Shown: positions 1 through 64,000 of the stretch, piece after piece
Layout of the letters: every line of letters begins with the position of its first letter
How positions within the stretch are numbered: the first letter of the stretch is position 1
Assembly: GCF_011304195.1 (NCBI RefSeq)
Contig: NZ_CP049887.1
Coordinates: 1,860,001-1,924,000 of the forward strand
Length of the DNA: 64,000 nucleotides
Origin: Vagococcus hydrophili
Lineage (GTDB): Bacteria; Bacillota; Bacilli; Lactobacillales; Vagococcaceae
Direction: 5' to 3'
Notes under the pieces: model-generated
What the model was told of the DNA's origin: nothing
The model's database searches: none
What the model saw: only the letters and a program-made list of their open reading frames with translations
Translations under genes and position numbers: made by a program

Positions 1-1830
1 ATTGGTGGTACTGAAAACATTAATCAAAATTGGCATTGTATTACAAGATTACGTTTTAATGTAAAAGATCGAGATAAAATTAAGATAGATGACATCAAGC
101 AATTAGATGGTGTAATGGGGGCTCAATTTCAAAGTGGTCAGTTCCAAATCATCATCGGTAGTGAAGTTGGTAATGTTTATCAGGAAGTCGCTAAATTAAC
201 TGAAGGCAAGTTATCAGAAACTGAAGCACCAACTAAAAAAAGCGGTAATGTACTCGATCAAGTTTTCGATGTTATTTCGGGTATTTTTACCCCAATATTA
301 GCAGCTATTACTGGAAGTGGGTTACTTAAAGGATTAATGGCGATTGCTGTAGTGTGTAATGTGTTAACAGAAACCAGTTCAACTTACATTGTTTTAAATG
401 CAATAGCTGATGCAACTTTTTACTTTTTACCATTTTTAGTGGCATTCTCAGCAGCTAATAAATTTAAAACCAATCCATCATTAGGGGTAGCATTAGCAGG
501 TGTTTTGATGTACCCAACCTTTATTGCTAATGCGGCAGCTGGTGAAATTGCGAGTTTGAAATTTTTAGGTTTATCTATTCCAATGCAAAATTATTCATCA
601 ACGGTTATCCCGATTATTTTAGCCGTTTTATTATTAAGTTATGTGGAAAAAATAGCTAAAAAAATTGTCCCGAACTCATTATCAATTATCTTTGTTCCAC
701 TGATTTGTTTACTTGTCACAGCACCGATTATGTTAGCTTTTATTGCACCATTAGGAAGCTTAATCGGAACCTATTTAGAAATGTTCTTTACGAAATTATT
801 TGAAATTGCGGGACCTTTAGCAGGTGCGTTAATGGGTGGATTAATGCCATTAATCGTTATTACCGGGATGCATTATGCGTTTTTTCCAGGAACCTTTGCG
901 AGTATCGAAAAATTTGGTTACGACATTATGTTGCTACCTTTAAACTTAGTAGCCAACTTAGCTCAAGCTGGAGCGACATTAGGAGTTATCTTTAAAACAA
1001 AAGATAAAAAAATGAAACAAATTGCGATATCAGCCTTTATTCCTTCCGTTTTTGGAATCACTGAACCTGCTATTTACGGGGTGACGATGAAGCTTAAAAA
1101 ACCATTTTATGCCAGTATGATTGGTGGCGCAGTAGGTGGGGCAATTTTTGGAACCTTTGCCGTTAAATCATTTAGTTTTGCCGTACCTGGTATTTTGGCA
1201 GTGCCAACCTATATCGAATCAGGAACAAATAACTTAATCTATGCCATTATCGGTGTGTTATCAAGTTTTGTGGTTGGTTTTGTCATGACCTTATTATTTA
1301 AGTTTGATACAGGAGAAGCAACTTCTGAGAACAAAATTTCAGAAGTAAATAAAACGAATAATGAGGCACCAAGTAAAATTATGGCACCACTTTCTGGAAC
1401 AGTTAAACAATTAAAAGATTGTCCAGATGAAACATTCGCTTCAGAATTGGTTGGAAAAGGTTTAGGAATTATTCCAAGTGAAGGTCAGGTTGTCGCGCCA
1501 TTTAGTGGAATCGTCACTATGACCACACCAACGAACCATGCTATTGGAATTTTATCTGATACAGGTGTCGAAGTGTTAATTCATGTAGGGCTTGAAACAG
1601 TTAGCTTAAATGGTGAAGGATTTAAGCGTCACATAGAAGAAGGTAGTCGCGTCAATTTAGGGGATGTCCTCATTGACTTTGATATAAAAACAATACAAGA
1701 GAAGAATTTAAGTTTATTCTCACCTGTTGTGATCACCAATAGTCCGGAATTTCTCGATATCGTCGTTGCTGTTAAAGAAAACGAAGTGATCGAAAAATCG
1801 AAAGAAGAAGTCTTAATTGTCGTGAACTAA
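1..1830 (+). CDS. PTS beta-glucoside transporter subunit EIIBCA (5' truncated)
   Basis: Membrane PTS permease that imports and phosphorylates a beta-glucoside. The frame is open from base 1, so the gene enters from outside the window. The visible 609 codons start inside the EIIB domain: the phosphocysteine motif HCITRLRF has its Cys at codon 13. A multi-spanning EIIC domain follows at about codons 84-430, with the GMHYAFFPG and GITEPAIYG segments typical of the glucose/beta-glucoside superfamily. The C-terminal EIIA domain (about codons 455-605) carries the phospho-acceptor His in LIHVGLETV. The gene lies 47 bp before a 6-phospho-beta-glucosidase, the usual partner that hydrolyses the imported phospho-sugar. 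The exact sugar (arbutin, salicin, cellobiose) cannot be read from the sequence. The antiterminator or regulator expected upstream is outside the window. Confidence 0.93.
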   Translation: MGGTENINQNWHCITRLRFNVKDRDKIKIDDIKQLDGVMGAQFQSGQFQIIIGSEVGNVYQEVAKLTEGKLSETEAPTKKSGNVLDQVFDVISGIFTPILAAITGSGLLKGLMAIAVVCNVLTETSSTYIVLNAIADATFYFLPFLVAFSAANKFKTNPSLGVALAGVLMYPTFIANAAAGEIASLKFLGLSIPMQNYSSTVIPIILAVLLLSYVEKIAKKIVPNSLSIIFVPLICLLVTAPIMLAFIAPLGSLIGTYLEMFFTKLFEIAGPLAGALMGGLMPLIVITGMHYAFFPGTFASIEKFGYDIMLLPLNLVANLAQAGATLGVIFKTKDKKMKQIAISAFIPSVFGITEPAIYGVTMKLKKPFYASMIGGAVGGAIFGTFAVKSFSFAVPGILAVPTYIESGTNNLIYAIIGVLSSFVVGFVMTLLFKFDTGEATSENKISEVNKTNNEAPSKIMAPLSGTVKQLKDCPDETFASELVGKGLGIIPSEGQVVAPFSGIVTMTTPTNHAIGILSDTGVEVLIHVGLETVSLNGEGFKRHIEEGSRVNLGDVLIDFDIKTIQEKNLSLFSPVVITNSPEFLDIVVAVKENEVIEKSKEEVLIVVN

Positions 1831-1865
1831 TTATTTAAACCATAGATTAGAAATACAACTTATAG

Positions 1866-3346
<1,481 letters not shown>

Positions 3347-3379
3347 TTAAGGACTCAAAATAGGTATAATGAATAGGGT

Positions 3380-3417
3380 GAGAGACTGACGTGAAATAAA
3401 GTCAGTCTCCTATTTTT
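3380..3417 (+). terminator. Rho-independent terminator after the beta-glucoside genes
   Basis: Stem GAGACTGAC (3382-3390) pairs exactly with GTCAGTCTC (3401-3409) across a 10-base loop and is followed by CTATTTTT. It separates the bgl genes from the phosphatase gene. Confidence 0.85.
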
Positions 3418-3451
3418 AATCAGTAAGTTAAAAAAGGGGAGGATTTTGAAA

Positions 3452-4291
3452 ATGACAAAAATAGCATTTTTTGATGTGGATGGGACATTGTGTAATAGTA
3501 GTGGTGTGGTACTGGAATCAAGTGTCACAGCGATTCGTAACTTTAGAGCTGAGGGTAATTTAGCTTATATTTGTACAGGTCGTTCTAAACCTGAAATTTT
3601 AGATAGTATATTAGATGTAGGTTTTGACGGCATTATCGGAGCTGGTGGTGGTTATATTGTGATGAATGATGAAGTAGTGAGTCACAAGACAATGCCAAAA
3701 GATGCGGTACTAGAGATTATTGAGTTCTTTGGTCAGCATGATGTTGGTTACTACTTAGAGTCTAATGACGGTCTTTTTGGTAGTGAGAATTGCGAGCGCA
3801 AGATTAAAGAAGAAGTTAAAAAAGTATCAGAGCAAGAAGGAACTCCTTTTGAAGAGATGAGTGACAAGATGGAATGGTTCTTTGAACTGACTCGTAATTA
3901 CGATAATGAGCAAGTCGATCATGGTAACGTGAATAAGATTTCATTTATTAATAATACGATTCCTTTTAAAGAAATTGATGCTAAATTTGGTGAAGAGTTC
4001 CATATGTATCATTCAACGGTTCATTTGTTTGGTCCTGAAAGTGGAGAAATTGCTGTTAAGGGCATCGATAAAGAGAAGGCAGTTACCTTTGTTTTAGATC
4101 ATTTGAACTTAACGAAAGAAGACGCGATTGCTTTTGGAGATGGAGATAATGACTTATCAATGTTTAAAGCAGTGGGGTATAAAGTTGCTATGGCAAACGC
4201 GACAGACAATTTAAAAGCAGTAGCAGATGAAGTGACAGCTGATGCAGATGAAGACGGCATTGCCATTAGTTTAGAGAAACAAGCGTGGTGA
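3452..4291 (+). CDS. Cof-type HAD-superfamily phosphatase
   Basis: Cytosolic HAD-family phosphatase of 279 residues, probably acting on a sugar phosphate or nucleotide; the substrate cannot be predicted. The amino terminus carries HAD motif I, FFDVDGTL, where the first Asp is the nucleophile. Motif II lies around ICTGR and motif IV near the carboxy end is FGDGDNDLSMF. The length and the large cap between motifs match the Cof/YidA class. The ATG at 3452 is preferred over an upstream TTG at 3446 because GGGGAGG lies 9 bases before it. The gene is flanked by terminators on both sides, so it is probably monocistronic; proximity to the bgl genes is only suggestive of a role in sugar-phosphate handling. 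Confidence 0.85.
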   Translation: MTKIAFFDVDGTLCNSSGVVLESSVTAIRNFRAEGNLAYICTGRSKPEILDSILDVGFDGIIGAGGGYIVMNDEVVSHKTMPKDAVLEIIEFFGQHDVGYYLESNDGLFGSENCERKIKEEVKKVSEQEGTPFEEMSDKMEWFFELTRNYDNEQVDHGNVNKISFINNTIPFKEIDAKFGEEFHMYHSTVHLFGPESGEIAVKGIDKEKAVTFVLDHLNLTKEDAIAFGDGDNDLSMFKAVGYKVAMANATDNLKAVADEVTADADEDGIAISLEKQAW

Positions 4292-4316
4292 AAACGGCGA
4301 TTAGCTCCAGCTTTTA
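4288..4316 (+). repeat. Fragment of the dispersed intergenic repeat family
   Basis: GTGAAAACGGCGATTAGCTC with its next few bases resembles the conserved end of the repeat seen in full at 24991-25268 (reverse orientation). It directly overlaps the stop codon of the phosphatase gene. Short and diverged, so only a partial copy. Confidence 0.4.
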
Positions 4317-4338
4317 AAAATTTATGTATATAAACAAA

Positions 4339-4378
4339 GAAAGAGGTGAACTCACAAAATGTGTTCGCCTCTTTTTCG
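4339..4378. terminator. Bidirectional terminator between convergent genes
   Basis: AAGAGGTGAAC (4341-4351) pairs with GTTCGCCTCTT (4363-4373) with one G-U pair. An A-rich stretch precedes it and TTTTT follows. It sits between the plus-strand phosphatase and the end of the minus-strand operon and can serve both. Confidence 0.85.
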
Positions 4379-4379
4379 T

Positions 4380-5231
4380 TTAATTAAATGTTTTAAAAAT
4401 ACCATTTTCAGGTGATAACTTACTGTCTATCTCTTTGTTTCGATATAACCACTCTTGAAGTAACATGAAATCTAGTTCTGAGTAATTTTGTTGTTCTTCA
4501 TAAGAAAATTCAGTAAAGACTTGAGCTTTCTCCATTGGTAAATGACAGTGTTCTACAAGAAGAGCAACTTTTTCTTCTGGTGTTTGGCGATTAAATAAGT
4601 GTTGAGCTTCTTCCAAAGCTAAATGAAAATTTTTCACATCTTTTGGATTCTCTTTAACAAAATCCGAATCAAAACACCACATCACAAAGCAAGCGTCGAG
4701 TTCATTGGAATGCCAGATAACTTCTGTCTCAGGAATGGTTAAGGCTTCTGAAACAAAAGGATCAATCGCCACCAAACCATCAATTTCATGATTTTTAAGC
4801 TTCTCCATTCGCTCGTAGGTATTGTTGATATAAACATAGCTTGTTTTAGGAAGACAATCATAAAGATAAGTCTCCAAGAAAAATTTAAAAAGACCTGTTC
4901 GATTAATCCCCACTCTAAAATCAGTTAATAGGTTAGCATGTTTGTATCCAACTAGTTGAATGGTTCTAGTTAATGTGGAAGTAATCACAGCCTTTTTACC
5001 ATCCTTTAGGTAGTAAAAGAAGAAGGAGGTGTCCCCCATTTGAGCATCCACGTGCCCTTCTAAAAAGGCAGCCTTTCCTTGGAAGATGAAATCATCAGCC
5101 AAGGAAAGTTGAACGGATACCCCGTGTTTTTCAAAAAGGTTAAGTTCTTGAGCTAAAATGACAGGTAAAACAAGAGGATTAATTCTATTTTGTTGTAATC
5201 TAATGGTTGCGATAATAAACCATCCTTTCAA
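4380..5231 (-). CDS. Signal-less periplasmic-binding-fold protein (SsuA/NMT1-like)
   Basis: Protein of up to 283 residues resembling the SsuA/THI5/NMT1 group of binding-fold proteins (LPVILAQELNLFEKHGV, then GHVDAQMGD). It has no signal peptide or lipobox, unlike ordinary ABC substrate-binding proteins, so a cytosolic role is more likely. Members of this fold without a signal include metabolic enzymes such as MqnA/MqnD and THI5; whether this one is catalytic is unknown. It is the last gene of the minus-strand operon, directly after the UbiA stop codon. The stated start is a TTG immediately after that stop with no ribosome site. A GAAAGGATGG site just downstream suggests a non-standard ATT (5216) or ATC (5213) start, giving an amino terminus at ATIRLQQN. 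The function is not assigned. Confidence 0.65.
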   Translation of the reverse strand: MKGWFIIATIRLQQNRINPLVLPVILAQELNLFEKHGVSVQLSLADDFIFQGKAAFLEGHVDAQMGDTSFFFYYLKDGKKAVITSTLTRTIQLVGYKHANLLTDFRVGINRTGLFKFFLETYLYDCLPKTSYVYINNTYERMEKLKNHEIDGLVAIDPFVSEALTIPETEVIWHSNELDACFVMWCFDSDFVKENPKDVKNFHLALEEAQHLFNRQTPEEKVALLVEHCHLPMEKAQVFTEFSYEEQQNYSELDFMLLQEWLYRNKEIDSKLSPENGIFKTFN

Positions 5232-6167
5232 TTAAGTTGCAATAAAAAATAAAAGAGCCATGATTGTATGAAATGAACGGATTAAAAGCAGGGGTCTTGG
5301 ACCAAAATCGCGTCCCATTTCTGGATAAACTTCTTGAATTTTAAAGTAATTTTTCAGCCATCTTAAGTAGCCTTGAACAAAGAAAACGAGGCATCCTACA
5401 ATAAATTGCCACCAGGTTAAGACAGTGAAACCAAGAAAAATCCAAGCAGCTATGACTAAAATACTTTCAGGAATCATGATTAAAATAGAGTTTCTAAAAC
5501 CAATGATGTGTGGAAAAGTTACTCTGACACCTTTGTCTTTCTCATAATCGCCAGTGTTGTTTGTAGACATTAAAAAGACAGTTAACATCATGCAGATAAA
5601 AGCATAAATAAAAGCAGACATATTTAGCCAACCGGTTTGGAGCCAAAAAGCGACAAGTGAGCTTAAACCGCCTACAAGAAGGCCTGAGATAAGTTCTCCA
5701 ATTGGTAGGACAATATAAGGAAAGGGTCCTAAAGAGTAGCACAGAGCCCCAATTAACCCTAGACAGCCTAATAAGAATAAGCCCCAACTATTAGTTAGAT
5801 ATACGAGAATCAGACCAGTTAAGCCACCTAAGCCAATCCAAGCAAGTAGTACAAGACAAGCATCCAAGAATGTTGCATCCCCTCTGACCAACCCTTCACT
5901 TCCTAAATGTCCAGTAAACGTATTTTCGTCCTCTTCTTGCTTTAAATAAGCACGAATTTCATTCGCTACATTCGCCACAATATTAAATGAAAAACCACAA
6001 ATAAAGAAAAGAGCTAAGTAGAGGAAATTTAATTTTCCAGTTAAGTAAGCTGCAAATAAACTTGAGCTGAGAATGGGTAGACCTGTTGCAAATCCTGTGC
6101 GCAGCTCCATCACAGTATAGGCACGAAAGGGAAAACCAAGCGCCCATTTAAATAATTTTTGAATCAT
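5232..6167 (-). CDS. UbiA-family prenyltransferase
   Basis: Integral membrane protein of 311 residues with about eight to nine hydrophobic segments, resembling MenA-type prenyltransferases that join a polyprenyl chain to an aromatic acceptor. The second Asp-rich motif is visible as NNTGDYEKDKGV. The first motif, normally NDxxDxxxD, is altered: the matching region reads NVANEIRAYLKQEEDEN. The Mg-diphosphate site may therefore differ from standard MenA. The start ATG overlaps the upstream permease stop as TAATG, so translation is coupled. Association with a sugar ABC importer and a binding-fold protein is unusual. Candidate roles are quinone or other isoprenoid-lipid modification; the acceptor is unknown. 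Confidence 0.78.
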   Translation of the reverse strand: MIQKLFKWALGFPFRAYTVMELRTGFATGLPILSSSLFAAYLTGKLNFLYLALFFICGFSFNIVANVANEIRAYLKQEEDENTFTGHLGSEGLVRGDATFLDACLVLLAWIGLGGLTGLILVYLTNSWGLFLLGCLGLIGALCYSLGPFPYIVLPIGELISGLLVGGLSSLVAFWLQTGWLNMSAFIYAFICMMLTVFLMSTNNTGDYEKDKGVRVTFPHIIGFRNSILIMIPESILVIAAWIFLGFTVLTWWQFIVGCLVFFVQGYLRWLKNYFKIQEVYPEMGRDFGPRPLLLIRSFHTIMALLFFIAT

Positions 6168-6991
6168 TAGTGTTTGACACTCCCTTGAGATAATCCTTTT
6201 TCAATTTGTTTTTGTAAAAGGAGATAGATAATAAGCATGGGAATCATACTTAATAAAATAAACGCACAAATGAGTGGCCAATTTGTTTGAGTTGGTCCCA
6301 CAAAACGGAAAATCCCCGTTGAAACAGTGGGTAAGTCACTACTTGGCATATATAAATAAGGTATATAAAAATCATTGTAAATGCTCAACATTTTAAGTAG
6401 AGAAACGGTTGTGGTAGCAGGCATTAAAAGTGGTAAAATAACATGCCAATAAATCTTAAAAAAAGATGCCCCGTCCATCATAGCGGCTTGATCTAATTCA
6501 ATAGGTAGTTGTTCCATGTTTTGTAAATAAATAAAAATCATGGTCACGTCTGCTCCAATGTAAAGAATAATCGGCGCCCAAATCGTATTGTACAGATGTA
6601 AGCTAGTCATAATGTTAAACGTTCCAACTTGAGTGACCACCATTGGCACAGCAGAAACTAGAAAATAAGCTAAGAGTAATAATTTACGCCCTTTAAAACG
6701 GAACCGATGATACGTGTAAGCCACCATTGAGCCGATAAAGACACTCATAACAACACTAACTAATATAATAAAAAAGGTGACAACAAAACTTTTGATTAAC
6801 TGTCCTTCTTTTAAAGCAGTCACATAATTATCAAAGTAAAGAAAACTTTCAGGTAATCGCAATCCTTGAGAACTTGAAAATTCTTCTAAGCTCATAAAAG
6901 AGCCAAAGAAAAGAATCCCTAAAGGAAATAAAATAATCATCGCCCACAAAATTAAAGTGAGGTACTTAAGAAAGGTAAAGAGACGTTTCAT
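6167..6991 (-). CDS. Carbohydrate ABC transporter permease, MalG type
   Basis: Inner-membrane permease of 274 residues with about six transmembrane segments. The cytoplasmic EAA loop that docks the ATPase reads ELDQAAMMDGASFFKIYWH and is followed by VILPLLMP. This is the CUT1-family pattern, normally second of a permease pair for oligosaccharide uptake. Its start lies 4 bases inside the end of the MalF-type gene (overlap 6988-6991). No ATP-binding subunit is encoded in the operon, so a shared MsmK-like ATPase elsewhere in the genome is presumably used, as is common for CUT1 systems in Firmicutes. Confidence 0.9.
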   Translation of the reverse strand: MKRLFTFLKYLTLILWAMIILFPLGILFFGSFMSLEEFSSSQGLRLPESFLYFDNYVTALKEGQLIKSFVVTFFIILVSVVMSVFIGSMVAYTYHRFRFKGRKLLLLAYFLVSAVPMVVTQVGTFNIMTSLHLYNTIWAPIILYIGADVTMIFIYLQNMEQLPIELDQAAMMDGASFFKIYWHVILPLLMPATTTVSLLKMLSIYNDFYIPYLYMPSSDLPTVSTGIFRFVGPTQTNWPLICAFILLSMIPMLIIYLLLQKQIEKGLSQGSVKH

Positions 6992-7851
6992 TTCTTTTGC
7001 CCTCCTTTGTTTTTTACATAATTTAAGAAGCCGCTAAGTAAAACAATAATCAATGTGATACAAACAGAAAGACTAGAAGCAATGCCATATTTTTTTTGTT
7101 CAAAGGCAAGTTTCATTGTTTGAACCACAATAGTTGTTGAGCCATTTGAGCCATTAGTTAAAATAAATGGAATGTCAAAAACCGAAATCACGCCGATAAT
7201 TAGTAAGATACAGTTTAAGTAAATAACTTTCATTGTCTGAGGAATCGTAATCCATTTTGTTTTTTGCCAAAGACTTGCTCCGTCAATTAAGCAAACGTCG
7301 TTATAATCACGAGGAATACTCTGAATTGCTCCGTAATATAAAATAAAGCTAATCCCAAGATTGCGCCATAAAGAAATACTCGCAAGAGTGATATTGACTT
7401 GATCAGGATTGCCTAGCCAAAAAGTAATCCACTTGTCGAGATGTAAAAATATCAGCAACTGATCAAAAGCTCCTTTAGGACTAAGAAATAAACGGAAAAT
7501 CATTGCCACAGCCATGCTACTAATGAGAGAAGGGAGGAGGAAAAGACTTTTAAAAAAGTTTTTTCCTCTTGTTTTCTCTGATAAAATCACGGCAAAATAA
7601 TAGGCAATGACCATTTGTATGATACCTGATACAAGGTAATAAAGATTAACTCTTAAAGCATTCCAATAGACTGGGCTTTTAAAAAGGGTGGTGTAATTAT
7701 CCCAGCCCACCCAATTAAACTCACTACCCATACCGTTCCAAGAAGTAAAACTAATGACGATTAAATTAATAATTGGTAGAATTCCAAAAATCGTTAATAA
7801 TAAAATTGGAACAGCTAGGAATAGCCGCACCCATTTATTTGATTTATTCAT
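6988..7851 (-). CDS. Carbohydrate ABC transporter permease, MalF type
   Basis: Inner-membrane permease of 287 residues with about six transmembrane helices. The EAA loop is DYNDVCLIDGASLWQKTKW followed by ITIPQ. It pairs with the downstream MalG-type permease to form the channel of a CUT1 sugar importer. The start overlaps the end of the solute-binding lipoprotein gene by 8 bases, and its own end overlaps the next permease, so the genes are tightly co-translated. The substrate is not evident from the sequence. Confidence 0.9.
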   Translation of the reverse strand: MNKSNKWVRLFLAVPILLLTIFGILPIINLIVISFTSWNGMGSEFNWVGWDNYTTLFKSPVYWNALRVNLYYLVSGIIQMVIAYYFAVILSEKTRGKNFFKSLFLLPSLISSMAVAMIFRLFLSPKGAFDQLLIFLHLDKWITFWLGNPDQVNITLASISLWRNLGISFILYYGAIQSIPRDYNDVCLIDGASLWQKTKWITIPQTMKVIYLNCILLIIGVISVFDIPFILTNGSNGSTTIVVQTMKLAFEQKKYGIASSLSVCITLIIVLLSGFLNYVKNKGGQKK

Positions 7852-9118
7852 GATTTTTAGCAGCTGATTGCCACTTAGTTGATAATTCTTTGGTGTAGTC
7901 TTCGTAACTCATATTTTTATCAGGGTATAAACCGATATTGATGACTTGTTGTAAGACATCAGTTAAACGAGTGACACCTACCTCATCAGCAATAGCTGAA
8001 TAAGTAGTGTTTATTTCAGGTGTTTCTTTAGCTACGGTTAGAACCACATGACTGTTATCAATTAATTCTTGTTGTTCTTTTGATAAATCTGACTTTGTAT
8101 TAGGCATCCCGTTTAAATCTTTTGTATAGCCACTTTCATTTGAAACAAAGAATTCCACGAAAGCTTCAGCCGTTTTTTTATTTTTAGAATGTTTGTTAAC
8201 ACCTAATACAGAAGGTGCACCGATTGGAAAACTTGTTTTGCCATCGGTTTCAACAGGGAAATTCATGATTTTAATTGAATCTTTTGACATTTTTTGAATG
8301 CCAGCTACTTCTTGTGAACCGTGCATTAGCATGCCGATTTTTCCATCAGCTAATTGTTTGAATGCTGTTTGCCCATCTAAAGTCATAGGATCTTCTTCAA
8401 TTAAACCTTTTGAAGCCATTTCATAAAATAAATCCATGACTTCACGAATTGGCATACCTTCTTTAAAAGCATCTCCAGATTTTAAAGTGTCTGATTTAAA
8501 TTGTTCTCCGCCAAATGAAGTTAAAGCACCTGCCCAAATTGCCACAGCTTGGTAATTTGAATAGAAAGGTGTCGCGTCTGTTTTTTCTTTGATTAATTCT
8601 AAATCTTTAATGAATTGTTTTTGAGTTGTTGGAACTGTGCTAATGCCAGCTTTTTTAAGCACGTCTTCATTATAGATAATTCCTAGAGAATTAAGAGCCA
8701 CAGGTAATCCGTAAACTTCATCTTTGAAGTCTGCTTCATAAACATCTAAGTATTTTTTCTCTAGTTCTTTTGTTGTTCCTAATGATTCAAAATAATCTGG
8801 GTAATTACTACGATTTCCTGCCATTGAAAATGGAATAAATAAAGCATCCCCGTAGTCACCACCATTTAGTCTAGTTGTGACAGTTTTATCATAATCAGCA
8901 ATGTTTTCAAATTTAACTTTAGTTACGTCTGGGTATTTTTTGATAAATTCTTTTTCAACCGATTTAAAGATATCGTCTCCATCCGTTCGGTTGGTCAAAA
9001 CAGTGATTTCCCCACTAACTTTGTCATCTGTTTTTTTTGCTTCATCTTTACTAGTAGAACAACCAGCAAGTAAAAAAGTTGCAGCGATAGTTCCTAAGAT
9101 GATTTGTTTCAATTTCAT
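7844..9118 (-). CDS. Extracellular solute-binding lipoprotein (family 1)
   Basis: Membrane-anchored sugar-binding protein of 424 residues, first gene of the importer operon. The start at 9118 is chosen because AAAGGGG lies a few bases upstream and the protein then opens with a typical lipoprotein signal: MKLKQIILG, a hydrophobic stretch, and lipobox LLAGC. A Ser/Lys/Asp-rich linker follows, and then a family-1 binding fold (GEITVLTNRTDGDDIFKSV, later IGMLMHGSQEV). Upstream in-frame codons to 9154 are not needed. A sigma-A-like promoter lies at 9162-9189. The ligand is probably an oligosaccharide, but nothing in the sequence identifies it. Confidence 0.9.
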   Translation of the reverse strand: MKLKQIILGTIAATFLLAGCSTSKDEAKKTDDKVSGEITVLTNRTDGDDIFKSVEKEFIKKYPDVTKVKFENIADYDKTVTTRLNGGDYGDALFIPFSMAGNRSNYPDYFESLGTTKELEKKYLDVYEADFKDEVYGLPVALNSLGIIYNEDVLKKAGISTVPTTQKQFIKDLELIKEKTDATPFYSNYQAVAIWAGALTSFGGEQFKSDTLKSGDAFKEGMPIREVMDLFYEMASKGLIEEDPMTLDGQTAFKQLADGKIGMLMHGSQEVAGIQKMSKDSIKIMNFPVETDGKTSFPIGAPSVLGVNKHSKNKKTAEAFVEFFVSNESGYTKDLNGMPNTKSDLSKEQQELIDNSHVVLTVAKETPEINTTYSAIADEVGVTRLTDVLQQVINIGLYPDKNMSYEDYTKELSTKWQSAAKNHE

Positions 9119-9161
9119 GTGTTCATTCCCCTTTTTTCTAAATAAATTATTCACAGGTTCA

Positions 9162-9189
9162 ATTATATCAAAAATACTGATTTTATCAA
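9162..9189 (-). promoter_or_regulatory. Predicted promoter of the ABC importer operon
   Basis: On the minus strand TTGATA (9189-9184) and TATAAT (9167-9162) are separated by 16 bases, about 45 bases before the lipoprotein start codon. The -10 element is a perfect consensus. Confidence 0.65.
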
Positions 9190-9287
9190 AAAAAGCTTCG
9201 ATTAAAATTTGTTGTTTGTTATGCTTTTTAGATCAAAACATGGTAAAGTAAGGAAAAGAAAAATAAAGACTAAGAAAAGAGTTATCT

Positions 9288-10214
9288 ATGGCAAAGAAAA
9301 AGCAAACACCAAAAAAAGTAAACCAACCAATGAGAGTCAGTAGTTATATCATTGAAGAACCAATCGAATTATTACCCTTTTTAATTAAAACATTAAGTAC
9401 AATGAGTCGTAATTCAGTTAAATCAATCATGACACGTGGTCAAGTTACTGTAGACGGGAAAGTTGTGACTCAACATAATCATGAATTAAAACCAGGTCAA
9501 AAAGTGGAGATTCAAGGCAATAAAGCAGCGAAAAAGGAAGTTGCTTTAATGGGCATTGAGATTGTTTTTGAAGATGCGGATATTATTGTGATTGAAAAAG
9601 AAGCAGGGATGTTATCAGTTGCCACACAAAAAGGTTATGATGTGACGGCGTACAGTCAATTAAAACAATATGTTAAACAAGAAAATCCTCAAAATAAAGT
9701 GTTTATCGTGCATCGTTTAGACCGAGAAACATCAGGTTTAATGCTATTTGCTAAAAATGAACAAACGAAATACAAGCTACAAGAAAACTGGAAAGAGTTA
9801 GTTAGTGAAAGAACGTATACTGCTCTTGTAGAGGGGAAAGTTAAGAGAGAAAAAGGTACTTTATCTTCTTGGTTAACAGAGAGTAAGACTTTTAAAATTT
9901 ACTCATCTCCCTTTGATAATGGGGGAAAACAAGCGACAACTCATTTTAAAAAAATTAGAGGAAACCAAAATTATACCTTACTTGAGGTTCATTTAGATAC
10001 AGGACGTAAGAATCAAATCCGTGTCCACATGGAAGATTTGGGTCACCCGATTGTAGGAGATAAAAAATATGGTGCTAAAGGAAATCCGATGAAACGTTTA
10101 GGTTTACATGCTACGACTTTAGTATTTGAGCATCCAACAACAGGCAAGAAAATGAAATTTACAACCAAAGTACCTAAGAAATTTGCCCATCAATTGAAAG
10201 AGAAAAGTGAATAA
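9288..10214 (+). CDS. RluA-family pseudouridine synthase
   Basis: Cytosolic enzyme of 308 residues that isomerises uridine in RNA. An S4-like RNA-binding segment occupies about residues 35-80 (SIMTRGQVTVDG). The catalytic domain follows, with the family signature HRLDRETSG and catalytic Asp145; RKNQIRVHM further on is a conserved substrate-binding region. Domain order is that of the RluD/YlyB/YhcT group. The target (rRNA or tRNA position) cannot be fixed from sequence. The gene is divergent from the ABC operon and ends at a terminator shared with the convergent dipeptidase gene. Confidence 0.88.
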   Translation: MAKKKQTPKKVNQPMRVSSYIIEEPIELLPFLIKTLSTMSRNSVKSIMTRGQVTVDGKVVTQHNHELKPGQKVEIQGNKAAKKEVALMGIEIVFEDADIIVIEKEAGMLSVATQKGYDVTAYSQLKQYVKQENPQNKVFIVHRLDRETSGLMLFAKNEQTKYKLQENWKELVSERTYTALVEGKVKREKGTLSSWLTESKTFKIYSSPFDNGGKQATTHFKKIRGNQNYTLLEVHLDTGRKNQIRVHMEDLGHPIVGDKKYGAKGNPMKRLGLHATTLVFEHPTTGKKMKFTTKVPKKFAHQLKEKSE

Positions 10215-10241
10215 ACGATAGAGTGAATAAAAAAAATCGTG

Positions 10242-10287
10242 AAAAAGGCGTTTAGCTCCAAGAAACTGGAGATAAACGCCTTTTTCA
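10242..10287. terminator. Bidirectional terminator, related to the dispersed repeat
   Basis: AAAAAGGCGTTTA-GCTCCA and TGGAGA-TAAACGCCTTTTT form a long hairpin between convergent genes. The left arm GGCGTTTAGCTCCAAG matches the conserved end of the 124-bp repeat family (reverse complement of CTTGGAGCTAAGCGCC), so this terminator is probably a member or derivative of that family. Confidence 0.85.
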
Positions 10288-10297
10288 TCACGCTTTT

Positions 10298-11695
10298 TTA
10301 GTCTGAAAGATTAAATCTTAGGGTCATTTTTTTTGTTCCTTGGTTGACCATTTCACCTAATAGTTCTGTGGCTTTTTCTAAGTAGTGTTCGGCTAGTTGG
10401 TTGTTCACTTTTTCCAAATCATCTAAGCCTAGTTCTTTACTTATGAATTGTTGATCAGTTTGTTTTTGGATGAATCGACAATGAGCCATCATTTCTAATT
10501 CAAAGGCTTCGTGGAGACTACTATATAAAGTGTAATTCGTATCACCTAATAGAGCAATTGTACGGTTTAACCAATAAATAGATTGAGGCTGATAGTGACT
10601 GGATGTTTCTTTAAATGTTTGAGGTGTATCTGTGATTCTAGTATAAAAAGGCACTAGGGCATTGAAAGAATTAGGTCCAAAGGCTAACCAATGAATACCA
10701 GCGATTTCTTCTGGAACGTTCGGTCTAATTTGTAATAGATGGACTTCTAAATTACGATTTAACCCAATAGAACGGTATTTTTTAGGAACGCCATTTTCTA
10801 TATAAGGATCAAAGTCTGTGTTTTCGTAGTGTGAACTCAAACACCATTTAATATCTTCAATGCTAATTTTTCTACTAGGTTTTAGTGTGAAAGGTAAATC
10901 AAAATTTTCGATTTTCTGAGTTAATTCAGGATTAAAGTATTTTTGAATAAACCAAGCACGAGGTGTGTTGTATTCTGTATCTTTAATCGTCCGACTACCA
11001 AAGATATGACGTAAGTTGAAACCGTCAAAATCAGGGTTGAGATGATTGTCATTAATCATTGTTAGTAAATCTTCAGAGTAGAGATTATCCTCAGTATCAA
11101 AATAAAATTCATCAATATTAAACTGATTAGGAGCAATCACGTAAGCATCATCAGGGATTTTCATAGCAGCCCAGTGATGACCGCCAATTGTCTCCAAGTA
11201 CCAAATTTCATCTTTATCAGAAAAAGCAATCCCGTTTGATTCATAGGTGCCGTAAGTTTCAAGTAAGTCACCTAATCTTAAAACCCCTTCTCTAGCAGAC
11301 TTAATATAAGGTAGTACAAGTGTGACAAAATCAGCTTCTCCAATACCTGATTCAACGAAAGGATCGATTCCTAAAATCCGAGAATTGGTAGTACTTGTTT
11401 CAGTTGCGGTCATGGACACGTTTAAACTGTTAATCCCAGCACCAGCAAAAGTACCATATGAATCATCAGCATCAGGGGTGCTTGTATAGGAAAGAGAAAG
11501 TTCAGGTAGTGGGACCTTAACTTGATTTACCTTTGAAATATAAGTTGTAGGTTGTTGTTCTGGTGTGATTAAAACAAATTTTTGAGGATTGGCAGAATCA
11601 CTGCCGTCTTCATTTCGAGCAATAATCGTTGAGCCGTCCATGGAAGCATTTTTTCCTACTAAAATAGTTGTACAAAAGCGTGGTGTTTTTTTCAT
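10298..11695 (-). CDS. C69-family dipeptidase (PepD type)
   Basis: Cytosolic N-terminal-nucleophile hydrolase of 465 residues that releases amino acids from dipeptides. The expected nucleophile is Cys8 in [17 protein letters not shown]; the family matures by exposing this Cys. The motif [11 protein letters not shown] follows as in the peptidase U34/C69 family. The ATG at 11695 is chosen because GAAGGAG sits 9 bases before it; the in-frame GTG at 11713 overlaps that ribosome site. Length and motif order match lactic-acid-bacterial PepDA-like enzymes. Confidence 0.88.
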
Positions 11696-11843
11696 AAATA
11701 GCTGCTCCTTCACTTAATGGTTTAATTAAATTAAGTATACAGCTAAAGAAATAGCTTGTCATCTTGAGTCCCATAAATCAAACAATAGAAATTTTCAGAA
11801 TAACATGCTATTATGATTAAAATTTGGAAAAGAGGACGTTGTT

Positions 11844-12446
11844 TTGAAAAATAAAAGTAAAGCTTACCGGTTAACGATTCGAGGAATTTTAATAGCGATT
11901 ATTATCGTTCAATCTATGGTGCCTTTTTTAGGATTTATACCTTTGTTCGTTACTAGTTTAACGATTATTCATATTACTGTTATTGTAGCCAGTGTAACTT
12001 TGGGCACAAAAGACGGGATGTTAATTGGTTTGATTTGGGGTCTTTTAACGATGTTTCGAGCCTGGACAATGCCAACAACTCCAATAGATACTTTAATTTT
12101 TACAAATCCAATTGTATCCGTAGTTCCTAGAATTTTAGTGGGTGTCGTTGCAGGTCTTTTATTTAGTTTTATCTACAAAAAAACTAAAAAAGTTTCCTTA
12201 TCTACTATTATAGCTTCTGGAGCAGCATCATTAACCAATACGGTTTTAGTACTGGGATTAATGGGAATTATCTATACTGCACCTGTAGCACAAGCTTACC
12301 AAACAACTTCAAAAGGATTGTGGACAGTACTTTTAACTATTGTTGGAACGAATGGTATACCAGAGATGATTGCAGCAATGGTAATTACACCACTCATTGT
12401 AGGAGCTATTTTCTCTGCAACAGATTTACTTGAATCAAGAATATAA
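11844..12446 (+). CDS. ECF transporter S component
   Basis: Small integral membrane protein of 200 residues with about six hydrophobic segments and the arrangement of vitamin-specific S components of energy-coupling-factor importers (RGILIAIIIVQSMVPFLGF, then GLLTMFRAWTMP). It resembles the group linked with pantothenate or similar small vitamins, but the substrate is uncertain. It starts with TTG at 11844 after AAAAGAGGACG. The ATPases and T subunit of the module are not in this window and must be shared with other S components. The gene is divergent from the dipeptidase gene. Confidence 0.78.
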   Translation: MKNKSKAYRLTIRGILIAIIIVQSMVPFLGFIPLFVTSLTIIHITVIVASVTLGTKDGMLIGLIWGLLTMFRAWTMPTTPIDTLIFTNPIVSVVPRILVGVVAGLLFSFIYKKTKKVSLSTIIASGAASLTNTVLVLGLMGIIYTAPVAQAYQTTSKGLWTVLLTIVGTNGIPEMIAAMVITPLIVGAIFSATDLLESRI

Positions 12447-12536
12447 TACTTTAAGTAAATTAGAACTTCATTTATTAAGAAAACGTTTATATGCTAGTAT
12501 TTAAATAGATTTATATTTAAGAAAGCAGGCAGAAAA

Positions 12537-12914
12537 ATGAAAAAACAAGTGAAAACCTAAAAAGTGCCACAAGCCATTGGTCCATATTCTCAAGGGATTC
12601 AAACAGAAGGTGAATTGATGTTTATTTCTGGTCAATTACCTATCAATGGTGCCACTGGAAAAAAGCCCGAAGATTTTGTGGAACAAACTAAGGAAAGTTT
12701 AAGTAATATCAAAGCGATTTTAGAAGAAGTTGGTTTAGATGTGACAAACATTGTGAAGATGACGATCTTTTTAGATGATATTTCAGATTTTGAAAAAGTT
12801 AATGAGGTGTATTGCAGTTTCTTTTCTGAACCGTTTCCAGCTCGTAGTACGATAGAGGTGTCCAAACTTCCTAAAAATGCAAAAGTAGAAATTGAAGCGA
12901 TAGCTACTAAATAA
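12537..12914 (+). pseudogene. RidA-family enamine/imine deaminase with in-frame stop at codon 8
   Basis: Reading from ATG 12537 gives MKKQVKT, then TAA (12558-12560), then K and VPQAIGPYSQGI. The intact paralog at 28335 begins MKKQISTNNAPQAIGPYSQGI, so the stop replaces codon 8 of an otherwise collinear gene. The rest is intact to 12914, with the active-site Arg in FPARSTIEV. Translation could restart at GTG 12564, giving 116 residues but losing the first beta strand, and no convincing ribosome site precedes that GTG. RidA proteins hydrolyse reactive enamines and imines formed by PLP enzymes. Most likely a recently disabled duplicate; leaky or restarted expression is possible. Confidence 0.8.
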
Positions 12915-12933
12915 ATAATTACAACCCTAATTT

Positions 12934-12976
12934 AAACTATGCAGGAACAAATTATGTTCCTGTATAGTTTTTTTTA
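12934..12976 (+). terminator. Rho-independent terminator
   Basis: AACTATGCAGGAACA (12935-12949) pairs with TGTTCCTGTATAGTT (12955-12969) with one G-U pair, followed by a run of T. It ends the ridA transcript and insulates the large adhesin gene. Confidence 0.88.
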
Positions 12977-13106
12977 TAAAAACTGTCTTTTATGAAGACA
13001 ATTTTTATTAAAATTTACTTTTATTTATATACTATAATTTTTGTACAGGCCGGTAATATAAAATGTATTAAAATTTTAATTTGAGAATATTAATGATACA
13101 ATAAAA

Positions 13107-13134
13107 TTGACATATAAAAGCTTTAAAGGATAAT
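13107..13134 (+). promoter_or_regulatory. Predicted promoter of giant adhesin 1
   Basis: TTGACA (13107-13112) and GATAAT (13129-13134) are separated by 16 bases, about 190 bases before the adhesin ATG. The rest of the 407-base region 12915-13321 holds the upstream terminator, the shared element at 13151-13171 and an AT-rich leader with no ORF or other recognisable feature. Confidence 0.5.
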
Positions 13135-13150
13135 AAATATATAAATGTTT

Positions 13151-13171
13151 TATTTAAAAACGTTTTTTTGG
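13151..13171 (+). promoter_or_regulatory. Upstream element shared by both giant adhesin genes
   Basis: The core AAAACGTTTTTTTGG preceded by TATTT is nearly identical to 54312-54333 upstream of the second adhesin. Here it lies about 150 bases before the start codon; a weak -10-like GTTATA follows 13 bases later, at almost the same spacing as TATAAT at 54346. The core resembles the AAAACGTTTT operator half found upstream of rbsK at 51881-51908. It could be a LacI/CcpA-type operator or a special -35 region. Confidence 0.5.
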
Positions 13172-13321
13172 TAAACGGATTAGAGTTATAGAAGGGGAAT
13201 GATATAAATAAAAAATAAAGATTACAAGAAAATAATTGCCCGTTTTTTAAAAATGTGTTATTTTTTAACTTAGCTGTTTTTTTAAAGGTCTATTTTTGAA
13301 AAAATGAATGGAGGAAAGAAG

Positions 13322-16300
13322 ATGAAATTAAAAAAATCGGTGTTCATGTTAATCGTTATGTTAATGGGGATTGTTACTCAAATAGTAACAACAATTGGGA
13401 CAATCCAAGCTTTTGCAGAGTCAGTAGATGAAGAAACTGTTACACAAATAAAAGACTCATCAACTGTCAACAGTCAGAATTTGACTTTCGATACACAAAC
13501 ACAGGAAGAACATTCTTCTGAAGAGGAATTAGTCACTGATTATGATGAAAAGAAGAATGTTGAAGAGGAAGCAAGCGGTGATGAATCACAGGAAAATAAG
13601 AATGTTCGTGATATGGAAAAAGGTAAGAATATTTTAGATTATCCTCAGTCAGATTTAGAGAATTTACCAAAAGATAAAAATGGGAATCCAACTATATTAA
13701 CTGATGTAAAAATGACTTTAAATGATGAAGTAATTACAGAAGTTAATCCACTAAAAATTGGAGATGTATTTCAAATAAAATATAAGTTTGAAATACCAGA
13801 TGCTTTTGGAAAGTTAATGGAAGCTGGCGATTATTTTGAATTTGATTTACCTAGTTCGGATGCTGTCCAATTAACTGAGAGACAAACAGGACCATTGCTT
13901 CATTCTGGAACAGCTGAAGTCTATGGAGAGTATATCGCAGAAACAAATGGGCATGTAACATTGATTTTTAATGAACTTTTGGCTAAGAATGATTCTGTTT
14001 TTGGTGAATTAATGTTTTCTATGCGTATTGATGAAAAAAAGGTTACGATACCAGGTGAGTACCCAATTGAAATCCCAGGAACTGTTACTAATGGCGATCA
14101 AGTAGTGGTAATTGCAGCTAAGGAAAAAAAATATATTGAAAAAGAATATATAAAAAGTGAAGGTTCAACGATATATTGGAAAGTATTAATTAATCCAAGT
14201 TATTTAAAAATTGATGATTTGAAATTACGTGATTCTACTAGGATAGGTATTCAGAATGTTGCTGAGAGTATTAACATTGACAAGATGGTGAAAGCAGATG
14301 TCAACCTCAATGGTGACGTTACTGAAAAAGAAGAAATTTCTATAAAAAACAATGTAGTAACACCAGATGGTGACATTGATTTAGGCTTTGATTATATTGA
14401 TCAACCTTATGTACTCTATATAAGTACTCCTATATTATTTGGTGTTGTAGGAACAATTGAAAATACAGCAACACTTTCAGGTAAGACTGATTTTCAAAAA
14501 GATGGCTTTATGCTAAATGCTTCTGCAACGGCAAATTTTGGTAAGGAAATGATCAAGAAAGAAGCCGGAATTTTTGATAAAAAGAATCAAACAGTTGATT
14601 GGACAGTTACTTTTAATCCAGAAGGAATAGCTATTCCAGAAAAAGATGCTCACTTTATGGATTACATTGACAATGGAACATTGATGGAAGAGACAATGGA
14701 AGTGTCCCCCGCTTTACCTTATGAGGTTATTCCATCAGATGACAAAAAATCTTTTAAATTTGTGTTTAAAACTGATGTAAATGAACCAGTAAAGATAAAA
14801 TATAAAACAAAAATTACCAATGAAAATGTTTCTAAAGTAAAAAATAAAGTTGTTATTGGTTCTTATGAAAAAACTGTTTCAAAAGATATCTCAGGTCCTG
14901 GAGAGGGTGATGGTGATGGCGAAAACCCTGGTGGAGATGATAAGAGTCAAATTAACAAATCGGTATCAAAGTCAGATAAACCTGGAATGGCTGATTGGAC
15001 TCTAGATATTAACAAAGAAAAAATAGCGCTAGACAGTTGGAGTGTGCATGATAAAGTAAATAGAGGATTTATTAATATGGATTCATTTAGTCTTCGTTAT
15101 GCAGATGGTGGAGATGTTCCAACAGAGGATTATTCGATTACTTGGTATGAAGAAGGTAAAGGATTATCAAGAAGTTTTAAATTGAATTATCATAAAGCAA
15201 CTTCAAAGCATTTTATAATTAATTATACAACAACACTGGATGGAGCATCATCTCAAACAAATGGAGCAGATTATACATATACATTCAAAGGAAAACCAAA
15301 ATTTGATAATGACTCAAAAACATTTGTACCTGAAATTATTCCAGAAATTGGATTAGCAAAATCTGGTAAATTTGATCCAGAGAAAAATGAAATTATTTGG
15401 ACAGTCGTAGTTAATGATGGAAAAAATAAAGAGAAAATTGGGCCGGACAATTTATTGATTGACCCAATTAATGATGACCAAGAATACGTTAAAGATTCAG
15501 CTGAAGTTTTTTATCAATATGGAACTAGATGGGAGCCATTACAAACTGGTAAAGTTAATTTTGATCAATCTAAAAATCAATTGGAAGTCTCTAATTTAAT
15601 AGAAACAAATTATGCTCATAAAGTTGTATTCAGAACAAAATTAAAAAAACCAAGTGATATTTTAAATAAAACAATTGAAAATACAGCTTACTATACAGAT
15701 AAGAATACTCCGAAAAAACCAGCAAAGGGAACTTTAGAAATTGCTAACAAAAACGATTTATTTTTAAAGAAAAGTGGTACGGTTGATCCAATCGATCAAA
15801 CCTTAATTAACTGGACGGTTGATGTTAATCCTTATGAACAACAATTGAAAGATTTAGAAATTTTTGATGATAACTGGAAGAATCAGATAGTTGTTAGGGA
15901 TAGTATTAATTTGAGGTATGCACATACTAATGTTCCTATGGTTGAGGGAATAGATTACGTATTGAATTACACGGAACGTGGTTTCCATATAAAGATGAAT
16001 CAAGATGTAACAACAAAATTATTGTTAACTTATCAAGGTCGTATCTTATTCCCGAATGGTACTCGTCCAGGTAGTGAACAAGAGGTTTCTAATAGTGTTC
16101 GTATGACAGCGAAATATGTTTATACAACAGAAAAACCAATTGAAGTAAAAATTCCTGTGAAAGTACCAGATAGTTCTGGAACAATACAAGGAAAAACAAG
16201 AAATCTAAACGTAAAAAAAGTATCAGAAGATAATCCAAATGAAGTTTTATCAGGTGCAGAATTTGTGTTATACCGTGGAAAAGAAAAAGATCCAGGGAAA

Positions 16301-19300
16301 GTTGTTAATCGTGTAACTACTAATAATAGTGGTGATGCATTATTTGATAAACTAACTAAAGGGGACTACTTATTAGTTGAGACAAAAGCGCCTTCTGGTT
16401 ATGGTATTAGTAATGAAATGAAAAATGGTCGTGTAGTTTCTATTTCAGATGATCAAACGACGACAATCGAAGAAATTGTTAAAGATCCAATAGCAGGATC
16501 AGAAAAATTAATTGATTTTCCAGTTAAGAAGAAGTGGGAAAAAGTTCCATCAAATGTAACAACTCCAGAAGTGACTGTAAGATTATACGCTGATGGTGAT
16601 GAAAAAGATTCGATGAAATTGAATCGTGGAAACAATTATGAAGGAACGTTTAAAGATCTACCAGAAAAAGAAAATGGGAAAATGATTGAATATACTGTGA
16701 AAGAAGATTCAGTAGATGGCTATGATAGCAGTGTTAATGGTAATGTAATTACAAATGTTTATGATTTTTCTGAAACGACTAGTTTATCAGGTAAGAAAAT
16801 GTGGAAAAATGATGAAAATATTGATGTTAGACCTAATGAAATTACAGTAGTTTTATTCAAAAATGAAGTGGAATTTGAAAATCAAAAAGTTAAATCATCT
16901 AATGATTGGAAGTATATCTTTAACGATTTACCAGTTTATGATAAAGAGACAGGAAAAGAAAATATTTATCGTGTAGAAGAAAGAGATATTCCAGATGGAT
17001 ATATCTCAGAAGTAGATAATCAAAACAATATCACAAATACTTATTCAAAAGAGCCGGTCAAATTAATTGCTATTTCGGGCGAAAAAAAATGGAATGATAA
17101 TGATAATGCCTTGGATACTAGACCAGATAAAATTAAAGTGGAACTATTTAGAAATAATGGTTATTCTCCTTATAGAACACAAATAGTTTCTTCGGATAGT
17201 TCAGGACATTGGAAATACACATTTGAAGATTTACCAGAAAGAGATGAAGATGGTGATCTTTACAATTATCATGTAAAAGAAGAAAAAGTAGACGGATACA
17301 CAACAGAAGGATTTAGTGATTATGGGTTAGTTAATACTTACGATAACAATAAAACAATTGAAATTAAAGGTAACAAACTTTGGTTTGGTGACGATGATAA
17401 CTACGATAACAGACCGGATGAAGTAACGGTTCATTTATTACAAAACGGTCATCGAATTAAAGAAACCAAAGCTACTGAGTCTTCCAATTGGCAATATAAA
17501 TTTACTGATTTGGCAGAGTTTGATGATAAATTGATTCCATATAAATACACTGTAGAAGAAGAACCAGTTGAAGGATACACAACAGAGATTGACGGTACAA
17601 CAATCAAAAATACGTATGAATCAAGTGGTAAAGTAAGTTTACACGGTGAAAAAAAATGGGAAGATAATGATAACAGTAATAATACTAGACCTGGATATAT
17701 TTTTGTGAATTTATATCAAAATGGGGTAGAGATTGATTATCAAAAAGTAAAACCAGATCAAGAAGATGGAAAATGGAATTATAGTTTTGAAGATTTAGAA
17801 GAAAAAGATGAAAATGGCAAGCCATATGTATATACAGTAAGAGAAAATATAGTGCCTTTAGGTTATACATCGAAAGTAGAAGGCAATGATATTTATAACA
17901 CATTAAATGATAATGAGTTTATTACGATAGAGGGGGAAAAGTTCTGGAAAGATTTTGATGGGACTATTGGAAGGAGACCTTCAAGTGTCACCGTACAACT
18001 TGAAAGAAAAATAAAAAATTCCAATAATTGGAGATGGTTAGATAGAACTTATACTAAAGCTCCAGATTGGAAATATAAATTTGAAAATCAGCTTAAATAT
18101 GATGAGTACGGAGATGAATATGAATACCGTGTAGTAGAAATGGGAAGCGATTCAGGTTATACACCTGTTTATTCTGAATATGATATCACGAATATACCAA
18201 ATAATCCAAAAACTAAAATTGAAGGTTGGAAAAGATGGGAAGATAATGATAATGAGGCAGGATTGCGTCCAGAAACCATTGAAATTTACCTATATCAAGA
18301 CGGTAAAAAAATCGAAACAAAAACATTGAGCGGAAATTCATCATTACCTAATGATTGGAAGTACACTTTTGATAATTTAGATGTTTACAACATGGAAACT
18401 GGAGAGAAATATGTTTATACGTTGGAAGAAAAGGTAGTGCCTAATTATGAAACAACATATCCTTACTCAAATAGGATATTGAACACATTTACTCCTAATG
18501 AGAAAACGAGATTAGATGGTGAAAAAATATGGAACGATAATAACGATGCCTTTAAAAAACGACCTTCCGAAATTACTGTTGAGTTATATCAAGGTACGAC
18601 ATTGTTTGATTCGGTAGTAGTAAACGAGGCTAGTGATTGGAAGTATACATTTGATGAGTTACCAAAACTAGATAATAATGGAAAAGAATATCAGTATTCT
18701 GTCAAAGAAAAAGGATCAGTTCCCGGTTATGATACTGAAGTGGTAAACAGTGATATTGTTAATACCTATCAAAATACTGAAATAACTAGTTTAAGTGGTG
18801 AAAAAATATGGGAAGATTTTGATAACAAATTCAACTCACGTCCATCATCAATTGAAGTAGTATTACTTCAAAATAATAAGGTATATGAAAGAAAGACTGT
18901 TAAACCGGATGAAAATGGGCATTGGAAGTATACGTTTGAAAACTTAAAGATTTATGATGACGATGCCAAACGTTATGAATACAAGGTTCAAGAAAACAAA
19001 GTACCTGATGATTATACATCAGTAGTTGACGGCACAAATATCACCAATACTTATAATAATGAAGATTTAATTGATTTAAAGGGTGAAAAAATATGGGATG
19101 ATTATGGTAATAAATTTAATACTCGTCCTAAATCTATCACGGTTCAGCTTTTAAATGGTAGTGAAGTTATAGAAAGTAAACAAGTTACACCGGATCAAAA
19201 TGGTAACTGGTACTACGAGTTTACAGAATTAATTATTTTTGACGAGAATGGTCAAAAAATTGATTACACAGTTAAAGAAGTCATTCTAGATAATACTCAT

Positions 19301-22300
19301 GGTTATGTTTCTGAAGTAGTGGGAGACAATATTATTAACCACTATGTTAATAATGAGACTATTAATTTTAAAGGTGAGAAAAAATGGGATGATTATGGTA
19401 ATAAGTTTGATACACGCCCAGAAGAAGTAACTATCCAACTGTTTAGAAATAATAAAAAAATTGAAGAAACAAAAACAGATAGCAAAAAAAATTGGAAGTA
19501 TGAATTTAGTAATGATTATCTGGTTTATGATGTCGATGGAGATGCTTATGACTATCGAATTATTGAAAAAGATGTTTTAGGATATCAAACAGAGGTTAAA
19601 CCTGTAGAGTCTTCAGACACCGGAATTAAAGAACATACTGTAACTAATAAATATGTAAATACAGAAAAAACAAATATTCCAGTAAGTAAAAAATGGGATG
19701 ACTACAATGACAAGTTCGATACAAGACCAGAAAAATTAAAAGTAACTTTATATGAAAATGAGAAAAAAGAATTAGAAAGCGTGTATTTATCAGAGACAAA
19801 TGATTGGAAACATGATTTTGTTAATTTACCTGTCTATGATGAAAAAGGTAAGAAGATTGTTTATAGTGTGAAGGAAGACATTCCTGATGAGTATGAACAA
19901 GTTCAGTCAGGACCAAACTTTATTAATAAGTATGAAAATAAAGAGACAACCATACTTCAAGGTGAAAAAATATGGAAAGACGGTAATAATGCTTTAAGTA
20001 CAAGGCCAGGTTCAATTACAGTTGTATTGTATCAAAATGGACAACCAATGATTGACGAGCAATTAAAACCAGTCACACAAGAAGTGACGCTGCGTAATAA
20101 TTGGGGCTATAAGTTTGAAAATTTACCGAAGTATGATGGTAAAGGAAATCCTTATACATATACTGTTGATGAAATCGAAGTGGATCAGTATGAAACTAGC
20201 GTCGTTGGAAATAACATAGTTAATACATATCGTAATTATGAAGTAATCGATTTTGAAGGTAAAAAAGAATGGGATGATTTGGATAACAAAGTTAAATCTC
20301 GACCAGAATCAATTACAATCGAATTGTATCAAAATAATGCTAAACAACCTTACGACGTAAAAGAAGTTAAACCTGATAAGAACGGTAATTGGAACTATAA
20401 GTTTACTAATTTACCAAAATATGATGAAGAGATTAGAGAATATAAATACACTGTGAAAGAAAAAAATGTACCACATTATGATACTGAAGTGGTTGGTAAT
20501 AATATCAAGAATACCTACCGAAATGAAGAATTGACTGAATTTAAAGGACAAAAAGTCTGGTTTGATAAAGACAATAAATTAGGTAAACGTCCAGATTCAA
20601 TTACAGTCGAATTGTATCAAAATGACGGTAAACAACCATTTAAAACAGACACAGTAGTACCAGATTCAAATGGTGATTGGAACTATTCATTTACCGATTT
20701 ACCAAAATATGATGATACATTGACGCCTTATGAGTATTCAGTAAAAGAAATTCCTGTCAATAATTACGACAGTGAAGTATCTAGTGTAGATGGAACAACC
20801 ATTACTAACACAATAATCAATAAAGACAAAACATCTGTGTTAGTTCAAAAGAAATGGGAAGATCAAAACGATAAACTGAATACCCGTCCAAATAGTATTC
20901 GAGTTAACCTTTATCGTAATAATGGAAGAATTCCATTTAGAACTCAAGTTATCTTGCCAAATGAGAACGGCTCATGGTTCTATGAATTTGAGAATTTACC
21001 AAAATATGATGATGAGTTAAATGAGTATCAATATACTGCTAAAGAAATGAGAGTACCTAATTACAGTAATTCTGTTGTAAAAGATCCAATCACTCAAAAT
21101 GCTGTCATTACTAATACTTATAATAATAAAGAGGTTATTCAAGTAAATGGTGAGAAGACATGGAGTGATTACGATAATAAACTTAATTCACGTCCAGAAT
21201 CGATTCAAGTTGATTTATTTCGTTCAGACTCTGAAGAAGTTTATCAAACTCAAAAAGTAGAAGCAGATGAGAATGGTCATTGGTACTATTCATTTAATGA
21301 TTTACCTAAGTATGATGAGAATCTTGATCCATATAAGTATAAGGTGAAAGAACAACCTGTTTCTCATTATGATAGTAAAGTTGATGGGTATAATATCAAC
21401 AATACTTATCGAAATGATGATAAGACAGAAGTCAAAGGTGAAAAACGTTGGGTAGACGTGGATGATAAACTGAATAAACGACCTGATTCTATTGTTGTTG
21501 AGTTATATCAAAATCATAAAAAAATAAAAGAAACAACAGTTACAGAAAATCAAGATGGAAATTGGAACTATGAATTTACTAATTTAGACAAGTATGACGC
21601 TGACTTAAATGAGTATTATTATACGGTTAAAGAGGTTCCTATTAAAGACTACGATACTGAAATTATAGGTACAACTATAACTAATACGTATCAAAATAAA
21701 GATATAACAGAAATTTCAGGAAAAAAAGTTTGGGATGATAAGAGCAATAAAATAGATGTTCGACCTGACTCTATTGTTGTTGAACTTTATCAAAATGGTG
21801 GGGATAAGCCATACCAAACAAAAGAAGTTAAATCTAACGGAACAGATGAATGGTCTTACGAATTTACAGAGTTACCAAAATATGATGGAATGTTAGAACC
21901 ATTTGTTTATACAGTTAAAGAAGTAAGTGTTCCTCATTATGAAACAACTATCCAAGGAATAACCATTACTAATAAATTAACGAACGATATTAAAACAAAC
22001 TTAGAAGGTAAAAAAGTTTGGATAGATGAGGATAATAAGTTAAATAAACGTCCAAAATCAATTGAAGTTGATTTATACCAAAATGGTGGGGAACAACCGT
22101 ATAAAACGCAAACTGTTACAGGTGATACAACAGGTCATTGGAGTTATGAATTTAAAGACTTACCAATGTATGATGATAATTTAGATTCATATGAGTACAC
22201 AGTAAAAGAACACGATGTCACTCAGTATGATGGTAAAGTTGAAGGAACGACGATTACAAACACATACCAAAATACGGATAAAACAAAATTATCTGGAGAA

Positions 22301-24214
22301 AAAACGTGGTCAGATAAAGACGATAAATTAAATGTTCGTCCAAATGCAATCAAAGTTGATTTGTATCAAAATGGCCAAAAAATGGCAGACAAAACAAAAG
22401 TTGTAAAAGCAGATAAATCAGGTCATTGGAAGTATGAATTTAAAGATTTACCAATGTACGATGATAAACTAGATCCTTATGAATACACAGTGAAAGAACA
22501 ACAAGTTCCTCACTACGATAGTCAAGTTAATGGAAATAATATCCATAATACTTACCGTAATGACGATGTGGTTAAAGTTGAAGGTGAGAAAAAATGGAAA
22601 GATGAGAGCAACAAAATTAAATCTCGTCCGGAATCGATTGTGGTTGAATTGTATCAAAATGATGGTAAAAAACCATTTAAAACACAAACCGTAACAGCAA
22701 ATGAAACGGGACATTGGTACTATTCATTTGATCAACTACCAAAATATGATGAAGAATTAAATCCATATACTTACACAGTGAAAGAACAACAAGTTCCTCA
22801 TTATGAATCTAGTGTGACAGGAACAACGATCACGAATACATATCAGAATACAGAGTTAATCAAAATTTCTGGTCAGAAACAATGGAATGATGAAAACAAC
22901 AAATTAAATCATCGTCCGGATTCAATCACTGTTGATTTATACCAAAATGATGGTAAAAAACCGTATCAAACAAAAGAAGTTAAGGCTGATAAAAATGGTA
23001 ACTGGACATACGAATTTACAGAGTTACCAAAATATGATGATAAGTTAAATGAATATCAATATACAGTAAAAGAAAGAGATGTTGAAGATTATACGACTGT
23101 TATTGAGGGAACAACGATTATCAATACATATAAAAATGTTGAGGTTATTGAGTTATCAGGTGAGAAACAGTGGGATGATTTAGATAATAAATTAAACGTA
23201 CGACCAGGTTCGATTGAGGTTGAATTATATCAAAATGATGGTGAAAAACCATTTAGAACTCAAAAAGTGACACCAGATAAAGATGGTAATTGGAACTACA
23301 CATTTAGTGCTTTACCAAAATACGATGAAAAACTAAATGAATACCAATATACTGTAAAAGAAAAAGAAGTCACTCATTATGATTCGAAAGTGGAAGGAAC
23401 AACGATTACTAACACGTATCGTAATGATGATGTCACTGAAGTTAATGGTAAGAAAATCTGGAAAGATGAAGATAATAAATTAAACGTACGACCAGATTCA
23501 ATTACAGTTGATTTGTATCAAAATGGTGGTAAAGAGCCATTTAAGACACAAAAAGTGACACCAGACAAAAATGGTAATTGGAATTACACCTTCAAAGATT
23601 TACCAAAATACGATGATGAGTTAAATGCCTTTGAGTATACGGTTAAAGAAAGACGTGTTTCTCATTACGAAAGCCAAGTGAATGGTTTTGATATAACTAA
23701 TACATATCAAAACACTGATATGACAAAATTAGTAGGTCAAAAATTCTGGGATGATGACAATAACAAAAAGAATACGAGACCAAATTCAATTATAGTTGAA
23801 TTGTATCAAAACAATGGTGCGTTACCATTTAGAACACAGGTTGTGACACCAGATAAGAATGGTAATTGGAAGTATGAATTTACAGAATTACCAAAATATG
23901 ATAATCAGTTAAATGCTTATCAATATACAGTAAAAGAAAGACCAGTGGCAGGTTATACGGCAACTGTGAAAGGAAACAATATTACGAATACCTTAAATCG
24001 TGATGTGACGCCGCCAAAACCAGTTGGACCTAAGAATCCTGGAACACCAACGGATCCTAATCGCCGCTTACCATTTACAGGACGTGAAACACCAAGTCAA
24101 AGAAGATTACCACAAACAGGAGAAGAAAAACAAAAACAGCTCCTTATCTCTTTAATTGGTTTAAGTTTACTATCTGTAAGTAGCGCTGCTCTTTACTTTA
24201 GAAAAAGATATTAG
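13322..24214 (+). CDS. Giant LPXTG-anchored adhesin with about 26 CnaB repeats
   Basis: Cell-wall surface protein of 3630 residues. The ATG at 13322 follows GGAGG; an earlier ATG at 13304 precedes that site. A signal peptide (KKSVFMLIVMLMGIV to about QAFA) and an acidic low-complexity stretch lead into several Ig-like adhesin modules with collagen-binding or isopeptide-domain character (for example GIFDKKNQTVDWTVTFNPEG and GTVDPIDQTLINWTVDVNP). A SpaA-like domain starts near residue 961 (SGAEFVLYRG). From about residue 1060 to 3559 some 26 CnaB-type units follow, each with a G-E-K-x-W start, an RP-S-I-x-V-x-L-Y-Q-N strand, Y-T-V-K-E and a final I-x-N-T-Y: the expected Lys, Glu and Asn of self-formed isopeptide bonds. 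The end holds LPFTG (3583-3587) and LPQTG (3596-3600), a hydrophobic helix and RKRY. The stalk would project a ligand-binding head from the wall. Ligand and sortase are not identified here. Confidence 0.93.
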   Translation: MKLKKSVFMLIVMLMGIVTQIVTTIGTIQAFAESVDEETVTQIKDSSTVNSQNLTFDTQTQEEHSSEEELVTDYDEKKNVEEEASGDESQENKNVRDMEKGKNILDYPQSDLENLPKDKNGNPTILTDVKMTLNDEVITEVNPLKIGDVFQIKYKFEIPDAFGKLMEAGDYFEFDLPSSDAVQLTERQTGPLLHSGTAEVYGEYIAETNGHVTLIFNELLAKNDSVFGELMFSMRIDEKKVTIPGEYPIEIPGTVTNGDQVVVIAAKEKKYIEKEYIKSEGSTIYWKVLINPSYLKIDDLKLRDSTRIGIQNVAESINIDKMVKADVNLNGDVTEKEEISIKNNVVTPDGDIDLGFDYIDQPYVLYISTPILFGVVGTIENTATLSGKTDFQKDGFMLNASATANFGKEMIKKEAGIFDKKNQTVDWTVTFNPEGIAIPEKDAHFMDYIDNGTLMEETMEVSPALPYEVIPSDDKKSFKFVFKTDVNEPVKIKYKTKITNENVSKVKNKVVIGSYEKTVSKDISGPGEGDGDGENPGGDDKSQINKSVSKSDKPGMADWTLDINKEKIALDSWSVHDKVNRGFINMDSFSLRYADGGDVPTEDYSITWYEEGKGLSRSFKLNYHKATSKHFIINYTTTLDGASSQTNGADYTYTFKGKPKFDNDSKTFVPEIIPEIGLAKSGKFDPEKNEIIWTVVVNDGKNKEKIGPDNLLIDPINDDQEYVKDSAEVFYQYGTRWEPLQTGKVNFDQSKNQLEVSNLIETNYAHKVVFRTKLKKPSDILNKTIENTAYYTDKNTPKKPAKGTLEIANKNDLFLKKSGTVDPIDQTLINWTVDVNPYEQQLKDLEIFDDNWKNQIVVRDSINLRYAHTNVPMVEGIDYVLNYTERGFHIKMNQDVTTKLLLTYQGRILFPNGTRPGSEQEVSNSVRMTAKYVYTTEKPIEVKIPVKVPDSSGTIQGKTRNLNVKKVSEDNPNEVLSGAEFVLYRGKEKDPGKVVNRVTTNNSGDALFDKLTKGDYLLVETKAPSGYGISNEMKNGRVVSISDDQTTTIEEIVKDPIAGSEKLIDFPVKKKWEKVPSNVTTPEVTVRLYADGDEKDSMKLNRGNNYEGTFKDLPEKENGKMIEYTVKEDSVDGYDSSVNGNVITNVYDFSETTSLSGKKMWKNDENIDVRPNEITVVLFKNEVEFENQKVKSSNDWKYIFNDLPVYDKETGKENIYRVEERDIPDGYISEVDNQNNITNTYSKEPVKLIAISGEKKWNDNDNALDTRPDKIKVELFRNNGYSPYRTQIVSSDSSGHWKYTFEDLPERDEDGDLYNYHVKEEKVDGYTTEGFSDYGLVNTYDNNKTIEIKGNKLWFGDDDNYDNRPDEVTVHLLQNGHRIKETKATESSNWQYKFTDLAEFDDKLIPYKYTVEEEPVEGYTTEIDGTTIKNTYESSGKVSLHGEKKWEDNDNSNNTRPGYIFVNLYQNGVEIDYQKVKPDQEDGKWNYSFEDLEEKDENGKPYVYTVRENIVPLGYTSKVEGNDIYNTLNDNEFITIEGEKFWKDFDGTIGRRPSSVTVQLERKIKNSNNWRWLDRTYTKAPDWKYKFENQLKYDEYGDEYEYRVVEMGSDSGYTPVYSEYDITNIPNNPKTKIEGWKRWEDNDNEAGLRPETIEIYLYQDGKKIETKTLSGNSSLPNDWKYTFDNLDVYNMETGEKYVYTLEEKVVPNYETTYPYSNRILNTFTPNEKTRLDGEKIWNDNNDAFKKRPSEITVELYQGTTLFDSVVVNEASDWKYTFDELPKLDNNGKEYQYSVKEKGSVPGYDTEVVNSDIVNTYQNTEITSLSGEKIWEDFDNKFNSRPSSIEVVLLQNNKVYERKTVKPDENGHWKYTFENLKIYDDDAKRYEYKVQENKVPDDYTSVVDGTNITNTYNNEDLIDLKGEKIWDDYGNKFNTRPKSITVQLLNGSEVIESKQVTPDQNGNWYYEFTELIIFDENGQKIDYTVKEVILDNTHGYVSEVVGDNIINHYVNNETINFKGEKKWDDYGNKFDTRPEEVTIQLFRNNKKIEETKTDSKKNWKYEFSNDYLVYDVDGDAYDYRIIEKDVLGYQTEVKPVESSDTGIKEHTVTNKYVNTEKTNIPVSKKWDDYNDKFDTRPEKLKVTLYENEKKELESVYLSETNDWKHDFVNLPVYDEKGKKIVYSVKEDIPDEYEQVQSGPNFINKYENKETTILQGEKIWKDGNNALSTRPGSITVVLYQNGQPMIDEQLKPVTQEVTLRNNWGYKFENLPKYDGKGNPYTYTVDEIEVDQYETSVVGNNIVNTYRNYEVIDFEGKKEWDDLDNKVKSRPESITIELYQNNAKQPYDVKEVKPDKNGNWNYKFTNLPKYDEEIREYKYTVKEKNVPHYDTEVVGNNIKNTYRNEELTEFKGQKVWFDKDNKLGKRPDSITVELYQNDGKQPFKTDTVVPDSNGDWNYSFTDLPKYDDTLTPYEYSVKEIPVNNYDSEVSSVDGTTITNTIINKDKTSVLVQKKWEDQNDKLNTRPNSIRVNLYRNNGRIPFRTQVILPNENGSWFYEFENLPKYDDELNEYQYTAKEMRVPNYSNSVVKDPITQNAVITNTYNNKEVIQVNGEKTWSDYDNKLNSRPESIQVDLFRSDSEEVYQTQKVEADENGHWYYSFNDLPKYDENLDPYKYKVKEQPVSHYDSKVDGYNINNTYRNDDKTEVKGEKRWVDVDDKLNKRPDSIVVELYQNHKKIKETTVTENQDGNWNYEFTNLDKYDADLNEYYYTVKEVPIKDYDTEIIGTTITNTYQNKDITEISGKKVWDDKSNKIDVRPDSIVVELYQNGGDKPYQTKEVKSNGTDEWSYEFTELPKYDGMLEPFVYTVKEVSVPHYETTIQGITITNKLTNDIKTNLEGKKVWIDEDNKLNKRPKSIEVDLYQNGGEQPYKTQTVTGDTTGHWSYEFKDLPMYDDNLDSYEYTVKEHDVTQYDGKVEGTTITNTYQNTDKTKLSGEKTWSDKDDKLNVRPNAIKVDLYQNGQKMADKTKVVKADKSGHWKYEFKDLPMYDDKLDPYEYTVKEQQVPHYDSQVNGNNIHNTYRNDDVVKVEGEKKWKDESNKIKSRPESIVVELYQNDGKKPFKTQTVTANETGHWYYSFDQLPKYDEELNPYTYTVKEQQVPHYESSVTGTTITNTYQNTELIKISGQKQWNDENNKLNHRPDSITVDLYQNDGKKPYQTKEVKADKNGNWTYEFTELPKYDDKLNEYQYTVKERDVEDYTTVIEGTTIINTYKNVEVIELSGEKQWDDLDNKLNVRPGSIEVELYQNDGEKPFRTQKVTPDKDGNWNYTFSALPKYDEKLNEYQYTVKEKEVTHYDSKVEGTTITNTYRNDDVTEVNGKKIWKDEDNKLNVRPDSITVDLYQNGGKEPFKTQKVTPDKNGNWNYTFKDLPKYDDELNAFEYTVKERRVSHYESQVNGFDITNTYQNTDMTKLVGQKFWDDDNNKKNTRPNSIIVELYQNNGALPFRTQVVTPDKNGNWKYEFTELPKYDNQLNAYQYTVKERPVAGYTATVKGNNITNTLNRDVTPPKPVGPKNPGTPTDPNRRLPFTGRETPSQRRLPQTGEEKQKQLLISLIGLSLLSVSSAALYFRKRY
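16502..24000 (+). repeat. CnaB repeat array of adhesin 1 (about 26 units)
   Basis: Tandem coding repeats of roughly 85-100 codons. The first dozen units are diverged from each other (different linkers, some lacking NTY, e.g. ending NHY or NIP). Units from about 20220 onward are far more uniform, repeating phrases such as LPKYD, YTVKE and ITNTYQN. This gradient suggests repeated duplication or homogenisation toward the 3' end. Confidence 0.88.
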
Positions 24215-24242
24215 AATGAAGGTATAACTTAAAAATTCGAGG

Positions 24243-24286
24243 AACTCGCAGAAATTTATTTAAGATTTCTGCGGGTTTCTATTTTT
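24243..24286 (+). terminator. Rho-independent terminator after adhesin 1
   Basis: AACTCGCAGAAAT pairs with ATTTCTGCGGGTT across a 9-base loop, followed by TCTATTTTT. Confidence 0.85.
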
Positions 24287-24322
24287 GGTATAATGATTAG
24301 AAAAAGTTGAGGAGGAGAAATG

Positions 24323-24778
24323 ATGTCAGATATTAGGGTAATGATTGAGGACACAAAGTTTGATGTGAGAGTTAGTGGCATTTTAGAAATTAATAACCAG
24401 ATCTTAGTCACTAATGAATGTGATGGTGTTAAAACACTACCAGGTGGGGCGATAAAGACCAAAGAGACGACAGAAGCTGCCATGATTCGTGAATTTTATG
24501 AGGAAACCCATTTAAAAATCAAAGTTGGTAGACTGGTTGCTTGTGTGGAGAATTTGTTTTACTACGATGAACTTCCTTATCAGCAAATAAATTTTGTTTA
24601 TGAAGTGTCCCTTTTAGATAGTGAAGAAAGTGACATCGAGTGGCATGATACGGTGACCACTGAATGGATTGATAAAAGTAACATTAACAACCAGTTGCAG
24701 CCTAGCGTTTTGAATAAATTAATAGTCGAAGAAAGAGAAAATTTTCAGCACATTGTTCATGAGGAGAGGATGGAGTAA
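24323..24778 (+). CDS. Nudix hydrolase
   Basis: Cytosolic hydrolase of 151 residues acting on a nucleoside diphosphate linked to another group. The complete Nudix box is visible: GAIKTKE, seven residues, then REFYEETHL, fitting GX5EX7REUXEEXGU except that the final Gly is replaced. ATG 24323 is 7 bases after AGGAGG; ATG 24320 is an alternative. Substrate unknown. A tiny ORF follows 2 bases downstream and is probably co-transcribed. Confidence 0.87.
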   Translation: MSDIRVMIEDTKFDVRVSGILEINNQILVTNECDGVKTLPGGAIKTKETTEAAMIREFYEETHLKIKVGRLVACVENLFYYDELPYQQINFVYEVSLLDSEESDIEWHDTVTTEWIDKSNINNQLQPSVLNKLIVEERENFQHIVHEERME

Positions 24779-24780
24779 TC

Positions 24781-24930
24781 ATGACAAAGGAAGAATATGA
24801 GCTTTTTTTAGAACAAGCCTTAAAGAATCTAAAAGTTCCTAGCGCTCAACGATTTAATATTAAAGGTGAAGTTAGCCGATTAGTAAAACTTTATACGGTT
24901 GAAGAGATGAAGGAAAAACAAAATAAATAG
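24781..24930 (+). CDS. Small conserved-looking protein of 49 residues
   Basis: Short ORF starting with ATG 2 bases after the Nudix stop, with GAGGAGAGG in the end of the upstream gene as a plausible ribosome site. The product begins MTKEEYELFLEQAL and is mainly charged and helical, ending EEMKEKQNK. No family is recognised. Placement between the Nudix gene and a strong terminator, and the good ribosome site, argue that it is a real co-transcribed gene. Confidence 0.6.
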   Translation: MTKEEYELFLEQALKNLKVPSAQRFNIKGEVSRLVKLYTVEEMKEKQNK

Positions 24931-24982
24931 AGAAAAGAGACTGGCATCAATTTTAATTTTGATGTTAGTCTCTTTTCTGTTT
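24931..24982 (+). terminator. Strong Rho-independent terminator
   Basis: AGAAAAGAGACTGGCATCAA pairs with TTGATGTTAGTCTCTTTTCT (with G-U pairs) across a short AT loop, followed by T-rich sequence. Confidence 0.88.
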
Positions 24983-24990
24983 AATTTAGA

Positions 24991-25268
24991 TGCTTGGAGC
25001 TAAGCGCCTTTTTTATCACGCTATTTAGTCTGGATTCAAAAGGCAGCTCCTGCGGCAACTTCACAAATAAAAATTAATCGAAAAAAGCATCGATTATTTT
25101 TTATTTCCTCCAGCTGCTTGGAGCTAAGCGCCTTTTTCATCACGCTATGTAGTCTGGATTCAAAAGGCAGCTCCTGCGGCAATTTCACAAATAAAAATTA
25201 ATCGGAAAAAGCACCGATTATTTTTTATTTCTTCCAATTGCTTGGAGCTAAGCGCCTTTTTCATCACG
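24991..25268. repeat. Tandem 124-bp intergenic repeat (two full copies and a partial third)
   Basis: Units start with TGCTTGGAGCTAAGCGCC at 24991, 25115 and 25239, a period of exactly 124 bases; the third copy runs into the end of the regulator gene. Each full unit has two potential hairpins: GGAGCT with GCCTTTT pairing with AAAAGGC and AGCTCC, and a second small stem. The second stem is TAATCGA/TCGATTA in copy 1 and TAATCGG/CCGATTA in copy 2, a compensatory change. Related copies lie at 33367, 36460 and 46485. No ORF is seen. Read from the minus strand, the unit starts just after the stop of the YheO-like gene. Confidence 0.9.
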
Positions 25269-25931
25269 CTATTTAATCTTAGACAAGTAGCGATATACGC
25301 TTGGTTCTGACATTTCTATTCGGTGGGCGACTTCTGCTACGCCACCTTTGAGTAGGAAAACGCCTTTTTCGTTTAAATCGGTAATGATAGCGACTTTATT
25401 GTCTATCGATAATTCTGTTGAGAAATCGTAGTGAACAAGGACGCTGTCGATTAAAGAGGTTAATAGTTCTTCAATACTTTGTCCTAGATTCTCATGATCT
25501 TCCACAAGTTTAGGGGAATGACTGCCTACTTGCTCATCGTTGATATTAGGTAATCCAATGAGCTTATCTAAGGTATCTTGAATAGCCATTAAATCAGCAA
25601 CAAGAACATTAATACAAAGCATACCTAATAAATTATTATTATCATCCTTAATAAAATAACTAGAAGAGCGGCAAGCTTTTCCTTCTGTTGTAAAAGATTT
25701 ATAGATACCTGAGTTATCTTGCGTTAAATATTTTTTCTCTTGAATTTGTTTTAATGCCATATTTGTTAATGGTCCACCGATTTTTCTATTACTTAAATTT
25801 CCTGCAAGAGCAATAATAGAACTGTCAGGAGAACTAACATCATGCAGTAGTACCTCACTATCCGGACCCAAAATACTGTGTAAGAAGGGTACTAAATTTT
25901 TATAATAAGAAAGTATTATTTTATTATCCAT
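25269..25931 (-). CDS. YheO-like PAS/HTH transcriptional regulator
   Basis: DNA-binding regulator of 220 residues. The amino-terminal YheO-type PAS-like domain (LHSILGPDSEVLLHDVSS, later GMLCINVLV) probably senses a small molecule. The carboxy-terminal helix-turn-helix reads GVAEVAHRIEMSEPSVYRYL. ATG 25931 is used because GAGTGAGGTG precedes it. DauR, which controls D-arginine catabolism, belongs to this family, but that ligand should not be transferred here. The gene is divergent from the MFS/TIM-barrel/RidA operon and likely controls it through the palindrome at 26011-26027. Confidence 0.85.
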   Translation of the reverse strand: MDNKIILSYYKNLVPFLHSILGPDSEVLLHDVSSPDSSIIALAGNLSNRKIGGPLTNMALKQIQEKKYLTQDNSGIYKSFTTEGKACRSSSYFIKDDNNNLLGMLCINVLVADLMAIQDTLDKLIGLPNINDEQVGSHSPKLVEDHENLGQSIEELLTSLIDSVLVHYDFSTELSIDNKVAIITDLNEKGVFLLKGGVAEVAHRIEMSEPSVYRYLSKIK

Positions 25932-25981
25932 CTCAATCACCTCACTCTTTATTATAGCAAAAATATTTTTTTTAAATAGTG

Positions 25982-26010
25982 TTGACTTTAAATTTGTTAC
26001 CGTTTACAAT
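25982..26010 (+). promoter_or_regulatory. Predicted promoter of the MFS/TIM-barrel/RidA operon
   Basis: TTGACT (25982-25987) and TACAAT (26005-26010) are separated by exactly 17 bases, about 60 bases before the transporter ATG. Confidence 0.75.
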
Positions 26011-26027
26011 GATAATAAATTATTATC
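26011..26027. promoter_or_regulatory. Palindromic operator next to the -10 element
   Basis: GATAATAAATTATTATC is a perfect 8-1-8 palindrome directly after the -10 box. A second, imperfect version (AATAATAATTTATTACT) follows at about 26036-26052. This is a good place for the divergent YheO-like regulator to block transcription. Confidence 0.65.
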
Positions 26028-26072
26028 AGATATCAATAATAATTTATTACTGAGGACTTAGGGGGCTTTATA

Positions 26073-27326
26073 ATGAAAAAAGATTTTAAGAAGTGGGGTA
26101 CATTTGGGGTTCTAGTTTTGGCTGGAGGAACAATTTATAAGTTATCTTCTTTAAAAGATGCTTTTTATGTGCCAATGCAAGAATACTTAGGATTAACACA
26201 TACACAAATCGGGATGGCTATGTCAGTTTATGCAATTGTTCAGACTTTAGGATATTTTATTTCAATGTACGTAGCAGACCGTTTTTCAAGAAGAATTTTG
26301 ATGCCACTAGGACTTATTGGAACAGGAGCAGTTGGTCTTTACTTAGCGACATTCCCTAACTATGTTGGAATTTTAGCTTCTTGGGCTGCGATGGCGTTTT
26401 TTGCAGATTTACTCTTTTGGCCCGTTTTAGTTAAATCAGTTCGGTCTCTGGGAGATTCCAGTGAACAAGGCCGTTTGTTTGGGTTTTTAGAAGCTGGACG
26501 TGGAGTAATTGATACAATTGTTGCTTTTACAGCACTTGGTTTGTTTGTTCAACTTGGTAGTAATGCAGCAAGTTTTAGAATTGCAATATTATTCTTTGCG
26601 ATTGTCACAATTATTACAGGTGTTATTGTTTTCTTCACAATTGGTGACGATAAAGCAGAAGAAGCAGAAGAATCAAGTCACGAAAAAAATAAAAAAGCCA
26701 TGGCAGGTGCGAAACAAGCGCTTAAATTACCTGAGTTGTGGATTGCTTCATTTATGATTTTCTGTGTTTACGGAACGTATGCCGGTTTAACTTATTTTAT
26801 TCCATTCTTAAAAGATATTTACGGAATGCCAGTTGCTTTAGTTGGGGCATACGGAATTATTAATCAATACGGACTTAAAATGGTAGGAGGTCCCGTTGGT
26901 GGGATTCTTGCTGATAAAGCCTTTAAATCATCAACTAAGTACCTAAGATTCACTTTCTTATTATCAGCAATTATGATTGCTATCTTTGCCTTTTTACCAC
27001 ATACATCAATGAATATCTACTTAGGAATGGCTTGTACATTATTAATCGGAAGTGTTGTCTTCACACAAAGAGCGATTTTCTTTGCACCGATTGATGAAAT
27101 TAACATTCCAAAAGAAATCAGTGGTGCTGCTATTTCACTAGCGTGTTTAATCGGATATGCGCCTTCTATTTTCTCATTTGCTTTATACGGGGCAGTGATT
27201 GATGCATTTGGTGGAATGGCAGGTTACCGAGTTGTCTTCTTAATTATGAGTGGGTTTGCGATTGTTGGATTCATTATTAGTAACTATTTAACACACCGAT
27301 TAAAAAAACAAAAAGGAGCGAATTAG
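26073..27326 (+). CDS. MFS transporter
   Basis: Twelve-segment major facilitator of 417 residues. The amino-terminal half has a motif A-like ADRFSRR between helices 2 and 3; a central hydrophilic loop (EEAEESSHEKNKKA) divides the halves. First gene of an operon with a TIM-barrel isomerase-like enzyme 1 base after its stop and a RidA gene. Context suggests import of the substrate degraded by that enzyme. The ribosome site AGGGGG precedes the ATG. The transported compound is unknown. Confidence 0.85.
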   Translation: MKKDFKKWGTFGVLVLAGGTIYKLSSLKDAFYVPMQEYLGLTHTQIGMAMSVYAIVQTLGYFISMYVADRFSRRILMPLGLIGTGAVGLYLATFPNYVGILASWAAMAFFADLLFWPVLVKSVRSLGDSSEQGRLFGFLEAGRGVIDTIVAFTALGLFVQLGSNAASFRIAILFFAIVTIITGVIVFFTIGDDKAEEAEESSHEKNKKAMAGAKQALKLPELWIASFMIFCVYGTYAGLTYFIPFLKDIYGMPVALVGAYGIINQYGLKMVGGPVGGILADKAFKSSTKYLRFTFLLSAIMIAIFAFLPHTSMNIYLGMACTLLIGSVVFTQRAIFFAPIDEINIPKEISGAAISLACLIGYAPSIFSFALYGAVIDAFGGMAGYRVVFLIMSGFAIVGFIISNYLTHRLKKQKGAN

Positions 27327-27327
27327 A

Positions 27328-28332
27328 ATGAAATTAGGATTAGAAACAGAAACATTTCATATGTATTTCCAAAATGGACGAATGAATGCTTTTGACTTTG
27401 TGGATCAAGTGGTAGCTTACGGTTTAGATGGTGCTCAGTTTAACATAGTAGAATATTCAGAAGAAGAAGTATCCCAAGAGATACTGGATAAATATGATAT
27501 TGACCCAGTTTGGGGAAGTTTATGTTCTAATGATAAAGATCATTTAAAAGCTCTTAGAAAAAAATTAGATGAGCACAACCTTTACTGTGAACTAGATATG
27601 AAAGGTGTGGAGACAGAAAGATTAAAAGATGTGATCGAAGTCGCTGAAATATTAGGTGCTAAGATTATTAGAACTTATATTAATAAAGGTAACTACGATC
27701 CAGAAAAAGTGAAAGCTGGGATTGAAAAAGTTCGTCTTATTGAACCTTTGTTAATTGAGAAAGGCATCCATTTGGCGATTGAAAATCATGAAGAAGAAGT
27801 TGCTACAGAAGTCGTTAAATTACTTCAAGAAATCAACTCACCAAATGTTGGTTGTTTATGTGACATTGGTAATGGTATGATGGCATGGGAAGATCCTAAA
27901 ACAACTGTAGACACTCTAGCTCCTTATGCTAAAAGTACTCATTTTAAAGATCATATTGTGATTAAAGATGGTGAAAACTTACGTGTTAGTGGTTGTCCAG
28001 TAGGTTCTGGAAATATTGATACAGATTACTGTTACAAAACCTTATTAACACAATCAAGTGTTGAGCGAATTAATATTGAAATGTGTCATCCTTATGTTTC
28101 AACATTTAAAAGACCACTTGGAACGGGTGGTGTTGAGTATCTTGGAGAAGGCGCCTTTAAAATAGAAGAACCTTATATTGATCCAACCTTGATTGCCCCA
28201 TTAAATACCTATAAACCTAGCCCGGAAAATTTAGAATATATGTTAGAAGTTCAAAAAAGAGATGCAGACGCTAGTGTGACTTACGTGAAGTCACTTAGAG
28301 AAAAATACAAACATTTAGAAAGAGGAATTTAA
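27328..28332 (+). CDS. Sugar phosphate isomerase/epimerase-like TIM-barrel protein
   Basis: Cytosolic protein of 334 residues in the xylose-isomerase-like AP-endonuclease-2 superfamily. Typical metal-site segments are visible: AIENHEEEVATEV, GCLCDIGNG, STHFKDHIV and NIEMCHPYV, which supply the Glu, Asp and His ligands of a divalent-metal centre. Members isomerise or epimerise sugars or related polyols, or act as dehydratases. It sits between the MFS gene and ridA, with a 1-base gap upstream and a 2-base gap downstream. The exact reaction is not assigned. The RidA neighbour hints at a nitrogen-containing or PLP-derived substrate. Confidence 0.8.
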   Translation: MKLGLETETFHMYFQNGRMNAFDFVDQVVAYGLDGAQFNIVEYSEEEVSQEILDKYDIDPVWGSLCSNDKDHLKALRKKLDEHNLYCELDMKGVETERLKDVIEVAEILGAKIIRTYINKGNYDPEKVKAGIEKVRLIEPLLIEKGIHLAIENHEEEVATEVVKLLQEINSPNVGCLCDIGNGMMAWEDPKTTVDTLAPYAKSTHFKDHIVIKDGENLRVSGCPVGSGNIDTDYCYKTLLTQSSVERINIEMCHPYVSTFKRPLGTGGVEYLGEGAFKIEEPYIDPTLIAPLNTYKPSPENLEYMLEVQKRDADASVTYVKSLREKYKHLERGI

Positions 28333-28334
28333 TC

Positions 28335-28718
28335 ATGAAAAAACAAATTTCAACAAACAACGCACCACAAGCAATCGGACCTTACTCACAAGGAATTGCG
28401 ACAGAAGGATTAGTTTTTATTTCAGGTCAATTGCCAATCAATGCTGCCACAGGAGTAATGCCAGAAGATGTAGCAGAACAGGCAAAAGAAAGCTTAAACA
28501 ATCTTCAAGCGATTTTAAAAGAATCTGGTTTAACAATGAATGATATTGTTAAAACAACGATTTTCTTAGCTGATATGAATGATTTTGTAGTAGCTAATGA
28601 AGTTTACGGAAGTTTCTTCTCAGAACCGTTCCCAAGCAGAAGTACAGTGGAAATCTCACGCTTACCGAAAGACGCAAAAATTGAAATTGAAGCAATCGCA
28701 GTTAAAAAGGGTGAATAA
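28335..28718 (+). CDS. ridA: RidA-family reactive intermediate/imine deaminase
   Basis: Small cytosolic hydrolase of 127 residues that clears enamine and imine intermediates. The family pattern is complete: NAPQAIGPYSQGI at the start, FISGQLPIN, and the active-site Arg in FPSRSTVEISRLPKDAKIE. It forms trimers in studied relatives. It ends the MFS/TIM-barrel operon. The copy at 12537 is a close paralog carrying a premature stop, so this one is the functional version in the window. Confidence 0.92.
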   Translation: MKKQISTNNAPQAIGPYSQGIATEGLVFISGQLPINAATGVMPEDVAEQAKESLNNLQAILKESGLTMNDIVKTTIFLADMNDFVVANEVYGSFFSEPFPSRSTVEISRLPKDAKIEIEAIAVKKGE

Positions 28719-28722
28719 AAAA

Positions 28723-28748
28723 ATGTGATGAAATAGGCGTTTAATTCC
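28723..28748 (+). repeat. Short copy of the dispersed intergenic repeat end
   Basis: GTGATGAAATAGGCGTTTAA after the ridA stop matches the reverse complement of the TTAAACGCC-TTTTTCATCA end seen at 46503 and 46626. It is another case of this module sitting directly after a coding region. Confidence 0.5.
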
Positions 28749-28763
28749 CGTTTCGTCTCAATC

Positions 28764-28799
28764 AAAAAGGTAACCAGAATAGTTGGTTACCTTTTTTTG
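28764..28799. terminator. Bidirectional terminator
   Basis: AAAAAGGTAACC (28765-28776) and GGTTACCTTTTT pair perfectly with a 9-base loop and a T run. It lies between the convergent ridA operon and the MFS exporter gene. Confidence 0.88.
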
Positions 28800-28805
28800 T
28801 TTGAT

Positions 28806-30068
28806 TTAAAGAGTCTCAACTGCTGTTCTTTCTTTTCTTTTCGATACCAATGAAATAGAAAGAAAAATCAGGGCAATACCGCCATATAACCACCAACTTA
28901 GCGTATCATTAAAGACATTAGCAGTTCCTAAGAAAATAAGTTGTCCAATGGGTGCCCCTGCCATAACAAGAGTGCTAAAAACCCCACTTGTAATACCTAG
29001 TTTTTCTTGAGGGACTTCACTAATCATAAAGGCAGAAACACGTGGATTTAATTTACCAATCAAATATCCTAAAGTGAATAAAGAAATAAGAACTAGGATA
29101 AAAGATTTCACTAAAATCAAAAGAATTGGTATCAGAGTAATGTTTACAAGAATTAAACTAATAATAGAGGAACTACTCACATTTCTGAGAAAATCTTTTG
29201 TCCAAAGAGAGCCAATTAAAAGTCCCACTGAGATAAAAATTCCAATCAAGGCAATACTATTAGGTAAATTACCAATCCACAGATATTCTTTTGTTAAGAG
29301 AGAAATATTTAGTAATGATTCAGAAGTGCTTGTAAGTAAGTTAATTAAAACAGCAAAGCTAATAATCATCTTTAAAAAAGGATTCTTCATAAAAATTGTT
29401 GTGACTTCTTTAAAATCTTCAACAAATGAGTTTGATTGACCTACTGTGTTTTCAGTAATTTTTAACGAGTCATTACAAGGTTTTAGAAGTGAATAAGAAG
29501 TCATAATAACAAGGGCTGCAAGTAAGAAAGTCACTGCGTTAATCCCCGCAAAGAGTGAAAAATTATAATTAAGTTGGACAAGCAGAAAGGCACCGAGACC
29601 TTGGAAAATCAATTGAATCAAGGTAAACATGGCATTTTGAAATCCCATCACATCTCTTAAACTTTCCTCATCAACCAATTCTTTAATGAAAGATAATTGG
29701 AGTGTACTACTAAAGAAACCTAAGCAATCAGCTACCACATTAATAAGGAGTAAAACGCTAAAAAGTAGAAAAGAAGGCTTTAATAAGATTAAAAAAGCAA
29801 GAAAGCTAAAAAGTAAGAACTGAATTAATCGTGAATAGATATTCCATTTTAATTTTTCTTTGGTTTTATCCGCTCGGTGTCCAACGAGTGGTTGAAAGAG
29901 ACTGGGAATAAAAATCGTGATTGACGCTAGGGAAACGGCTAATGTGTTAAAAGGAAGTGTGCTAGCGTAAACGATAAAAACAATGTTAAAAAGACTATTA
30001 CCGACAGCATTAAGTAAGTTGGCATTTGTTAAAATTCGATATTCTTTATTATGTAGATACGTATTCAT
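28806..30068 (-). CDS. MFS transporter (MFS_3/macrolide-exporter-like)
   Basis: Membrane protein of 420 residues with about twelve hydrophobic segments. The amino terminus (EYRILTNANLLNAVGNSLF) and the loop LVGHRADKTKEKLKW place it near the exporter-type MFS group that includes MefA-like and enterobactin exporters. ATG 30068 is preferred because GAGG lies 8 bases before it; the GTG at 30077 overlaps that site. It is divergent from an Rgg-type regulator with about 100 bases between start codons, so that regulator may control it. No resistance phenotype can be inferred. Confidence 0.8.
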   Translation of the reverse strand: MNTYLHNKEYRILTNANLLNAVGNSLFNIVFIVYASTLPFNTLAVSLASITIFIPSLFQPLVGHRADKTKEKLKWNIYSRLIQFLLFSFLAFLILLKPSFLLFSVLLLINVVADCLGFFSSTLQLSFIKELVDEESLRDVMGFQNAMFTLIQLIFQGLGAFLLVQLNYNFSLFAGINAVTFLLAALVIMTSYSLLKPCNDSLKITENTVGQSNSFVEDFKEVTTIFMKNPFLKMIISFAVLINLLTSTSESLLNISLLTKEYLWIGNLPNSIALIGIFISVGLLIGSLWTKDFLRNVSSSSIISLILVNITLIPILLILVKSFILVLISLFTLGYLIGKLNPRVSAFMISEVPQEKLGITSGVFSTLVMAGAPIGQLIFLGTANVFNDTLSWWLYGGIALIFLSISLVSKRKERTAVETL

Positions 30069-30164
30069 GTTCTTCACCTCGTTGATTTATTTGTTAAATT
30101 AAGTATAAGTGAGGTAAACTAGAGATATCAGATAATTCTACTATAGTGGAAAAAAGGTGAGAAG

Positions 30165-31142
30165 ATGGATGAAGGAACGTTATTTAGAAAGCTAAGAAAA
30201 GATCGGGGACTTAGTTTAGAGCAAGTGTCAGACGAGTTAAACAGTGTGTCATTTATTAGTAAGTTCGAAAAAGGCAACTCAAATATTAGTCTCCACCGAA
30301 TGGAACGCTTGCTGAATAATATCAATGTCTCGGTAGAGGAATTTTTTTATTTGAGGGAGTTGGAGAAAAATACAACTTTGAATGAAGATATTAAGATTTT
30401 GAGAGGGTATTTGACGAGCGAATTTTATTATTATGTTGCTAGACTACTGTCTGTTAATGATCAAGCAGTAAAAAAGAGTTTTGAAATTGGCATTATTGAG
30501 ATGAAAAAAATAAAAGATGAGATGGACGCAAAAAAAAGCTGGCAAAAATTCATTGCGATATATTGTGATATTTGTATCTATACCTATAAAAATAATCTAG
30601 ATGAGATTAAAGATAAAAATCCTAAAAAAATTATGGAAGAGATTAACATCATATCGAAACCTGTTATCACGTACTTGTATAAAGTGGAGGATTGGAGTGT
30701 TTTTGAGTTAGTCTTATTTAAGCTATTTCTCTTTACCTTTAAAGCAGAACAAATTCATCAATTATTACCATTAGCCATAGCAAGAACAGAAAAAGAAAGT
30801 CAGTTCCATGTCATGATGAAATTTAAATCTGAAATCATTTTCTCTGGTTTTTCTTATTTTGTTAATTATAGACTTCAAGAATGGGCGAAAGAAAGTCTGG
30901 ATTTGGCGCGAAAGATGTTAAAAAATCAAATGGATTTAACAAGTAGTACCTGTCTATTATTTTATGAAGGCTGGTATCAATTGATTTTTGAAGACTTTGA
31001 GAAGGGGATAGAATCTTGTCATCAAGCTATTTCTATTTTTAGAATTTTAGAACAACCTAAAATGGAAGGTAGCTTTAAACTGATTTTAAGAAATATCTTA
31101 AAGAATAAAGAACAACCAGATGAATATTTTATGTTTGTTTAA
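30165..31142 (+). CDS. Rgg/GadR/MutR-family transcriptional regulator
   Basis: Cytosolic regulator of 325 residues. The amino-terminal XRE helix-turn-helix (LFRKLRKDRGLSLEQVSDEL, then SFISKFEKG) is followed by a long alpha-helical TPR-like domain, the arrangement of Rgg proteins that bind short peptides. The FISKFEKGNSNIS region is characteristic. No adjacent short hydrophobic pheromone gene was found between 30069 and 30164 or just after 31142, so the signal may come from elsewhere or may not be a peptide. The divergent MFS gene is the natural candidate target. Confidence 0.85.
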   Translation: MDEGTLFRKLRKDRGLSLEQVSDELNSVSFISKFEKGNSNISLHRMERLLNNINVSVEEFFYLRELEKNTTLNEDIKILRGYLTSEFYYYVARLLSVNDQAVKKSFEIGIIEMKKIKDEMDAKKSWQKFIAIYCDICIYTYKNNLDEIKDKNPKKIMEEINIISKPVITYLYKVEDWSVFELVLFKLFLFTFKAEQIHQLLPLAIARTEKESQFHVMMKFKSEIIFSGFSYFVNYRLQEWAKESLDLARKMLKNQMDLTSSTCLLFYEGWYQLIFEDFEKGIESCHQAISIFRILEQPKMEGSFKLILRNILKNKEQPDEYFMFV

Positions 31143-31265
31143 ACCTATTACTCATTTCTCGTGTGTTATTCACAAAAACATGTTACACTGTGGAAGCTAA
31201 AAAATAAATTTAGGCAAGTGAAGGACTCAAAATTTTTACTTGTTTAATTGAAGGATGTAGATTAA

Positions 31266-32744
31266 ATGAGTACCAATTATTTTGTGAATTACCCTTTAGA
31301 TGAATCAATCATCAAAGCCTTAGATGTTTTGAAATATACAAAACCAACCCAAGTTCAACAGGAAGTCATACCATTATTATTAAATAAAAAAGATGTGATT
31401 GTAAAATCTCAAACAGGTAGTGGGAAAACGGCTGCTTTTGGTATCCCTATTTGTGAGTTAGTGGAGTGGGAAGAAAGAGCACCGCAAGCCTTAGTCCTAA
31501 CACCGACAAGAGAGCTAGCGACACAAATTAAAGAAGAAATCTTTAATATTGGTCGTTACAAACGAATCAAAGTAGAAGCGTTGTTTGGTAAAAGTTCTTA
31601 CCAATCACAAGTTAAAAATTTAAACCAAAGAACACACGTAGTTGTTGCAACACCAGGTCGTTTGTTTGACCACATTGAAAGAGGCACAATTGATTTAACA
31701 AAAATCAAAACAGTGATTATTGATGAGGCAGATGAAATGTTTGCCATGGGATTCATCGAACAAGTTGAAAAAATACTAAGAGAATTACCAAATAAAAGAG
31801 CCACAGCAATGTTCTCAGCAACTATGCCAAAAGGTGTTGCTTCATTAGCTGAACGTTTCTTGAAAAAAGCACAAATGGTAGAAATCGAAACCACAGAACA
31901 ATCTAAAAAACGTATTTTCCAACAATTTGTTCGTGTAGAAGAAGATACTAAATTATCAACAATGAAAGATATTCTAGTCGTTGAAAACCCAGAGAGTAGT
32001 ATTATTTTCTGTAACACAAAAATCATGGTAGATAAGTTAACTTACGAGCTTCAAAAAGCTGGCGTTAAGATCGAGATGTTACATGGTGGTATGGAACAAA
32101 GTGACCGTAGTTCTGTGATTCAAGATTTTAAACGTGGTTACTTTAGACACTTAGTCGCAACAGATGTGGCAGCTCGTGGGATTGATGTGGCTGATATTGG
32201 CTTAGTTGTTAATTACGATTTACCTGAAAAAACAGAAACATATGTCCACAGAATAGGACGTACGGCTCGTTTTGAAAATAGCGGGAAAGCTTTATCTCTT
32301 GTTAATCACCGTGATAAGCCTCAATTTAATGAAATTTTAGAATCTCAAGATCGTTTGATTGAAGAAGCTTACCGTCCGTCAAAAGCGATTGTTGATAAGT
32401 ATCGTATGGAATTTGATATGAAACAAACGCAAAAACCGAAACTTAAAAAAGAAAAAGGTCATGATTTTAAAGATGATATCATGAAAATCCACATAAATGC
32501 TGGTAAGAAAACAAAAATGCGCCCCGGAGATGTTGTGGGAGCACTATGTAATATAGAAGGCATGACTGGCGACGATATCGGTGTGATTAATTTAATGGAT
32601 ATCTCAACTTTTGTGGAAATTTTAAATGGTAAAGGTGAGATGGTATTAAAAACACTACAATCAATGCCGATTAAAGGACGCATTCGCCGTGTGAGTCGTT
32701 CGAATGAAAGTAACTATGAAAAAGACTTAAAAAGAAATAGATAA
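31266..32744 (+). CDS. dbpA: DEAD-box RNA helicase with DbpA/YxiN-type RNA-binding domain
   Basis: ATP-dependent RNA helicase of 492 residues. The Q motif (KYTKPTQVQQE), Walker A SQTGSGKT (48-55), PTRELA, DEAD (153-156) and FSATMP mark the first RecA domain; VATDVAARGIDV and HRIGRTAR mark the second. The carboxy-terminal 75 residues (RPGDVVGALCNIEGMTGDDI, then IKGRIRRVSR) form the small RRM-like domain of DbpA/YxiN, which binds hairpin 92 of 23S rRNA. A role in large-subunit assembly is therefore likely. The leader of about 120 bases before the ATG shows no clear structure. Confidence 0.9.
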   Translation: MSTNYFVNYPLDESIIKALDVLKYTKPTQVQQEVIPLLLNKKDVIVKSQTGSGKTAAFGIPICELVEWEERAPQALVLTPTRELATQIKEEIFNIGRYKRIKVEALFGKSSYQSQVKNLNQRTHVVVATPGRLFDHIERGTIDLTKIKTVIIDEADEMFAMGFIEQVEKILRELPNKRATAMFSATMPKGVASLAERFLKKAQMVEIETTEQSKKRIFQQFVRVEEDTKLSTMKDILVVENPESSIIFCNTKIMVDKLTYELQKAGVKIEMLHGGMEQSDRSSVIQDFKRGYFRHLVATDVAARGIDVADIGLVVNYDLPEKTETYVHRIGRTARFENSGKALSLVNHRDKPQFNEILESQDRLIEEAYRPSKAIVDKYRMEFDMKQTQKPKLKKEKGHDFKDDIMKIHINAGKKTKMRPGDVVGALCNIEGMTGDDIGVINLMDISTFVEILNGKGEMVLKTLQSMPIKGRIRRVSRSNESNYEKDLKRNR

Positions 32745-32754
32745 AATATTTAGG

Positions 32755-32805
32755 TTGTGACAGAAGTGTTTAGCTTCAAGAAATAAGAAGCTACTTCTGT
32801 GACAC
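32755..32805. repeat. Hairpin repeat related to 33367, inverted orientation
   Basis: TGACAGAAGTGTTTAGCTTC and the complementary GAAGCTACTTCTGTGACA form a hairpin. The left part, reverse-complemented, matches the TTCTTGAAGCTGAACACTTC region at 33369-33392, so ndk is flanked by inverted copies. Weak terminator activity is possible. Confidence 0.6.
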
Positions 32806-32823
32806 CGATTGTTTAATATTAAA

Positions 32824-32856
32824 GCAAAGGAATTAATAATTTAATTCCTTTTTTCT
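32824..32856 (+). terminator. Rho-independent terminator after dbpA
   Basis: AAAGGAATTAA and TTAATTCCTTT pair around a short AT loop, followed by TTTTC. Confidence 0.75.
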
Positions 32857-32920
32857 ATTGATTTAACTAATGAAAACGCATACAATTAGAATGTTATTTA
32901 AATTTTAGGAGGATGTATGA

Positions 32921-33319
32921 ATGGAAGAAACGTTAGTTATTATTAAGCCAGATGGTGTGAGACAAAAAGCAGTAGGAGAAATCATTGCTCGTTTTGAACG
33001 ACGTGGTTTTGAGATTAAAGCCATGAAACAAACAGTTTTAGAAGAAGCTGTTGTAATGGAACATTATGCTCACTTAAAGGAAAAACCTTTCTTTAGAGAA
33101 GTGGTTTATTTCATGATATCTGGACCAGTTGTTTGTATGATTTTAGAAGCAGAGCATGGGATTGCTTCAGTTCGCCAAATGGTAGGGGCAACAAATCCAC
33201 AAGAAGCATTACCTGGAACAATTAGAGCTGATTATGGTTTTATTTCAGGTTCAAATGTGATTCACGCTTCAGATTGTCCAGAAGCAGCTGAAATCGAGAT
33301 TAAGCGTTTCTTTGGTTAA
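32921..33319 (+). CDS. ndk: Nucleoside diphosphate kinase
   Basis: Transfers the terminal phosphate from ATP to nucleoside diphosphates through a phosphohistidine. The protein has 132 residues. LVIIKPDGVRQ at the start and the active-site His115 in NVIHASD are diagnostic; TNPQEALPGTIRADYG is the conserved nucleotide-binding segment. TAGGAGG precedes the ATG. The gene stands alone between two terminators. Confidence 0.95.
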   Translation: MEETLVIIKPDGVRQKAVGEIIARFERRGFEIKAMKQTVLEEAVVMEHYAHLKEKPFFREVVYFMISGPVVCMILEAEHGIASVRQMVGATNPQEALPGTIRADYGFISGSNVIHASDCPEAAEIEIKRFFG

Positions 33320-33332
33320 TAGAATAATGTTT

Positions 33333-33366
33333 TGAGGCTGACTTTGATTTTTGTCAGTCTTTTTTA
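33333..33366 (+). terminator. Rho-independent terminator after ndk
   Basis: AGGCTGAC and GTCAGTCT pair across a 10-base loop and are followed by TTTTTT. Confidence 0.85.
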
Positions 33367-33520
33367 TTTCTTGAAGCTGAACACTTCTGTTACAACTGAA
33401 TAAACGGTAATAAAAAAGCTGCTCCTACGACAACTTCAAAAATTAAAATTAATTCAAAAACCACGAATTATTTTTAATTTCCTCCAGTTGCTTGGAGCAA
33501 AGCACTTTTTTATTCACCTC
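33367..33520. repeat. Diverged copy of the 124-bp intergenic repeat plus start of another
   Basis: The segment has the same order as the 24991 units: GAAGCTGAACACTTCTG, AGCTGCTCCTACGACAACTTC, a small stem AATTC/GAATT with flanking TTAA and TTATTT, then CCTCCAGTTGCTTGGAGC starting a second unit that breaks off near 33515. The small stem has a different paired sequence from the 25-kb copies. It fills most of the 305-base gap before the response-regulator gene; no ORF is seen. Confidence 0.75.
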
Positions 33521-33624
33521 TTGTAACATGAAGAAATTTTCATTTTTTCTTTTTTTAAATAGATAGAAGATTCTACTCTAGTTTAGTAAACTAGAGAAAA
33601 CAACTATCGATTGGAGTGAACGCT

Positions 33625-34323
33625 ATGAGTAACTCATTAATTTTACTAGTAGAAGACGAAGAAAGTTTAGCTAGTTTCATTAAGACAGAATTAAAATTTG
33701 AAGGTTATGAGGTTTTATGGGCAAAAAATGGACAAGATGCTTTGGAACTATATGAAGAAAATATAGATAATATTCAAATGATTCTTTTAGATTGGATGTT
33801 ACCTATTTATGATGGTATTACAGTGGCACGAAGAATTAGAAAAAATAGTGATGTGCCAATCATTATGATGACCGCAAGAAATCAAACCACAGATATTGTA
33901 GTGGGATTAGATACTGGCTTAGATGATTACTTAACGAAACCTTTTGAAATTGAAGAGTTATTTGCTCGTATGCGGGTAATTGAGCGTCGATTGAAAAAAC
34001 AAGAGGAGAATATCCAAAGTTTAACTTATCATGGTATTGTGATCGATATTGCCAAGCATTTGGTTCACTTAGACAATGAAAGCGTGGAGTTAACACCAAA
34101 AGAGTTTGGTATATTATTTGAACTCATTAAAACACCAGAAGTGGTGAAGACGAGAGATGACTTGTTAAATGAAATCTGGGGGTATGATTATGACGGGCAA
34201 ACCAATGTCGTCGATGTTTATATCAGAACCCTTAGAAATAAATTAGGGGCTGATTCGTTTGGGCGCATGATTCAAACGGTTCGTGGGGTTGGTTATGTAT
34301 TGCGAGTTGATCAAGATGAATAG
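33625..34323 (+). CDS. OmpR-family response regulator
   Basis: Cytosolic two-component regulator of 232 residues. The receiver domain has acidic pocket ED at residues 10-11, phospho-acceptor Asp56 in LLDWMLP, Thr83 in MMTAR and Lys105 in LTKPF. The carboxy-terminal winged helix includes ELTPKEFGILFEL and TNVVDVYIRTLRNKL. ATG 33625 is used, with TTGGAG upstream; the GTG at 33616 overlaps that site. The sequence resembles ArlR/CsrR-like regulators of low-GC Gram-positives, but orthology is not proven. The histidine kinase gene overlaps its end by 8 bases. Confidence 0.92.
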   Translation: MSNSLILLVEDEESLASFIKTELKFEGYEVLWAKNGQDALELYEENIDNIQMILLDWMLPIYDGITVARRIRKNSDVPIIMMTARNQTTDIVVGLDTGLDDYLTKPFEIEELFARMRVIERRLKKQEENIQSLTYHGIVIDIAKHLVHLDNESVELTPKEFGILFELIKTPEVVKTRDDLLNEIWGYDYDGQTNVVDVYIRTLRNKLGADSFGRMIQTVRGVGYVLRVDQDE

Positions 34324-35647
34324 GAAGACAGCTCAGTATCAATTAACCAAACGTTTTATGGGGATTTTTCTTGGCATATTAGTGATTATGAATATTTTCT
34401 TTGTTCTTGCGGCGACAACTTTCGTTTATGATTTCTTAGAGAATAAGTCAAAAGGGGTTGTTAGTAGTCTTAAAAAAGAGCAAGGACGTCAAACAGATTG
34501 GACTTATCGTATCGATAATTTTGTTTCAAAGAAAAATGATGATGTTTTAATTATCGAAACCAATGATGGAGAGACTATTTATTCAGAAAAAAGCTATAAA
34601 ATATTTGATGAATTGTACCACGGTAAGTCTTTGCCATTTTTAAAACACATTATTTTTAGTGAAGAGGGCGTTTATTTTGTTGAGCAGGGAGAGTATGATA
34701 GCTTCAAGTTTCAATTAGCTATTAGTGGTGAAACGGCAATGGAACTTGCTTTTGGTATGTTTGGTATTAGTGTGATTTTAAATATTGTCGCCATAATTTT
34801 AGGAAGCATCTTGATTTACTTTAGTGTTCGAAGATGGAGTCTAAAATTGAGTAAAATGTCCAGTGAAATTAGTCAGATTGATATTTCAGGAAAGGCTGAA
34901 CTAAGTGTCCCAGAAGATCCTATTGAAATCACAGAAGTAGCGGAATCTTTTAATCATTTACTAAGAGAGCAACGTGAAGCAATCGCAAGAGAAAAGCAGT
35001 TCATAACAAATGCTTCTCACGATTTAAGAACGCCATTGGCAGCAATTAGAGGGCATGTTCAACTGATTCAACGAAGAGGGAAAGAACATCCAGAAGTTAT
35101 TCCAGAATCGATTGCCTTTATTGATAAAGAATCTAAGCGACTAGAAAAATTAAGTAATCAGTTACTTGTTTTAGAAAAAGAAGACATAACAAGTCAGAAA
35201 GAAGTTTTTAATTTATCGGAGATTCTACTCTATGAAATTGAGAAGATTAAATTATTATATCCTCAAGAATTTACCTTTGATTTTGGAAAACAAATAGAAT
35301 TTGAAAGTTATCCTGGTGACTTGCAGCAAGTTTTTCAAAATTTAATTGAAAATGCGGCTAAATATTCTTCGGATGATTCAATGATTGAAATTATCTTAAA
35401 AGAAGAAGAGAGTCGACTGATTTTTAGTGTGAAGGATCAAGGAATTGGCATTTCTGATGTAAATAAGCAACATATTTTTGAGCGCTTTTACCGTGTTGAT
35501 AGCTCCCGAACGAGTAAAGTGGAGGGGTCTGGTATTGGTCTCTCGATTGTGAAAAAGATAAGTGATAAGTACAAAGGTAAGTTAACGATCACAGATAATA
35601 AACCAAAGGGAACTGTTTTTGAGTTATGTTTACCAAAGATGAAATAA
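34316..35647 (+). CDS. Sensor histidine kinase
   Basis: Membrane sensor of 443 residues paired with the preceding regulator. Two transmembrane helices (about 14-38 and 148-170) enclose an extracellular sensor domain of about 110 residues; a HAMP region follows. The HisKA domain carries His235 in NASHDLRTPLAAIRGH. The ATPase domain has the N box NLIENAAKYSS, the G1 box DQGIGI, FERFYRVDSSRT and GSGIGLSIVKK. The start ATG lies inside the regulator's last codons, so translation is coupled. The signal is unknown; a PepSY lipoprotein follows 116 bases later and may be a partner or target. Confidence 0.92.
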   Translation: MNRKTAQYQLTKRFMGIFLGILVIMNIFFVLAATTFVYDFLENKSKGVVSSLKKEQGRQTDWTYRIDNFVSKKNDDVLIIETNDGETIYSEKSYKIFDELYHGKSLPFLKHIIFSEEGVYFVEQGEYDSFKFQLAISGETAMELAFGMFGISVILNIVAIILGSILIYFSVRRWSLKLSKMSSEISQIDISGKAELSVPEDPIEITEVAESFNHLLREQREAIAREKQFITNASHDLRTPLAAIRGHVQLIQRRGKEHPEVIPESIAFIDKESKRLEKLSNQLLVLEKEDITSQKEVFNLSEILLYEIEKIKLLYPQEFTFDFGKQIEFESYPGDLQQVFQNLIENAAKYSSDDSMIEIILKEEESRLIFSVKDQGIGISDVNKQHIFERFYRVDSSRTSKVEGSGIGLSIVKKISDKYKGKLTITDNKPKGTVFELCLPKMK

Positions 35648-35763
35648 AAATGAAGAAAACTTCATCTAGCATTTATCCAAAATTGATTTATTAAACTCTT
35701 TTAGTTGGTAATATTAAGACATCAAAGAGATAAATAAATAAAACATGAATGGAGAAATTAAAA

Positions 35764-36402
35764 ATGAAGAAAATAATAATGACAGGTTTAGCAGTGGTAC
35801 TTTTAGGAGCAATGGCAGGATGTAGTTCTCAAACGGAGATTAAAAAACCAGTAACTGAAACGAAAGAAGTTTCTAAAACAACGGGATCTTCAAGTAAAGA
35901 TACTAAGACAAGTGGTAGTAAAGATACAAAAACATCTACGGATACTAAATCTTTAAATGAAGTCAAAATCATCACGTTGAATGAAGCCAGTGAAATATAT
36001 ACAAAAGCTCATCCAAAGACGGATATCATATCTATGGAGCTGGAATATGAAAAGGGCGACTTCTTCTACAAAGTTAAAGGTGTAGATGACACGAATAAGT
36101 ATAAAATGTTAATCAATGCCTCATCAAAAGAAATCAAAAAAGACAAAGAGAAAAAATTAGAGTCTGATGATAAAGTGAACCGTGCAGAGGCGAAACTTGG
36201 TTTGAAAGATATCCAAACAGTGGATAAAGTAACTGAGATTGCTGAAAAAGAAGCAGGTGCCGGTAAAGCAAAAGAATGGCAATTGAAAAAAGAATTAGGT
36301 GTCACTTTCTGGGAAGTAGAAGTCAAAGACGGCCATAAAGAAACAAAAGTTAAACTTGATGCTAAATCAGGTAAAGTGTTAGAAAAGAAACAAGAAGATT
36401 AA
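35764..36402 (+). CDS. PepSY-domain lipoprotein
   Basis: Membrane-anchored extracellular protein of 212 residues. ATG 35764 follows GGAG by 9 bases; the ATG at 35749 lies before that site. The signal peptide ends in lipobox AMAGC. A Thr/Ser/Lys-rich linker (about 25-65) is followed by two PepSY-like units, ending EVEVKDGHKETKVKLDAKSG. PepSY domains inhibit extracellular peptidases or act near sensor kinases. Its place just after a two-component system, in the same orientation, suggests joint regulation. Confidence 0.85.
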   Translation: MKKIIMTGLAVVLLGAMAGCSSQTEIKKPVTETKEVSKTTGSSSKDTKTSGSKDTKTSTDTKSLNEVKIITLNEASEIYTKAHPKTDIISMELEYEKGDFFYKVKGVDDTNKYKMLINASSKEIKKDKEKKLESDDKVNRAEAKLGLKDIQTVDKVTEIAEKEAGAGKAKEWQLKKELGVTFWEVEVKDGHKETKVKLDAKSGKVLEKKQED

Positions 36403-36408
36403 TATAAA

Positions 36409-36458
36409 AAAAGAGTTCTTACTAAACCAAAAAAACTTTAGTAAGAACTTTTTTTTAT
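36409..36458 (+). terminator. Rho-independent terminator after the PepSY lipoprotein
   Basis: AAGAGTTCTTACTAAA pairs with TTTAGTAAGAACTT and is followed by TTTTTTTT. Preceding A-rich sequence allows function on the minus strand for pepO as well. Confidence 0.88.
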
Positions 36459-36459
36459 T

Positions 36460-36498
36460 TTCTCCAGTTGCTTGGAGCAAACCACTTCTATGACAACC
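36460..36498. repeat. Fragment of the dispersed repeat
   Basis: TCTCCAGTTGCTTGGAGCAA followed by CCACTTCTATGACAA matches the start of the repeat unit as seen at 33482-33515. It sits directly after the 3' end of pepO (minus strand). Confidence 0.6.
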
Positions 36499-36501
36499 TA
36501 A

Positions 36502-38415
36502 TTACCAAATACTAATTCTTTTCTCTGGCTCTAGGTACATCTCGTCTTGTTTTTCGATGTTGTATAGTTTGTGGTATTCTTCGAAGTTTCTGACTTGCAT
36601 GTTGGCACGGAGTTTGTTTGGTCCGTGAACGTCCACAGCAAGTAGTAAGTCAGTGTATTGTTCTTGCGCTTTATTACGCCAAACGCGTGCCCAGTTTTCA
36701 AATAATTCCTTACCGTTATAATCGTCTTCTAATTGAGCAGCTTCAAGAGCACAACTCAAGCCACCAGCATCCGCAATATTTTCAGAAACTGTTAATGTAC
36801 CGTTAACTTGCCCATTGCCAAACGGAATGCCGTCAAATTGAGCAATCATCTCATTCGTTAATTTTTCAAAGTGAGCCAAATCTTTTTCAGTCCACCAGTC
36901 ATTCATATTCCCAAATTCATCAAATTTAGCCCCATTATTATCAAAAGCATGAGAGATTTCATGAGCGATCACGGCACCAATACCACCATAATTTTGACTT
37001 CTAGTTTGTTTAAAGTCATAGAATGGTGCTTGGAGAATAGCCGCTGGGAAAACAATCACATTTTTTTGTGGGTGATAGTAAGCATTGACCATATCAGCAC
37101 TCATTTCCCATTCGCTACGATCAACTTTTGTGTTGTAGCGTTTAAAAAGATCTTTAGCTAACAAACGATTGAAGTCCATAATATTTTCAATTAAAGAGCC
37201 ACCATCAGCTTTTGATTTTGTTTTAAGATTGGCATAAATAGCTGGTATTTTTTCGGGGAATCCCACATGAATACCTAGCGTATTTAATTTCAAAATGGCT
37301 TTATCTTTCGTCACTTTTTCTAGCCACGTATTGTTAGTTAGGCGATTTTGATAAATTTGAATCATCTCATGAATCATGTCTTCCACATCTTGTTTGGCTT
37401 TTTGACCAAAGTAGTTTTCAGCGTAATATTGACCAATGACTTGATCAAAGTAGCCAGTTGCAGTATAGAAGTGTAGTTTTTCACTGGAAATCATCTCTTC
37501 GGCACCTGATAAAGCTAGTTGATAACGAGAGGCAACGGTTCTGAATTCTTCTGTTAAGAAATCACCAAGGCGTCTTGTTTGTTGAACGAGTAACCAAGCT
37601 TTAAGATTTTCAAATGTCTCAGCAGTGATTAATTGTTGGAAGTTTTCAAAATACTCTGGTTCAGTGACAATGACTTCTTTTGGTGTTTCTTCCAGTAAAC
37701 CAGAAATTAAAGTATCTAATCGAATGTCTGAATGATAGTTTTTAACGTCTTCCAAACGTCTTGGATTGTACTCTTTTGTATAATCAGCACTTTCCTCAGA
37801 ACTTCGAATAAAAGGCACTAAACTTTCGTCAAAAGCCATAGCATTTGAAACGATGTTACTTGCTTCCCTTTCTGATTTACCAGTTAGAACTAAAAGTTCA
37901 GTCATCATACTTTCAAAGGTATTAAGCAAGTCTTTTTTATTTGGATGATCTTCTGCGTAATAAGTTGTATCAGGTAAAAACAAAGGTGCAGGTGATAGTG
38001 AAACAGCATAAGTGTCTGCTTGTTTCATATCAGGTGCCACGTAAATCCCAAAAGGTAAGGGGTAGCTTGATAAGACCCAGTCAGTTAAATCTTTTGGTAA
38101 ATCACTTAAAGAGTTAAAAGATTCAATGTATTCGAGTCGTTTTTTAAGTGGTATCACACCTAATTTTTCTCGTTCATCTGTGTCAGCAACTAAACGATAA
38201 AAATCAACAAAGGATTGAAGTTCTTTAGTGTCTAAAGAAATCTCGCCAATCTTCATTTTTTTAACATCTGACATCAGTAGTTTTTCAATCTCATCATTTA
38301 AAAAGGTGAAACTATTAATGACTGGTTTATCACTGGGGATTTTAGCGGTTTCTAACCACTCGTTGTTAACATACTCGTAAAAGTCTTTTTTTGCTAAATT
38401 ACTATTTTTATCCAT
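36502..38415 (-). CDS. pepO: M13-family oligopeptidase PepO
   Basis: Zinc metallopeptidase of 637 residues, a usual length for lactic-acid-bacterial PepO. The zinc motif HEISH is in VIAHEISHAFDNNGAKFDE and the third ligand Glu is in VSENIADAGGL. NAYYHPQKNVIVFPAAIL is the conserved neprilysin-type segment, and the protein ends with Trp (RISIW) as family members usually do. No signal peptide, so it acts inside the cell on oligopeptides. GGAG precedes ATG 38415. Confidence 0.94.
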   Translation of the reverse strand: MDKNSNLAKKDFYEYVNNEWLETAKIPSDKPVINSFTFLNDEIEKLLMSDVKKMKIGEISLDTKELQSFVDFYRLVADTDEREKLGVIPLKKRLEYIESFNSLSDLPKDLTDWVLSSYPLPFGIYVAPDMKQADTYAVSLSPAPLFLPDTTYYAEDHPNKKDLLNTFESMMTELLVLTGKSEREASNIVSNAMAFDESLVPFIRSSEESADYTKEYNPRRLEDVKNYHSDIRLDTLISGLLEETPKEVIVTEPEYFENFQQLITAETFENLKAWLLVQQTRRLGDFLTEEFRTVASRYQLALSGAEEMISSEKLHFYTATGYFDQVIGQYYAENYFGQKAKQDVEDMIHEMIQIYQNRLTNNTWLEKVTKDKAILKLNTLGIHVGFPEKIPAIYANLKTKSKADGGSLIENIMDFNRLLAKDLFKRYNTKVDRSEWEMSADMVNAYYHPQKNVIVFPAAILQAPFYDFKQTRSQNYGGIGAVIAHEISHAFDNNGAKFDEFGNMNDWWTEKDLAHFEKLTNEMIAQFDGIPFGNGQVNGTLTVSENIADAGGLSCALEAAQLEDDYNGKELFENWARVWRNKAQEQYTDLLLAVDVHGPNKLRANMQVRNFEEYHKLYNIEKQDEMYLEPEKRISIW

Positions 38416-38489
38416 TTACTCACTCCTTTAACTATAGTTAATATTATAGACCAATTAGAAATTAATTAAAAATAAAACTCGTTATTTGT

Positions 38490-39500
38490 TTAATAATAAT
38501 TAATTCCCATAGCTTTTTTGACTTCATCTAAGGTAGTAGCAGCACGAGCTTCTGCCTTTATACTGCCTGCTTTTAAAATACTAAGTAGATAATCTTCTTC
38601 TTTTGCTAATTGAATTCGTCTTTCACGTATAGGACGCAATGTCTCTTGAATAATCTCATTAAGATAGAGTTTAATTTTCACATCTCCAAGTCCACCTTTT
38701 TCGTAGTGTTCTTTAAGTTCAGCAATTTTTTTATGATCATCTCCAAAAATCTCTAAATATTCAAAGACCATATTACCTTCAACTTGTCCTGGATCATTCA
38801 CATGAATATGATTCGGATCAGTGTACATGCTCATGATTTTTTGTTTAATTGTATCTGGCTCATCAGAAAGGTAAATTCCATTATTTAAAGATTTACTCAT
38901 TTTACCTAAGCCATCTATTCCTTTTAAGCGTTCTTGGTTTTTCTTTGGTAAGACAATTTCAGGTTCAACCAAACAATCTGTCTTGTAAATCCGATTAAAA
39001 CTTCTAACAATTTCTTTGGTCTGCTCAAGCATAGGTAGTTGATCGCCACCAACCGGAACATGAGTTGCTTTAAAAGCAGTGATATCAGCAGCTTGACTGA
39101 CAGGATAGGTTAAAAATCCTGCTGGTAAACTGGTTTCAAAATTCTTTTCTTTCATTTCTGATTTCACAGTAGGATTTCGGTAAAGTCTTGAAACAGTAAC
39201 AAGATTTAAATAGTACATCATCAGTTCTGAAAGTTCGGGTATCTTTGATTGGATAAAGATGGTTGATTTGCTTGGATTAATTCCCACTGCTAAATAATCA
39301 AGTAAGACTTCTTTTAAATTATCTTGAATTTTTTTCGGATTATCCGCATTATCTGTTAAAGCTTGTTGATCAGCAATCATAATAAATTGTTCTGTATTTT
39401 CTAAGTCTTGAATCGCCACGCGGCTTTTAAGTGAACCAACGTAATGTCCTAAATGTAATTTGCCAGTTGGACGATCTCCAGTTAAATAAGTATGTGTCAT
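38490..39500 (-). CDS. trpS: Tryptophan--tRNA ligase
   Basis: Class I aminoacyl-tRNA synthetase of 336 residues that charges tRNA-Trp. The HIGH-type motif is GKLHLGHYVG and the KMSKS loop is LGKMSKSLNN. Length and the segment PVGGDQLPMLEQTKEIVR fit bacterial TrpRS. AGGAGG lies 7-8 bases before the ATG. A T-box leader at 39523-39770 with a UGG specifier confirms the amino acid and shows control by uncharged tRNA-Trp. Confidence 0.96.
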   Translation of the reverse strand: MTHTYLTGDRPTGKLHLGHYVGSLKSRVAIQDLENTEQFIMIADQQALTDNADNPKKIQDNLKEVLLDYLAVGINPSKSTIFIQSKIPELSELMMYYLNLVTVSRLYRNPTVKSEMKEKNFETSLPAGFLTYPVSQAADITAFKATHVPVGGDQLPMLEQTKEIVRSFNRIYKTDCLVEPEIVLPKKNQERLKGIDGLGKMSKSLNNGIYLSDEPDTIKQKIMSMYTDPNHIHVNDPGQVEGNMVFEYLEIFGDDHKKIAELKEHYEKGGLGDVKIKLYLNEIIQETLRPIRERRIQLAKEEDYLLSILKAGSIKAEARAATTLDEVKKAMGINYY

Positions 39501-39522
39501 TTTTTATTCCTCCTTAAAATAA

Positions 39523-39770
39523 AAAAACTCACCCTCCAATCGATATAAACCGATTGGAGGGTGAGTGAAATCACGGTGCCACCTCTAAATTAACTTAAGT
39601 AGTTAAAACTACGCTTGGTAACGCTAGCTTAGCGGATAGACCTACTTAGTCATTCAATCTATCAGTTCAAAAGCCCATTCCTATATCTTTTTTTACTAAT
39701 TTACACCAACCATTAGCTCTCTTTGAAAAAATAAATATAGTACTTTTCTTTATTAATCACTTCTTTGTAT
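39523..39770 (-). promoter_or_regulatory. Tryptophan T-box riboswitch
   Basis: Read on the minus strand, a stem I region (AGAGAGCTAATGGTTGGTGT, then GAATGGGCTTTTGAAC) is followed by the conserved T-box AGAGGTGGCACCGTG (39586-39572) and a long terminator hairpin ACTCACCCTCCAATCG / CGATTGGAGGGTGAGT (39566-39525) with a T run. The probable specifier is TGG at 39677-39675, the Trp codon, followed by the expected purine. Uncharged tRNA-Trp would pair with both sites and favour the antiterminator. Confidence 0.95.
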
Positions 39771-39782
39771 GAAATTAAATAC

Positions 39783-39811
39783 AGTATAGGCTTATTTAAA
39801 GTGAAAATCAA
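39783..39811 (-). promoter_or_regulatory. Predicted promoter of trpS
   Basis: TTGATT (39811-39806) and TATACT (39788-39783) on the minus strand with a 17-base spacer, just upstream of the T-box leader. Confidence 0.75.
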
Positions 39812-39817
39812 ATAAAA

Positions 39818-39843
39818 ATAATATATAATTTTTTATATATTAT
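39818..39843. promoter_or_regulatory. Perfect palindrome between divergent promoters
   Basis: ATAATATATAA (39818-39828) and TTATATATTAT (39833-39843) are exact inverse complements separated by TTTT. It lies 2 bases before the -35 of the XRE-regulator operon, a likely autoregulatory site, though AT-rich palindromes also arise by chance. Confidence 0.5.
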
Positions 39844-39845
39844 GA

Positions 39846-39874
39846 TTGACTAAAAATATATAAGGCGTTAGAAT
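39846..39874 (+). promoter_or_regulatory. Predicted promoter of the regulator/apbE/reductase operon
   Basis: TTGACT (39846-39851) and TAGAAT (39869-39874) with exactly 17 bases between, about 54 bases before the ATG at 39928. Confidence 0.75.
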
Positions 39875-39927
39875 GAACTTAGTTAAATATGTGATAAAAA
39901 GCACAAAAATATAGAAAGGAGATTCAA

Positions 39928-40794
39928 ATGAACGTTGATTGTTTTATTGAAGCAAGAAAATCAAAAGGATTATCTCAAAGTGAATTAGCCGAAAATATTT
40001 GTACACAAACAACTTTGAGCCGTTTTGAGAACAATGGTCAAGTTCCTAATTTAAAAACACTGATTAAATTATGTACCAGATTGGATTTTCCGATTGGTGA
40101 TTTATTTCCTAAAGTCGGTTTAAAAAATACAGAAGTCGTTAAAAAAATGGATAAGATAGAGTTTTATTTTATTACTAGTGAATATGAAGAAGCTCAAAAT
40201 TTACTGGAGTCATTAAAGATCACTTCAGAAGATGAAAATTCAGATATTACTTTAAGGTACTTGTATTTAAAAGGTTTTCTAATGTTTTTTAGAAAAGAAG
40301 AACTAACAGATATTTTATTTACTTTTGATCAAATTTTATTGAATGAAACAACTACTGAAAAGAAAATGTATCAATTATTAGCTTATACAGGTATTGGCAT
40401 GACTTATGCTAGAGAAAATGATTTTGAAAAATCTGAGTTTTATTTTAGTAAAGTGATTGGTCAAATCTATGATTGTCCTACAAATAGTATCGAGGATATG
40501 TGGCGTGTTTTAAATATGGTCTTTCATGCAGGTGTTTATTATGCAGAAACTAATGAAATTGAAATAAGCAATGCGTTACTGGAGTATGCTATTACAATAT
40601 GCTCAGAAAATCACGTAACTTATTATTTAGCAAGAGCTGCTTTCCAATTAGCTTTAAATAGTGTGGTTGAAAAGAAGGACATCCCTGAAACCTTAGAACT
40701 GCTGTATGATGCAAGAGCTTATGCAAAAGTAAACGGCAATCAGGTGTTGTTAAAAAAGATTAAAGCTTTAGAAATAGAGCTTAAGGAGGTCTAG
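39928..40794 (+). CDS. XRE-family regulator with TPR-like domain (Rgg/PlcR-like)
   Basis: Cytosolic regulator of 288 residues. The amino-terminal helix-turn-helix is KGLSQSELAENICTQTTLSR, followed by an alpha-helical repeat domain (YTGIGMTYARENDFEKSEFY) as in Rgg and PlcR-type sensors. AAGGAG precedes the ATG. The stop is 3 bases before the apbE ATG, and the end of this gene supplies apbE's ribosome site (AAGGAGG), so it is likely co-transcribed with, and regulates, the flavinylation genes. Ligand unknown; no peptide gene is visible nearby. Confidence 0.85.
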   Translation: MNVDCFIEARKSKGLSQSELAENICTQTTLSRFENNGQVPNLKTLIKLCTRLDFPIGDLFPKVGLKNTEVVKKMDKIEFYFITSEYEEAQNLLESLKITSEDENSDITLRYLYLKGFLMFFRKEELTDILFTFDQILLNETTTEKKMYQLLAYTGIGMTYARENDFEKSEFYFSKVIGQIYDCPTNSIEDMWRVLNMVFHAGVYYAETNEIEISNALLEYAITICSENHVTYYLARAAFQLALNSVVEKKDIPETLELLYDARAYAKVNGNQVLLKKIKALEIELKEV

Positions 40795-40797
40795 CGA

Positions 40798-41715
40798 ATG
40801 AATATTGCTAATGAGCAAGTCCGTTTAATGGGAACCGTGATTGACTTACAAATTAGTCATACAAATGCCCAAGAGATCCTTAAAGAAACCATCCTTGATT
40901 TAAAAATGTATGAGAAACGCTTTAGCGCCAACGATCCCACATCCGAGTTGATGGCTGTTAATACCCAAGCAGGCATCAAGAGAGTAAAAGTAAATAGAGA
41001 ATTGTTTGAGCTAATAAAATTAGGGAAAGAACATAGTCTTGCTGAGGGAAGTCTTCTTAATATTGCCATAGGGCCACTGGTTCAAAAGTGGCGTATCGGT
41101 TTTAGTGATGCCACTGTTCCTAATGACGAAACAATAAAAGAATTACTCCAAACCGTTAATCCGAAAAAAATCCTTCTTAATGAAACAGAACATAGTGTTT
41201 ACCTAGAAAAAGGCATGTTAATTGATTTAGGTGCTCTAGCTAAAGGCTTTATTGGGGACCTTGTTCTAGGTAAATTAAAACAACAAGGTGTAAGGTCCGC
41301 TCTCATTAATTTAGGTGGCAATATTTTAACTTTGGGAACACCACCTAATAAAGAATGTTGGAAAATTGGGATTCGAACACCTGGCGAATCTAGAGAGTCT
41401 TATGACTATATTTTGAAGGTTAAAGACAAATCAATTGTCACATCAGGTATTTATGAGCGTGTTTTAAAAACTAAAAACAAGACCTATCACCACATTCTTA
41501 GCCCGATAACAGGTTATCCAATGGAGACTGAAACTCTAAGTTTAACGATTGTTTCAGATAAGTCAGTAGATGGGGAAATTTGGACAACTCGTTTGTTTGG
41601 TCAAACGCCTGCTGAAATAATGAATGAAATCAATCAACATCCCGAAATTGAAGGTATTTTGATTACCAAAATTAAAACATACTTGAGTCGTTATATAAAA
41701 AATTATATAAACTAA
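40798..41715 (+). CDS. apbE: FAD:protein FMN transferase (ApbE), cytosolic form
   Basis: Enzyme of 305 residues that moves FMN from FAD to a Ser or Thr of a target protein, using Mg. Family segments are present: KRFSANDPTSELMAVN, DLGALAKGF, INLGGN, and HHILSPITGYP. There is no signal peptide or lipobox, unlike the many exported ApbE lipoproteins, so flavinylation should occur in the cytosol. The gene lies between an XRE regulator and two NAD(P)H-FMN-reductase-like genes; the second reductase has two C-terminal D-x-x-S-x-A-S motifs of the type recognised by ApbE, making it the obvious substrate. Confidence 0.92.
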   Translation: MNIANEQVRLMGTVIDLQISHTNAQEILKETILDLKMYEKRFSANDPTSELMAVNTQAGIKRVKVNRELFELIKLGKEHSLAEGSLLNIAIGPLVQKWRIGFSDATVPNDETIKELLQTVNPKKILLNETEHSVYLEKGMLIDLGALAKGFIGDLVLGKLKQQGVRSALINLGGNILTLGTPPNKECWKIGIRTPGESRESYDYILKVKDKSIVTSGIYERVLKTKNKTYHHILSPITGYPMETETLSLTIVSDKSVDGEIWTTRLFGQTPAEIMNEINQHPEIEGILITKIKTYLSRYIKNYIN

Positions 41716-41730
41716 TGAAAAGAGGACATA

Positions 41731-42342
41731 ATGATGAAAAAAATGATTGGCTTAGTTGGAACAAATTCTGACAACTCAACAAACAGACAGTTATTACAAT
41801 TTATGAAAGAACACTTTAAAGGAGTTGCTGAGATTGAAATTGTCGAAATTAAAGAGATTCCTTTATTCAATAAACCAGCAGATAAACAAGTACCAGAAAT
41901 TGTGACAGAGATCGCTAAAAAAATCGAAGCATCAGAAGGAGTAATTATTAGTACACCAGAATATGATCATACCATTCCAGCTTCTTTAATGAATGCTTTA
42001 AACTGGTTATCGTATCACATTTACCCATTTTTAGATAAACCGGTCATGATTACAGGCGCATCATACGGCACACTAGGCTCATCGCGCGCCCAGCAACATT
42101 TACGTCAAATGTTAGATTCTCCAGAACTCAAAGCGCGTATCATGCCAAGTTCTGAATTTTTACTTAGTCACTCTCTACAAGCATTTGATGAAAGTGGTAA
42201 GTTAAAAGATCAAGTCCAAATTGAAAAATTAAACGGCTTATTTAAAGATTTTGTTATCTTTGTAGATATTATGAAACAACTAGGAAACGCTCATGAAGCA
42301 AATAAAGAAGAAGCAGAAAATTTTTCTTGGGAAACCATCTAA
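41731..42342 (+). CDS. NAD(P)H-dependent FMN reductase-like flavoprotein
   Basis: Flavodoxin-fold protein of 203 residues. The phosphate-binding loop is GTNSDNSTNRQLL; STPEYDHTIPASLMNALNW and GASYGTLGSSRAQQHLRQM are the flavin-binding loops of the family. It lacks the C-terminal flavinylation tail of its neighbour. It shares clear similarity with the first half of the next protein (for example GSSRAQ, LRQ and LD positions), so the pair arose by duplication. AGAGGAC precedes ATG 41731; ATG 41734 is an alternative. Probably hands electrons from NAD(P)H to FMN or quinones. Confidence 0.88.
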   Translation: MMKKMIGLVGTNSDNSTNRQLLQFMKEHFKGVAEIEIVEIKEIPLFNKPADKQVPEIVTEIAKKIEASEGVIISTPEYDHTIPASLMNALNWLSYHIYPFLDKPVMITGASYGTLGSSRAQQHLRQMLDSPELKARIMPSSEFLLSHSLQAFDESGKLKDQVQIEKLNGLFKDFVIFVDIMKQLGNAHEANKEEAENFSWETI

Positions 42343-42357
42343 TAGGAGGAAATGAAA

Positions 42358-43542
42358 ATGAAATTAGTCGGAATTGTAGGTTCTAATGCAGACCTTTCTT
42401 ATAACAGAATGTTACTTAATTACATGTCAAAAGCGTTCAAAAATTTAGTGGAGATTGAAGTCTTAGAGATCAAAGATATCCCTTTGTTCAACCAAAGTGA
42501 TGATCAAACTAATAGTGCACCTATTCAATATTTAAACAAAAAAATATTAGAAGCAGATGGCGTGATTATTGCTACACCTGAGCATAACAGAAGTATTCCA
42601 GCAGCACTAAAAAGTGTTTTAGAATGGCTATCATTTAAAATCCATCCATTAGAAGATAAACCTGTGATGATTGTGGGAGCTTCTTATTACGATCAAGGGT
42701 CGTCTCGCGCTCAACTTGATTTACGCCAAATTTTAGATGCTCCTGGTGTGAATGCCATGGTGTTACCAGGGAATGAATTTTTACTTGGTAAGGTTAAACA
42801 AGCCTTTGATGAAGCGGGGAATCTTAAAGACCCAAAAACAAAATCATTTTTAGAAGGGACATTGAAAAAATTCATCCAATTTGTTTCTCTAGTGACAAAA
42901 CTAGAAGAAAAAGAAGCCGCAGTTTTACCTAAAGAAGATTTGAATGCGACTGGAAAAGTTGAGACGACTATTGAAGGTGTTAATATGGCAGCCGAAGATT
43001 GGGTAGAGGTTGCTGCTGAAAAAGTTGGTGCAGCTGAGGGTAGTGATTATGTCAAATTAAATCGTGGGTTATTAACCGTGGATCAATTGAATTATTTCCT
43101 TTCATCTATGCCAATGGAAATTACTTATGCAGATGATAACAATCAATTCTTATATTATAATCATGTGTTACCAGCCGAAGAGATGTTAGCCTCAAGACAA
43201 CCAGGTCAAGTGGGAAATCCATTAGCAAATTGTCACCCAGAAGCGTCTCTTAAAGGGGTTGAGTGGGTAATTCAACAGTTACGATCAGGGGCAACGGATT
43301 GTGTCCGTGTCAACGTTCCAACTCATGGACCAGATAAATATGTGGTTCATAATTACCAAGCGATTCATGATGAAGAAGGAATTTATAAAGGAATCAATGA
43401 ATATATCTTAGATTTTAAACCGATTGTAGAATGGTATTTAAAACAAACAGGTCAAACACTTGTTGGAGATGTGGATGCAGTGTCTAGTGCTTCAACAAAA
43501 GATGATGATGTGGATGCTGTTTCTAGTGCGTCGGTGAAATAA
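42358..43542 (+). CDS. FMN reductase / PAS-like fusion with two C-terminal flavinylation motifs
   Basis: Protein of 394 residues with three parts. Residues 1-185 are a flavodoxin-fold NAD(P)H:FMN reductase (GSNADLSYNRMLL, ATPEHNRSIPAALKSVLEW, GSSRAQLDLRQIL). Residues about 235-355 form a PAS_10/DUF438-like domain (SMPMEITYADDNNQFLYYN, NCHPEASLKGVEWV). The tail has DAVSSAST (373-380) and DAVSSASV (386-393), separated by KDDDV: both fit the ApbE target pattern D-x-x-S/T-x-A-S/T, with Ser379 and Ser392 the expected FMN acceptors. ATG 42358 lies 8 bases after AGGAGG. Inference: a cytosolic electron carrier with one bound and up to two covalent flavins. Confidence 0.88.
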   Translation: MKLVGIVGSNADLSYNRMLLNYMSKAFKNLVEIEVLEIKDIPLFNQSDDQTNSAPIQYLNKKILEADGVIIATPEHNRSIPAALKSVLEWLSFKIHPLEDKPVMIVGASYYDQGSSRAQLDLRQILDAPGVNAMVLPGNEFLLGKVKQAFDEAGNLKDPKTKSFLEGTLKKFIQFVSLVTKLEEKEAAVLPKEDLNATGKVETTIEGVNMAAEDWVEVAAEKVGAAEGSDYVKLNRGLLTVDQLNYFLSSMPMEITYADDNNQFLYYNHVLPAEEMLASRQPGQVGNPLANCHPEASLKGVEWVIQQLRSGATDCVRVNVPTHGPDKYVVHNYQAIHDEEGIYKGINEYILDFKPIVEWYLKQTGQTLVGDVDAVSSASTKDDDVDAVSSASVK

Positions 43543-43553
43543 GTTTAAATTTT

Positions 43554-43606
43554 TTGTAGATTAACTAGAAATAGTGTAAACTGTAATTACATAGTAATTA
43601 CAGTTT
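43554..43606 (+). promoter_or_regulatory. Promoter and palindromic operator of the toxin-antitoxin operon
   Basis: TTGTAG (43554-43559) and TAAACT (43577-43582) have a 17-base spacer. Overlapping the -10, AAACTGTAATTAC (43578-43590) and GTAATTACAGTTT (43594-43606) form a perfect 13-3-13 palindrome, as expected for autoregulation by the antitoxin or the complex. Confidence 0.8.
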
Positions 43607-43629
43607 TCTTATTGAATGGAGGGATATCT

Positions 43630-43959
43630 ATGATTACTAAAACAAGAAAACAAGGCAACTCTATTATGTTAACTGTTCCCAAAGAGTTTGATGTTCCAAA
43701 TGGTGTTGAAGTAGAAGCTAAATTGGTAGAGAATGGGATACTATATGAATTTGTCGAACCTAAAAGAGATTTTTTTGATTTTAGCGAAGATATTTTATCA
43801 GACATTATTTCTGAAGGCTACAACAATGAAGAGATATTGCAAGAATTTAAGAAAAGAAAAACAAAATTAACGTCAGATTTTAAGTCCATTGCTAAAGAAA
43901 CAGTTATTAATTCTAAACCAATGACCAAAGAGGAGTTGGCGACAGAAATTGGCCTATGA
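43630..43959 (+). CDS. AbrB/MazE-type antitoxin
   Basis: Protein of 109 residues. The amino-terminal SpoVT/AbrB-like swapped-hairpin domain (TKTRKQGNSIMLTVPKEFDV) should bind DNA; the remainder is helical and probably wraps the toxin. ATG 43630 follows GGAGGG; an earlier in-frame ATG at 43612 precedes this site. Its last 11 bases overlap the toxin gene, the usual layout for a type II pair, and a perfect palindrome lies in the promoter. Confidence 0.85.
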   Translation: MITKTRKQGNSIMLTVPKEFDVPNGVEVEAKLVENGILYEFVEPKRDFFDFSEDILSDIISEGYNNEEILQEFKKRKTKLTSDFKSIAKETVINSKPMTKEELATEIGL

Positions 43960-44236
43960 GATTATTCCTTCAAAACATGTTGTGAAATACTTAAAGAAAT
44001 TAAGAGAAAAAACATTAAAAGAAAAATTTCTTAATGTAATGTATGATGAAATAGCTACTAATCCCTATAATGGTGAGCAAAAAACGGGTGATCTAACTGG
44101 TGTTTGGTCTATGGGATTTAAGTATGCCGGAACGACTTACAGAGTAGCTTATGAAATTAAGGATAACGTAGTAGTACCTGTTCTGTTGTGTGGCACACAT
44201 GAAAATTTTTATGAGCAGTTAAAAAAGATTAGGTGA
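43949..44236 (+). CDS. RelE/ParE-superfamily toxin
   Basis: Small basic protein of 95 residues with the RelE-type pattern: EIIPSKHVVKYLKKL helix, GDLTGVWSMGFKYAGTTYRV strand region with conserved Arg, and a C-terminal CGTHENFYEQLKKIR. Such toxins cleave mRNA at the ribosome or, in ParE relatives, poison gyrase; the sequence looks closer to RelE/YoeB. It starts with TTG inside the antitoxin's last codons, with AGGAG 12 bases upstream. The low-efficiency start and overlap keep it below the antitoxin level. Confidence 0.85.
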   Translation: MAYEIIPSKHVVKYLKKLREKTLKEKFLNVMYDEIATNPYNGEQKTGDLTGVWSMGFKYAGTTYRVAYEIKDNVVVPVLLCGTHENFYEQLKKIR

Positions 44237-44252
44237 GAACCTAATCTTTTTT
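44222..44252. terminator. Bidirectional terminator
   Basis: AAAAAAGATTAGG and CCTAATCTTTTTT pair perfectly around TGAGAA. It overlaps the toxin stop and serves the convergent J-like gene as well. Confidence 0.88.
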
Positions 44253-44254
44253 GT

Positions 44255-46384
44255 TTAAACAGGATATCCAATAGTAATAGCCCATGGATTAACGGTATTT
44301 GTGTTAAATTTTATTTTTTTGATAGCTTCTTGATAGTCTTTAGGGAGTTCTTCAAAATGTTCCCCATAGATATTACTGATTTTATAGTCTTCATCCAAAT
44401 CTAGAACAAGTAGATTTTCATTATAATCTTTGAAAACCAAGACATTCTTATCTTTAACTTTTATTAGATAAGGTCTTGAAAAACTAAAAGTATTTAGAAA
44501 GTCAAAAGTTTCTTGATCAATGTCATCTAAAGTATCGTAGACATCATCAGTTAAGTATTGTGAATAGGACATTTCTAAATCTTTTTTATATTGATCAAAA
44601 CGTTGAAATCTCATGGAGATATTTCCAAAGAAGAAGGTAGCTGCATCCATTGTTCCGAATGATTTATTTTCAGGCATATCATTAGCTTCTAATGATTCAA
44701 TTTTAGTTATCTCGTTTTTTTCGTTTGCAGTGACTTTTAAGTTAAAATCTTCATTTTCTGTAAAGGATACAAAGGTAATAACCTGATTGTCTTCTGTTAA
44801 ATAATGAGCTTCATAAGCATTAGAATAAGCATCCATGGAATCAAAGTCGGACAGAATGTCAGCTTTTTCTTTCTTTATTTTTACAAAATCAGCGAGGGCA
44901 TCTTTTGTAAATGCCTCTTTACTATTTGAAAGTACATGACCCTCTTCAAATAGATTATTATAGACGTCATAATTTAATTTTATGTTGTGAGTGCGAGAAT
45001 CCACTAAATAGCTTAATTCATCGTCATCATCACCATCATCGTCATGATTCATCATTGTTTCAAATTCATCTTCAAAATTATAGCCGCTTTCTCTTGGTGA
45101 CATGATTGTAACTAAGAATAAAGAGGTAATTAAAACCACAATCAAAATAGCAATTATTTTCCATATATTTAACTTATTTGGCTGCTGACTCCCTTTATTT
45201 GGTTGATAAGGAACACCGTTTTTAACAGGTCTTTTTGGTTTGTTATGTTGTTTAATTTGTCTCACTTGATTCATTAATTGTTCTTTAACCCCATCAGACA
45301 CCCAAGTTAAACCAATAATTTCAGAATTAGAAATCATGATTTGGTGATTATTATCTAAAAATTGAGCGTATTTTTGTAAGTGAGCTAAATCGTGATGGTA
45401 CTTATCAGATTGAATTTTTGATAAATAAAGTTTGGCATCTTTGGCTGTTAATCTTGTCTGGTTAAGTAGGGCGCTAACACTTAATAAATAGAGTAAATCT
45501 TCATCTTTATAAGGATAGTCATGAATTTGTTTCATTTTTCCTTCTGAAAGGATAAATGGAACATCCTCAACTTGAATCGAACGATGGAGTTCATATCGTA
45601 ATTTAAAATACTCTTCCCGAATACCAACTGGCATAAAGGCGTAGCAATCATAATCTAAGTGGTTGCTAGGCGAGATATGTTCTCTAAAAGTAATAATATC
45701 CTCTGTTGAGTTAAAAGAACTTTCTGTTAAGTCACACAAATTAATGATTTCATGACGTGTCCGATCATCCAATAGCATATAGTTTTTTAATAAAAAGATT
45801 TTAATCGTTGTTAAAACAACTTTGTCTTCACCACTTGAAAGGAATTTTTTTATTAGATTGTGCCAACCTTCTGAATCATTAAAATAAGTTTTTTCAGCTA
45901 AAAAAGGGGTTAATTCTTGAATGAAATGAGCTTTTTCATTTGTAGTTGGTTGTGAATTTTGTTTAGGCTGATCTTTAATAGGTTCTATTTCTTTAACTGG
46001 TTCAGGTTGACTTATCGTTTCTTTTTTTGTCTGAATGACATTGGCTAAATTTTCGATAGCCATCTTTTTTTCTTCTTTAATCGGTAGTTCTTCTGAAGGT
46101 GATTCTTCTACTTTTGGTGTAGAAATTTCAGGTTTGTTTACTGTTTCAGTAGGTTTAATATCTTTTTCTATTTCAGGAGTTACTACGGTTGAACTTGTAC
46201 TACTTGTTGGTTCATAGCAACGATTGTTAATTATTTTTAATGCTTCATTATAAGCAGCTCTTAAATTTTGGTAGTCTTCTATGTTTTTTGACATATCAAT
46301 TGTTTTTAATTTGGCAGAATAAGCCCCACGAATTTCATCAATTGATGCGTCTTTTGTAATCCCTAGTATCTCATAAATATCCAT
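44255..46384 (-). CDS. Membrane protein with degenerate J-like amino terminus
   Basis: Protein of 709 residues. The first 55 residues (MDIYEILGITKDASIDEIRG, then YQNLRAAYNEALKII) resemble a DnaJ J domain, but the HPD tripeptide that activates Hsp70 is absent: the loop reads LKTIDMSKNIED. A Pro/Glu/Thr-rich linker, a helical middle region and one transmembrane helix (near IWKIIAILIVVLITSLFLV) follow, then an acidic segment (HDDDGDDDDE) and an extracellular C-terminal region of about 250 residues. ATG 46384 follows GGAGG. Without HPD it is unlikely to be a normal co-chaperone; function unknown. Confidence 0.75.
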   Translation of the reverse strand: MDIYEILGITKDASIDEIRGAYSAKLKTIDMSKNIEDYQNLRAAYNEALKIINNRCYEPTSSTSSTVVTPEIEKDIKPTETVNKPEISTPKVEESPSEELPIKEEKKMAIENLANVIQTKKETISQPEPVKEIEPIKDQPKQNSQPTTNEKAHFIQELTPFLAEKTYFNDSEGWHNLIKKFLSSGEDKVVLTTIKIFLLKNYMLLDDRTRHEIINLCDLTESSFNSTEDIITFREHISPSNHLDYDCYAFMPVGIREEYFKLRYELHRSIQVEDVPFILSEGKMKQIHDYPYKDEDLLYLLSVSALLNQTRLTAKDAKLYLSKIQSDKYHHDLAHLQKYAQFLDNNHQIMISNSEIIGLTWVSDGVKEQLMNQVRQIKQHNKPKRPVKNGVPYQPNKGSQQPNKLNIWKIIAILIVVLITSLFLVTIMSPRESGYNFEDEFETMMNHDDDGDDDDELSYLVDSRTHNIKLNYDVYNNLFEEGHVLSNSKEAFTKDALADFVKIKKEKADILSDFDSMDAYSNAYEAHYLTEDNQVITFVSFTENEDFNLKVTANEKNEITKIESLEANDMPENKSFGTMDAATFFFGNISMRFQRFDQYKKDLEMSYSQYLTDDVYDTLDDIDQETFDFLNTFSFSRPYLIKVKDKNVLVFKDYNENLLVLDLDEDYKISNIYGEHFEELPKDYQEAIKKIKFNTNTVNPWAITIGYPV

Positions 46385-46484
46385 AGTAACGCCTCCAATA
46401 GTCAATAACTCTTTTTTATCATTATATCATAGAGTGCTTAAATGAAAGGGGAATACTTAACAAATATTTCAAGTTTGCCTTTTT

Positions 46485-46660
46485 TATTTCCTCCAATTGC
46501 TTGGAGTTAAACGCCTTTTTCATCATTCTGTGTAGTTCAGATTCAAAAGGCAACTCCTGCGGCAATTTCAAAAAATAAAATTAATTCGAAACCCGTGAAT
46601 TATTTTTATTTTCCTCCAATTGCTTGGAGTTAAACGCCTTTTTCATCATTCTGTTGCTGT
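46485..46660. repeat. Two copies of the dispersed intergenic repeat (123-bp period)
   Basis: Units begin TGCTTGGAGTTAAACGCC at 46498 and 46621. Compared with the 25-kb copies, the first stem changes from GGAGCT/AGCTCC to GGAGTT/AACTCC, and the small stem from TAATCGA/TCGATTA to TTAATTC/GAATTA, both compensatory. The repeat fills most of the 336-base gap between divergent genes; no ORF is seen there, and the few bases before 46721 hold the moxR ribosome site. Confidence 0.88.
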
Positions 46661-46720
46661 TTTTTAAATTGAAGGAATGGTATGATTTAATAAAACCTAT
46701 TATTTAAGGGGTGGTATGTG

Positions 46721-47659
46721 ATGAATGAAGAAAACAATGACAAATTAACTTTATTAATTGATGAAATTTCAACTGTATTACTAGGAAAACGTGAGGTCAT
46801 TAAATTGACGTTAACAGCTATTTTAGCTGGTGGGCATGTTTTGTTTGAAGATGTTCCTGGGGTAGGAAAAACCTTGCTTGTTAAAACCATTGCCAAAACA
46901 ATCCAATGTGATTATAACCGAATTCAATTTACACCTGATTTATTACCTAATGACATAATCGGAGTTTCTATTTATGACTCTTCAAGTCAATCATTTAAAT
47001 TTCATAAGGGTCCAATTTTTACTTCTATTTTACTAGTTGATGAGATAAACCGAACGACACCCAAAACACAAGCGGCACTTTTAGAAGCGATGGCTGAAAA
47101 AGAAGTAACAATCGACAACGAAACCTATGAACTATCACCAAATTTTACTGTTTTAGCCACGCAAAATCCGATTGAACATGAAGGAACCTATGCTTTACCA
47201 GAAGCTCAGTTAGATCGTTTTTTACTAAAATTAAAAATAGGTTATCCAAGTTTTAAAGATGAATTAATGTTAATTTTAGGTGAAAAAAGAAGTCAGATGA
47301 ACGTAAATCAAGTCATGACAGCCAGTGAATTAGCCGACTTAAAAGCAGAAGTTAACCAAGTGATGATTCACGAAAATGTGGCACGTTACGCGTTGAAACT
47401 AGTTCAAGAAACAAGAGAGCATGAAAGTATTCTACTTGGAGTGAGTCCTAGAGGGAGTGAGGATTTCATTAAGGCAGCAAAAGCCTATGCTTTAATTGAA
47501 GGTCGAAATTATGTTGTGCCTAAAGACTTACAAGAGTTACTTCCATACTGTTTTTCTCATCGAATCAAACTTAAAAATAACTATCAACCAGATGAGAGCA
47601 TGTTGACAACCATATTAGAGGAAGTTATCCAAAATGTCCCTGTACCAGTAGCGAGGTAG
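46721..47659 (+). CDS. MoxR-family AAA+ ATPase
   Basis: Cytosolic ATPase of 312 residues, probably a chaperone-like factor that remodels or activates partner proteins. Walker A is EDVPGVGKTLLVK, Walker B LLVDEINRTTPKTQ, with AMAEKEVTIDNETY and sensor segment FTVLATQNPIEHEGTYALPE in standard places. It starts the MoxR/DUF58/transglutaminase operon, a widespread arrangement. ATG 46721 follows AAGGGGTGG. Confidence 0.92.
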   Translation: MNEENNDKLTLLIDEISTVLLGKREVIKLTLTAILAGGHVLFEDVPGVGKTLLVKTIAKTIQCDYNRIQFTPDLLPNDIIGVSIYDSSSQSFKFHKGPIFTSILLVDEINRTTPKTQAALLEAMAEKEVTIDNETYELSPNFTVLATQNPIEHEGTYALPEAQLDRFLLKLKIGYPSFKDELMLILGEKRSQMNVNQVMTASELADLKAEVNQVMIHENVARYALKLVQETREHESILLGVSPRGSEDFIKAAKAYALIEGRNYVVPKDLQELLPYCFSHRIKLKNNYQPDESMLTTILEEVIQNVPVPVAR

Positions 47660-47661
47660 AG

Positions 47662-48663
47662 ATGATGAAAAATTTAAACAGTTGGCTAATAGGCGTATTC
47701 TTTTTACTGAGTTTTATTTATGCTCTAACCTTTAATTCCCAAATGAGTTGGCGAGTGGTTATTTTTTTAGGCGTTATGATTTTCATTAGTTTTTTATCAA
47801 CGCGATCTTCTTTAAATCATCTAAGAATTGATAAAATATCGCCTGTTTTAGCTGAAGTTGGTGAGAGGCGACATGTGGATTTTAAACTAAGGAATCATCA
47901 AAAAAATAGATTTATTTACCCTATATTAACAATAAAATGTGCAGAACTTGATTATGAGGAACGTTTTTTCCTCTTTAATTCACGAGAGAAGAGAGTTCGT
48001 TTTTTGTGGGAAATCAAAGAAAGAACAGCCTTAGAATCCCTAAATTTTGAACTGGTCTCTAGTGATTTATTTGGTTTAGTTCATAAAAGTAAAAGATTAG
48101 AAGTAGCAACGGAAATTTATGTTTTACCTCAAACAATAGAAAAAAGTTATTTGATAAACACTAAACTAAAACTAGTTGAAACGAATCTTTTCGGTGAGCG
48201 GAGTTTTGAGTTAGAAAACATCAGAGAGTATCAAAAAGGAGATGCGCCTAGAGAAATTGATTGGAAATTATCAAGTAAGAAACAAACGCTGATGTTAAGA
48301 GAATATCAAAAGGTACAAGTTCCTAAAACAGTGTATATCTTCTACGGGATTAAAAGTTTTTATTTTGAGAAAAGTTTGCAATATTTTTATACCTTGTTTA
48401 AAGAAGATAGACTTAGTGACAGTAATTTTTATCTTTTAGGAGAACAAGTGGATCAAACAAAAGTAACGTCACCTAATGATTTCGCCAAAATTAAAAAAGC
48501 AGCTGATCCTGGTGCGTTTTTGATACCTGAAGAAAAAAATATCATCATCATTACACCTGAAAGAACGGCTAAATTAAATAAAGCGTTACAAGTGTTTAGT
48601 GAAAAGCAGCAAGTTTGCGTCATTGATTTTCAAGAAATGGAAAAGGAGTTGATGGGAGAATGA
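47662..48663 (+). CDS. DUF58-domain membrane protein
   Basis: Protein of 333 residues with two amino-terminal transmembrane helices (SWLIGVFFLLSFIYALTF and WRVVIFLGVMIFISFL) and a cytoplasmic DUF58 region, marked by LENIREYQKGDAPREIDWKL. DUF58 proteins accompany MoxR ATPases. It lies 2 bases after moxR and overlaps the next gene by 4 bases, so the three are co-translated. An alternative ATG at 47665 fits the GAGG site slightly better. The precise role is not known. Confidence 0.88.
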   Translation: MMKNLNSWLIGVFFLLSFIYALTFNSQMSWRVVIFLGVMIFISFLSTRSSLNHLRIDKISPVLAEVGERRHVDFKLRNHQKNRFIYPILTIKCAELDYEERFFLFNSREKRVRFLWEIKERTALESLNFELVSSDLFGLVHKSKRLEVATEIYVLPQTIEKSYLINTKLKLVETNLFGERSFELENIREYQKGDAPREIDWKLSSKKQTLMLREYQKVQVPKTVYIFYGIKSFYFEKSLQYFYTLFKEDRLSDSNFYLLGEQVDQTKVTSPNDFAKIKKAADPGAFLIPEEKNIIIITPERTAKLNKALQVFSEKQQVCVIDFQEMEKELMGE

Positions 48664-50777
48664 AAAATCTCAAAGAATTTGTTGCTTTTCTCATTGGCTC
48701 ACTCTTAATTTTTGGTCTGTCCTTTCCTATGATGTTGACAGCTTTTTCCATTCCTAATCCTAAGATGATTTACCTACCAATTGTTCTTTTTAGTTTAGTG
48801 TCACTAGGAATTAAGGATTATTGGGTTAAAGTACCTTTATATATTGTAGGAACTGTTGTGAGTCTATATTTTTCTGCAACCGTCAGTCAAGCGCCATCGA
48901 TGTTACTTTTAGTTAAACATGGGCGTAGCTTTTTCGAGCAATTTAACTCAACTGAACGTTTTGTTTATCCTTTAGCTTTGACTTATTTTTTCATTTTAAT
49001 CTTTTTAGTGATTTTAGTAGAAGCTTTTTGTGTGGGACAGAACATTATATCTGTAAGTATTATTGTGATTTGTTATTTGATGTTCTTAAGTATTTTTAAT
49101 GATATTGTTATCGCGCCACAAATTATGTTTATTCTTAGTTTAATGTTCTTATTGAACTTCCTTCAGGAAACCCAGTATAAATCTCTTAAAGTTAGCTTGG
49201 TTAGTGTACTTATTTTATCTGTCGTCTTTATTTTTAGTCTACTAATTCCAACGACGTTTATGGAAAAAGAAGTGGTGAAAGTAGCAACACCTTACCGAAA
49301 TTTTTTAACTGGAAAAGGTTTTTATACAGCAATTTCAAATTATAAATACGGTGTGGCTTCAAGTACTGGTTATAGTGAGGATGATAGTGTTTTAGGTGGT
49401 GCTTTACGGGATGACGAAACAGTAAAATTTAAAGTCATCCAAGAAAATCCTCATTATTGGCGTTTAGGTACAAGAGATATCTATACTGGAAAGGGCTGGG
49501 AACTATCTGCGCCAAACAACTTAGAAAGAGTAAATTTTGATGAAGGATTCGCTCTTGAAAATGGAAAAATAAATCGCCCAGAATCAGAAGAAATCGAGTT
49601 AACTTTTTCTTATAGTGATAAATATGTGCCAGTAACTTACGGTAAAACTATCATCGATAGAATGAATGCTAACAATCGTTTTGTTTACGATCAAAAGACA
49701 GGACGCTTAGAGTTAGAGAATAATTATAATTTAAATACGATAAAAATGTCCGTTGAAAACATGGATATTCCAGAAGAGAGCTTAAGAAAGACACCCACAG
49801 TTTATCCCTATTCTAATCATCGCTATTTAGAGTTACCAGAAAATTTTCCGACTAAAATTGGCAATTTATCAGAAAAATTAACGAAAGATAAAACAACGAA
49901 TTACGATAAAATTTTAGCAATTCAAACCTATTTGAAAGATCCTTCGATTTTTAGTTATTCAAAAAAAGAAGTTCCATTTCCAAGAGAGAATCAGGATTAT
50001 GTGGAACAATTTTTATTTGAAACCAAAGTCGGTTATTGTGATAATTTCTCAACAGCAATGGCAGTCATGTTGCGCTCAATTGATATTCCAACTAGATGGG
50101 TAAAGGGATTTAGTACAGGAAGTATTGATAAAAAACTAGGAGATAAAGACCTTTATGTGATTCGTAATCTAGATGCTCACTCTTGGGTGGAAGTTTATTT
50201 TGAAGACATTGGTTGGGTTCCATTTGAACCGACACCAAGTTTTTATCAAGTCAGACAAGCCAAAAAAGAAGATAAAACAACTAAAAAAGACAATCAAGAT
50301 GTAGGAAATAAAAAGAATGAGACGGCTAAAAAAGAAGACGAAAAGGAACAAAAAACACCTACAAGTAATTCTTCAGAAAGCGTTAATCCTAATCAAACTA
50401 AGAAACTATCTTTAAAAAAATATGCTAAATATTTTATTACATTCATAGTCATATCAGGCCTTGTGATGAGTTATTTCTTATGGAAGTACTGGTTGTATGT
50501 GTATGCTTTACTGGCGTTTAAGTATAATCAGGCAACAGGTAGTCAAATCTATCAAAAGCTTTTAAAGAAAGTAGAGAGACGTTATCAACGTGGACAAGAG
50601 AAACCACTAATAGATTATGCCTATGAAGCGGAAATGGAATATCCATACATAGCTCCAAGTTTTAGTGAGTTAACAAAACTCTATGAAATTGAAATTTATA
50701 CAGGAGAAGAAGTATTCAATCGGAGTCATCAAGAGTTGCTTTTAAAAGTCATAAAATCCTTGATTCAAAACAAATAA
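48660..50777 (+). CDS. Transglutaminase-like membrane protein (TgpA type)
   Basis: Protein of 705 residues. About six amino-terminal transmembrane helices span residues 5-200; an extracellular transglutaminase-like domain follows with Cys in VGYCDNFSTAMAVML, His in DAHSWVEVYF and Asp/Glu in IGWVPFEPTPSF, the Cys-His-Asp triad region. A Lys/Glu/Asn-rich linker and a further transmembrane helix (FITFIVISGLVMSYFLW) precede a helical cytoplasmic tail. It completes the MoxR/DUF58 operon. Such proteins may act as wall-side peptidases or crosslinkers; the substrate is unknown. Confidence 0.88.
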   Translation: MKNLKEFVAFLIGSLLIFGLSFPMMLTAFSIPNPKMIYLPIVLFSLVSLGIKDYWVKVPLYIVGTVVSLYFSATVSQAPSMLLLVKHGRSFFEQFNSTERFVYPLALTYFFILIFLVILVEAFCVGQNIISVSIIVICYLMFLSIFNDIVIAPQIMFILSLMFLLNFLQETQYKSLKVSLVSVLILSVVFIFSLLIPTTFMEKEVVKVATPYRNFLTGKGFYTAISNYKYGVASSTGYSEDDSVLGGALRDDETVKFKVIQENPHYWRLGTRDIYTGKGWELSAPNNLERVNFDEGFALENGKINRPESEEIELTFSYSDKYVPVTYGKTIIDRMNANNRFVYDQKTGRLELENNYNLNTIKMSVENMDIPEESLRKTPTVYPYSNHRYLELPENFPTKIGNLSEKLTKDKTTNYDKILAIQTYLKDPSIFSYSKKEVPFPRENQDYVEQFLFETKVGYCDNFSTAMAVMLRSIDIPTRWVKGFSTGSIDKKLGDKDLYVIRNLDAHSWVEVYFEDIGWVPFEPTPSFYQVRQAKKEDKTTKKDNQDVGNKKNETAKKEDEKEQKTPTSNSSESVNPNQTKKLSLKKYAKYFITFIVISGLVMSYFLWKYWLYVYALLAFKYNQATGSQIYQKLLKKVERRYQRGQEKPLIDYAYEAEMEYPYIAPSFSELTKLYEIEIYTGEEVFNRSHQELLLKVIKSLIQNK

Positions 50778-50848
50778 CCACATTTTAATGTCAAAGTACT
50801 AAAAATAGGGTAAAATAGGAGCAATGACAATATTTAGGTGGAGAAAAA

Positions 50849-51844
50849 ATGACTGGAAAAAAAGTAACGATTAAAGATGTTGCGAAAGCATCAGGTGTCT
50901 CAATTGCCACAGTCTCACAAATATTAAATGGCAAGGATCAAAATTTTAGCACAAAAACAGTTGAAAAAGTCTTGAAAATCAAAGAGAAACTGAACTATGA
51001 ACCCGATTATTTTGCTCGTCGAATGGTGATGAAAAAGAGCAAGACAATTGGAGTCATGGTACCAGATATCTCGAATCCTTTCTTTTCAACTTTAGTAAGA
51101 GGAATTGAAGATGTCTTGTTTCAAGAGAGCTTTATAACTATGCTGTGTAACGCTAATGAAGAAAACGAACGGGAAAGTAATGCTTTAGAAGAATTAAGTA
51201 GACGTGGTGTGGATGGTTTTATTATTGCCAGCTCAGCTATTAGTAATGAGGATATTGACCGTTTACTTAGAAATAAGAAACATCCTTTTATTATTTTAGA
51301 TCAAAAAAGTTCTGAGGGTGACAGTGATACCATTGGAACGGATGATTTTTTAGGTGGCAAACTTGCAGCCGAACATTTAAAAGAATTAGAACACATGAAT
51401 GTGGCTGTGGTTGTGCCTAAAAATATCACCCAAAATATTCAACGTCGCGTGGACGGGTTTGAATCTATTTACGGAACGGGCTTTAAGTTAATCGAAGTTG
51501 AGAGTTTATCGAAAAAAAGTGGACGAGAAGCAGCAAAGGAAATCAGTGAATCAAACATCAGTGGTATTTTTGCGATTAATGACGAAATTGCCTTTGGTTT
51601 GTATTTAGGTTTGAAGGAATTAGGTAAGACTGTGCCTGATGATTATAGTATTGTGGGCTATGATAATGTGGATATGTGTGAGTATATGACACCACCACTC
51701 ACTACTATTGCCCAGCCTATTTATGAATTAGGACGTCAAACAGCAGAGATGTTACTGGATAGAATTGAACATCCTGAAAAAGAATGGGAATCTAAAAAAC
51801 TACCGGTTAATATAATAAATCGGTTTTCAACGACACATGCTTGA
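50849..51844 (+). CDS. rbsR: LacI-family ribose operon regulator
   Basis: DNA-binding regulator of 331 residues. The helix-turn-helix is IKDVAKASGVSIATVSQILNG with the hinge EPDYFARRMV; the sugar-binding core starts IGVMVPDISNPFF. It precedes rbsK, rbsD and rbsU in the same direction, and two AAAACGTTTT palindromes lie between it and rbsK. Ribose or ribose 5-phosphate is the presumed effector from context only. Confidence 0.88.
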   Translation: MTGKKVTIKDVAKASGVSIATVSQILNGKDQNFSTKTVEKVLKIKEKLNYEPDYFARRMVMKKSKTIGVMVPDISNPFFSTLVRGIEDVLFQESFITMLCNANEENERESNALEELSRRGVDGFIIASSAISNEDIDRLLRNKKHPFIILDQKSSEGDSDTIGTDDFLGGKLAAEHLKELEHMNVAVVVPKNITQNIQRRVDGFESIYGTGFKLIEVESLSKKSGREAAKEISESNISGIFAINDEIAFGLYLGLKELGKTVPDDYSIVGYDNVDMCEYMTPPLTTIAQPIYELGRQTAEMLLDRIEHPEKEWESKKLPVNIINRFSTTHA

Positions 51845-51869
51845 AATTGCTTTCATCATGTGTTATATT
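51841..51869 (+). promoter_or_regulatory. Predicted promoter of rbsKDU
   Basis: TTGAAA (51841-51846) and TATATT (51864-51869) with a 17-base spacer; it overlaps the stop codon of rbsR. Confidence 0.65.
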
Positions 51870-51880
51870 TTTGTTGTCTT

Positions 51881-51908
51881 ATTAAAACGTTTTAATAAAA
51901 CGTTTTAA
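51881..51908. promoter_or_regulatory. Double LacI-type operator
   Basis: ATTAAAACGTTTTAAT (51881-51896) is a perfect 16-base palindrome, followed at once by TAAAACGTTTTA (51897-51908), a perfect 12-base palindrome. Their CG-centred symmetry is typical of LacI-family sites, and RbsR is encoded immediately upstream. Confidence 0.85.
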
Positions 51909-51948
51909 TTTTTAAAAATTAAACAAATAAATCTTGGAGGGAATCAAA

Positions 51949-52854
51949 ATGAATACGATTACTGTTATTGGAAGTATCAATTTGGATACAACACTTAGAG
52001 TGGGTCAAATGCCTAAACCAGGGGAAACAATGCACGCGAAGGAACATTTTACAGCCGGTGGTGGTAAGGGAGCTAACCAAGCTGTCGCAGCCAAACGTTC
52101 AGGTGCAGATACTTACTTTATTGGAGCTGTAGGAAATGACGCCGCAGGAACAGTGATGAGTGACTTATTAGAGCAAGAAGAAATTGATACAACAGGTGTG
52201 AGTCGTTTAGACAACCAGTCAACAGGACAAGCGTTTATTACAGTGGATGATGCGGGCGAAAATAGTATCATGATTTTCTCAGGGGCGAACAATAGTTTTA
52301 CACCAGAAGATGTGAAAGAATCAACTGAGATTATTGGCAAAAGTGATTTTTTAATTTCTCAATTTGAAAGTGCTATCAATAGTACAACAGAAGCATTTAA
52401 CATAGCTAGAAGCAAACAAGTTAAGACAATTTTAAATCCAGCACCAGCTCTTAGCGAGATGCCAAAAGAATTATTATCTGTCACAGATATGATTATTCCA
52501 AATGAAACAGAAACGGAAATTTTAACTGGCATTAAAGTAACGGATGAAAAAAGCTTAAAAGAAGCGGCTGATTATTTACATGGCTTAGGTATTGAAGCGG
52601 TGATTATCACGATTGGTAGTAAAGGTGCTTTCTATGATGTGAACGGTAAATCAGGGGTTATTCCAGCCTTTAAAGTGAAAGCGGTTGATACAACGGCTGC
52701 TGGAGATACATTTATTGGTGCACTAAGTACAATCTTAAAACCAGATTTCAGTAACATCGCAGAAGCGATTACTTATGGAAACCAAGCATCGTCATTAACA
52801 GTTCAACGTTACGGTGCACAACCATCTATTCCATACAAAAATGAATTAGTTTAG
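51949..52854 (+). CDS. rbsK: Ribokinase
   Basis: Cytosolic PfkB-family kinase of 301 residues that phosphorylates ribose at C5. VIGSINLDTTLRVG and TAGGGKGANQAVAA are the amino-terminal signatures; the catalytic Asp is in DTTAAGDTFIGAL. ATG 51949 follows GGAGGG; the in-frame TTG at 51934 precedes the site. It is followed by rbsD after 12 bases and by rbsU. Confidence 0.94.
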   Translation: MNTITVIGSINLDTTLRVGQMPKPGETMHAKEHFTAGGGKGANQAVAAKRSGADTYFIGAVGNDAAGTVMSDLLEQEEIDTTGVSRLDNQSTGQAFITVDDAGENSIMIFSGANNSFTPEDVKESTEIIGKSDFLISQFESAINSTTEAFNIARSKQVKTILNPAPALSEMPKELLSVTDMIIPNETETEILTGIKVTDEKSLKEAADYLHGLGIEAVIITIGSKGAFYDVNGKSGVIPAFKVKAVDTTAAGDTFIGALSTILKPDFSNIAEAITYGNQASSLTVQRYGAQPSIPYKNELV

Positions 52855-52866
52855 GAGCTAAAAATA

Positions 52867-53262
52867 ATGAAAAAATCAAAAGTTATTAATTCAGATATTT
52901 CACGTGTGATTTCTCAAATGGGTCACTTTGATACCTTATCAATTGGGGACGCTGGCATGCCAGTACCAATGACAACAGAAAAAATTGACTTAGCTGTGGA
53001 TAACGGCATTCCAAGTTTTATGGATGTTTTAAATAATGTGCTTGAAGAACTAGAGGTTCAAAAGGTATACTTAGCAATGGAAATTAAAGAGATGAACCCA
53101 AAAGTCTTACAAGAAATTCAAGATCGTTTACCAGAAACACCGATTGAGTTTATTCCTCATAGTGAAATGAAAGCGAACTTGAACGATTGTCATGCCTTTG
53201 TACGTACTGGTGAAATGTCACCTTATGCCAATATTATTTTGGAAAGCGGCGTTGTCTTTTAA
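52867..53262 (+). CDS. rbsD: D-ribose pyranase
   Basis: Cytosolic protein of 131 residues that interconverts pyranose and furanose forms of ribose, supplying the form used by ribokinase. [17 protein letters not shown] contains the catalytic His, and [20 protein letters not shown] with following ANIILESGV is the conserved C-terminal part. It lies between rbsK and the transporter gene. Confidence 0.94.
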
Positions 53263-53286
53263 TTTTTATAATTTAGGGGGAAGAAT

Positions 53287-54174
53287 ATGAATACAACAGC
53301 ATTACTTATCGGTTTAGGACCACTTTTAGGTTGGGGACTTTATCCAACAGTCGCATCAAAAATTGGTGGTAGACCAGATAATCAAATATTAGGATCAACG
53401 ATTGGAACATTAATTTTCGCCATTGTCTTTTCTATGACTCAAGGAATCAGCTTAGCAACAGGATCTGATTTATTACTTGGAATGTTATCAGGGATTGGTT
53501 GGGCATCCGCTCAAATCATTACTTTCTACTCATTCGGTTTAATTGGTTCTTCAAAAGCGATGCCTGTGACAACAGCCTTTCAATTATTAGGTGCGTCACT
53601 TTGGGGTGTGATTGCTTTAGGCAACTGGCCAGGAACAACGGCTAAATTAGTGGGAGCTTTAGCACTTGTAATGATTATTATCGGTGCAAGCTTAACTGTA
53701 TGGGCAGAAGAAAAAACAGCTGAAAATTCAAGTGTCTTGAAAAAAGCAGTCATCATGTTAGCGATTGGTGAGATTGGTTACTGGGGTTACTCAGCTGCAC
53801 CACAAGCAACAAACTTAACAGGACAAGAAGCTTTCTTACCACAAGCAATTGGTATGTTACTTGTAGCGGTTGTGTATAGTTTCGTTTTAACAATGAAAAA
53901 CAAAGAGCAATCAGCTTTTAAAGAAGCTGTTTCATACAAACACATTATTTCAGGTTTCTTCTTTGCATTTGCAGCCTTAACATATCTAATCTCAGCACAA
54001 CCAGATATGAACGGGTTAGCAACAGGCTTTATCTTATCTCAAACATCTGTTGTTTTAGCAACATTAACAGGTATTTGGTTCTTAGGACAAAAGAAATCGA
54101 AAAAAGAAATGACTATGACAATTATCGGACTAGCCTTGATTATTATTGCGGCGGTTATTACGGTTAAATTATAA
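53287..54174 (+). CDS. rbsU: GRP-family ribose uptake protein
   Basis: Membrane protein of 295 residues with about ten transmembrane helices, of the glucose/ribose porter family (GLGPLLGWGLYPTVASKIGG, then GSSKAMPVTTAFQLLGASLW). Lactic acid bacteria use this type instead of an RbsABC importer in rbs operons with rbsK and rbsD, as here. GGGGG precedes the ATG. Ribose is inferred from context. Confidence 0.9.
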   Translation: MNTTALLIGLGPLLGWGLYPTVASKIGGRPDNQILGSTIGTLIFAIVFSMTQGISLATGSDLLLGMLSGIGWASAQIITFYSFGLIGSSKAMPVTTAFQLLGASLWGVIALGNWPGTTAKLVGALALVMIIIGASLTVWAEEKTAENSSVLKKAVIMLAIGEIGYWGYSAAPQATNLTGQEAFLPQAIGMLLVAVVYSFVLTMKNKEQSAFKEAVSYKHIISGFFFAFAALTYLISAQPDMNGLATGFILSQTSVVLATLTGIWFLGQKKSKKEMTMTIIGLALIIIAAVITVKL

Positions 54175-54189
54175 GAAATAAATTATTAA

Positions 54190-54225
54190 GAATGGACTAT
54201 CCTGAGAAAGGGTGGTCTATTTTTT
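54190..54225 (+). terminator. Rho-independent terminator of the rbs operon
   Basis: TGGACTATCC and GGGTGGTCTA pair with G-U pairs across TGAGAAA, followed by TTTTTT. Confidence 0.75.
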
Positions 54226-54244
54226 ATTAACTTAATTTGTTAAA

Positions 54245-54264
54245 TGATTATGATTATCATTATT
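54245..54264. promoter_or_regulatory. Fur-box-like site upstream of adhesin 2
   Basis: TGATTATGATTATCA (54245-54259) matches the 7-1-7 Fur consensus TGATAATnATTATCA at 13 of 14 defined positions, and 54246-54264 matches 16 of 19 bases of the classical GATAATGATAATCATTATC. It lies about 150 bases before the adhesin start codon and 80 bases before its likely promoter. Confidence 0.55.
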
Positions 54265-54311
54265 TATTATACGTATTAGTGTTTATAGGTAAAAATTTTA
54301 CTTATAACGTC

Positions 54312-54351
54312 TATTTATAAAACGTTTTTTTGGATAGAAATAATATATAAT
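54312..54351 (+). promoter_or_regulatory. Shared adhesin upstream element and -10 box
   Basis: AAAACGTTTTTTTGG, preceded by TATTTAT, repeats the element at 13151-13171. TATAAT (54346-54351) follows 12 bases later, so the GTTTTTTTGG part covers the -35 position. No standard -35 hexamer is present, which may mean an activator is needed. Confidence 0.55.
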
Positions 54352-54395
54352 GAGTGTTATAAAATAATTAAATTAAAAATTTGGAGGAGATTTTG

Positions 54396-57300
54396 ATGAA
54401 AAGGAAGTTGGTAACGTATTTAAGTTTGTTAGTATTGTTTAGTTCCTTGTTTATCCCTACAGTCAATGTGGTTGCAGAAACCTTAACAACTGGTGTCCCT
54501 AAAGGTATGGAAGCTAAAAAAATAGCAGAAACAAATGAAAGCGTTTTTAATAAAGTTCCTAATACTGACACAAGTCATTCTTTGAAGGATACAAATTCAA
54601 TTGTGAGCAATGGGAATACTAATCCTGTTGAAGCAGAAAATACAGAGTCAAAAGAGACATCTTTTGTTAGTTTTTTTGGTATTAGAGATCAGAATGGAAA
54701 ATATACGGACACAGAACCGATTGTTTTAGAAACAGGTAGTCAATCATTAATCTATACAGGATTTAAATTGGGTGATTTTACAGGAGCAGGAAAAAACATT
54801 AAATTAGAAATGAGTATTCCAAACGAATTTGTAAAGGAAGTAATAGCTTCTGATACTGCTAATCAAAGTAGTAAAGAAATTAAAAATGATGGGACAAACA
54901 CCCTTGTTACTTATTCATTTAATCAAGTAACTGGCGGTTTTACTTTAGATGTTCCGATTAAATTTATCAATAAAGATAATGTGACGCCATCGGGTTATCA
55001 GCTTCTGATTAAAGCTAATATTTATGAAGAAGGAAATAATACGCCAATTGATACTCAAAGTATAACTTATCAATACAAAACAAAAGAGATGAACGTAGGA
55101 AAACTCGTTTTTAATTCAACTTGGACTGATACAGACGGTGCTCTGGTTTATGGAGGAGAAGAAGATAGTAATAAACCAGGTTATATTACTTCTGATATTA
55201 GTAAAACGGAAAAAGTTAATTTCTCGATTAATAATACGACAAGACTATCAGAAATTGGTAACAGAGAGATAGAAAAATACATTGTTGAAGATAAAATACC
55301 AGATGGAGCTGTCTTTTTAATTGAAGATAATCCTGGTTGGTCATATGATGAGACGACAAGAATCGCGCGGATAGAAAAAACGGGTACATTCCAAAATACA
55401 AGATATGATTATAATTCAATTTATTTACGATTCCCAGGAGCCAAAATTAATGAGTTGATTACTAATACTGGTGTACTGACAGGTATTCCTAAAGATAAGG
55501 CTGATTATGAAGATAACTTTATAGGAGAAGATTCACTATCCATAAAGCTACACACTAGAAAAGTTCAGCCTGCAACGTTAGATGTTAGAAAAGTTGCCTT
55601 TGACAATGAAATAAATGAAGATCCAACTAATCCAAAAGATAAAGAAAACTGGGAAGTCAGATGGCAGGTTGGTGCTTCGACAAAAAGTAAGGCGAGTGAG
55701 TCTTATGATATTAAGCTACGTGATTTTGGATTAGATAACAGAATGAAATATACTAAAATTAATTTACCTAAAACTGATAATTTTAAAAATCCAGTAACCT
55801 TAAAAATTTTAAAATCAGGTGGACAGGTTGAAATTGTTAGTAATAATCTCGATTTAACAGAACATGATTTTGATTATAAAATTCCTTCTGAACTATCAGT
55901 TGTGGAAGTTATTCTAGAAGGAACTTTGATAGACGGTGGCAAAGGTTATGACTTTAACATTTATTCAAAATTAAAAAATCCCGCTGAAAAACATGTAAAA
56001 GAAGGGGAAGAAATTACATATCTAAGGAATTTTATTCAAGCAGAATTTAGTAAATCTGGTGTTAAAGTAAGTGATTCAGCCTCCAGTAGTGCTAAAATTT
56101 ATGCTATGAAAGAACCACTTATTTCCCTCTACAAATATCAACAAGGAGAAAAAAATCTGTTTTTAAATGATACCACTCGTTTTTATTTAAGGCTAAGCTC
56201 TAAAAATTTAGGAACAAAGTATAACCGAGAATCCTCTGCTTTAGAAGATGTCATAGTTGTGGATCTATTGCCAATAGGAACAGAATATGTAAAAAAATCA
56301 GCGAGAATTTCATCTATTATCACGACGAATAAAAACGATGAAATAAGAAAGATGAATGAACCCCAAATTATTAACGATTATAAAAATACTGGTAGAACAG
56401 CTTTAATTTGGAATTTTAATGATTTCAATATTGAAATACCTGGCAGTTATACAATAGGTGAATCCTTCTTATCAATTTACTTCGATGTGAAGACGACAAA
56501 GAATTCGATAGAAGGAAAAAATGTGAATGAAAGCTTTCTTTCTTTTGAAAGTTCTGATGGACTTAAAGCTGAAGAGAGTAATTTAGTAGATGATGTTTAT
56601 CAAATTGGAACAAGTGAATCTAATAAAATCGTAGGCTCGTCAGACTACTTTAATTACGCACCGCCTAAAGAGTTAATAACTTATAAAGAAGTCAAAGGTA
56701 ATATTGATAACCATGTAGTGAAAGCACCTGGAAAAGGTCATTCGGAAGTTGGAAGTACCGGAGTATATTATCTGAACATCTTTAATAATTCAGAATACGA
56801 ACAAACGACCTTAAATGTGATTGATCAACTTCCCTTTGTTGGGGATAAAAATAGTGCTCAAAATAAGAATAATACGAGAGAACCGAGAAAGTCAGAGTTT
56901 GCAGTAGAGCTTAATGGACCAGTAGTAGTTCCTTCAGGTTATCAAGTTTATTACTCTATGGATAAGGAAAACCTAGAAGCAGATAATATTAAAGACTTTT
57001 ACAAAAATGATTCGTGGCAAAAAGATGTTGATGACTATCAAAAAATCACGGCGATTAAAGTTGTCATGGACCGAGGTAAAAAGTTAAATAGTGGGGAATC
57101 TGTTAAATTTGAAGTTCCTTTTAAAGTTCCTGAAGGTAAAGACTTAACTAACAAGATAGCAGTCAATTCATTTGGAACAGCAACAAATTCTTCGTTAGAC
57201 TTTTTTGAATCAAATAATATTGAACTAGAACTGATTAAATACAAAGTTGATGGCTATTTATTTGAAGACGAAAATAAAAACGGTGTTTTTGATCAAGGTG

Positions 57301-60300
57301 TTGAAGAGGTGTTTTCAAATAGAGAAGTGGAATTATTAGATGAAAATGGAGAAGCAGTTCTTGATAAAAATCATCAACCAATCAAAGGTAAGAGTGATGA
57401 ATCAGGTTATTATGGGATTGACGTATTGGAAAAGGGCGACTATCAAGTGAAAATCAAAACGCCAGACGATTATTTATTAACAAAAAAAATCAATCAGCCA
57501 GAATACGGTTCTCATTTGAATTCAACAGAAGTTTCCGATGAATTTGTATTGAATTTACCACATCCAACTCAACGTGTGAATGCAGGTTATCTAGTGGATG
57601 AATCAGCTGTAACGAAACTAAAGGTTACAAAGACTTGGAAGGATCAAGAGAATCAAGATGGTAAACGTCCGACTAGTATTAAAGTTCAACTACTTGCTGA
57701 TGGTAAAAAACAGGGTGAAGCTGTCGAATTGAGTGAGGTAAATAAGTGGACAACCACATGGGACAATTTGCCAAAAAGTAACAAAGGGACTGCTATTGTT
57801 TATAGTGTGGAAGAAGAGGCTGTTCCAGGTTATGAATTAACCATAGATGATAGTGATTTAGGAGATGTAAAAATAACCAATACTCATATACCAGAGCTTA
57901 CCAAAGTAGAAGGTCAAAAAATCTGGGATGATAAAGATAACCAAGATAATAAACGCCCAGAAAAAGTCGTGGTAAATCTACTGGCAGATGGCAAACAGAT
58001 TGATACGAAAGAAGTAACTGAGTTAAGCGAGTGGCAGTATGAATTTAGTGACCTCCCTAAATTTAAAGATGGTAAAGAAATAATTTATACAGTCACTGAA
58101 AAACACATACCTGACTATAATACAAATATTGATGGTTATAACATTAAAAATAGCTATACCCCAGGCAAAACAAGTGTGACAGTGACTAAGTCTTGGGAAG
58201 ATACTGGCAATCAAGATGGTAAACGTCCGAATAGTATTAAAGTTCAATTACTTGCGGATCGGAAAAAACAGGGTGAAGTTGTTGAGCTAAGCGAAAGCAA
58301 TAAGTGGACGACTACATGGAATACCCTAGATAAGAATGTTAAAGGTAAAGAAATTATTTACAGTGTGGAAGAAGTGAAAGTTCCAGGTTATGAAGCGGTA
58401 GTAGATGATAGTGATTTAGGAAATGTAAGGTTGATTAATAGCTACACACCAGAAATCACAAAAGTAGAAGGTCGAAAAATTTGGGATGATAAAGACAACC
58501 AAGACAACAAACGTCCAGAAAAAATTGTGGTCAATCTACTGGCAGATGGAAAACAAATTGATACGAAAGAAGTAACAGAAGCAACTGAATGGAAGTATGA
58601 ATTTGTAAACCTACCTAAATTTAAAAGTGGTAAAGAGGTAATCTATACAGTGACTGAAAATCAAGTGGCTGATTATAGTACAAAAATTACTGGTTTCGAT
58701 ATAACAAATAGCTATACACCAGGCAAAAAAAGTGTAACAGTTACTAAATCTTGGGAAGATAAAAATAACCAAGATGGTAAACGTCCGAATAGTATTAAGG
58801 CTCAATTATTTGCGGATGGTAAAAAACAAGGTGAAGTTGTTGAGCTAAATGAAAGCAAAAAGTGGACAACCACATGGAACAACCTAGACAAGAATGTTAA
58901 AGGTAAAGAAATTATTTACAGTGTAGAAGAAGTGAAAGTCTCAGGTTATGAAGTTGAATTAGATGATAGTGATTTAGGAAATGTGAAATTAAGGAATCGC
59001 TACACACCAAAAATCACAGAGGTAAAGGGACAAAAAATCTGGGATGATAAAGATAACCAAGATAATAAACGCCCAGAAAAAGTTGTGATAAATCTACTAG
59101 CTGATGGCAAGCAAATTGATTCTAAAGAAGTATCTGAATCGACTGAATGGAAGTATGAATTCACGAATTTACCTAAGTTTAAAGAAGGTAAAGAAATAAT
59201 TTATACAGTGACGGAAAATCAAGTGGCTGATTATAATACGAAAGTTAAAGATTTTGATATAACAAATAGCTATACACCAGGCAAAACAAGTGTAACAGTT
59301 ACTAAATCTTGGGAAGATAAAAATAACCAAGATGGTAAACGTCCGAATAGTATTAAGGCTCAATTACTTGCGGATGGAAAAAAACAAGGTGAAGTTGTTG
59401 AACTAAATGAAAGCAATAAGTGGACAACCACATGGAACAACCTAGACAAGAATACTAAAGGAAAAGCGATTGTCTACAGTGTCGAAGAAGTGAAAGTTCC
59501 AGGTTATGAAGCAGTGTTAGATGATAGTGATTTAGGAAATGTAAGGTTGATTAATAGCTACACGCCAGAAATCACAAAAGTAGAAGGTCGAAAAATTTGG
59601 GATGATAAAGACAACCAAGACAACAAACGTCCAGAAAAAATTGTGGTCAATCTACTGGCAGATGGAAAACAAATTGACTCTAAAGAAGTGACGGAAACAA
59701 CGGAATGGAAGTATGCATTCACGAATTTACCTAAGTATAAAGATGGTAAAGAGATAGTTTATACAGTGACAGAAAATCAAGTGGCTGACTATAGTACAAA
59801 AATTACTGGTTTCGATATAACAAATAGCTACACACCAGGGAAAACAAGAGTGACGGTTACTAAGTCTTGGGAAGATAAGAATAACCAAGATGGTAAACGT
59901 CCGAGTAGAATTAAGGTTCAACTACTTGCGGATGGTAAAAAACAAGGTGAAGTTGTTGAGATAAATGAAAGCAATCAGTGGACCTCTACATGGAATAATT
60001 TAGATAAGAAATCCAAAGGAAAAGATATCATTTACAGCGTATCAGAAGTGAAAGTCCCAGGTTATCAAGCAGTGATAGATGATAGTGATTTAGGAAATGT
60101 AAGATTGATTAATAGCTATACACCGGAAAGTACTGATGTAAAAGGTCAAAAAATCTGGGATGATAAGGATAACCAAGATAACAAACGCCCAGAAAAAATT
60201 GTGGTAAATCTCTTGGCAGATGGAAAACAAATTGATACGAAAGAAGTAACAGAAACAACTGAATGGAAGTATGAATTTACGAATTTATCTAAGTTTAAAG

Positions 60301-61952
60301 ATGGCAAAGAGATAGTTTATACAGTGACAGAAAATCAAGTAGATGGTTATAATACGAAAATTAAAGGTTTCGATATAACAAACAGCTACACTCCAAGGAA
60401 AACAAGCGTGACGGTGACTAAGTCTTGGGAAGACAAGAACAATCAAGATGGCAAACGTCCGAATAGCATTAAGGTTTATTTACTGGCAGATGGAAAAAAA
60501 CAAGGTACGACTGTTGAATTAAACGAGAGTAACGAATGGACAACTACATGGGGAAACTTGGATAAGAAAGCTAAAGGCAAAGAAATTGTTTACAGTGTAG
60601 AAGAAGTGAAAGTTCCAGGTTATGAAGCGGTGTTAGATGATAGTGATTTAGGAAACGTAAGGCTGATTAATAGCTATACACCGGAAAGTACTGATGTAAA
60701 AGGTCAAAAAATCTGGGATGATAAGGATAACCAAGACAACAAACGTCCAGAAAAAGTTGTGGTTAATCTACTAGCAGATGGTAAACAAATTGATTCTAAA
60801 GAAGTGACAGAAGCAACTGAATGGAAATATGAATTTGTAAACCTACCTAAGTTTAAAGATGGCAAAGAGCTAGTTTACACTGTGACGGAAAATCAAGTGG
60901 CTGATTATAATACGAAAGTTAAAGAGTTTGATATAACAAATAGCTATACACCAGGCAAAACAAGTGTAACAGTTACTAAGTCTTGGGAAGATAAGGATAA
61001 TCAAGATGGTAAACGTCCGAATAGTATTAAAGTTCAATTGCTTGCGGATGGAAAAAAACAAGGTGAAGTTGTTGAGCTAAATGAAAGCAAAAAGTGGACG
61101 ACTACATGGAATAATCTCGATAAGAAATCTAAAGGAAAAGATATCGTTTATAGCATATCAGAATTGAAAGTAGATGGTTATGAAGTTGAATTAGATGATA
61201 GTGATTTAGGAAATGTGAAATTAACGAATCGCTACACACCGGAAAGTACTGATGTAAAAGGTCAAAAAATCTGGGATGATAAAGATAACCAAGATAACAA
61301 ACGCCCAGAAAAAATTGTGGTAAATCTCTTGGCAGATGGGAAACAAATCGATTCTAAAGAAGTGACGGAAGCAACTGAATGGAAGTATGAATTCATGAAT
61401 TTACCTAAGTTTAAAGATGGTAAAGAAATAATTTACACCGTAACGGAAAATCAAGTAGATGGTTATAGTACTAGTATTGACGGTTACAATATCAAAAACA
61501 GCTACACTCCAGGTAAAACAAGTGTAACGGTAACTAAGTCTTGGGAAGATAAGAATAATCAAGATGGTAAACGTCCGAATAGTATAAAAGTTTATTTACT
61601 AGCAAATGGGGAGAAACAAGGTGAAGCCATTGAGTTGAATAGTGGAAGTAAGTGGACTAAAACTTGGAATAATCTGCCTAAAAAATCTAAAGGAAAAGAT
61701 ATTAAGTATAGTATAGAAGAAGTGAAAATTTCAGAATATGAAGTAGCTGTGGATGATAAAGATCAAGGAAATATAATGTTGAAAAATACATACACTAGTA
61801 AAGTCAAAAAGAATACACCCAATACTTTAAAGAAAAATATTGATAAGATTTTACCAAAAACTGGAGAAAAAGACAATATTTATCTTGAGTTGATTGGTAT
61901 TGTGCTATTCGTGGTCGCTAGTTTAAAACTGTATTTTATAAGAAAGAGTTAG
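54396..61952 (+). CDS. Giant LPXTG-anchored adhesin with 15 alternating CnaB repeats
   Basis: Cell-wall surface protein of 2518 residues. ATG 54396 follows GGAGGAG. A signal peptide (LVTYLSLLVLFSSLFIP) leads to an unassigned A region of about 900 residues with isopeptide/DUF11-like beta modules (VDQ-type segments such as VGSTGVYYLNIFNNSEYEQT). An SdrD-B-like unit begins near residue 948 (GYLFEDENKNGVFDQG). From about 1072 to 2468 there are 15 CnaB units of 93 residues alternating between two types, A (KSWEDKNNQDGKRPNSIK) and B (KIWDDKDNQDNKRPEK). LPKTG (2486-2490), a hydrophobic helix and RKS end the protein. It resembles adhesin 1 in plan, but its repeats are a separate, much more uniform family. 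Ligand unknown. Confidence 0.93.
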   Translation: MKRKLVTYLSLLVLFSSLFIPTVNVVAETLTTGVPKGMEAKKIAETNESVFNKVPNTDTSHSLKDTNSIVSNGNTNPVEAENTESKETSFVSFFGIRDQNGKYTDTEPIVLETGSQSLIYTGFKLGDFTGAGKNIKLEMSIPNEFVKEVIASDTANQSSKEIKNDGTNTLVTYSFNQVTGGFTLDVPIKFINKDNVTPSGYQLLIKANIYEEGNNTPIDTQSITYQYKTKEMNVGKLVFNSTWTDTDGALVYGGEEDSNKPGYITSDISKTEKVNFSINNTTRLSEIGNREIEKYIVEDKIPDGAVFLIEDNPGWSYDETTRIARIEKTGTFQNTRYDYNSIYLRFPGAKINELITNTGVLTGIPKDKADYEDNFIGEDSLSIKLHTRKVQPATLDVRKVAFDNEINEDPTNPKDKENWEVRWQVGASTKSKASESYDIKLRDFGLDNRMKYTKINLPKTDNFKNPVTLKILKSGGQVEIVSNNLDLTEHDFDYKIPSELSVVEVILEGTLIDGGKGYDFNIYSKLKNPAEKHVKEGEEITYLRNFIQAEFSKSGVKVSDSASSSAKIYAMKEPLISLYKYQQGEKNLFLNDTTRFYLRLSSKNLGTKYNRESSALEDVIVVDLLPIGTEYVKKSARISSIITTNKNDEIRKMNEPQIINDYKNTGRTALIWNFNDFNIEIPGSYTIGESFLSIYFDVKTTKNSIEGKNVNESFLSFESSDGLKAEESNLVDDVYQIGTSESNKIVGSSDYFNYAPPKELITYKEVKGNIDNHVVKAPGKGHSEVGSTGVYYLNIFNNSEYEQTTLNVIDQLPFVGDKNSAQNKNNTREPRKSEFAVELNGPVVVPSGYQVYYSMDKENLEADNIKDFYKNDSWQKDVDDYQKITAIKVVMDRGKKLNSGESVKFEVPFKVPEGKDLTNKIAVNSFGTATNSSLDFFESNNIELELIKYKVDGYLFEDENKNGVFDQGVEEVFSNREVELLDENGEAVLDKNHQPIKGKSDESGYYGIDVLEKGDYQVKIKTPDDYLLTKKINQPEYGSHLNSTEVSDEFVLNLPHPTQRVNAGYLVDESAVTKLKVTKTWKDQENQDGKRPTSIKVQLLADGKKQGEAVELSEVNKWTTTWDNLPKSNKGTAIVYSVEEEAVPGYELTIDDSDLGDVKITNTHIPELTKVEGQKIWDDKDNQDNKRPEKVVVNLLADGKQIDTKEVTELSEWQYEFSDLPKFKDGKEIIYTVTEKHIPDYNTNIDGYNIKNSYTPGKTSVTVTKSWEDTGNQDGKRPNSIKVQLLADRKKQGEVVELSESNKWTTTWNTLDKNVKGKEIIYSVEEVKVPGYEAVVDDSDLGNVRLINSYTPEITKVEGRKIWDDKDNQDNKRPEKIVVNLLADGKQIDTKEVTEATEWKYEFVNLPKFKSGKEVIYTVTENQVADYSTKITGFDITNSYTPGKKSVTVTKSWEDKNNQDGKRPNSIKAQLFADGKKQGEVVELNESKKWTTTWNNLDKNVKGKEIIYSVEEVKVSGYEVELDDSDLGNVKLRNRYTPKITEVKGQKIWDDKDNQDNKRPEKVVINLLADGKQIDSKEVSESTEWKYEFTNLPKFKEGKEIIYTVTENQVADYNTKVKDFDITNSYTPGKTSVTVTKSWEDKNNQDGKRPNSIKAQLLADGKKQGEVVELNESNKWTTTWNNLDKNTKGKAIVYSVEEVKVPGYEAVLDDSDLGNVRLINSYTPEITKVEGRKIWDDKDNQDNKRPEKIVVNLLADGKQIDSKEVTETTEWKYAFTNLPKYKDGKEIVYTVTENQVADYSTKITGFDITNSYTPGKTRVTVTKSWEDKNNQDGKRPSRIKVQLLADGKKQGEVVEINESNQWTSTWNNLDKKSKGKDIIYSVSEVKVPGYQAVIDDSDLGNVRLINSYTPESTDVKGQKIWDDKDNQDNKRPEKIVVNLLADGKQIDTKEVTETTEWKYEFTNLSKFKDGKEIVYTVTENQVDGYNTKIKGFDITNSYTPRKTSVTVTKSWEDKNNQDGKRPNSIKVYLLADGKKQGTTVELNESNEWTTTWGNLDKKAKGKEIVYSVEEVKVPGYEAVLDDSDLGNVRLINSYTPESTDVKGQKIWDDKDNQDNKRPEKVVVNLLADGKQIDSKEVTEATEWKYEFVNLPKFKDGKELVYTVTENQVADYNTKVKEFDITNSYTPGKTSVTVTKSWEDKDNQDGKRPNSIKVQLLADGKKQGEVVELNESKKWTTTWNNLDKKSKGKDIVYSISELKVDGYEVELDDSDLGNVKLTNRYTPESTDVKGQKIWDDKDNQDNKRPEKIVVNLLADGKQIDSKEVTEATEWKYEFMNLPKFKDGKEIIYTVTENQVDGYSTSIDGYNIKNSYTPGKTSVTVTKSWEDKNNQDGKRPNSIKVYLLANGEKQGEAIELNSGSKWTKTWNNLPKKSKGKDIKYSIEEVKISEYEVAVDDKDQGNIMLKNTYTSKVKKNTPNTLKKNIDKILPKTGEKDNIYLELIGIVLFVVASLKLYFIRKS
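57610..61800 (+). repeat. A/B CnaB repeat array of adhesin 2 (279-bp units, 558-bp dimers)
   Basis: Eight A-type and seven B-type units alternate A-B-A-B to a final A. Each unit is 279 bases, so the higher-order period is 558 bases; several dimers are nearly identical at DNA level (for example around 58480, 59580 and 60140). Such long near-identical tandem repeats favour gain or loss of dimers by recombination. Confidence 0.9.
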
Positions 61953-62011
61953 TTGATTAGAAAGATGTTTTTTTAGGATTGATAATTAATAAAAAAGGAG
62001 TTGTTTATCTC

Positions 62012-62471
62012 ATGGAGGTATCAATACGAAAAATTGGAAAAGATGATTTACAGCCATTTTGGAACATTGCCTATGGACCGGAAGCGAATTTATCTTGGAA
62101 AGAATACGATGATCCCTTTTTTGATAATCCAACTTTTACTTGGACTAGTGACAGCTTACTGGACTGATGGTGGAAAACTTAGAGAAGGACCAAAACAATG
62201 GCTAGAAGTTGGAATTGTCATTTTTAATCCAAATTACTGGGGGCTAGGAATAGGAAGTAAAGCTTTGATGATGTGGCTTAAAGATTTATTTGAACGTTAT
62301 AATTATTTAGCTCATATTGGATTTACTACTTGGTCAGGAAACTTAGGTATGCAAAAAGTAGGAGAAAAAACGGGAATGACAAGAGAAGGTGTTATTCGTC
62401 AAGTTCGTTTTTTAGATGGAACGTATTATGATGCTGTTAAATATGGTATTTTACGTAACGAAATGAAGTAA
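62012..62471 (+). pseudogene. GNAT acetyltransferase, internally deleted and frameshifted
   Basis: From ATG 62012 (AAAAGGAG upstream) the product begins MEVSIRKIGKDDLQPFWNIA and stops at 62167. The rest of a GNAT domain continues in another frame: TAYWTDGGKLREGPKQWLEV, NPNYWGLGIGSKALMMWL with the acetyl-CoA loop, ending at 62471. The segment between FTW (about 62140) and LVTAYWTD is too short; relatives have roughly 30 more residues there, so a deletion with frameshift is likely. Not functional as read. Confidence 0.8.
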
Positions 62472-62485
62472 GAACTAAATTGATA

Positions 62486-62528
62486 AAAAACTAGCATCTG
62501 GGCTAAATTCTAGATGCTAGTTTTTTTT
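62486..62528. terminator. Rho-independent terminator
   Basis: AACTAGCATCT and AGATGCTAGTT pair perfectly across a loop of about 12 bases, with TTTTTTT after and A-rich sequence before. Confidence 0.88.
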
Positions 62529-62549
62529 GATAAATATATTATCTAATTT

Positions 62550-62843
62550 TCAATCTTGTCTTTTAATCTGTAAGTTTCTATTTCTAATCGTAACAATCAC
62601 AAAGTAAATAAGATTAATTACATAGGTTAAAAGAGTTAGAAGCAGTAATAATATACATGGTAAGTACTGGGGCAGAACTAAAATAAAGAGATTCCACCCA
62701 GATTCAGGTCCGGATCCTACGATAACCGAATCGTTATACCAAATGTAAATAAAAGAAATAATCGTTGTGATGGTAAAAAAGATACTTAGAAATGTTGTAA
62801 TAAATAATCCTGTACTCTTTTGGGATGGGGAATTAATAGACAT
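62550..62843 (-). CDS. Small membrane protein, unassigned
   Basis: Protein of 97 residues with two strong transmembrane helices: FLSIFFTITTIISFIYIW and YLPCILLLLLTLLTYVINLI (running into YFVIVTI). GAAAGGAAATCTC precedes the ATG. No family recognised. It lies between terminator and the S41 peptidase fragment, in the same direction as the latter, 25 bases after its end. Confidence 0.6.
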   Translation of the reverse strand: MSINSPSQKSTGLFITTFLSIFFTITTIISFIYIWYNDSVIVGSGPESGWNLFILVLPQYLPCILLLLLTLLTYVINLIYFVIVTIRNRNLQIKRQD

Positions 62844-62868
62844 GAGATTTCCTTTCTAATGATAAAAA

Positions 62869-63143
62869 CTAGTTTTCTAGAGCATAATCAATAACCGTAT
62901 CAATCCCATTTTTTCTATCTTCTAAACTTTCTTGAATCAAAACATCAGATTTAATGCCCAAATTATGATGCCCTATACCATTAGGAACTTCTACTTTTTT
63001 TGCTGTTATTATAAAATAGCCCCCAGTTTTTAATTTAAAAAGTGCTGGTTGACCAGTAGAGCCTGCTGTTGTAGTCCCAATCAAAGTTGCTCTTTTAGTA
63101 TTGAAAAAATTGATAATAAAATTTTCAGAAGCAGAGTAAGTTT
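62869..63143 (-). pseudogene. C-terminal fragment of an S41-family peptidase, cut by IS66
   Basis: The minus-strand reading frame entering at the IS end reads TYSASENFIINFFNTKRAT, then LIGTTTAGSTGQP, and ends IDTVIDYALEN. SASEN contains the S41 catalytic Ser and GTTTAGSTGQP is the following conserved loop, as in tail-specific/C-terminal processing proteases. Everything before the catalytic Ser is missing because the IS66 terminal repeat begins at 63144. An internal ATT or TTG start could only give a non-functional piece. Confidence 0.8.
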
Positions 63144-64000
63144 GTAAGCGGGAAGTAATCGAGTATATGCCAAATAAGGCGTCACTCTGTCATAATATGA
63201 CAAGTGGCTCCTTATTTTATCGACACGTAGCTTGAATCTGTTCTGACCAAGGTAAATAAACCTCAAGTGCTTTAGAATTTGAACTATCTTCTAAATTAGG
63301 AAGATGCTTAAACAAATATTCTAAATACTTCACAGGAACTAAGTTATTAGCTTTAGCCGTTTCGATGATAGAATAAGCGATTCCGTTAGCTGTTGCTCCC
63401 CGTTCACTCGCAGAAAAATGCCAATTTTTTCTGCCAATCGTTGTTGGGCGAATACTTCGCTCAGCTAAATTATTTGATAAGGCACATCGACCATCCTCCA
63501 GAAAATTCATCAAACCAGCCTTCATATTAAGCGCATAGTTAACCGCTTTTCCTAATTTCGAACCTGGAAGAGCTCTGAAAGAAGCGATCCATTGCCAGAA
63601 TTCATCAAGAATGGGTTGGCTTTTTGCCAACCGTAAATCATATCTTTCTTGATGGCTTAATCCCTTCATTTCTTTTTCAATATGAAAGAGTTGATCGCAA
63701 TAGGTAACTCCTTGGCTTGCCGGAGTATCTTTAGAAGAGGAATCTTTCGCTTCAAAGAATTTTCTTCGGACGTGAGCCCAACAATTAACTAACGTCGTAT
63801 TCTCAATCGATTTGTAAGCCGAGTAGCCGTCACAATGCAAATAGCCTGAGAATTCGGCTAAAAATTGTTGAGCGACACTACTTTTACGACTCAGGTCATG
63901 ATGATATAAAATAATTGGATACTCTGCTTGTTCGATGGTTCGAAAGAGCCAAAAGTAAGACTTTTCTTTTTCACTTGATAAAACATTATAGTAAGTTTCA
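63144..64000. mobile_element. IS66-family insertion sequence (one end visible)
   Basis: GTAAGCGGGAAGTAATCG at 63144 is the typical IS66-type terminal repeat start (GTAAGCG). The element then contains the end of a TnpC transposase on the minus strand and leaves the window at 64000. It interrupts the S41 peptidase gene at 63143. The other end and the target duplication are not visible. Confidence 0.85.
63217..64000 (-). CDS. IS66-family transposase (TnpC), truncated by window end
   Basis: DDE transposase; the visible 260 codons are the carboxy-terminal part. The frame is open to 64000, upstream codons reading ETYYNVLSSEKEKSYFWLFR, so the 5' end lies outside. Catalytic residues expected are Asp in LHCDGYSAY and Glu in NNLAERSIRP, followed by IGRKNWHFSASERGA, a strong IS66 signature. 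A zinc-like CWAHVRRKFFEA segment is also characteristic. Partner genes tnpA and tnpB would be beyond the window. Confidence 0.93.
   Translation of the reverse strand, partial: ETYYNVLSSEKEKSYFWLFRTIEQAEYPIILYHHDLSRKSSVAQQFLAEFSGYLHCDGYSAYKSIENTTLVNCWAHVRRKFFEAKDSSSKDTPASQGVTYCDQLFHIEKEMKGLSHQERYDLRLAKSQPILDEFWQWIASFRALPGSKLGKAVNYALNMKAGLMNFLEDGRCALSNNLAERSIRPTTIGRKNWHFSASERGATANGIAYSIIETAKANNLVPVKYLEYLFKHLPNLEDSSNSKALEVYLPWSEQIQATCR

Follow-up and report, generated by a model that had tools for sequence, protein, structure and literature searches.

ApbE enzymes attach FMN to their target proteins through the FMN phosphate. The FMN_red proteins of Lactococcus lactis (WP_021723379.1) and L. taiwanensis (WP_205872264.1) carry tails that are flavinylated by the cognate ApbE in a Ser/Thr-dependent manner, the modification being detected in gels and abolished by mutation to Ala (Huang 2024, PMC11334425; here and below, PMC papers are cited from the portions accessible to us). 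In Klebsiella pneumoniae a cytosolic ApbE flavinylates a soluble fumarate reductase, as recounted in PMC12052999, where motif substitutions of Gly to Ala and Thr to Ser lowered flavinylation. Peroxide production in Lactobacillus johnsonii has been ascribed to a system of FRedA, FRedB and LjPAS, of which the fused forms EF1227 / Lp2732 were also noted (Valladares 2015, PMC4500961). FRedA and FRedB are flavin-free when purified separately; purified FRedA/B oxidises NADH using free FMN with the PAS protein absent, reduces FMN with a Km of 20 uM, forms H2O2 and has no quinone activity, while LjPAS delays assembly of active FRedA/B and is encoded by a gene that is repressed when oxygen is low (PMC4500961). 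HcrAB of Lactiplantibacillus plantarum reduces hydroxycinnamates with NADH and FMN (PMC10295242). The text of Valladares 2015 contains neither "ApbE" nor "covalent", a word search of that of Huang 2024 returned no mention of a PAS domain, H2O2 or L. johnsonii, and among open-licence PMC papers we found none that joins ApbE flavinylation to the FRedA/B-LjPAS peroxide system.

Here we describe a four-gene operon in a 64,000-nucleotide stretch of the Vagococcus hydrophili genome (contig NZ_CP049887.1, positions 1,860,001 to 1,924,000; hereafter the window), which we consider, with a probability of about 0.6, to encode a cytosolic NADH:FMN oxidoreductase with tethered flavin acceptors that probably passes electrons to O2. 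All four open reading frames lie head to tail at 39928-43542, where the initial annotation had placed them. An XRE-family regulator of 288 aa (39928..40794, + strand; HTH_3, with a weak TPR match below the Pfam cut-off) is followed by an ApbE of 305 aa, annotated as FAD:protein FMN transferase (40798..41715, +; PF02424, E 4.9e-72), a tail-less FRedA/B-like FMN_red partner subunit of 203 aa (41731..42342, +; PF03358, E 2.9e-33) and an FMN_red protein with a PAS_10 domain and a predicted flavinylation tail (42352..43542, +; PF03358, E 5e-36; PF13596, E 3.1e-28). The apbE gene and both FMN_red genes share one strand with gaps of 15 and 9 bases, and of the regulator, which in the initial annotation would control production of the carrier, a linked homologue occurs at just 23 of the 61 loci, the window included. 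A terminator-like hairpin, a consensus match only, lies 3′ of the last gene (43578..43606, +), the region holding two such hairpins against a shuffle mean of 1.8. For the tailed protein, the ATG at 42358 is a likelier start than 42352 because it is better spaced from the GGAGG at 42345-42349; it gives a protein of 394 aa. The tail holds two copies of D-A-V-S-S-A-S separated by the linker TKDDDV, as initially described, at residues 373-379 and 386-392 from ATG 42358 (375-381 and 388-394 from 42352). The first spans 43474..43494 (+), its predicted FMN-acceptor Ser codon at 43492-43494, and the second 43513..43533 (+), with the corresponding codon at 43531-43533.

The ApbE domain scores 243.1 bits against a curated PF02424 cut-off of 25.6 and aligns over nearly its full length with the solved FMN transferase 7esa (E 3.5e-60), including the stretches TSGIYER and YHHIL.P.TGYP; it is thus predicted to be a FAD:protein FMN transferase. 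The proposal that the system lacks export signals also stood: a heuristic for hydrophobicity and lipobox, rather than SignalP, found neither a hydrophobic N-terminus nor a lipobox in ApbE, and inspection by eye of the N-terminus of the tailed protein, MKMKLVGIVGSN, showed no signal peptide or lipidation site. Two other proteins found in this genome, both with FMN_bind, carry lipoprotein signals. The profile matches and motifs agree with the soluble reductase, PAS domain, two predicted FMN sites and signal-less ApbE that the initial annotation had put forward.

When the window tail was shuffled 2000 times, at least two motifs arose in 2 shuffles. We extended the comparison to 61 loci, comprising the window and 60 relatives hand-picked for genus spread among the full-length matches listed. 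The strict motif D-x-x-[ST]-x-A-[ST] was present in 59 of the 61 fused proteins (at least twice in 57), and a relaxed form, with Ala also permitted at position 4, in all 61; the FMN_red partner had a homologue in 61/61 loci and the strict motif in 0/61. The 54 tails that could be anchored contained 137 motifs, whereas shuffling gave 2.7 on average and 9 at most, the remaining seven tails being omitted from this test only, and the protein bodies contained none in 19,193 aa, a count that excluded proteins of at least 500 aa. One further match occurred in the window ORFs of at least 150 aa (18,421 aa). Since the motif is found in 59/61 fused proteins, in no partner and almost never in shuffles, chance does not account for the tail. 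Four of the seven codons differ between the two copies in the window, and the synonymous nature of every difference suggests that the tail peptide is under selection. Position 5 is S, as in the window, in 51 of the 137 family motifs, G being usual.

The tail and a signal-less ApbE are present together and missing together, with one clear exception. The apbE gene was linked to the fused gene in 50 of the 61 loci, and in the other 11 genomes an ApbE without a detectable signal (by the heuristic) was found elsewhere, so that the co-occurrence proposed for checking in the initial annotation was seen in 61/61 tailed genomes. Here G182 counts through a partial gene and a fragment at a contig edge. 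In the signal screen as a whole, a broken ApbE in L127, in pieces of 70 and 184 aa, fell below the length limit, and the ApbE of G164 has a longest frame of 371 aa with an uncertain start. Tail-less proteins are under-drawn in this sample because the query used for ranking includes the tail; to offset this bias, 39 partial-match genomes were searched and 40 regions fetched from 36 of them. Reductase pairs without a tail, which the initial annotation had counted as evidence against itself, do exist (seven loci), but six of the seven lie in genomes without a signal-less ApbE; the exception, G209, keeps one with neither a tail nor an FMN_bind match. Four genomes (G325, G091, G253 and G185) were left out of the tail-less class, the pair being incomplete or not recognised. 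G325, G091 and G253 each possess a signal-less ApbE as well as FMN_bind proteins, and the four of these FMN_bind proteins that were read had no obvious signal. Among the matches listed for 100 genomes from two families, that of the window and a neighbouring one, at least two apbE genes were found in 37 of 38 genomes with a full-length tailed protein but in only 3 of the 56 that lacked it; six half-length matches formed a class of their own (two apbE in five, one in the sixth), and G342 and G346 were scored as lacking the target, and G390 as lacking ApbE, by absence among the matches listed.

The gene set is common among lactic acid bacterial relatives of V. hydrophili. The tailed reductase family also occurs on plasmids of Enterococcus and Lactococcus; one relative from an L. 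lactis plasmid, L208, has apbE, the FMN_red partner, PAS_10 and two motifs. One scan of viral_contigs returned no relative of the tailed protein. Four of 398 genomes in a phylum sample matched the tailed protein at 1e-30: the window genome, one full-length match from the same order and two of FMN_red length only. At this threshold the fused protein thus looks concentrated in the order. The accessible passage of a paper on competition between E. faecalis and L. crispatus concerned the locus tag of another FMN reductase.

Lactobacillus encodes the PAS half on its own, as a protein of ~28 kDa, and it is this protein that carries the tail. Forty-four such loci were found, 42 in records with Lactobacillus in the title, which include many metagenome assemblies, and the other two under the names Alkalibaculum and Faecalicatena, perhaps through mislabelling; 43 of the 44 proteins have the strict motif, and that of L. 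johnsonii ATCC 33200 has three. In 8/8 named Lactobacillus genomes a signal-less apbE is found at a distance of 0.9-2.1 kb from the FMN_red pair, and none of the three pairs read in named genomes has a tail. The split proteins are 40-48% identical to the matching window stretch, with the pre-PAS stretch in common, and the L. johnsonii protein matches PF13596 with E 1.4e-20. An AlphaFold model of the PAS-plus-tail stretch, computed with 23 Lactobacillus-type rows, had a mean pLDDT of 43, too poor for use. The tailed Lactobacillus protein looks like the known modulator of H2O2 production in gut lactobacilli (LjPAS type).

On the reading we prefer, the two FMN_red proteins of the window would pair as a FRedA/B-like heterodimer and the signal-less ApbE would place FMN on the last Ser of both tail motifs behind PAS_10. 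NADH would reduce the non-covalent FMN of the heterodimer, which would in turn reduce the tail FMNs, built-in substrates held close; these would hand electrons on, most probably to O2 with formation of superoxide/H2O2, and the PAS domain may position or gate the tail. What the sequences themselves show here is the anatomy, the conservation of the tail, its occurrence together with signal-less ApbE and the split form. The reductase that the initial annotation took as the target is probably not a lone one but one half of a FRedA/B-like pair. The initial annotation had named quinones, oxygen or a stress sensor as possible acceptors; by the L. johnsonii assays alone, O2 would be favoured and quinones disfavoured, the latter because those published assays were negative (PMC4500961). 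O2 as the acceptor is borrowed from L. johnsonii, whose pair shares only some 40-46% identity with that of the window and which is the one species for which we found NADH-dependent H2O2 formation by such a heterodimer in print. Because the Lactobacillus module is a separate protein of LjPAS type, the tail can presumably serve between molecules. We suggest more tentatively, at somewhat below even odds, that PAS plus tail, fused or free, is a soluble multi-FMN cytosolic carrier, a tethered substitute for free FMN, that LjPAS is such a carrier and the natural acceptor of FRedA/B, and that its inhibitory effect is a property of the unmodified form.

Several observations count against the preferred reading: the window motifs have S at position 5 and a Ser acceptor, and the substitutions reported at those positions lowered flavinylation (PMC12052999); G209 has a signal-less ApbE without a tail or FMN_bind match; LjPAS slowed FRedA/B assembly and did not help it (PMC4500961); and the tail is dispensable in vitro, since purified FRedA/B supplied with free FMN oxidises NADH even when the PAS protein is left out (PMC4500961). 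The S at position 5 and the separability of tail and signal-less ApbE in G209 would equally suit a tail that serves recognition or solubility and bears no FMN in V. hydrophili, but a motif kept despite variable linkers, two copies that diverged synonymously and the joint absence of tail and signal-less ApbE make this highly improbable. The tail might alternatively fold back so that its FMN fills the FMN_red active site in place of the non-covalent FMN, the second motif then being redundant. Such an origin was proposed by Huang 2024, in whose AlphaFold models the sites of the Lactococcus proteins fall within an unstructured extension, close to where flavin is bound by conserved residues (PMC11334425), and FRedA and FRedB are flavin-free when purified apart (PMC4500961). 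We nevertheless consider it unlikely, as 51 of the 54 anchored tails have two to four motifs, exceeding the need of one FMN_red site, one long relative has nine, the linkers range from 3 to 62 residues, and the Lactobacillus tail is on a separate protein.

PAS domains are often sensors, and the PAS-tail module could serve mainly in sensing redox state or oxygen, the state of the tail FMNs altering the PAS domain and, through it, the way the heterodimer assembles. Slower formation of active FRedA/B with LjPAS, and repression of its gene at low oxygen, would fit (PMC4500961), but the LjPAS assayed was made in E. coli and presumably unmodified, placing the modified form outside those assays. Two to four flexible tags resemble carriers more than a single sensing site, and relatives without a PAS match keep an adjacent apbE, two having FMN_red with a tail (L119, L120) and one FMN_red with only relaxed motifs (L122), which makes a mainly sensory role quite improbable. 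Somewhat unlikely, too, is a carrier of the same kind whose acceptor is another reductase or compound, H2O2 being a side reaction. The paralogues L104 and L115 fuse FMN_red to FMN_bind and FAD_binding_2, in which covalent FMN presumably feeds the reductase, the pair adjoins genes annotated as flavocytochrome c and fumarase in one L. fermentum record, and HcrAB uses NADH and FMN to reduce hydroxycinnamates (PMC10295242); the window operon, however, encodes no further reductase, and the L. johnsonii work links the pair to H2O2 (PMC4500961).

The preferred reading, of tethered flavin acceptors probably serving O2, would link two published stories, flavinylation by ApbE and the formation of peroxide in lactobacilli, and would offer a reason why such lactobacilli keep a signal-less ApbE near the reductase pair; if it is true, LjPAS would bear up to three FMNs. 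Cytosolic flavinylation would also reach beyond the fumarate reductases, into a family of reductases that occurs in many genera of one order. The system is nonetheless less new than the initial annotation implied, flavinylated Lactococcus FMN_red tails and the cytosolic ApbE of Klebsiella having already been published (PMC11334425, PMC12052999).

Comparison with known systems sets the window operon apart from the extracytosolic flavinylation clusters of Meheust 2021, which have a signal peptide or lipidation site, none being seen in the window ApbE or its target. The tailed protein had no FAD_binding_2 match in a Pfam profile scan, unlike the reductases that combine FMN_red, FMN_bind and FAD_binding_2. 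HcrB presumably resembles the fusions of roughly 805 aa among the fetched relatives. HcrAB and the window both have two adjacent flavin reductase-type subunits, HcrAB being NADH- and FMN-dependent (PMC10295242). K. pneumoniae and the window share a signal-less ApbE and a cytosolic target, predicted in the window, but the Klebsiella target is a fumarate reductase (PMC12052999), whereas a Pfam profile scan of six window proteins, the target included, returned no FMN_bind (PF04205). Several covalent FMNs per chain, as predicted for the window protein, are known from multi-flavinylated FMN-bind proteins, which use folded FMN-bind domains in place of bare seven-residue tags on a tail (PMC10339131, PMC11334425). 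The Lactococcus FMN_red proteins, likened to the window protein by their description, share with it PF03358, a C-terminal extension with one to two motifs and a co-localised apbE, but were framed as extracytosolic (PMC11334425), whereas no export signal was seen in the window ApbE or its target. The FRedA/B-LjPAS system has, like the window, paired FMN_red subunits and a PAS partner, the PAS domain being on the FMN_red chain in the window and separate in L. johnsonii (PMC4500961).

The operon proposed in the initial annotation is present in the window as four ORFs arranged head to tail on the + strand: an HTH_3 regulator, ApbE and an FMN_red protein of 203 aa, assigned by domain search, followed by an FMN_red+PAS_10 protein of 396 aa (394 aa from a better-spaced ATG at 42358) that ends in ...GDVDAVSSASTKDDDVDAVSSASVK. 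A terminator-like hairpin (43578-43606) follows the last gene, and directly behind it a small ORF and a ParE-like toxin gene (PF15781, E 1.2e-27; together 43612-44236, +) are likely a toxin-antitoxin pair. A T-box leader (39554-39766, -; Rfam RF00230, 125.6 bits) lies upstream of an ORF (38490-39500, -) that, from reading its sequence, we take to be tryptophanyl-tRNA synthetase-like. The initial reading, of a cytosolic cassette in which ApbE places covalent FMN on the tail of a reductase, was for the most part correct but less novel than assumed. The operon is of a kind already published and is present in many genera of the order.

The initial annotation had suggested searching homologs for such tails and for their co-occurrence with signal-less ApbE, and both searches bore it out. 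With the tailed protein as query against 395 genomes of the order, 60 full-length relatives were picked by hand for genus spread among the matches listed, giving 61 loci with the window. The strict motif, D-x-x-[ST]-x-A-[ST], occurs in 59/61 target proteins, with at least two copies in 57; the two without it (loci L081 and L090) keep D-x-x-A-x-A-S copies, so that the relaxed motif, with Ala also allowed at position 4, is found in all 61. The partner FMN_red protein was found in every locus and in none carries the strict motif. Together the 54 anchorable tails contain 137 motifs, where shuffling gave 2.7 on average and 9 at most (2000 rounds); the protein bodies, 19,193 aa in all, contain none. 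Of the 52 tails in this anchored set that have a motif, 51 have their last one stop 1-3 residues short of the C terminus, and inter-motif linkers are 3 to 62 residues long. The two window copies differ in 4/7 codons, every difference being silent. Along with L081 and L090, an L. fermentum locus (L210) has several D-x-x-A-x-A-S copies, position 4 having changed from Ser/Thr to Ala, and no strict motif; such tails possibly point to an ApbE whose recognition has changed.

The apbE gene is linked to the target in 50/61 loci, and in each of the remaining 11 genomes an ApbE lacking a hydrophobic N-terminus is encoded elsewhere; in one genome, G182, ApbE is represented only by a partial gene and a contig-edge fragment. 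By a hydrophobic N-terminus/lipobox heuristic, no signal is seen on any of the 67 ApbE proteins above 250 aa that the fetched loci encode. Eleven other ApbE proteins, from the window genome and further searched genomes, bear one (as do two more that were read), and in a 95-member tree all 11 are found to the same side of a branch supported at 100/97. Among the matches listed for two families, the window's own and a neighbouring one, with six half-length target matches set apart, at least two apbE genes occur in 37/38 genomes with a full target versus 3/56 without. The two other FMN_bind proteins found in the window genome bear lipoprotein signals, leaving the tailed reductase as the sole cytosolic candidate substrate found there.

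FMN_red pairs without a tail, which the initial annotation had named as evidence that would count against it, do exist in seven loci (L109, L110, L114, L116, L117, L128 and L129), but six of the seven genomes are also without signal-less ApbE: three (G195, G044, G138) gave no ApbE match and three (G156, G248, G368) have signal-bearing ones only. The exception, G209, has a signal-less ApbE (locus L156), and neither a tailed protein nor an FMN_bind match was found in that genome; this ApbE is either an orphan enzyme or a relic.

In Lactobacillus, PAS_10 and tail form a gene of their own. Searching named genomes with this split protein gave 44 loci. One or more strict motifs are present in 43; in the exception, L204, a stop truncates the protein. 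The PAS_10 protein of L. johnsonii ATCC 33200 (244 aa, 28.0 kDa, three motifs) has the size of the published LjPAS and is the best PAS match in its genome, and on these grounds looks like an LjPAS-type protein. In 8/8 named genomes searched, an FMN_red pair and an apbE match are 0.9-2.1 kb apart, with the PAS protein elsewhere, and all eight ApbE proteins lack a hydrophobic N-terminus. The pairs read in L. johnsonii, L. jensenii and L. delbrueckii have no tail (one L. delbrueckii subunit has an internal relaxed-motif match outside any tail), and those of the other five are open frames of at most 191 aa. In this split form the tail thus goes with the PAS half and ApbE with the pair. L. johnsonii also encodes a further PAS-like protein, smaller at 178 aa and with the single motif DAESGAS (region L246, 6035-6571), ~2 kb from the LjPAS-type gene; such a protein is also encoded at 4581-5117 of locus L095.

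Besides the main fused form, FMN_red-PAS_10-tail, three loci (L119, L120, L122) encode FMN_red-tail proteins without a PAS match beside apbE, the tail of L122 holding relaxed motifs only, and four (L106, L108, L121, L130) have a more distant PAS_10. Long forms reach 713 aa with six strict motifs (L067) and 882 aa with nine (L062); further long relatives are ORFs of 891 and 901 aa in genomes G336 and G292. In these long relatives PAS-type segments are repeated, with up to nine motifs strung along the chain as "beads on a string". FMN_red-FMN_bind-FAD_binding_2 proteins of about 810 aa were identified by Pfam in L104 and L115, and several more were assigned solely from size and alignment; the L104 and L115 fusions show two domain orders, with FMN_bind central or C-terminal, and each adjoins an FMN_red partner without motif. 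At 1e-30, 111 plasmid records match (Enterococcus 95, Lactococcus 8), and five of these regions were read. An E. faecium plasmid from a patient isolate (L207, NZ_CP011282.1) carries regulator, apbE, FMN_red and a target with three strict motifs between IS1216 copies. Two L. lactis regions hold apbE and the pair, an IS5 element separates the two in an L. paracasei region, and apbE was not found in the stretch read of an L. fermentum region.

In our view the FMNs on the tail most likely serve the FMN_red pair as tethered substrates. FRedA and FRedB of L. johnsonii are each inactive alone and together form an NADH oxidase producing H2O2, with FMN taken as a substrate (Km 20 uM; Valladares et al. 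2015, PMC4500961). FMN would be transferred onto the window protein's tail and would be kept in non-diffusible form near an enzyme that uses it at 20 uM; flavinylation itself has been shown in Lactococcus relatives. Electrons would follow the path from NADH through FMN to O2 shown for the L. johnsonii relative, passing to tail FMN, with O2 the presumed final acceptor in Vagococcus hydrophili and a putative role for the PAS domain.

Two points in PMC4500961 stand against tethered substrates: free FMN alone suffices in vitro, and LjPAS was inhibitory as assayed, slowing FRedA/B assembly; the paper makes no mention of modified LjPAS. Among rival readings, that the covalent tail FMN is a captured cofactor we regard as rather improbable, and that the PAS-tail module is a sensor seems to us more doubtful still. 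A final acceptor other than O2 is unlikely, if worth keeping in mind; quinones had been suggested initially, and FRedA/B has no quinone activity (PMC4500961).

Two results are new: evidence for a joint absence of tail and signal-less ApbE, and recognition of the LjPAS-type protein as a candidate for flavinylation at several motifs. Méheust et al. 2021 (PMC8238504) required a signal peptide or lipidation site in every cluster they retained, so a window-type operon would be excluded. No paper linking the systems of Huang et al. 2024 (PMC11334425) and Valladares et al. 2015 was found in the open-licence literature; the former mentions neither L. johnsonii, H2O2 nor Valladares, and the latter does not mention ApbE. 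The latter notes LjPAS homologues fused to FMN_red (EF1227 and Lp2732 in its figure 1). Huang et al. described FMN_red proteins whose C-terminal extension holds one to two motifs and whose genes adjoin apbE; two of these proteins, from Lactococcus, are flavinylated, a Ser/Thr-to-Ala change abolishing the modification. The window operon shares with these the C-terminal motif extension and the adjoining apbE; in L. johnsonii, PAS_10 and tail are separate from the FMN_red pair, whereas in the window they are fused to FMN_red.
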